This document shows, one piece after another, positions 1-24,404 of a stretch of 24,404 bases of DNA (the stretch's first letter is position 1; every line of letters starts with the position of its first letter). The notes beneath the pieces were generated by a model. It was not told where the DNA came from and ran no database searches. It worked only from the letters and a program-made list of their open reading frames with translations. The stretch comes from a virus. A program made the position numbers and the translations under genes. The stretch is taken from IMG/VR virus record IMGVR_UViG_3300020410_000059, positions 1 through 24,404 of that record. One strand, 5' to 3'.

Positions 1-125
1 CCTGCAAATGGTTCTAATACTGGTTCATCTTTAGGTACTAAACTATACCATGATTTAAAAGCATCAGAATTATTAAAAGGGTCAGTAGTTGTGTAATACT
101 GACCTAATAATTGTTTACTTTGCAT
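1..125 (-). CDS. DNA adenine methyltransferase, N-terminal part (cut by window edge)
   Basis: The reading frame opens with ATG at 125 and stays open to the window edge, giving 41 residues that begin MQSKQLLGQYYTTTDPF and end VLEPFAG. A GQY(F/Y)T element near the N terminus followed by a (L)EPFAG motif is the hallmark of class I N6-adenine DNA methyltransferases of type II systems; EPFAG is motif I, the SAM-binding loop. The catalytic (D/N)PPY motif would lie outside the window. The start overlaps the end of the 356-aa gene by 11 bp, so the two are probably translated together. What is seen is the two motifs and the open frame; the adenine specificity is an inference from the family. It could be an orphan modification enzyme or half of a restriction-modification pair. 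Confidence 0.72.
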   Translation of the reverse strand, partial: MQSKQLLGQYYTTTDPFNNSDAFKSWYSLVPKDEPVLEPFA

Positions 126-1185
126 ACAATACTTCTTCTAGTCCACTAAAATCAGTATATCTTTTCTTGAAATCATTTTGCCAATCTTGATAGTATTCTT
201 TATACTTAGGACTAGGTACTCTTTCATATTCTTTACCTTGAATGTATCCATCTATCATCAATAATGTAAATCCTTGACATATTTTTGATTGATCTCCACT
301 ACTCAAAATACCATTGCCAATATATTGTGAAATTCTATCTCCACTATGATTAGTTATCCAATGTAATACAAACATAGATGCACAATTCTGAGTCTTATTC
401 TCAGTATTAATTGCTTTTCTAGATACTTTGATAATCCACTCTTTTAATAAAGATAATGCTTCTTTATCATGTCTATGTTTCATATATGACATTAATATAG
501 CAGTAGTAATTGGTGCTGATATGTTTATACTATTAGAAAATTCTGGGTCATTCCATACTTCCTCTTGAAACCAATTTACAGCAGGTTTAAATGATTGAAC
601 CATTGAGCATGCTTCAGTTTCAGTACTAACTTTACCATATTTGAATATCTCAGGATAACAACCTGCACTTGCATATTCCCAAGGTGTTACTTTTAGCAAT
701 GGGTCTGCTGTCAAGAAAATACCATCTGGTAATAAAACTGCTCTTGCTGCTCCAAATATTCTATCGTTTGCTTTTTTTACGTCAGACGGACTATTAAACC
801 ATGTATAAACTTCAATTAGTTCATCCCATGTATATACTTCAATAAATTTATCATTGAGTATTTTTGGTTGAGGATTAGTATCCGTTGCATAATTATCCCA
901 CCAATATCTTCTTCCATGTGAGTCTGCAAGAAATTCAGTACCTTTCTTCATCACTTGTCCAGTTGTTGTAAACTGGTTAACAATATCAGCACCAAGTCTT
1001 ATAGATGTTGTTTCTAGATGCTCAGGTGTCCTGACTTTCATCTTCTTATGAAAGTTGCGTGTATTTGCTCTTGTCTTATGATCTCTTTGTACTGGATGAC
1101 ATAATATCTGCATATATTGTATCCAATTTAATTTCCTTCTAGTCCACTTTCTTTCTGATAATGGTGCAGGTTTAAATGTAGTCAT
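115..1185 (-). CDS. Protein of unknown function, possibly ParB/sulfiredoxin-like at its N terminus (356 aa)
   Basis: I do not recognise this protein with certainty. Residues about 55-100 read like a ParB-type nucleotide-binding core: a strand and helix leading to FLADSHGRRYWWDNY, where ParB-like proteins have a (D)GHxR motif next to a hydrophobic strand. The next region (VYTWFNSPSDVKKANDRI) resembles a helical segment found after that core in some ParB-like proteins of unknown function. The C-terminal half is helical and has no motif I can name. The gene begins 2 bp after the stop of the 243-aa gene and overlaps the methyltransferase start by 11 bp, so the three form one operon. The context suggests a DNA-acting accessory role in a modification or restriction cassette. 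The ParB-like assignment is weak. Confidence 0.55.
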   Translation of the reverse strand: MTTFKPAPLSERKWTRRKLNWIQYMQILCHPVQRDHKTRANTRNFHKKMKVRTPEHLETTSIRLGADIVNQFTTTGQVMKKGTEFLADSHGRRYWWDNYATDTNPQPKILNDKFIEVYTWDELIEVYTWFNSPSDVKKANDRIFGAARAVLLPDGIFLTADPLLKVTPWEYASAGCYPEIFKYGKVSTETEACSMVQSFKPAVNWFQEEVWNDPEFSNSINISAPITTAILMSYMKHRHDKEALSLLKEWIIKVSRKAINTENKTQNCASMFVLHWITNHSGDRISQYIGNGILSSGDQSKICQGFTLLMIDGYIQGKEYERVPSPKYKEYYQDWQNDFKKRYTDFSGLEEVLYAK

Positions 1186-1187
1186 AA

Positions 1188-1919
1188 TTAATTAATTAAT
1201 CTTTTTTGTAATTCAACATGATCGACAACCCAAAGATTTCCCTGTGGATTGTCAAACTCTTCCTTGAGCATATTATACTCCCTTTTGATGTCTGTGTCAA
1301 CAAGTGCAATATAAATTAAATCTTTTCTTTCAGATATATCTCTACCCCATTCTAACCATCTTTTCTCTTCATTAAATACATTACCTTGATGTCCACCTGC
1401 TGAACCTCCATGTCCTAAACAATACTTATGACTTCCCCATGCAATTAACTTACCATCTTCCTTTACTTCAAAATCAATAGTTTTAACATCATTAACTGTA
1501 TTACCAAATTTCTTTTTGTATAATGCTTTAGGATATGTCTTACCATCTTTAGCAGGTCTTAAATAATTATTGGGTAATCCTTCTACTCTAATTCCATAGT
1601 GTTTTACAATTTGATCTATACCATTGAGTGTGAATACTTCATCCATACCACTCTGTTTTGATGACATCTTAGCAAGTACTGATGCCATTTCCATTGCAAT
1701 AAAACTATTTCCCTGTCCATTCATAAAGTAATCTCTCTCTAGACACTCATGATATTGTAACTGTCTGTCTAGTTGAGTTTCATTAATATATTTCTTGATA
1801 GGTTCTCTATCTAATATCCCTTCTCTTATAATCTTTGCGATCGTCCTTACTGTTTTTGTTTGTCTATCTGATCTTAAATTTGGTATATCAAATTCAAATA
1901 ATACTGGTCTAAGTTTCAT
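1188..1919 (-). CDS. Possible restriction-endonuclease-like protein (243 aa)
   Basis: This is the first gene of the leftmost operon, only about 20 bp downstream of an extended -10 promoter. I cannot name its family. Residues 147-153 (TIDFEVK) could be the D...ExK core of a PD-(D/E)XK nuclease. They are followed by a Gly/His-rich stretch at 162-181 (GSHKYCLGHGGSAGGHQGNV) and a strand-helix-strand ending in LWVVDHVELQKRL, a layout seen in some type II restriction enzymes. Its partner two genes downstream encodes a DNA methyltransferase, and that location is the main reason to suggest a nuclease. No Shine-Dalgarno is visible and the leader appears very short (about 14 nt). A non-nuclease DNA-binding role is equally possible. 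Confidence 0.5.
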   Translation of the reverse strand: MKLRPVLFEFDIPNLRSDRQTKTVRTIAKIIREGILDREPIKKYINETQLDRQLQYHECLERDYFMNGQGNSFIAMEMASVLAKMSSKQSGMDEVFTLNGIDQIVKHYGIRVEGLPNNYLRPAKDGKTYPKALYKKKFGNTVNDVKTIDFEVKEDGKLIAWGSHKYCLGHGGSAGGHQGNVFNEEKRWLEWGRDISERKDLIYIALVDTDIKREYNMLKEEFDNPQGNLWVVDHVELQKRLIN

Positions 1920-1939
1920 GATAAAATTGTATTACTATT

Positions 1940-1968
1940 ATTATAGCATAAAAAAAGACCCCTGTGTA
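1940..1968 (-). promoter_or_regulatory. Extended -10 sigma70-type promoter for the left-end operon
   Basis: Read on the minus strand, TATAAT occupies 1945-1940 and is preceded by TGC, making an extended -10 element. A 17-bp spacer separates it from TACACA (1968-1963), which matches four of six bases of TTGACA. A start site near 1933 would give a leader of about 14 nt before the ATG at 1919. The -35 element lies inside the stem of the terminator, so the end of one unit and the start of the next share the same bases. Confidence 0.6.
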
Positions 1969-1974
1969 GGGGTC
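1950..1974 (-). terminator. Rho-independent terminator
   Basis: On the minus strand a perfect 7-bp stem (GACCCCT / AGGGGTC) with a 4-nt loop (ACAC) is followed directly by seven U residues. It lies 7 bp after the stop of the 47-aa gene, so it ends the transcript coming from higher coordinates and isolates the left-end operon. Confidence 0.9.
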
Positions 1975-1981
1975 AATTAAA

Positions 1982-2125
1982 TTACTGGAACATTTCGCTA
2001 CATATTCTCCTACATTGATTTGGGTGCGAGTTGTCTGTTGAACATTCGATTAAGCAATCGAAATAATCGTTTTGAAGATCATCTGTATCTGCACTCGTAA
2101 AAGTGTTATCATTAAATGATGCCAT
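1982..2125 (-). CDS. Small CX3C...CX3C protein (47 aa)
   Basis: A 47-codon frame starts with ATGGCATCATTTAATG at 2125 and ends 7 bp before the terminator. The product has two cysteine pairs, C24-x3-C28 and C38-x3-C42, separated by nine residues that include a histidine and a proline (SHPNQ). The N-terminal half is acidic. Paired CX3C motifs of this spacing occur in many small uncharacterised cyanophage proteins; they could bind zinc or form two disulfides in a helical hairpin. No good Shine-Dalgarno precedes the start, but the frame fills the space before the terminator exactly and has a sensible composition. The function is unknown. Confidence 0.65.
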   Translation of the reverse strand: MASFNDNTFTSADTDDLQNDYFDCLIECSTDNSHPNQCRRICSEMFQ

Positions 2126-2172
2126 TTGATTGATTGAAAGTATATTGTGCATAAGATGAGGGTAAATGTGTA

Positions 2173-2202
2173 CTATTCCATTACGACTAAGTTAGGGAAC
2201 AT
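2173..2202 (-). other. Nine-codon open frame with a perfect Shine-Dalgarno
   Basis: ATG at 2202 opens a frame encoding MFPNLVVME before a TAG stop. GGAGG at 2215-2211 sits 8 nt upstream, the best-spaced ribosome site in this 174-bp gap. It may be a leader peptide, the start of a decayed gene, or chance. Nothing else convincing is seen in 2126-2299. Confidence 0.3.
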
Positions 2203-2299
2203 TGGTCTATCCTCCACATTCTACATTATTATTTACTATTGTAGTATGTTTTGAAACCCTAATTGTTGCAAGAATTAATGCCTATTGTAGTTGCTAATA

Positions 2300-2968
2300 C
2301 TATTCAATTTCCAAATCTATATTAAATGCTACACTTATTCTTTCCTCGTCAGTTATATTCGGGCAAGTATTGTGCATTAACCATGATGGAAATAATATAA
2401 GTTCTCCATCACAAGGAATAAACTCCATACTTTGAGGGCATGTTTTTGTATTCTCTGGAAAATTACATGATTGAATTATATTATTAGGATTCAAGAATTG
2501 AATACCACCTTGATCTGGACTCACTCTCATATAATATACTCCTGATACTTGATAACCAGGATGACAATGCCACTCATGATGTCGATCTTTACCTTGAATA
2601 TTCATCCATGAGTTTTTAATATTGACTCTCCATCTTTCTCCACATAACCTACTCCATGCTGTAGAGGTAACATAATTTGTAGTCGTCTCTATTATTCTTT
2701 GTTTAAGATTGACTAGATTATACTTACCAATTAAATCATCCTTAATAAGATACATTGATTCATTCTTATTAACTGACTTTTGTTTTCTTGCTTCGGGATG
2801 TAGATATGATACTTCGCCATAATCATTACTACTTTGTATGTTTACAAGTGCTGATTTAACCTCCTTTTGTATTGGGTGGTAGTTGTCAGGTCTAGGCAAA
2901 TCTTTATATATTAAAGTCGGGAATATTGGCATTGTTCCCGAAAATGCCTGTACATTTACTTCATTCAT
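2300..2968 (-). CDS. 2OG-Fe(II) oxygenase of the cyanophage PF13759/TIGR02466 type (222 aa)
   Basis: This is a putative 2-oxoglutarate and Fe(II)-dependent dioxygenase. The signature core is visible: EWHCHPGYQVSGVYYMR (residues 132-148) supplies H134/H136, GELILFPSWLMH (188-199) supplies the distal H199, and EERISVAFNI (208-217) supplies R210, which should grip 2-oxoglutarate. This type is widespread in marine T4-like phages and its substrates are unknown. I chose ATG at 2968: GGGAGG lies 7 nt upstream and it makes a 4-bp ATGA overlap with the gene before. An in-frame TTG at 2983 would add five residues (MGGKK) that are just the ribosome site read as protein. The family call is firm; the substrate is not known. 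Confidence 0.88.
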   Translation of the reverse strand: MNEVNVQAFSGTMPIFPTLIYKDLPRPDNYHPIQKEVKSALVNIQSSNDYGEVSYLHPEARKQKSVNKNESMYLIKDDLIGKYNLVNLKQRIIETTTNYVTSTAWSRLCGERWRVNIKNSWMNIQGKDRHHEWHCHPGYQVSGVYYMRVSPDQGGIQFLNPNNIIQSCNFPENTKTCPQSMEFIPCDGELILFPSWLMHNTCPNITDEERISVAFNIDLEIE

Positions 2969-3156
2969 CTTTTTACCTCCCAATCTGGGTCATTAGTTGG
3001 GTGTACCCAAAATTCTATACCTGTGTTAGGATTTCGTACTGCCCATTTATCGAGTCGTTCAGTTATATACATGTAAGGATCTCTCCTCATATGATATGTG
3101 AAGATCTCCTTTGCTTTTCTTGTTTTAGGATAAACCCTAATTCTGTGAGTATCCAT
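2965..3156 (-). CDS. Small conserved-type phage protein (63 aa)
   Basis: A basic, aromatic-rich 63-aa product of unknown function. It contains YHMRRDPYMYITERLDKW and ends in GIEFWVHPTNDPDWEVKR, with a tryptophan-rich C-terminal part. It overlaps the 47-aa gene upstream by 20 bp and the oxygenase downstream by 4 bp (ATGA), which implies coupled translation. Proteins of this size and look are common between cyanophage structural genes. No known domain, signal peptide or membrane segment is seen. Confidence 0.7.
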   Translation of the reverse strand: MDTHRIRVYPKTRKAKEIFTYHMRRDPYMYITERLDKWAVRNPNTGIEFWVHPTNDPDWEVKR

Positions 3157-3280
3157 ACATTAAGTCAGATATTGTATCGTCTTGACTACCAAGTACAGAA
3201 GAGACCCAATCGTCTTCCCCCTCTTGAGTTTTTTCTTGTCTTGTGTCATAATCAACCTCAAGGTAGTTTTTCTTCTTCAT
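3137..3280 (-). CDS. Small acidic phage protein (47 aa)
   Basis: The frame starts with ATGAAGAAGAAAAAC at 3280 and encodes a 47-aa acidic product containing the segment DDWVSSVLGSQDDTISDLMY. It fills what would otherwise be a gap between the 66-aa and 63-aa genes, overlapping them by 23 and 20 bp in different frames. A competing frame, ATG at 3249, gives only 29 residues. The composition (a DDWV...DDTISD pattern) is like small proteins seen in cyanomyoviruses. Function unknown. Confidence 0.65.
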   Translation of the reverse strand: MKKKNYLEVDYDTRQEKTQEGEDDWVSSVLGSQDDTISDLMYGYSQN

Positions 3281-3458
3281 AACCAAATCCTCCATTTTGG
3301 AATTGACGTTCCTCCTCTGCCTTTGCTCTAAGTTCCCTTAAAGCAAGTTTGAGTTTATGCAATTCTTCACTATCGTATAGTGATGGGTCTTGCTCACTCT
3401 TTTTGAGTGCATGTTTTAAGAGTCTAATTTGACCCTTACTGCTGAAGAACTTTCTCAT
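3258..3458 (-). CDS. Small helical phage protein (66 aa)
   Basis: A charged, probably all-helical protein: residues 8-52 alternate Lys/Glu with leucines (LLKHALKKSEQ, LHKLKLALRELRAKAEEE) and look like a short coiled coil or helical hairpin. Its ATG shares one base with the stop of the oxygenase gene upstream (TAATG), so translation is probably coupled. No catalytic motif is seen and the function is unknown. Confidence 0.72.
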   Translation of the reverse strand: MRKFFSSKGQIRLLKHALKKSEQDPSLYDSEELHKLKLALRELRAKAEEERQFQNGGFGYEEEKLP

Positions 3459-4111
3459 TATAGTATGTCCATGTCTTTACCTGGTCGATTAGTGGACTCT
3501 TTGTCCTCTGTCACAGGTCGTATTGTGAAATTTGCACTAAATGTAATGCGTGTATTAGTTCCCTTATATGGTGTAACTAAATGTAGGTAATGTGATGGGA
3601 ACATTAAGACATCACCTTTTTTCACCTTTGGTATTGTTAGTTGCTCATCAGGTGTATTTAACACCTCATCAATACCCAATAGTCTAATTGTTGAGTGTTC
3701 TTTATTATAGAACCTAAAACCTACATCATCTTCATCTATCTCATAGAAATAAACCATGCTGATATTGGTTCTCATACTATCACTATGGTCATGAACCTCT
3801 TGATAGTTTCCTATATCATACTTATTTGCCCAACTATTGTCCATGATGATGTCAACATCACACTTAGTGCCGACCTCTGCAACAAATCTGTCCATAGTTG
3901 GTTTAAGATTTTTTAACCATCCGTTCCAAAGTTCTTTTGTATTGTTCTCGTGCATCCACGAGGTTCTGATATTACAACTCCAACCTTTTGGTTGTTGAAA
4001 ATTGTCTTCATTATTTAAGAAGTCGCTAAACATTTCTTTGGTTTCTTGTTGATCTTCTTCTGATAGACGATCATGAAAGAACCATTTAGGACTAAACACT
4101 TGTACTGTCAT
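3458..4111 (-). CDS. 2OG-Fe(II) oxygenase, second subtype (217 aa)
   Basis: This is a putative 2-oxoglutarate/Fe(II) dioxygenase distinct in sequence from the one at 2300-2968. The core reads YQEVHDHSDSMRTNISMVYF (103-122) with metal-ligand candidates H107 and H109, then GDVLMFPSHYLHLVTPY (166-182) with H177, and TNTRITFSANF (185-195) with R188 as 2-oxoglutarate contact. A cysteine- and tryptophan-containing N-terminal half (WSCNIRTSW, MDNSWANKY) matches the layout of cyanophage oxygenases. The start overlaps the previous gene by an ATGA. The C-terminal tail of about 20 residues is charged and probably disordered. Substrate unknown. Confidence 0.82.
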   Translation of the reverse strand: MTVQVFSPKWFFHDRLSEEDQQETKEMFSDFLNNEDNFQQPKGWSCNIRTSWMHENNTKELWNGWLKNLKPTMDRFVAEVGTKCDVDIIMDNSWANKYDIGNYQEVHDHSDSMRTNISMVYFYEIDEDDVGFRFYNKEHSTIRLLGIDEVLNTPDEQLTIPKVKKGDVLMFPSHYLHLVTPYKGTNTRITFSANFTIRPVTEDKESTNRPGKDMDIL

Positions 4112-4305
4112 TGATGTTTATAAAGGTCTTTTAGGTGTAATGCTTCAGTTATCTCTTCTATATCTTTCATCTTCTTTTCATACTCCTTAAATGGTATTGC
4201 ACCATCACGAAAATACTGCTTTTGCAGTTGACATACATACATGATTAATGAGTCTTTGACTATTAATTTCTGTTTGTGATCTATAATGGCACTATGCACT
4301 ATCAT
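4108..4305 (-). CDS. Small phage protein (65 aa)
   Basis: A 65-aa product of mixed charge whose C-terminal two-thirds look helical (FKEYEKKMKDIEEITEALHL). It overlaps the gene on each side by 4 bp (ATGA), placing it inside a tightly coupled run of small genes. I recognise no domain. The layout and codon composition support it being real; nothing in it shows a function. Confidence 0.62.
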   Translation of the reverse strand: MIVHSAIIDHKQKLIVKDSLIMYVCQLQKQYFRDGAIPFKEYEKKMKDIEEITEALHLKDLYKHQ

Positions 4306-4490
4306 TTTCGTAATGTTTTAACGTACTCTATCATTTTATCACGTATCTCCATCATTTCAAGGTAACATCCTTGATTGTATGCACATGCACGTAATTTAGG
4401 GTCTGGTTTCAATAGAGATTCTATAAAGAGATCAAGTCCTCGATTAAACTTAATCTCTTTTGATTCTTCTCCAATAGTATTTTGATCCAT
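4302..4490 (-). CDS. Small phage protein (62 aa)
   Basis: A 62-aa product with a helical look and two cysteines (LRACAYNQGCYLEMM). The ATG shares a base with the stop upstream (TAATG) and its 3' end overlaps the next start by 4 bp, so it sits in the same coupled chain. No known motif; function unknown. Confidence 0.65.
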   Translation of the reverse strand: MDQNTIGEESKEIKFNRGLDLFIESLLKPDPKLRACAYNQGCYLEMMEIRDKMIEYVKTLRK

Positions 4491-4621
4491 TAATATTGAG
4501 TTGTGTAATCTAAGTCTATGTCAGCAAATGAAGCATCATCATAGTCTAGTTCTTCATCAAAAATCTCGCTCTTGGTTTGATCTTTGTTGTCTCTGTCCTT
4601 TGTCAATAACTTTTTTGTCAT
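4490..4621 (-). CDS. Small acidic phage protein (43 aa)
   Basis: The frame can be read from ATG at 4711 (73 aa) or from ATG at 4621 (43 aa, MTKKLLTKDRDNKDQ...). I prefer 4621. GAGG lies 9 nt upstream, the N-terminal 30 residues of the longer form fall wholly inside the 58-aa gene in another frame, and the protein character changes at that point. The C-terminal half is strongly acidic (EELDYDDASFADIDLDY). It overlaps the 58-aa gene by 65 bp. Function unknown. Confidence 0.55.
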   Translation of the reverse strand: MTKKLLTKDRDNKDQTKSEIFDEELDYDDASFADIDLDYTTQY

Positions 4622-4733
4622 GTCTTGATGCCTCAGATTGGAAACGATTTTTTGAACCTTTTTGACGTTTATCCCGAATTGATTTGCCGAAAGAATAACT
4701 TTCTGAACCATTGCGTCTAAATGTCTTACCCAT
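4557..4733 (-). CDS. Small basic phage protein starting MGKTFRRN (58 aa)
   Basis: ATG at 4733 opens a 58-codon frame for a very basic protein (MGKTFRRNGSESYSFGKSIR...KRQKGSKNRF). Short basic proteins beginning MGKTFRR with a DKRQK stretch are a familiar type in cyanomyovirus genomes; the role is unknown, but the charge suggests nucleic-acid contact. It is the first gene after a sigma70-like promoter at 4769-4797. It overlaps the 43-aa gene in another frame for 65 bp, which probably explains why it would be missed at ordinary length cut-offs. Confidence 0.62.
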   Translation of the reverse strand: MGKTFRRNGSESYSFGKSIRDKRQKGSKNRFQSEASRHDKKVIDKGQRQQRSNQERDF

Positions 4734-4768
4734 GATAGATTAGAATTTACTAAACATATTTGTATTAT

Positions 4769-4797
4769 ATATTAGCATAATTACTGCTCTTTATCAA
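4769..4797 (-). promoter_or_regulatory. Sigma70-like (early-type) promoter
   Basis: On the minus strand TTGATA (4797-4792) and TAATAT (4774-4769) are separated by exactly 17 bp. The -35 and spacer lie inside the 3' end of the 83-aa gene. This would start a transcript reading the 58-aa gene and the two oxygenases independently of late promoters. A TATAAT 4 bp farther on is an alternative -10, but its spacing from TTGATA is too long (22 bp). Confidence 0.55.
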
Positions 4798-5032
4798 GTT
4801 GTTTTGAATACATTTTTAAAATTGTATCATAAGACTCCGAATCATCTTTATCTTTTTTAACAACTGGTTTTGATTTGTCTATGACTAAATCGAGACTATC
4901 AAATACGAAACCCACTCCATGCAAAAAATCCTCGATCTTTTCTACTGCATCTGGTAGATAAGTCGAGTTAAATTCTTTAGTTGTGACAGTTCCGTCTGTG
5001 TCGTCTGTACATACGAGGTTGAACTCTGGCAT
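4781..5032 (-). CDS. Small phage protein (83 aa)
   Basis: An 83-aa acidic product: residues 1-50 look like a small beta/alpha domain (MPEFNLVCTDDTDGTVTTKE, then a helix EKIEDFLHGVGFVFDSLDLV), followed by a charged linker (KPVVKKDKDDSES) and a short helix. GAGGAAC upstream of the ATG at 5032 is a good ribosome site. It follows the 161-aa gene after 37 bp. Similar small proteins occur in marine T4-like phages without assigned function. Confidence 0.72.
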   Translation of the reverse strand: MPEFNLVCTDDTDGTVTTKEFNSTYLPDAVEKIEDFLHGVGFVFDSLDLVIDKSKPVVKKDKDDSESYDTILKMYSKQLDKEQ

Positions 5033-5069
5033 TATTTTGCTATTAGTTCCTCATATCATAGCACACGTT

Positions 5070-5555
5070 TTACGGTTTGGCAATAGCGTCTTTTACTGCT
5101 TTGACTCCAAGATAAAATTTACCTGATTTAGGGTCAGTTCCAAATCTCCCTGCTGCTATGTCGTCATATAAGTCTGCTAGTTGCATATCTATTCTCTTGT
5201 ACGCCTTTTGTCTATCTCTGACATATTGACCATTTAAGTAAGTTCCTTTGATAGCAGTCAGTTCTGCCTGTGCGTCTGCCCATGTAATACCTACAACTGA
5301 GTTGTCAGCAACAGTATTCCAAGGTTTACCAGTAGCAGGGTCAATTCCTCTGTTATCTGTCTTAACCTCATCAGTAATACCGTCTCCGTTTGCATCCATA
5401 TCATAGAACTCGAATGCTGTTGTCAAGAAATTAGATTCAGTTATTTCGTCTGCACTTAACATGTTAGACCAGTCATATCTGGTTTGACTCTGCATTAAGG
5501 AACCAACTGCATCAACTATATCGGGTTCTTTTAATTCTTCTGAAGCATATGCCAT
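5070..5555 (-). CDS. Fibre-associated protein with a calcium-loop-like motif (161 aa)
   Basis: The C-terminal 50 residues (YVRDRQKAYKRIDMQLADLY...KFYLGVKAVKDAIAKP) resemble a short domain found in many marine phage fibre-associated proteins, usually with AYPS...QLDxLYHD and ending AIKAVKDxxPKP. Here the PS is replaced by KR. Residues 53-64 (DMDANGDGITDE) match an EF-hand or thrombospondin-type-3 calcium loop (DxDxNGDGxxDE). The gene starts 2 bp after the stop of the 231-aa fibre gene, with AAGG before the ATG, which suggests a virion accessory or fibre-assembly role. Both domain readings are by eye; calcium binding is an inference. Confidence 0.7.
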   Translation of the reverse strand: MAYASEELKEPDIVDAVGSLMQSQTRYDWSNMLSADEITESNFLTTAFEFYDMDANGDGITDEVKTDNRGIDPATGKPWNTVADNSVVGITWADAQAELTAIKGTYLNGQYVRDRQKAYKRIDMQLADLYDDIAAGRFGTDPKSGKFYLGVKAVKDAIAKP

Positions 5556-5557
5556 GA

Positions 5558-6253
5558 TTAATACCTTGTAAAACTATTAGTTGAGAAGTTACTATTATCT
5601 ATTTCCCATACTTCCATAACTGCGTTGTTCCATCCGTTTCTTCTGTAGTCGTCTCCAATACCACAATTAACACGATAGTTTACATCATTATGTCTATCCA
5701 TGTATATCCTATACTTATGGTTCTGTGTATTGTTTACAACAGGTACATAAGCAAAGAATGTTCCTATCTCATACCAATCAGATAATCCGTTAACATAATG
5801 TGAGTGTGAACCCATGTCAAGGATTCTACTCCATCCTCCATTGTTTACGTTTCTGTATAGACCAAATCCAAATCCATCAGGGTTTGAAGGACCTCCTGAG
5901 TCATCAGTAACTGTCCACCAGTAAACTCTATGCCAGTTATTTGAACCTTGAGGTGTACCACAATCTACCTCAGTACCATTAATATATGTCATATTACTGG
6001 TGCTAGTACCTCTTCTACTACTAATAGTTTGGTTTACTGTAGTACCACCATGTGCCCAAATTTTTACAACGTTTTGCTGATTAGTAGCAGGTGCCCATGC
6101 ACTTCCGTTCCATATTAAGGATTGATTAGTACCAGGTGTACCTGACACGTTGGTCATGTCTTCCAATGACCTGTTCGCTGAGGTTGAACTTGTTGAGTCT
6201 CCAGTATAGTTTACGGTTGCTGCGTTAACAGTTCCCACATTAAGAGTTGACAT
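5558..6253 (-). CDS. Short tail fibre (231 aa)
   Basis: The protein begins MSTLNVGTVNAATVNY, the same style of leader as the larger fibre genes (MSQLNV, MSTVKV), then a short anchor-like segment ending NQSLIWNGSAWAPAT that stands where the others have the RPxSP...GxWxxL module. The C-terminal domain (about 60-231) is rich in Trp, Asn, Gly and Tyr, typical of a receptor-binding jelly-roll, with no family I can name. It is physically apart from the other fibre genes and has its own late promoter (6280-6287), so it may be an alternative or extra adhesin. The start has no strong Shine-Dalgarno. Confidence 0.78.
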   Translation of the reverse strand: MSTLNVGTVNAATVNYTGDSTSSTSANRSLEDMTNVSGTPGTNQSLIWNGSAWAPATNQQNVVKIWAHGGTTVNQTISSRRGTSTSNMTYINGTEVDCGTPQGSNNWHRVYWWTVTDDSGGPSNPDGFGFGLYRNVNNGGWSRILDMGSHSHYVNGLSDWYEIGTFFAYVPVVNNTQNHKYRIYMDRHNDVNYRVNCGIGDDYRRNGWNNAVMEVWEIDNSNFSTNSFTRY

Positions 6254-6279
6254 TATTATCTACTGAGATTTTCTAAAAG

Positions 6280-6287
6280 TATTTATA
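6280..6287 (-). promoter_or_regulatory. T4-type late promoter (TATAAATA)
   Basis: A perfect TATAAATA on the minus strand, followed by CTTTTAG, ends 26 bp before the ATG of the 231-aa fibre gene. It overlaps the stop codon of the DUF401-like gene. This is the exact T4 late -10 box, read by a gp55-type sigma factor in T4-like phages. Confidence 0.75.
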
Positions 6288-7320
6288 TTAAAAATGTTGT
6301 TATCCAAGCATATCCTATTAACCATGCACATAATCCACCAAGTACTTTGTAATACTTTCTTATAGGTGTACCAAAGTATTGCTGTCCTATCATTAAACAC
6401 TTGTGTGCAGGTGACAGTAAATATCCTGAGTATTCTGTTGCCAAGAACCATACAAGATATTGAGGACCAAATATTATTACAAGTGCTGAGGTCATTCCTG
6501 CGTATTTTCCAGATGACCCCATAATCCATGCTGCTATTGTAGCAACTATTGATACTGGTATAATCATAGTTGGATTTGCTGCTGATAGATATGCCATTAC
6601 AGGTGCTTTGATGAGTCCTACCACACCACCAAGTGCTAATACTATCGTTGCAATGATAGCAAACTTTCCATCAAGAAACTGACCCCAGTTCCAATCCTTA
6701 CAAATATAAGCATAATAACAACACATTACTGCGAACCAAGGGAAGAAAAATATTGCTCCTGCTTTTCCTACACATAATAAGAACCATATCGTTGCTATAA
6801 ATGGTGCCCAACCTCTTAATGCTCTCTGCCAATTAAAGTCTTGTATTCCATCCATGTTAGGTAATACACTTCGGGGATCCACCTTACTAAAAATATACCA
6901 CCACGTGTACGTCAAACATATTACAAGTGGTATGAATGTATATGATAGCATCTGTCCATAAGTTATACCCAATGCTGCCATAGGTAATATGATAGTCTTT
7001 TCTAATGGACTCCACCAGTAGTAGTGATGAGTTGATAGGTAATCAATGATCCCAAAGTTGGATCTCTTTTTCTTATCAGGTGGTGCTATAGCATCTAATA
7101 ATGGTGCTGATAATGCAACTCTACCTGGTATTGGTAGCACTCCACCAAAGATGGATGTAATTGCTATCATGATACGATTATCTTTTACATATCTCTTTGC
7201 TAACGAATAAACATCATTGAGTACATGATACTTACGAATATATCCTCCCAGTATCATGATACCAAAGATATAACCCATGTAGAGTTCTTTCTGTAAGATT
7301 GATGCTAATATTTCAAACAT
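6283..7320 (-). CDS. DUF401-like multi-span membrane protein (345 aa)
   Basis: A hydrophobic inner-membrane protein with about eight to ten predicted spans. Two stretches look diagnostic of the DUF401 family of uncharacterised transporter-like proteins: GGVLPIPGRVALSAPLLD (59-76), a proline-rich loop near the N terminus, and SPAHKCLMIGQQYF (303-316) near the C terminus, where family members carry SPxHLCxxLTxxYF. A loop with STHHYYWWSPLEKTI (96-110) also fits. The family's substrate is unknown; remote similarity to anion or organic-acid transporters is often suggested. The start overlaps the 3' end of the oxygenase gene by 8 bp, implying coupled translation. A transporter of this kind is unusual in a phage structural region. 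The membrane call is firm; the family call is from memory of motifs. Confidence 0.72.
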   Translation of the reverse strand: MFEILASILQKELYMGYIFGIMILGGYIRKYHVLNDVYSLAKRYVKDNRIMIAITSIFGGVLPIPGRVALSAPLLDAIAPPDKKKRSNFGIIDYLSTHHYYWWSPLEKTIILPMAALGITYGQMLSYTFIPLVICLTYTWWYIFSKVDPRSVLPNMDGIQDFNWQRALRGWAPFIATIWFLLCVGKAGAIFFFPWFAVMCCYYAYICKDWNWGQFLDGKFAIIATIVLALGGVVGLIKAPVMAYLSAANPTMIIPVSIVATIAAWIMGSSGKYAGMTSALVIIFGPQYLVWFLATEYSGYLLSPAHKCLMIGQQYFGTPIRKYYKVLGGLCAWLIGYAWITTFLI

Positions 7321-7822
7321 AATTTAAGTTAAGAACTAAACGGTATTCTGAGTCAGTTGTAGTTGTACCTGTGTGCATCATTTGATTAGGGAATGTTACC
7401 ATCCTATTTGCAACTGATTCAACTTTTGTACCATCCTCAAACCTAGTGTATCCATTGTTGGTATTCAAATATAAAATGGATGTTTTCATATGATCTCTGA
7501 TCTTATGAGTTTCTGTGTCAGTGACATCTATATGTAATCCATGTTCTATTATTTTACCTTGATTAGGCATTATATTTGCCTTGATCTTAAAAATAGCAAT
7601 GGGTTGCAATCTCTGAAATATAGGTTGCAACATTGAAATTTGATCTCCTAGAGGGGAATATCTCTCATAAAAAAAGTGTATGAACTGCATGTTAAACATG
7701 TCATTCTGTTCATTATCATTAACAACTTTAGAGGTGTACCAAGGAAAATCCCATCTTAAAAATCCACTGTGTAGTTGCTCAAACTCTTTGAGAGATAAGA
7801 AATTGTCTTGAATGTCAATCAT
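7313..7822 (-). CDS. 2OG-Fe(II) oxygenase, third subtype (169 aa)
   Basis: A compact dioxygenase domain. GLHIDVTD (95-102) gives the HxD pair H97/D99, then strands TSILYLNTNNGYTRFEDG (114-131), a distal histidine in TFPNQMMHTG (H150), and R161 in YRLVLNLNYV for 2-oxoglutarate. The HxD (not HxH) and the YLNTNNGYTRFEDG strand place it nearer the prolyl-4-hydroxylase-like group than the two oxygenases at 2300-4111. It overlaps the 572-aa gene by ATGA and the DUF401-like gene by 8 bp. Its partners, a U32-like/methyltransferase fusion and a transporter, suggest that it hydroxylates a small molecule, RNA or protein in the same pathway. Confidence 0.82.
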   Translation of the reverse strand: MIDIQDNFLSLKEFEQLHSGFLRWDFPWYTSKVVNDNEQNDMFNMQFIHFFYERYSPLGDQISMLQPIFQRLQPIAIFKIKANIMPNQGKIIEHGLHIDVTDTETHKIRDHMKTSILYLNTNNGYTRFEDGTKVESVANRMVTFPNQMMHTGTTTTDSEYRLVLNLNYV

Positions 7823-9537
7823 TTTTCAATTACCAAGATATGTAGTCCGTTCCACCAACTCTTATCATCCTCTGCTACCTCTGTCCTGAGTGTCTTTTCA
7901 AAGACCACTTCTTTATCCTCTTGAAACTTCTTAGCATTGTCCACTACACCATTGAAGTTAGCATCATCTATGACTAAAATGTAATTATCTTTTGCCTGTT
8001 CATGTAAGTGTTCTAAGTTTGCAACCATATTATCACCCACTTCACCATCATAAAAGATAACGTCAGGTCTATATTCTTTATTAGGTAACCATTGTAATAC
8101 AGGTTTGACACAAAATCCTACTGAGGTATCAAGATTCATCCATTTGTCTGCGTTCTTGACCATTTCATCTACTGGATTCTCTACATCAAATTTATTTCCT
8201 AAATCTTTTTTCTTTGGTTTAACAACACCATCACTATAATCATCTATAGCATATGCGTTGACAGCACTATTCTTAAATAATGCTGCAAATAATGTGCTAC
8301 CCATGTAGCAACCAACGTCAGCATATACTGTTCCACGTTCTGAACATAGATTATTTAATAGGTGTCTGACTTTATTAGATGATAATCCTAAAACATCATA
8401 TCCCTCTGGATTAAACCTAGAATTGTTGTCCGTTGCTGCGTCAATCGCTCGGATCACACGATCCACATAAGGATTCATAGTACGTTTCTCCTTCTTCAGT
8501 ACAGATTCTACCACAGATTCACAATAGTTGCAATCCCAACAATCAAATCTGCAACTTTTAATTTTATTTCGCCATATATTTATAGGTGCATCTTTGATCT
8601 TCACATCAGTTAGATACCTATCAAATTCTGGATATAATATATCTTTACCTTCATCCCAACGTCTTATTAAGTCTAGTGACTCTACAAGTCTGGTTGCTGA
8701 CTCTCTACCATGTAACTTAAATACATCTATGACATCTAAAAACTCCTCCCAATCCTCTCTCCAAGGCGGTAGGTTTGCTTCTTTTAATGAAAATGCAGGA
8801 TCGTAGTGATCCCAACGTGAACAAGATACTCTACTAATATCACTATCAAAATACTGAGGGTCACTATCTTTTCTTGTACTATTATAATGATAATGTTCTG
8901 GCATAATCGGGCATCCACCCCAACAATGCTCGTTAGCAAGTAATGATAGCATTACTGGATTACCTTTCTCTGCACAATATTCTTTTGCTTCCTTGATTCT
9001 ATCTAAGAGTGGTCTGTCTCTCATGACATCACGATCAAGATTAATATAATAAAAACCTGCACTAGCAAGTGATACTATTTCATTAGGTTTTGATACCTCT
9101 CTGAGTATAGTATTCTTAATCTTTAATTCTGGATATTCTTTCTGTATCTGTCCTGTCATTACCCATGATGTATGGGGAATGGTTGCAGTTCTTACACCAT
9201 TATCATATAAAAATTTAAAGTTGGTGATAAATTCCTCAAGATTTTTTTGATCTGGTTTCACCCATATATTATTAAATGTCGCTGATAATGGTAGTCCTGT
9301 CTTGTCTCTGATATAAAATGCGTTCTTTATCGCTGCCTGTGCATCACCTGTACCACGAAATACATCACCCATTGCATCTTGCATGAATGGTGGCATCCTC
9401 GTAGTAAAATATAAATCGTATATTAAATGCTTATGTTCGTTTAGAAATGGTATTATCTTACCATCAATATAATCAGGTTCAATCTTCGGGTTTATCGGAA
9501 GGGAGAATAGATCTTCCTGTGACATTGTTGTGTGCAT
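7819..9537 (-). CDS. Peptidase-U32-like Fe-S protein fused to a SAM methyltransferase (572 aa)
   Basis: Two domains are visible. Residues about 30-340 look like a TIM barrel of the U32 family: VRTATIPHTSW and AGFYYINLDRD strands lead to NEHCWGGCPIMPEHYHYN (202-219), close to the NEGCxxxCPxRxxH signature. More cysteines follow at C239 and in a C329-x3-C333-x2-C336-x2-C339 cluster, enough for an iron-sulfur centre. Residues about 375-572 are a class I methyltransferase: motif I at 405-414 (YADVGCYMGS), acidic residues at 432-433, FYDGEVGD (495-502) and VIDDANFNG (522-530), like the O-methyltransferase group of TylF and TrmR. Known U32 proteins (TrhP, RlhA, UbiU/V) perform hydroxylation, and TrmR methylates the product of TrhP. 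The substrate here is unknown. It overlaps the 301-aa gene by 59 bp; M5 is an alternative start. Confidence 0.75.
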   Translation of the reverse strand: MHTTMSQEDLFSLPINPKIEPDYIDGKIIPFLNEHKHLIYDLYFTTRMPPFMQDAMGDVFRGTGDAQAAIKNAFYIRDKTGLPLSATFNNIWVKPDQKNLEEFITNFKFLYDNGVRTATIPHTSWVMTGQIQKEYPELKIKNTILREVSKPNEIVSLASAGFYYINLDRDVMRDRPLLDRIKEAKEYCAEKGNPVMLSLLANEHCWGGCPIMPEHYHYNSTRKDSDPQYFDSDISRVSCSRWDHYDPAFSLKEANLPPWREDWEEFLDVIDVFKLHGRESATRLVESLDLIRRWDEGKDILYPEFDRYLTDVKIKDAPINIWRNKIKSCRFDCWDCNYCESVVESVLKKEKRTMNPYVDRVIRAIDAATDNNSRFNPEGYDVLGLSSNKVRHLLNNLCSERGTVYADVGCYMGSTLFAALFKNSAVNAYAIDDYSDGVVKPKKKDLGNKFDVENPVDEMVKNADKWMNLDTSVGFCVKPVLQWLPNKEYRPDVIFYDGEVGDNMVANLEHLHEQAKDNYILVIDDANFNGVVDNAKKFQEDKEVVFEKTLRTEVAEDDKSWWNGLHILVIEK

Positions 9538-10384
9538 AATCAGTTAAAATACCAGTTGTATCAAACATTTGAGGTTTTTCATCACCCATGAGATGTTCGA
9601 CCTTTTTCTCTGCTGCTTCTTTTATCTTACCTATGTTGATATTCATAGCAGTAGAATATGTTAATGCAAGATCAGTAACTGCTGCCTGATCTTCTGGTGA
9701 CATCATTAACATACTATCAAGATTACCTGCCTGTAGTCTACCAGTTGTTAGCAAATCAAGAGCAGATTGCTTTGCCATCCTTGCAATCCAATACTTATGC
9801 TCTTCTCTCTCCTCAATCTCTTTATTTAATACTGTCTCTTTTAGTTCTTCAAAATCATAATCATCATCAGGTTTCTTTCCTAACTTTTCTTTAATAATTC
9901 TGAGTAAACCATCTATCTCTTCTTTAGATTGACGCATTTTATTATCCCACACCTGTAGGTCAATGATGAGTAATTCTAACTCAAATCCTTTATCTGTTTT
10001 ATAAAATTTATTTTCTTCTTCTGCCATTTCTGACTTTGTACGTTCAATATCATTCAACGTACGTTTATATTGTATAGTTACCTTTTGAAGAGCATTGAGA
10101 CGAGTCTGTATTTCCATAACGACTTGTCTCATTTGTCGCCAAGGGGTGACTTGTGAGTTTACTACAAAATATTTGTTTTGATATTCCGTCTGCCCGAAAA
10201 ACTGTGAGTCTGTCCAATCAATTAAATTCTTATCAAATTCACTCAAGTCCCAACCTTCCTTGAGGTCTCTCATATCTGATAGGGTCTTTTCAAATGGAAT
10301 AGAAACTTTTGGTTTCCTATGTCCCTTAGAACTGGATTCCGTATTTAATTGCTTCTTTTCTGCTGATGAGTCCTGTTGTGTCAT
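9479..10384 (-). CDS. Coiled-coil phage protein of unknown function (301 aa)
   Basis: I do not recognise this protein. It starts with a polar, Ser/Lys-rich segment, then a compact region (WDLSEFDKNLIDWTDSQFFG), and from about residue 80 to 205 a strongly charged heptad-like helix (coiled coil). A region of Met/Leu/Ala follows (LQAGNLDSMLMMSPEDQAAV) and the C terminus is polar. It has no signal or membrane segment. The ATG at 10384 follows GGAAGG and lies inside the 251-aa gene (59-bp overlap). A place directly after the fibre array and the 251-aa protein suggests a fibre-assembly or virion role. Confidence 0.72.
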   Translation of the reverse strand: MTQQDSSAEKKQLNTESSSKGHRKPKVSIPFEKTLSDMRDLKEGWDLSEFDKNLIDWTDSQFFGQTEYQNKYFVVNSQVTPWRQMRQVVMEIQTRLNALQKVTIQYKRTLNDIERTKSEMAEEENKFYKTDKGFELELLIIDLQVWDNKMRQSKEEIDGLLRIIKEKLGKKPDDDYDFEELKETVLNKEIEEREEHKYWIARMAKQSALDLLTTGRLQAGNLDSMLMMSPEDQAAVTDLALTYSTAMNINIGKIKEAAEKKVEHLMGDEKPQMFDTTGILTDYAHNNVTGRSILPSDKPED

Positions 10385-11081
10385 CCTGTGTGCACCTTCC
10401 GTAATCTAAACATTGTTCACTTGTCATTGACTCTCCAAAGTAATCTTCTAAGAAAACTACAACGTCCATCACATTTGCAGATGATTTTAGTTTGGTAATC
10501 AATGTCTGTTCTTGAACTGCAAGGTCATAGACTTTAGTTTTCCATGCTTCTTGCTTCTCAATCACTATAGCAGCAAAGTCTGCGGTTGTCAATCCTCTAA
10601 CCTCTGCTAATCTATGTATCAGTTTTGTCTCAAAGGAATTATCAGCAATATATGCGGTTGCCTCACATAATTGATCTACCCATGTTTCTCTTTCTAAGAA
10701 ACCCCATGAGTCATATAATGTTGAATACCTTTCTTCAAATATCTCTTGAATCTTTAATGTTATCACCCCTATCATAAAAGGTTTGACATACTTAGCACCA
10801 AGTGTAGAGTCTATTGCTACCTTTTCTTTTACTTGATTTGAGTCTCCATCAAGAGAATACTCAGATTTCATTGATCGAGTCTCACCCCATAGAGTTCTAC
10901 CATATGTTGCTGTATCATGATCAAATCTTAGATAATGCACATGTGGTGGTATGTATTGAAACTGCTCATCATCAAGTTCATAGTATTCCAAAGCAAGGTT
11001 CTCACCAACCTTTGTACCTACAGTTGCGATATGAGGATATTTCTCTTCGTCAATGACGATTATGTCAGGTTTCGTTGCCAT
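10326..11081 (-). CDS. Probable fibre-assembly or fibre-associated protein (251 aa)
   Basis: The gene begins at a TAATG junction with the 463-aa fibre. The N-terminal third is beta-rich (DIIVIDEEKYPHIATVG, PHVHYLRFDHDTATYGR) and the centre is helical (FEERYSTLYDSWGFLERETW, then LIHRLAEVRGLTTADFAAIV). The latter is reminiscent of the DUF4376-type tail-fibre assembly domain, in which an R-x-x-x-x-x-G helix pair is common. Two cysteines near the C terminus (EQCLDYGRC) are notable. Position directly behind a run of fibres fits a chaperone or assembly factor. I consider the assembly role likely but unproven; a structural role is the alternative. Confidence 0.65.
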   Translation of the reverse strand: MATKPDIIVIDEEKYPHIATVGTKVGENLALEYYELDDEQFQYIPPHVHYLRFDHDTATYGRTLWGETRSMKSEYSLDGDSNQVKEKVAIDSTLGAKYVKPFMIGVITLKIQEIFEERYSTLYDSWGFLERETWVDQLCEATAYIADNSFETKLIHRLAEVRGLTTADFAAIVIEKQEAWKTKVYDLAVQEQTLITKLKSSANVMDVVVFLEDYFGESMTSEQCLDYGRCTQDDTTGLISRKEAIKYGIQF

Positions 11082-12472
11082 TAGTAATTAGGAATAGTTG
11101 TACCATAATTGTACCTTACAGTACCATCTGTCTCAGTACCAGATATTGCACTCGCTGATGAGCAGTGTGCTGAACTCATACCAGAGTGACCTGTAGGTGG
11201 TGATGATCCACCAAGATTATTGTATGAGTCGGTTGCATAGTTCACCTTAAAGGTGTTATTGTTCTGGGAACCATTGTAATTACCTAAACAATATCCCTTC
11301 CTCATACCCATTTCAAAGTTTTCTTCACCCATGTTACCAAAATTTAGACCTCTAACCTGTATGCCTGTAGTATCATCACACTTCTGATTACCATTCTGGT
11401 TGTTATTACCAGTTCCAACATACATATGTCCGATCATAGTAGGAAGTATTTTCTTCCAACCATTTCCGCCAGGTCCGTGGTTCCATGATGTCCACGATTC
11501 GTTTGCCCATCTAAATCCTGATCTACTATTATCTCTCTTCCACCATCCCATCATTCTACCATGTCCTCCCCATGTTGGGTCAGCACCACCATCATTTTGG
11601 TTTGGTGGGAATCCAGAAGTTCTCATGACTTCAGTTTTTAAGTTAAATACGTCAGTTCTTGAGTTACCACCACCATGTAAGTATGAATATCCTCCTGCAA
11701 ATACATGATCTTGGAACGAACCCATAGAACCTCTGTTCACTGTCATATCCCATGCAGATTGATGAGTTATTCCTGCTTCGTTTACCATACTAAAACCAGA
11801 GGTATATGTTGATGATCCTCTGTATGTGTTCTCCATTGAGTGATAGAAGTGTCTTCTATCATTCCATGATCCAGACATATATGAACCTGATCTGTCTAGT
11901 GTATCTCCTAAGTTTGTTGATGTATCAGTAGCATGAACTGTTCTATTAACGTTTCTCCAAGGTGAACCTGATCTATATCCTCCTCCAACATATCCATGAG
12001 TCCAAATTCTTGCCATTGACCAGTCTGTATCTGTACCATCTAGTGACCAATATGATGATGTACCATCAGATTTAAGTGAAGCATTGACTGAATAATCATC
12101 ACTATATCTACTTGTACTCTGTGCAGGTATTCCACCTGACCCTGCAATAGGTCCCCATTCTACAGCATTTGTTGAAGAATTAAGTGCATACCCTTCAAAG
12201 GTTCGGTCGGTACTATTATAGCGGAACATCCCTTCTACTGCTGATCCTGGTCTATCTGCAGTAGATCCTTTCGGAACTATCATACTGTCAGTAGTTGCAA
12301 AATCTATTGATACTCTTGGTGAAGTTGTACCAACACCAACTCTATTATTAACCGAATCAATATAGAAAGTTCCTGAGTCAAAGTTAAAGTTGCCATTAGA
12401 CGCTAGTTGGAACTCAGCAGTACTACCGCCTCCACTTAGAGATACAACTTTATCAACGTTTAATTGCGACAT
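11081..12472 (-). CDS. Tail fibre, Trp/Gly/Asn-rich C-terminal domain (463 aa)
   Basis: The start MSQLNVDKVVSLSGGGSTAE is nearly the same leader as the 469-aa fibre. A short beta repeat (FYIDSVNNRVGVGTTSPRVS, 37-56) resembles intramolecular-chaperone and fibre-shaft segments. The shared module follows at 66-110 (VPKGSTADRPGSAVEGMFRY...VEWGPIAG). Residues 120-463 are rich in Trp, Gly, Asn, His and Ser (WTHGYVGGGYRSGSPW, MMGWWKRDNSRSGFRW) and look like a receptor-binding tip; I cannot name the fold. It has the strongest local signals in the array: a GATAAATA late box at 12497-12504 and AGGAG 13 nt before the ATG. Confidence 0.82.
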   Translation of the reverse strand: MSQLNVDKVVSLSGGGSTAEFQLASNGNFNFDSGTFYIDSVNNRVGVGTTSPRVSIDFATTDSMIVPKGSTADRPGSAVEGMFRYNSTDRTFEGYALNSSTNAVEWGPIAGSGGIPAQSTSRYSDDYSVNASLKSDGTSSYWSLDGTDTDWSMARIWTHGYVGGGYRSGSPWRNVNRTVHATDTSTNLGDTLDRSGSYMSGSWNDRRHFYHSMENTYRGSSTYTSGFSMVNEAGITHQSAWDMTVNRGSMGSFQDHVFAGGYSYLHGGGNSRTDVFNLKTEVMRTSGFPPNQNDGGADPTWGGHGRMMGWWKRDNSRSGFRWANESWTSWNHGPGGNGWKKILPTMIGHMYVGTGNNNQNGNQKCDDTTGIQVRGLNFGNMGEENFEMGMRKGYCLGNYNGSQNNNTFKVNYATDSYNNLGGSSPPTGHSGMSSAHCSSASAISGTETDGTVRYNYGTTIPNY

Positions 12473-12496
12473 TTTTTAGAATTTACTCCTTCGTAT

Positions 12497-12504
12497 TATT
12501 TATC
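12497..12504 (-). promoter_or_regulatory. T4-type late promoter (GATAAATA)
   Basis: GATAAATA on the minus strand overlaps the stop of the 340-aa gene and ends 24 bp before the ATG at 12472, with AGGAG between. It is a one-base variant of the T4 late box TATAAATA. Confidence 0.6.
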
Positions 12505-13525
12505 AGATAGCGAATGTATCTTTATAGTAATTATATATTGTGATCTGCTCTGCAGTGCTGATATGCCTACCATAGACCATAAAGACAGGGAATGAACCAC
12601 AATTCTGTGATGAATCATGAGGATTTCTTGTACCACTACCCCATGCACCTATGTGATGGAATCCTCTATTGAATCTACTATTACTACTATTAATAGTAGC
12701 TCTTGCAGATGTCTCATCATTAAAGTGACACTGATAGTTTGGAGAATACTGTCCAGACTCATATGAAGATAATCTCCATGTGTACATGTTAAATTTACTA
12801 TCCCAGTTATTGAACTGATCAATATCATATCCAGTATCATTAAATCCTGTAGAATCATTATCATACATACCAAGATTTCTTGTACCAGACTGTACAATAA
12901 TATGGTGGTCACTATTTCGTGATCTCAATGGTGTTCTCCATTGACTGTTATCAGTTCTCCATTTTAAGAAGAATATAACAGTCAGATGAGGATAGTAAGG
13001 TGAATCTGTGTAATTACCCTGTGAAACTAATTTAGCACAACCAGAACCATTGACAGAAAAATCCATATACTTAACTATCTGTCCATTGATAGACTCTTGA
13101 CCATATCTATCAGTAGGTATGGCACAATGGAAGTTATTTCCACTTATATCATACCAGTAGTTTGCATCCTGATCTGTTGAGTTAGGCATCAGTGATCTTG
13201 GATTATTTGCATCCAACCACATTACTAAGTTCTTTCTAACTATATCAGCACTACTTGTACTACTTGCACCTGCTGCGGATGCCATTAAGTTAATCCAGTC
13301 AGTACCATTATATCCTTCTACAGTTTCAAGTGTGCTATTATAACGTATTTGACCTGCTACTGGTGACGTAGGTCTTTGTGCTGTAGTTCCTACTGGTAAC
13401 ACCAGTCCAGAATCTATATCAGCAGTATATGAACCATTGATTAATAAATTTGCACTAGAAGGCATCTGAATCTCAAAGTTGTGATCCGAATTACCAATTA
13501 ATCTGTTTACTTTTACTGTACTCAT
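12503..13525 (-). CDS. Tail fibre with LamG/concanavalin-type C-terminal domain (340 aa)
   Basis: Leader MSTVKVNRLIGNSDHNF, then the shared module LPVGTTAQRPTSPVAGQIRY (43-62) and ETVEGYNGTDWINL (67-80). From residue 97 onward the protein looks like a laminin-G/concanavalin jelly-roll: LVMWLDANNPRSLMP and YWYDISGNNFH are typical opening strands, and VYGRHISTAEQITIYNYY is the usual closing element of such domains in phage and bacterial surface proteins. It would bind a surface glycan on the host. It overlaps the gene before by ATGA. The LamG call is based on these two ends; the middle is divergent. Confidence 0.82.
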   Translation of the reverse strand: MSTVKVNRLIGNSDHNFEIQMPSSANLLINGSYTADIDSGLVLPVGTTAQRPTSPVAGQIRYNSTLETVEGYNGTDWINLMASAAGASSTSSADIVRKNLVMWLDANNPRSLMPNSTDQDANYWYDISGNNFHCAIPTDRYGQESINGQIVKYMDFSVNGSGCAKLVSQGNYTDSPYYPHLTVIFFLKWRTDNSQWRTPLRSRNSDHHIIVQSGTRNLGMYDNDSTGFNDTGYDIDQFNNWDSKFNMYTWRLSSYESGQYSPNYQCHFNDETSARATINSSNSRFNRGFHHIGAWGSGTRNPHDSSQNCGSFPVFMVYGRHISTAEQITIYNYYKDTFAI

Positions 13526-14559
13526 CTTACAAAGAAATAACCTGGATGACCATCACCACTGGCAGGACCTGAACCATAAATTCCATTTCTGGATTGATAA
13601 CCCCACAGAACTCTATTATTACTATAACGAGATGTCTGAAGGTTTGATGGATTTGAGTGGTAATCAAATATTTTATAGTCGTTGTTATATAATCTAATAT
13701 GCTCCCATCCGCCAGGTTGCTCCCAGTTGTAAGGATATACATGAGAGACTCTAAAGTTTCCTTCTCGTCTGTCACCCTGACGACCATCCCCACCAGTATT
13801 TAAGTTACTATAATATTGTATTCCACCACGGTATTTAATAAATGAAGCATAGTTCCATGCGTCTCCACCAACTGTACCACCATTATATGTATCATATACC
13901 CCGCCTGGTGGTTGTGTGTTATTAGTTGCTAACCTGACATTTATAACTTCATCACCACCATTACGTGCTTCACATACTGCTCTAATAAATGTATCAGCAT
14001 ATTTTCTACCACTTGATGAACTATAATAAGTACCTGATACAGGAATATATGATGCACTCACACCATCAACTGTTTGAGTATATAAATTTGATGCCTCAAA
14101 TGTTCCATAATGATTATTGGATCCACTTCCTGCAATCATAACACATACCCATCCACCATCATAATTATCACAATCAACATAACAATAGGTTGGTGTTTCA
14201 TATCCTATTGGTTGTATCCAATAATAACCAGAGGGTCTATTAGCAAGTTTAATTTGTATTCCGTTAGCAGCAGGAGTTGCATAATCTCCAACAGTCGTAC
14301 CACCTGCACCCGCAGCACCTAGTGATTTCCATAGTACACCAGTATAAATTTCAAACGCATTAGTACCACTATTAAATCTAGTATCACCAATTACAGGACT
14401 TGTAGGTCTCTCTGCTGTAGTTCCTGAGGGTAATTGATGTGCAGCAGTGGAATTAAATTTTAATTTTCCTTCAACATTAAGAGTATGACCAGGCGATACT
14501 GTGATCTGTCCTAGTGTTGTTGCTACTCCTGCTAATTTACTGACTTGTACTTGACTCAT
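13522..14559 (-). CDS. Tail fibre with fibrinogen-like C-terminal domain (345 aa)
   Basis: Leader MSQVQVSKLAGVATTLGQIT, the shared module LPSGTTAERPTSPVIGDTRF (43-62) and NAFEIYTGVLWKSLG. From residue 109 the protein reads like a fibrinogen C-terminal or intelectin domain: GYYWIQP (111-117), CYVDCDNYDGGWVCVM (126-141), where family members have SGxYxIxP and CDMxxxGGGWT, and a short closing strand ending GYFFVR. The Cys126/Cys130/Cys139/Cys196 set could form disulfides. This fold binds acetylated or exocyclic-diol sugars in animals, with calcium. Here it would be the tip that recognises host surface sugar. It is 4 bp downstream of the 469-aa gene. Confidence 0.8.
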   Translation of the reverse strand: MSQVQVSKLAGVATTLGQITVSPGHTLNVEGKLKFNSTAAHQLPSGTTAERPTSPVIGDTRFNSGTNAFEIYTGVLWKSLGAAGAGGTTVGDYATPAANGIQIKLANRPSGYYWIQPIGYETPTYCYVDCDNYDGGWVCVMIAGSGSNNHYGTFEASNLYTQTVDGVSASYIPVSGTYYSSSSGRKYADTFIRAVCEARNGGDEVINVRLATNNTQPPGGVYDTYNGGTVGGDAWNYASFIKYRGGIQYYSNLNTGGDGRQGDRREGNFRVSHVYPYNWEQPGGWEHIRLYNNDYKIFDYHSNPSNLQTSRYSNNRVLWGYQSRNGIYGSGPASGDGHPGYFFVR

Positions 14560-14563
14560 ATTA

Positions 14564-15973
14564 TTATGTATTATCGAGTGTTAAAGGATACATTGCCCAA
14601 CCACCTCTAGTTCCATAAGAGGGATATGATAGTGCAGATGAATTAATATCCATCAATTCTAACAAATACCAACGGTATCCATACACGTTAGTAAAACTTT
14701 GGGATCTCTGTGATCCCTCACTACCAGAACCTGATCCACCAAAGTGAAGTCTTGCAATATATGTCCATTGTGTTCCTGTCTCTGTAAAGTTAGTACGGTT
14801 TATATCTTGATTGGATCCCCAAATATTTACATTACCAATAGCATTTGTATGTTTATACCATCTAACTCTATTAACTACTTGTCCGAAGGGATATGGAGTA
14901 ACCTTAATTGCAAGATACTGTGGCCAAGAGACATTACCTGGACTACTATGTCCTGTATGAAATGCAAAGTCGCTAGAACTTGTTGATGAAACATACTCTA
15001 AGAATGAACGTGTATTAGTTGTTGAACTTAAAGTTTCATCACCAGAAGGACCATCATTATATCTTAGTCCTTCAAATAATATTTCATTCTCTGTTCCTGT
15101 TAATGCACTATGTGATGTATCTCTTGCTCCTTCTCCTACTGTAAATCCTCCACCATTACCAAATGAACCAACTGCTCCACCTTCATTTGCTCCTCCTGCT
15201 AAATCTACAAATTCTTGATCCTTATATAATCTTAAATTAGTTGTCTGAGCATTGTATTGTATTGAACCTGTTTCTCTTGAGTTTGCATCATGTTTTGGAG
15301 TGTCCATACCTTGAACAAAATCACTGACTGATAATCCTAATTCTACTTGTGCACCATCCCACCATAAATTTCCACTACTAGAACCAGTAGGTCCGTTCAT
15401 TCTAACACATAAACCTGTTGTATTACTATTACTAAACGTAGCACTTCTTGAAACTCTCTGCCATGATGTTGTTACACCAAAAGTGGATGTATGAAAATTA
15501 GTATAATTACCTGAGTCATCTACCTCAAAAATGTATATCATACAATTACTCAAGGATCTATCGCCCTTGACATATATGCTAAATGTCCATTCCTGACCAT
15601 TTCTGGCAGGTGTTAAAATATAAACAGTACCGTTATTATATGAATTTGTATAGGCATCATTACCAGATAATGCCATTTTTAAAGGGAATCCACCTGAGGG
15701 TGAATCTGTAACTGTAGGGTCTCTACTTAATGTACATCTAACACCATCTATAAATCCTTGAGTTGCTCCACCTTGAGTATTTGTTGAAAAAATATCTAAA
15801 GGAAAGAATTTATGGGCGAAAAAATTTTTTGAATTACCTACAGGAATTCTTTGCCATTTCTGTTGAACGAAGCGAATCTCTGACCCTTGAGGTGCCAAAG
15901 TAGAGTCTTTGTCAACAGTGATTCTAAAATCTGGACTGTTACCTTGTAAGTTTGCAACGTTTAGTTGACTCAT
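14564..15973 (-). CDS. Tail fibre with CBM-like and F5/8-type-C-like domains (469 aa)
   Basis: Leader MSQLNVANLQGNSPDF. Residues about 45-213 resemble a carbohydrate-binding jelly-roll of the CBM4/9 kind: WTFSIYVKGDRS (129-140), TTSWQRVSRSATFSNSN (168-184) and LWWDGAQVELG (203-213). A degenerate shared module follows (NSRETGSIQYNAQTTNLRLY, 231-250). The C-terminal part (about 285-469) resembles a discoidin/F5/8-type-C domain: RVRWYKHTNAIGNVNIWGSN, then TQWTYIARLHF and YGYRWYLLELMDIN. Thus this fibre appears to carry two sugar-binding units on either side of the module. The start shares a base with the stop upstream (TAATG). Confidence 0.8.
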   Translation of the reverse strand: MSQLNVANLQGNSPDFRITVDKDSTLAPQGSEIRFVQQKWQRIPVGNSKNFFAHKFFPLDIFSTNTQGGATQGFIDGVRCTLSRDPTVTDSPSGGFPLKMALSGNDAYTNSYNNGTVYILTPARNGQEWTFSIYVKGDRSLSNCMIYIFEVDDSGNYTNFHTSTFGVTTSWQRVSRSATFSNSNTTGLCVRMNGPTGSSSGNLWWDGAQVELGLSVSDFVQGMDTPKHDANSRETGSIQYNAQTTNLRLYKDQEFVDLAGGANEGGAVGSFGNGGGFTVGEGARDTSHSALTGTENEILFEGLRYNDGPSGDETLSSTTNTRSFLEYVSSTSSSDFAFHTGHSSPGNVSWPQYLAIKVTPYPFGQVVNRVRWYKHTNAIGNVNIWGSNQDINRTNFTETGTQWTYIARLHFGGSGSGSEGSQRSQSFTNVYGYRWYLLELMDINSSALSYPSYGTRGGWAMYPLTLDNT

Positions 15974-16389
15974 TATCTAACACTCCAAGCACCACCGCTT
16001 TCTACTGTGACTGTGTATCCTGCTGCAATCGTTATCGGTCCTGCACTCATTCCGTTGGCAAACTCTGCACCTGCTGAAGGTCCGACTGTTATATTTTCTG
16101 CTATCGTTGTCGGGTTAGTACGAATTATACTATCAGTTCCTAATGAAGGTCCTCCTCCTGCTAATGGTGCCCAACCTGCACTACCTGTACCATCATCTGC
16201 CTTATAGATTTCAGCAGAGTCATTAGTTGAGTTGAAACGCATTGTACCAACTGAAACACCAGTAGGTCTTTGTGCCTGAGTACCTGAAGGCAACCTAAAA
16301 ATTGAGTTAGTGTTTAAAAAACTCAATGTAGTTATAATTGCACTTGTTGAAGTAGAAATTTGATTTCCACTAATTCTTGAAATAGCCAT
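15973..16389 (-). CDS. Minimal tail fibre (138 aa)
   Basis: The smallest fibre of the array. It has the leader MAISRISGNQISTST, the shared module LPSGTQAQRPTGVSVGTMRF (33-52) with SAEIYKADDGTGSAGWAPL, and a C-terminal beta-strand repeat ending SAGPITIAAGYTVTVESGG (115-133). That last segment (SAGPITIxxGxTVTV) is a very common terminal element of marine phage fibres. It lacks any receptor-binding domain of the kind seen in its neighbours, so it may be a short adaptor or fibre cap. It begins 4 bp after the 1318-aa gene. Confidence 0.82.
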   Translation of the reverse strand: MAISRISGNQISTSTSAIITTLSFLNTNSIFRLPSGTQAQRPTGVSVGTMRFNSTNDSAEIYKADDGTGSAGWAPLAGGGPSLGTDSIIRTNPTTIAENITVGPSAGAEFANGMSAGPITIAAGYTVTVESGGAWSVR

Positions 16390-16393
16390 GAGA

Positions 16394-19300
16394 TTAGATA
16401 GGTAGTTCTAATATGTGAATAGTATCAGTTGATAATGGTGCATCCCCAGATGAGAATACGACGTTAGCACCATTTGAATCGACTGTGTAGTTAGTTCCTG
16501 CGATCTGTGCTACACCATTGAGGAATACTAAGAGTGAATCATCAGAGTGTTTGATGCCTCCACTATATGTTGTGACTGCAAATGTTAAAGTAGTACCATC
16601 ACCTGTATATGATTTAGTAATATATTTGTCTGATCCAACAACACCTCGACCAGTACCAACAACGTCTCCATCTATTCTAACAGAACCATTAATTCTAACT
16701 CTGTAAGTTGCATCTGGAGATTCTCCTAAACCAATGTGACCATTGCCTGTAGTAGATATGTTAATATCCCCTGTGTCTGTTAAACCAAACTCTTTCCATG
16801 CTGCACCATAGTATATCCAACCTAATGATTTACCTGGTGTCCAATTAATATTGTAAACTAAATCTCCGTCAGCAGGTGTATCATATCCTGTGATATTAGA
16901 GAAGTCTGGTAGTCCACTTGCATTTTCTGGTGCTAGTAGAGTTTGTTTGATAACAGTACCATCTTGGTTGAAGTATGTAAGTTTCTTAGCAGATATGTTA
17001 TTAGTAAACGTACTCTGTCCTTGGAATGTGACAGGACCTGCAAAGATAGATTCTAACTGGTTTGATGCTCCACCAATAACAGTTATTTTGTCCGTTAGAA
17101 CCAACTCAGAGAATGTCTCAATGGTTGTGTTCTCTTCACCAACAACGTTTAACTGTGCAACGTCTTCGTTAGTGATCTGACCTGTGACTGGGTTGATAAC
17201 CTGATTACCAATGAATAGATCTCCGTTTGAGTTCAGTCCTGAGTAGAAAGAAACTCCTCCTTCTTCTTTAATTGACTGTGAGAATCTAATCTGGTTTTGT
17301 GATAGAGTTTCAACCTGTGTTTGAGGGAACGCTGTACTATAGTTACCTGGACCAAAACCAAGGTATTCAAACGTATGGTTTCCTGATCTCAGAATTGAGT
17401 GTCGTCTAAACTCAACGTTGATTGGTGCCACTGTACCATCATTGTTTTCTCTTATCTTAATCTTTCTTACTTCTTCGTCTCCTGCTCTTGCAGTTAATTC
17501 TACGTTAGATAGTCTCTTGTTAACTGAGTCATAGTTAGGTGTAGTACCTGGTTGTGTCCATCCTGTATCAGTTAGTAAGAATACAGTTGCTTCCTTAGTA
17601 ATTGATAACTTAGGATCTTTGACAGGTGGTGATGCACCATCTGTTGAGTTCACCAATCCGATAGTTTCATTGTCTGCAACAGAAACTGCAGCAGCAGGAT
17701 CAGCGATTGGATTATCTCTGTCAAATGTAGGATATACTTCGTTAACGTTCTGTGAGAACTTCCTGTCGTTAAAGTTAGATGTTGACGGTGCAATAGAACC
17801 GCATAGTAATGTTAGATAATATATTCCATCATCTGTACCTCTTACAAATGGTTGTACAACCTCAATATCATAGATGTAGAAACACTTAGTCAAGTTGAAT
17901 GATGTAGTATCACTATTCAATGGTTGCATAACATAACCAGAGAGGGGATCTCTTGGTAATGGATTAGTCTTATCTTTATCAATTACATATCTCACACGAT
18001 AAGTTCTATCTTGTAAGTCTCTTGGGTCAGGTATTCTCTTAAGAAATGTAGTTGGTGTGAAACTTACAGTATTATATGTTGTATTAGTTGATAGAGTTGT
18101 GTATATTTGATTATTAATTGAACTGACTGATAGATACCATCCACCGACTGATCCTGCTACACCATTAATTGTATATGTATTTTCATCATACTGTAATGGT
18201 GATCCAACAACACCTGCTGCTAATCCTGATACACTAGGACCATAAGGTGATATGCTTGCTGACTGTGTGCTTGCTTCAGTTGCACCCTGTGCTACAAGTA
18301 AACAGTTAATCTTATCTGCTATTGCACTAGCTCCTGTACCATCTTGTCTTGCTCCGACTGCAAAACCCTGTACTCTTGTTGTTGGTGGAGATGCTTGTAC
18401 TGTATAACCATATAGATATAGTCTTGTACCTGGTGTACCACCCTGTCCTGCGAGTGATGCGTTGATTGTTTTAGTTCTTTGAATATCAATGTTGACCCAG
18501 TTAATTGATGTCTCTTCACCAAAGATTACGTTTCCATTGACTGCACCAGTATTTGTTCCTGTAAGTGTAAGAACTCTTGTGCTTAAGTTTATATTTCCGA
18601 CTGTAGCTCCCGTTGCAATATTAGCTCCTGTTATAGTCATACCTTGTATGATACCATTAACACTACCATCATTTGCCAACGTAATAGTATTTGACCCACT
18701 AGCACCAGTAGCAGTTGTAGAAATAACATTTAAAGCTTTAGGTGGTATGATGTGTGTTAATGCACCTGCCTTGTCTTTAGAGAATGCTTTTGCTTTGAAA
18801 CCTGCTGATCTAAGAGCAGTGTTACCAAAGTTAGAGTTGGAGTTGGTGATTGACATATCACCACCGCTTAGTGCAGTAAAGTGACCAAAGTATCCAACAG
18901 CGAACACCGAAACCGCCTGTATGAATGAGTCATTTGAACACTTGATATGCTCATGTCCCCATCCTTTTCTATACTCAGCAAATCCATCTAGGTGTGCACC
19001 GTCTCCTGAGGTTGCTACATCATAGTTTCCAGTTGATGCATTATATCTTACAAATGCTCTATCGTCCTTCTGTAGTGATAGTCCAGTAAACTGTGCCACA
19101 ACCATTGATTTGAAACCAGTTGCTTTTGCACCGTTTGCATGCATACCATTCATACCCCACACTGATCTAAGTGATAGGTTAAATGCGTATGGTGATGCAG
19201 AGTCAACAGTATCAATCTCAGTCTTAACGGTGATGTTGGAACCTACAGCATTACCAGTTGGTTCACCTTGCATTTGGTATGTAAATACGTTTCCAGATGC

Positions 19301-20350
19301 AGATGTAACTGTAAATGAACCATTATATAATGCAGCATCAGGTTCTGACTGTGATCCAGTCGAACCAGTAACACCACTAACGTTGATGTTTACACCAACA
19401 GAGAATCCATGATCTCTTGGATCATCAAACTCGTCAACAGTAACAGCAGTAGCAGTCTGTCCATTACGTGTGATTTGTAGAACTCTGTATTCGTCAGATA
19501 TAGGTCCAACAATTCTGTTTTCCTCAACCCTTGCCTGTATTTGGTCAGTTGAAGGATCACCAGATGTATCAGGTATAGTTGCGAAAGCTTTAGATACTTT
19601 CTGATAATATATTTCTAAGTCTGTTCTTGATAATATGTTTGATACTGCAGAATAATCTGCGTTAGGAACTGTACCGTTTGCAATAAGAGATGATAAAGGA
19701 TTAAGACCATCAGCAAACTCAAAGCATGTAAGTCTGTGATGAGAGAATTTAGGTGCTAAAGTTGTGACTGAATCAGGTTTGAAATATACTCCCTCCTCTG
19801 CTCCATCGAAGAACGAGAACTGCCAGAAGTATGTACCACCAGTGACTTTGAAGATCGCTGTTCTTGGCGGGACTTGAGCGTCTGTATTAATACCTTGAGC
19901 TGGATATGTAGTAGGATAAGGAACATACTTAGGTATGATTTTAGTTCTTCTAAGGTCTGTTCCAACAACAGAACAACCTCTTGGAACAATAATACCGCCC
20001 TCAACCGAGTTATATTTGTAGAGAACATTGTTAGGAGAAGTTAAGTCTAGGTTTGAGTTAGCATCAATAGGTGCAACGTTTGTATATAAAACATCGCCAG
20101 GTCTATTGTCTACCACATACTCAGCAGGATAGAGCATGATACTAAAAGCATCAAACTCGTCATTACTTAAACCAACTCTATATGAAAATCTTGCTACTTC
20201 TAAAAATGCTCTCTGTAAGCTTTTAAACGGACGCAAAGCAGAGTTACCCCTGTTGTCAATCGCATCAGATGCATCGAAATCGTCTGGGTTGACATATATG
20301 ATACGTCCAGTTCTGGACGTAATAATATTCTTGAGTCTCGTTAGTGACAT
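16394..20350 (-). CDS. Large tail-fibre or baseplate-type structural protein (1318 aa)
   Basis: The longest gene of the window and probably a main adhesion or baseplate component. The N-terminal part (GRIIYVNPDDFDASD..., residues 15-29, then RPFKSLQRAFLEVARFSYR) is a well-known opening of cyanomyovirus fibre proteins and leads into what looks like a right-handed beta-helix: NNVLYKYNSVEGGIIVPRGC and TRTAIF-type turns. The middle has long Gly/Ser/Thr-rich beta repeats. At about 790-810 the segment RDLQDRTYRVRYVIDKDK is typical of this cyanophage family. The last 80 residues (YITKSYTGDGTTLTFAV..., LLVFLNGVAQIAGTNYTV) form a terminal beta module common in such fibres. A late promoter lies at 20370-20377 and AAAAGG precedes the ATG. 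Confidence 0.85.
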   Translation of the reverse strand: MSLTRLKNIITSRTGRIIYVNPDDFDASDAIDNRGNSALRPFKSLQRAFLEVARFSYRVGLSNDEFDAFSIMLYPAEYVVDNRPGDVLYTNVAPIDANSNLDLTSPNNVLYKYNSVEGGIIVPRGCSVVGTDLRRTKIIPKYVPYPTTYPAQGINTDAQVPPRTAIFKVTGGTYFWQFSFFDGAEEGVYFKPDSVTTLAPKFSHHRLTCFEFADGLNPLSSLIANGTVPNADYSAVSNILSRTDLEIYYQKVSKAFATIPDTSGDPSTDQIQARVEENRIVGPISDEYRVLQITRNGQTATAVTVDEFDDPRDHGFSVGVNINVSGVTGSTGSQSEPDAALYNGSFTVTSASGNVFTYQMQGEPTGNAVGSNITVKTEIDTVDSASPYAFNLSLRSVWGMNGMHANGAKATGFKSMVVAQFTGLSLQKDDRAFVRYNASTGNYDVATSGDGAHLDGFAEYRKGWGHEHIKCSNDSFIQAVSVFAVGYFGHFTALSGGDMSITNSNSNFGNTALRSAGFKAKAFSKDKAGALTHIIPPKALNVISTTATGASGSNTITLANDGSVNGIIQGMTITGANIATGATVGNINLSTRVLTLTGTNTGAVNGNVIFGEETSINWVNIDIQRTKTINASLAGQGGTPGTRLYLYGYTVQASPPTTRVQGFAVGARQDGTGASAIADKINCLLVAQGATEASTQSASISPYGPSVSGLAAGVVGSPLQYDENTYTINGVAGSVGGWYLSVSSINNQIYTTLSTNTTYNTVSFTPTTFLKRIPDPRDLQDRTYRVRYVIDKDKTNPLPRDPLSGYVMQPLNSDTTSFNLTKCFYIYDIEVVQPFVRGTDDGIYYLTLLCGSIAPSTSNFNDRKFSQNVNEVYPTFDRDNPIADPAAAVSVADNETIGLVNSTDGASPPVKDPKLSITKEATVFLLTDTGWTQPGTTPNYDSVNKRLSNVELTARAGDEEVRKIKIRENNDGTVAPINVEFRRHSILRSGNHTFEYLGFGPGNYSTAFPQTQVETLSQNQIRFSQSIKEEGGVSFYSGLNSNGDLFIGNQVINPVTGQITNEDVAQLNVVGEENTTIETFSELVLTDKITVIGGASNQLESIFAGPVTFQGQSTFTNNISAKKLTYFNQDGTVIKQTLLAPENASGLPDFSNITGYDTPADGDLVYNINWTPGKSLGWIYYGAAWKEFGLTDTGDINISTTGNGHIGLGESPDATYRVRINGSVRIDGDVVGTGRGVVGSDKYITKSYTGDGTTLTFAVTTYSGGIKHSDDSLLVFLNGVAQIAGTNYTVDSNGANVVFSSGDAPLSTDTIHILELPI

Positions 20351-20369
20351 TTAACTATCGCCTTTTAGT

Positions 20370-20377
20370 TATTTATT
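20370..20377 (-). promoter_or_regulatory. T4-type late promoter (AATAAATA)
   Basis: AATAAATA on the minus strand, followed by ACTAAAAGG, ends 19 bp before the ATG of the 1318-aa gene in a 35-bp intergenic space. It differs from TATAAATA by its first base. Confidence 0.6.
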
Positions 20378-20385
20378 GAGTGAGA

Positions 20386-21867
20386 TTAACCGCTTGCAGC
20401 GTTATCTGCTGCTGCACCTTCGTAGGTTCTTGGAGTAAATGCAGTTGATGCATCTTCAAATCCAATAAGAACGAAGTTTGCCTCTGCTGCAGCACATTCG
20501 ACAATCAGTCTTTCACCAGGACCGATTACCAATGATTTAATTTCTTCAGCAGAATCTGCAGCAAGTGTATTATCCTTACGGAGATACTCTTGTGTTTCTA
20601 CAGCAGTTGAAGCAACATCAATACTACTCACAGTCACTGCAGTTCTTGCTGCACCTGCTAATTTAGGATTATCTTGGAAAGTAGAACTCGTTGTAAAATC
20701 AGCAGATCCAGTTCCTTTGATTACGTATGCAGTTGTACCTGAGTAGCTACGGATAAATCCATATGCTCCTGCAGTTTGTGCAGTCACAGTATATGTCACA
20801 CCATTGAATAAGAAACTATCTGTGGAGTTTGTCCATGTACCTGTAATATCATAGACATATAATTCAGAATATACAAAGGCATTTGAAACTGTTAAGAATC
20901 TATCAGAACCACCATATGCAGAGTTACCTGCTGTACCAGTCGTTCCTTCATAAACATATAAATTACCACTCAGGTTCGTATCTTGCGTGAAATCATATTG
21001 AATGTATGCACCACTAGAACCTGCAGTTCCGTTAGTTGTCCTACCAGTAGTATATTCAGTACCATCATCAGAGTTTCCTGCTGTACCATCAGGACCCCAT
21101 TCTCCGTTAACAACTGTAGATAAACTAAAATCAAGACCAGATAATGATGAGTCTGCCACATTAAAACGATAAACTCTATCAGAAAATACTGTTAGTACTG
21201 TTCCCAAATATAAATCTTCAGTTCCACCAGACTCAGTAAATGTAAATTCATTAACTGCAGCACCGATACCACCAGTAGAAATAGTACCAGTTGCAGATCC
21301 AGATGATGATACACTATCACCTGCAGCAAATTCTGCACCAGATCCGTTGATAGTAGAAGGACCGATATAAACTGTATAAGTTCCTGATCCCTCAGCAGCA
21401 GCAAATATTGTTGCAGTTGTAGCGTTGGGTGCTGTTCCTGTGCTAAATGTCTCTCCTACAGCAAATGTACCCGAAGTGGATTCTAAGGTTAGGGCACGAA
21501 TTGCTTTGACTTTGACAACTACTTCAGTAAATGCAGGTAGATAAAATGATTCAAATTTAAAAGTTTTTTCTCCAGAAGATGATGTCAGTAAAGTACCTGC
21601 ATTTAATCCTGCGGATGCAGGTAGTGGTGTATTTAACGTCACCCTATAACCTGTTACTACATCACCTTCATGTAAAAGATAATTAGATGAACCTAAGGTC
21701 ATCTTTTGATCATAATTTTTAAGAGCAACATCATACGTAGTTCCTGATCCACCTTGCTCGTTTACAGTTAAAACTGTACTTGCAGATGAGTCAATAGGTG
21801 CTGAATACAATAATGTATTAGTAGCACCAGACGGTTTTGATTTTGCTAAAATTCCTTGTTTAGCCAT
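20386..21867 (-). CDS. Repetitive virion structural protein (493 aa)
   Basis: A Ser/Thr/Gly/Ala-rich beta protein with no cysteine apart from one near the C terminus (IVECAAAEAN). It opens MAKQGILAKSKPSGATNTLL, an N terminus typical of cyanomyovirus structural proteins. Residues about 235-340 contain the pattern RVYRFNVADSSLSGLDFSLS, then TEYTTGRTTNGTAGSSGAYI and NLYVYEGTTG, which is like a beta-sandwich seen in marine virus structural proteins. Residues 425 to the end (VETQEYLRKD...LVIGPGERLIVECA) look like a terminal receptor or trimerisation domain. It starts 3 bp after the previous gene. It is most likely a fibre, whisker or decoration protein; which one is not shown. Confidence 0.75.
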   Translation of the reverse strand: MAKQGILAKSKPSGATNTLLYSAPIDSSASTVLTVNEQGGSGTTYDVALKNYDQKMTLGSSNYLLHEGDVVTGYRVTLNTPLPASAGLNAGTLLTSSSGEKTFKFESFYLPAFTEVVVKVKAIRALTLESTSGTFAVGETFSTGTAPNATTATIFAAAEGSGTYTVYIGPSTINGSGAEFAAGDSVSSSGSATGTISTGGIGAAVNEFTFTESGGTEDLYLGTVLTVFSDRVYRFNVADSSLSGLDFSLSTVVNGEWGPDGTAGNSDDGTEYTTGRTTNGTAGSSGAYIQYDFTQDTNLSGNLYVYEGTTGTAGNSAYGGSDRFLTVSNAFVYSELYVYDITGTWTNSTDSFLFNGVTYTVTAQTAGAYGFIRSYSGTTAYVIKGTGSADFTTSSTFQDNPKLAGAARTAVTVSSIDVASTAVETQEYLRKDNTLAADSAEEIKSLVIGPGERLIVECAAAEANFVLIGFEDASTAFTPRTYEGAAADNAASG

Positions 21868-21870
21868 TTA

Positions 21871-23193
21871 TTAGAATCCAGAATAAAAGAATTGTTGTTG
21901 TCTGGTTTGTCCAGTTAAGTTGTTAGCACCGATACCTGCACCGAATGTAACATCATCAAGTGTAACGTTCTCTGTAGATAACAGAGTAGCGTTAGCATCA
22001 GGGAACTTAATAACACGAGGACCTGAAATACCCTCTGCTGATAAAGTAACCTGACCTGCTGTATTTCCTGTAAATTTAATTGCAGGTGAATACAGAGATT
22101 TGTTGTAAATATCTTGCGTAGCAAGTTCAGATACGATCGTATTTACAGCACCTGAGTTATTTAGTAAATTGGTAGGAGGGAACTGGAAAGTTTCGTTAGA
22201 AATTGTGTTTTGGTTTGCAATACTAAATGTTATCTTTTTAGTAATATCTGAAGGATCTGCCAATATAGCAGTCAAAAGAGTTTTACCAGATAAAATTTGT
22301 GTTGCTGTAGTACCAACCAATGTAAGATTTTGGTCAGGCATCGTGATAGTTCTATTTGCAGTTAGTGCAGTAGTATCAAACTGTGCCCAACTTGTTGCAA
22401 CTTCAGCGTCTTTCGCTAACTTTAAATTAACGAGAGTCTTATTCAAAGATGTTTGTTCTGCTTTTGTATCCAACAATGTAGATGCAGTTGCAGTTGGTTC
22501 AGCAGTTGTAGTCACTGTACCTGCATCAGGTAAGAAATAAGAACGTCTAGCACCAGATGTTATCGCCCAGTTAAGTTGGAATATTGCCTCATCAGCAGTG
22601 TCTGTGATAACCAAGTTATCTTCATCAATTAAAATAGTTTTATTAGTTAATGTCTGTTGTGTATCAGAACCAACTAAAGTTGTACCATTACCAGATGTAA
22701 TAGCAGGTAATGTCATGATTCTAGTGTTAGTACCAGTACCAACATTACTTACTTCAAATCTTGCTTTAGGTCCTTGAGCATCTTCCAATACGAAAGATCC
22801 ATCACTTATAAGGAATTGACCTGTAACTTTTACAGCACCAGTTCCCTTCGGTGCAAAAACAAGGTCAGCGTTTGCAGCAGTATCATCAACCGCAGTAACA
22901 TATAATGATGTGCTACTTGCAGTGTTTACAATACGACTCATATACAAACCACCATCACCAAAAGCAATTCCCACTTGGTCATATGCGTTCTGGTATATTC
23001 CACTGTCTCTGTCCAAATCAAAACAAAGACCAGGTGCATCTTTTGTACCCTGTGCTAATCCTTTGAATAACTGATTAACTTTTGCTTTTCTGTTAGGAAT
23101 CAATGGATCGGATACCACAACAGGAAGAATCGCTTCCCCCGACAAATTGGAGTCTGATATTGTTTCTAACTGTGATATCTTTTTAGTTGCCAC
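21871..23193 (-). CDS. Repetitive tail-fibre-like structural protein, GTG start (440 aa)
   Basis: The start codon is GTG at 23193 (protein MATKKISQLETISDSNLSGE), preceded by AAGG and a TATAAATA box at 23222-23229. The N-terminal 45 residues (ISQLETISDSNLSGEAILPV) are a typical anchor of cyanophage structural proteins. The rest shows a loose repeat of about 60-65 residues in which a strand such as TRIMTLPAITSGNGTTLVGS (158-177) is followed by QTLTNKTIL; similar copies are RTITMPDQNLTLVGTTATQI and PRVIKFPDANATLLSTENV. This 'xxxxxPDxxxTLLG...TLTNKTL' pattern is a well-known fibre-shaft repeat. The C terminus ends QQQFFYSGF. Confidence 0.8.
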   Translation of the reverse strand: MATKKISQLETISDSNLSGEAILPVVVSDPLIPNRKAKVNQLFKGLAQGTKDAPGLCFDLDRDSGIYQNAYDQVGIAFGDGGLYMSRIVNTASSTSLYVTAVDDTAANADLVFAPKGTGAVKVTGQFLISDGSFVLEDAQGPKARFEVSNVGTGTNTRIMTLPAITSGNGTTLVGSDTQQTLTNKTILIDEDNLVITDTADEAIFQLNWAITSGARRSYFLPDAGTVTTTAEPTATASTLLDTKAEQTSLNKTLVNLKLAKDAEVATSWAQFDTTALTANRTITMPDQNLTLVGTTATQILSGKTLLTAILADPSDITKKITFSIANQNTISNETFQFPPTNLLNNSGAVNTIVSELATQDIYNKSLYSPAIKFTGNTAGQVTLSAEGISGPRVIKFPDANATLLSTENVTLDDVTFGAGIGANNLTGQTRQQQFFYSGF

Positions 23194-23221
23194 GAATAAT
23201 CACACCTTTTCTTACAAGAAT

Positions 23222-23229
23222 TATTTATA
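23222..23229 (-). promoter_or_regulatory. T4-type late promoter (TATAAATA)
   Basis: A perfect TATAAATA on the minus strand, followed by ATTCTTG, ends 28 bp before the GTG of the 440-aa gene and 5 bp after the stop of the 52-aa gene. Confidence 0.75.
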
Positions 23230-23234
23230 AGACA

Positions 23235-23393
23235 TTAAGCATCGGTATTGTTTAAAAGCAAGTTATATAATTGACCTGCCTTATCAAGTTCCATATTGTA
23301 ATACTTAATTCTGTCTTCTACTTCTGAGAGTATAAGTTCATACTCCATTTCTGCTGTTTGTCCCCTACTAGGGAATTGAATTACCTTCGCCAT
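23235..23393 (-). CDS. Small phage protein (52 aa)
   Basis: ATG at 23393 is preceded by GGAGG with ideal spacing (ACGGAGGAAAG-ATG). The 52-aa product begins MAKVIQFPSRG and continues as a single amphipathic helix (MEYELILSEVEDRIKYYNME). It is too short for most gene callers, but the ribosome site and composition are convincing. It ends 5 bp before the late promoter of the 440-aa gene. Function unknown. Confidence 0.72.
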   Translation of the reverse strand: MAKVIQFPSRGQTAEMEYELILSEVEDRIKYYNMELDKAGQLYNLLLNNTDA

Positions 23394-23514
23394 CTTTCCT
23401 CCGTAGTTTTGAAATGAACAGTTTTAATCGCTTTTTAGCTTGACGGAGTTTCTGAGGTTTAAGATGCCTCTTTTGTTCTTTCTTCGAGTGGTGTTGCCAG
23501 TTGGGAACTTTCAT
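23368..23514 (-). CDS. Possible small basic protein (48 aa)
   Basis: A 48-codon frame from ATG at 23514 encodes a very basic product (MKVPNWQHHSKKEQKRHLKP...RQAKKRLKLFISKLRRKDG). It overlaps the end of the 87-aa gene and the start of the 52-aa gene in other frames and fills the 65-bp gap between them. The Lys/Arg/His pattern with Trp resembles small nucleic-acid-binding proteins of cyanophages, but there is no good Shine-Dalgarno. It is a candidate only. Confidence 0.45.
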   Translation of the reverse strand: MKVPNWQHHSKKEQKRHLKPQKLRQAKKRLKLFISKLRRKDGEGNSIP

Positions 23515-23722
23515 CGTTCAAAAACTTGGTGCGGAACTCTTCAACCTGATCAATCACTTCTTGATCTACAGGAGGACCTGATTGGATTATTGGTGATAGT
23601 AAGGCAACAGAACCATCTGGACTTTTAATTTTCCAAACAGTTCTATTTCTTTCTGTTAAAGACAGTAGAAAAGGCAGGTTTGCAACTGCCTCCTCTGCTG
23701 TAATCTCTTGAATGTCTGTCAT
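23459..23722 (-). CDS. Small phage protein (87 aa)
   Basis: I chose ATG at 23722, which makes a 4-bp ATGA overlap with the 70-aa gene; an in-frame TTG at 23737 would add five residues from within that gene. The 87-aa product starts MTDIQEITAEEAVANLPFLL, has a central beta-strand pair (RTVWKIKSPDGSVALLSPII) and an acidic helical tail. No known domain. It belongs to the small-gene cluster before the fibre block. Confidence 0.7.
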   Translation of the reverse strand: MTDIQEITAEEAVANLPFLLSLTERNRTVWKIKSPDGSVALLSPIIQSGPPVDQEVIDQVEEFRTKFLNDESSQLATPLEERTKEAS

Positions 23723-23931
23723 GCTGTTGCGAAACAATAGGTAATCATATCAGAGTCTAGATGCGGATCATCATTGATGCTGTTAACAGTTTCAGCAAAA
23801 CCTTCAGCACCTTCCTCATCAAATTTGAAAATCACATTTTGTTCATATCCCTCATCATCTACTAACTTAACAGAACGTTTCGAGAAATTAATAAAGATGT
23901 GTGCCAAATATGGTCGAAGATCCTTTTCCAT
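23719..23931 (-). CDS. Small phage protein (70 aa)
   Basis: A 70-aa product beginning MEKDLRPYLAHIFINFSKRS, with a beta-hairpin-like middle (VKLVDDEGYEQNVIFKFDEE) and an acidic C terminus. It lies 31 bp after a CTAAATA late box and is the first gene of this unit. Small proteins of this form occur in marine T4-like phages without known function. Confidence 0.72.
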   Translation of the reverse strand: MEKDLRPYLAHIFINFSKRSVKLVDDEGYEQNVIFKFDEEGAEGFAETVNSINDDPHLDSDMITYCFATA

Positions 23932-23961
23932 GATAAATTCGTAATTACCTTCAGTATAAGG

Positions 23962-23968
23962 TATTTAG
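23962..23968 (-). promoter_or_regulatory. Cyanophage-type late promoter (CTAAATA)
   Basis: CTAAATACCTT on the minus strand sits in the 56-bp gap between the right-end gene and the 70-aa gene, its box ending 30 bp before the ATG at 23931. CTAAATA is the variant late box reported from marine cyanophages. Confidence 0.6.
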
Positions 23969-23987
23969 ACAATTAAGTCAAGTGGCA

Positions 23988-24404
23988 TTAGACACTTGAT
24001 AGAGTGTCACTCCCTCTCTTGATAGTATATGAGTCTGGTATTATCTGTTTATATGATGCCTTGGTATTAGTGAGAGAAACATAGTAATCAGATGCTTTGG
24101 TTGGTTTCATCATAATCTCTACACCACCATTTACTACAGTTCTCTTACCAACAAGTTGTTTATTGCTTGTTGGTTTCTCTGTATTGATTAGTTCTAATAT
24201 GTGTGGAGTGACTATTTGAACTGAACTCTCTGCGTTAAAAGTCAATTCCAAACCACTATGTGATTGCTGTTGATATGAGTTTTCATATTGTATTCCAGTT
24301 ATCTTAGATACAGTAGAATCTAATCTAAACTCAGCACTATGCATTTCTAACGCTGCACCTACAATATTCATGTCAACATCAGATCCAAATTTAATTGCAT
24401 GTTT
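23988..24404 (-). CDS. Phage structural protein, C-terminal part (cut by window edge)
   Basis: The frame is open to the right edge of the window, adding at least 11 residues (KHAIKFGSDVD) before the first internal methionine, so the gene is cut and 138 residues are visible. The visible part is beta-rich: MNIVGAALEMHSAEFRLDST, a Gln-rich loop (NSYQQQSHSGLEL), then strands with SSVQIVTPHILELI and VNGGVEIMMKPTKASDYYVS, and a final polar tail. I do not recognise a family. Its place directly before a cyanophage fibre block suggests a baseplate or tail component. Confidence 0.6.
   Translation of the reverse strand, partial: KHAIKFGSDVDMNIVGAALEMHSAEFRLDSTVSKITGIQYENSYQQQSHSGLELTFNAESSVQIVTPHILELINTEKPTSNKQLVGKRTVVNGGVEIMMKPTKASDYYVSLTNTKASYKQIIPDSYTIKRGSDTLSSV

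Follow-up and report, generated by a model that had tools for sequence, protein, structure and literature searches.

A U32-type domain fused to an O-methyltransferase in cyanophages, a candidate two-step tailoring enzyme next to the tail-fibre genes

The window (the whole stretch of viral DNA analysed here, 24,404 nucleotides) encodes a protein of 572 amino acids in which a divergent U32-type domain is followed in the same chain by an O-methyltransferase. The protein represents a new subfamily, and its combination of known domains is likewise new; confidence in both the fusion and the U32 ancestry is high. It is proposed, with a probability of roughly 0.5, to be a two-step tailoring enzyme which would hydroxylate and then O-methylate a protein of the adjacent fibre module. 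The features of the window are as follows.

7819..9537, minus strand: U32-like/O-methyltransferase fusion gene, 572 aa (phrog_1458; 'T4-LIKE GC 354' in annotated cyanophage records)
8497..9537, minus strand: N-terminal U32-type TIM-barrel domain, residues 1-347 (AlphaFold model, 5d88 match, phrog_36869)
8911..8925, minus strand: C205-x3-C209 (NEHCWGGCP), part of the presumed Fe-S site, invariant in 50/50 representatives
8821..8823, minus strand: C239, conserved cysteine, invariant in 50/50
8521..8553, minus strand: C329-x3-C333-x2-C336-x2-C339 (CRFDCWDCNYC), four-cysteine cluster ending the U32 half, invariant in 50/50
7822..8421, minus strand: C-terminal SAM O-methyltransferase domain, residues 373-572 (PF13578 matches, TrmR 5zw3 with Z 15.0)
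8047..8049, minus strand: D497, candidate metal ligand (FYDG motif), invariant in the viral alignment and aligned with the Asp region of TrmR
7963..7968, minus strand: D524-D525, candidate metal ligands (DDAN motif; Asp-Asn in TrmR), invariant, from the TrmR profile alignment
9479..10384, minus strand: phrog_1409 helical protein, directly upstream with a 59-base overlap with the fusion gene, a near-obligate neighbour
10326..11081, minus strand: phrog_1604 protein, second conserved upstream neighbour (115 phage records; same position in fused and split loci)
11081..12472, minus strand: phrog_1417 tail-fibre-like protein, upstream of the module (no function in PHROGs; 'sericin 1 precursor-like' in P-HM2)
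7313..7822, minus strand: 2OG-Fe(II) oxygenase-like gene, directly downstream with a 4-base overlap (PF13640, weak DUF6445)

Identity and distribution of the fusion gene

The open reading frame at 7819-9537 is intact and overlaps genes at both of its ends, and the plus strand of the same region contains many stops. Comparison with PHROGs assigned the protein to phrog_1458 (E 3.6e-278), a family labelled 'unknown function'. The virus is a T4-like cyanomyovirus of Prochlorococcus/Synechococcus, with the Prochlorococcus phages P-SSM3 and P-SSM4 as nearest relatives. The full-length fusion was retrieved by tblastn in 123 of 50,697 phage records, all of them cultured cyanophages; identity goes down to 49% among the matches listed, and the homologues are annotated 'hypothetical protein'. 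A first scan of IMG/VR gave 415 stretches with relatives of the fusion, and a scan led by the N-terminal half gave at least 560. In the deposited P-SSM3 genome (NC_021559; locus L081, about 9000-10700) the copy was recovered by tblastn in two pieces and has no RefSeq CDS; either the phage gene is frameshifted or the deposited sequence contains an error from sequencing.

When the whole window protein was compared with Pfam and NCBIfam, no useful match was obtained, Csx20 (E 0.02) lying far below its cut-off, and phmmer against the PDB returned a single methyltransferase match at chance level. A role in defence or counter-defence was rejected, as PADLOC produced 0 matches for the fusion gene and five other genes. 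In an open-access library, no paper was found on a U32 protein in cyanophages or on this U32/methyltransferase fusion, and no description of the fusion enzyme was found there among literature on U32 with phage, methyltransferase, prephenate or RiPP, or on tail-fibre hydroxylation in phages.

The N-terminal half belongs to the U32 superfamily

The first-pass annotation had read the N-terminal half as U32-like from a NEHCWGGCP signature and further cysteine clusters. The signature is located at residues 202-210, and the other conserved cysteines at positions 239, 329, 333, 336 and 339. Direct searches did not detect the family: PF01136 matched neither the window protein nor 29 viral relatives, and a PDB profile search using the N-terminal half gave nothing. 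The half has a PHROGs family to itself, phrog_36869. An AlphaFold model of residues 1-349, built from 18 sequences (pLDDT 82.5, pTM 0.84), found its best structural match in 5d88, the U32 protein Mk0906 (Z 16.1, rmsd 3.0 A over 225 residues), and the following rows were unrelated TIM barrels with Z of 13.0 and lower. Foldseek ranked MTHFR chains first and second by E-value, TM-score and Z being higher for 5d88. When the full-length model was used, 5d88 was the only TIM barrel among the top matches (Z 15.5), and Foldseek gave pyruvate kinase and other composite matches with rmsd above 20 A, a difficulty that was resolved by folding the N-terminal half alone.

The profile evidence is transitive. 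The family profile matches bacterial proteins, from the phylum to which the Syntrophaceae homologue belongs, at E-values down to 4e-18, and some of these exceed the Pfam cut-off for PF01136 (L138, 52 bits against 22.4). In profile-profile comparison, the phage family aligned with the PF01136-positive bacterial proteins (E 5e-25, 99.6%, 313 columns), and the latter with canonical U32 proteins (E 1.5e-7, 94%); direct comparison of the phage family profile with the small canonical U32 profile was not significant (2.2%). Judged by the predicted fold and this stepwise path, the N-terminal half is a member of the U32 superfamily, in agreement with the earlier reading. A radical SAM domain, which the first-pass annotation had named as the contrary case, was rejected: the CX3CX2C motif is absent (P-I-M follows C205-x3-C209, with no third cysteine at +3) and the fold is that of U32.

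The seven cysteines (C205, C209, C239, C329, C333, C336 and C339) form the pattern C-x3-C-x29-C-x89-C-x3-C-x2-C-x2-C. They are invariant in 32 viral representatives and in 50/50 representatives of a broader set that takes in the split forms from phages as well as bacterial homologues and a U32 outgroup. This invariance is far beyond chance and disposes of the concern, raised at the outset, that the cysteines might vary among homologues. As ligands, they would suffice to hold one 4Fe-4S cluster and the greater part of another, which is compatible with Fe-S binding. A review has argued for a need of more than one cluster (PMC11574389), and in the hydroxylases UbiU/V the 4Fe-4S is held by conserved cysteines (PMC6747719). 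The pattern common to U32 oxidases is C-x6-C-x15-C-x3/4-C (PMC11574389, PMC6747719), and E162 and C-x6-C are essential in TrhP. Neither this TrhP/RlhA-type pattern nor the essential glutamate is kept in the fusion. The N-terminal half, with its own seven-cysteine pattern, is distinct from TrhP, RlhA and UbiU/V, and in view of the new spacing and the missing glutamate its chemistry could differ from that of TrhP. The analogy with TrhP and TrmR drawn from the first reading holds for the U32 fold and the TrmR-class methyltransferase, and not for the E162/C-x6-C arrangement of TrhP.

The C-terminal half resembles cation-dependent O-methyltransferases

The C-terminal half had been assigned to the SAM methyltransferases from its motifs. 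This half of the window protein has no Pfam match of its own; PF13578 (Methyltransf_24) matches 17 of 30 family members, with a best E-value of 7e-11. Of the HMM matches anticipated, those of PF01136 and PF13578 to the window protein itself did not appear, and that of PF13578 was obtained with its relatives. The model of the C-terminal half aligns with SAM O-methyltransferases of the cation-dependent class with Z of 14-15.7. TrmR (5zw3), which had been singled out for structural comparison, falls in the same structural class with Z 15.0, tied with many other O-methyltransferases, and is the best PDB profile match of this half, a weak one (E 0.009). Residues D497, D524 and D525 are invariant, and in this single weak TrmR profile alignment the third metal position is Asp, not Asn. 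Sequence and model thus assign the C-terminal half to the O-methyltransferases of the COMT/TrmR class, and the match to TrmR supports an O-methyltransferase, not orthology to TrmR.

The two halves occur as adjacent genes in other phages

A further 53 phage contigs encode the U32 half as a separate protein of 341-359 aa, and a methyltransferase gene comes directly after it, the two genes overlapping in 51 of the 53 loci. The split methyltransferase is homologous to the fused domain, as indicated by 36% identity to a fused relative and by the profile of the 53 split methyltransferases, which scores the window C-terminal half at 103 bits. The stand-alone form matches PF13578 with 30 bits (cut-off 26.3). 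A radical SAM gene is located directly upstream of the U32 gene in 53/53 split loci. Phylogenetic analysis placed the 33 fused representatives together, with a support of 1.0 for 31 of them and only 0.3 for all 33. The split forms grouped in a clade of their own (support 1.0).

Fusion in one phage group and adjacency in the other give Rosetta-stone support for a joint function of the halves, and the idea of two activities coupled in one phage protein has been strengthened by it. That this function is hydroxylation followed by methylation is considered somewhat better than an even bet.

Gene neighbourhood in phages

Fused and split phages display the same gene order: fibre-like genes, then phrog_1409 and phrog_1604, then the U32 gene. 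The phrog_1409 gene, whose product has no enzyme family match, is next to the fusion or U32 gene in almost every viral locus whose flank is long enough, and is present in 76 of the 80 well-flanked fused loci. It was found in 123 phage records, whose distribution over organisms and hosts equals that of the fusion gene, counts and breakdowns being compared rather than full accession lists. Shared genomes do not trivially explain this agreement, since the 2OG neighbour occurs in 256 phage records and the DUF401 gene of the window in 9.

The latter gene (6283-7320, minus strand) encodes a multi-pass membrane protein (PF04165, 44 bits, cut-off 24), probably permease-like. Genes of similar appearance lie close to the U32 gene in many viral loci, 38 of the 53 split ones among them; the cultured phage records with the window's gene are only the 9 mentioned. 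The 2OG neighbour (7313-7822, minus strand) carries the label 'DNA endonuclease V (denV)' in P-SSM4, P-SSM3 and phrog_274 of PHROGs. It scores 26.4 bits with PF13640 (E 1.4e-5), just under the cut-off of 27, and shows an HxD...H pattern and a weak match to DUF6445. Its sequence is 2OG-Fe(II) oxygenase-like, and the denV label is probably a propagated misannotation. Its cluster is found downstream more often than any other (68 loci), and 71 of the 80 well-flanked fused loci carry a gene from the clusters interpreted as 2OG oxygenases. Two more genes of the window (2300-4111, minus strand) have P-SSM3 counterparts annotated as 2OG-Fe(II) oxygenase, such genes being dense around the locus.

Further neighbours were recorded. 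A plant-type 2Fe-2S ferredoxin gene (PF00111, 91 bits) lies about 27 bases downstream of the fusion gene in L023, L025 and L026, and its product is a possible electron donor or redox partner. Tryptophan-halogenase-like flavoenzyme genes (PF04820) adjoin the fusion gene in uncultured phage contigs (L102 7227-8801, L222 7284-8801 and others). The gene at 1188-1919 (minus strand) has a homologue annotated 'restriction endonuclease II' in P-SSM3, located there beside two DNA methyltransferase genes, with which it possibly forms a phage-borne restriction-modification set.

Together with the 2OG oxygenases, the fusion and the halogenase-like flavoenzyme might modify a metabolite of the host or the phage. 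The frequency of the 2OG genes fits such small-molecule tailoring, as does a PF04820 gene (314 bits) in 17 of the 80 well-flanked fused loci, and enzymes of the PF13578 family often have small molecules as substrate. A small molecule is also the substrate of UbiU/V (PMC6747719). However, no genes for the ligases, synthases or exporters that a biosynthetic pathway would have were seen, and the sole strictly co-occurring partner is the helical phrog_1409 protein, so that a metabolite is regarded as an unlikely target.

Bacterial relatives

Across the 84,980 genomes scanned, six non-fused loci were recovered from bacterial bins (38-41% identity), with phrog_1409 absent from their flanks. Among 298 genomes in the phylum of the Sulfurimonas homologue, only that one genome contains a homologue, which indicates that homologues are rare in bacteria. 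In L125 and L127 the U32 gene is located between the contig edge and genes read by eye as TolC, an ABC exporter and HlyD (type I secretion), the edge of L125 being the C-terminal end of a repeat-type protein. In L128 the genes after the U32 gene encode DUF6445 and a protein of the radical SAM/SPASM type resembling peptide maturases. A giant repeat protein, a sulfotransferase, CysD and a CysN-APS kinase fusion are encoded near the U32 gene of L124. The U32 gene of L126, next to type III CRISPR-looking genes, fits no scheme, and L123 is a phage-like contig. These neighbourhoods, six in number and some at contig ends, are suggestive of a hydroxyl-forming enzyme with a capping partner, acting on proteins or peptides.

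Possible U32 pairs were also observed. In L124 a gene at 7156-7932, coding for a 258-aa protein with a FANAGCAYNCP motif and no Pfam match, adjoins the U32-like gene; by analogy with UbiV for UbiU, its product may be a distant U32-type partner. Paralogues of the NEGC type come directly after a canonical U32 gene in L143 and L145 and beside one in L147, perhaps as heterodimer partners.

Proposed function and alternatives

According to the proposed model, the divergent U32 TIM barrel would bind Fe-S via the seven invariant cysteines. The U32 half would most likely install a hydroxyl without O2, as characterised U32 oxidases do, with prephenate as the probable oxygen donor. The fused cation-dependent-type O-methyltransferase would then cap the new hydroxyl with the methyl group of SAM, presumably at the same site. 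The likeliest substrate would be an adjacent protein of the tail-fibre module (the phrog_1417 fibre, phrog_1604 or phrog_1409), modified post-translationally as a virion or assembly protein. The phrog_1417 protein is a possible substrate, and phrog_1409 a possible substrate or adaptor; the choice of a fibre-module protein is tentative. U32 oxidases are known for working independently of O2, and such chemistry is odd in an oxygenic host and in a phage that also carries 2OG oxygenases. Against the model, the methyl group could be placed on a hydroxyl that the substrate already has, and the proximity of the fibre genes may reflect only a late-gene block.

Alternatively, the U32 half might carry out a different Fe-S reaction, or a peptidase-like one, on a protein, with the O-methyltransferase methylating an existing side chain or the U32 product. 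The loss of the TrhP/RlhA cysteine spacing and catalytic glutamate, the name peptidase given to the solved U32 structure 5d88 and the radical SAM partner in all split loci would fit this. It is nevertheless quite unlikely, as U32 members with established chemistry and conserved cysteines are linked to hydroxylation (PMC11574389, PMC6747719), and a hydroxyl product suits both the O-methyltransferase pairing and the sulfotransferase and PAPS-type genes of L124. Very unlikely is a single-polypeptide modifier of host tRNA or rRNA making a 5-methoxypyrimidine (ho5U then mo5U type), as do TrhP and TrmR in Bacillus: U32 membership with a TrmR-class fold, TrmR as best PDB profile match (E 0.009) and the RNA substrates of known U32 oxidases (PMC11574389) are outweighed by the many O-methyltransferases with equal Z, a window with no tRNA gene, nearest U32 relatives that are neither TrhP nor RlhA, phage neighbours consisting of fibre and tailoring genes and bacterial homologues accompanied by secretion or peptide-modifying genes. 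The tRNA target considered in the first-pass annotation is possible but finds no support in the genomic context, which points instead to a tail-fibre-associated protein.

If the two-step model is correct, it would connect a poorly understood class of O2-independent hydroxylases with phages, and probably with proteins as substrates, in marine viruses that are among the most abundant. Hydroxylation and capping in one chain would be useful for working out U32 chemistry, modified fibres could alter host recognition, and the fixed link to phrog_1409 makes the substrate question directly testable. The most far-reaching version is rather doubtful: it would make this the first U32-type Fe-S enzyme acting on a protein, forming, independently of O2, a methoxylated amino-acid residue in a tail-fibre-module protein with host prephenate and SAM, with the same seven-cysteine branch modifying secreted adhesins or peptides in bacteria.

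Comparison with known systems

The closest functional parallel is TrhP (YegQ; YrrN-YrrO in Bacillus) with TrmR, which convert tRNA to ho5U and then mo5U and likewise combine a U32 domain with a COMT-class O-methyltransferase. The phage enzyme is, in contrast, one polypeptide with a different cysteine pattern and no sign of an RNA substrate, and its metal site reads Asp-Asp (from the weak profile alignment) where TrmR has Asp-Asn. The anaerobic ubiquinone hydroxylases UbiU-UbiV share the U32 superfamily and conserved cysteines, the 4Fe-4S being demonstrated for UbiU/V and expected in the phage protein. They form a heterodimer, whereas the phage enzyme is a single chain, and their patterns (C-x6-C-x16-C-x38-C in UbiU, C-xn-C-x12-C-x3-C in UbiV; PMC6747719) differ from the phage spacing given above. 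RlhA, responsible for ho5C2501 in 23S rRNA, has a single U32 domain and an extra cysteine-rich part (PMC11574389), as has the phage protein, but sequence, cysteine spacing and fusion partner differ. Mk0906 (PDB 5D88) has the fold in common with the N-terminal half, with only 12% identity over the aligned part and no methyltransferase. The bacterial NEGC-type U32 proteins (L136-L140), several of which are above the PF01136 cut-off, show only 20-22% identity, have other neighbours and lack the methyltransferase; they nevertheless share with the phage N-terminal half the seven cysteines, the N-E-x-C motif, H215, D262, K274 and G277-R278.
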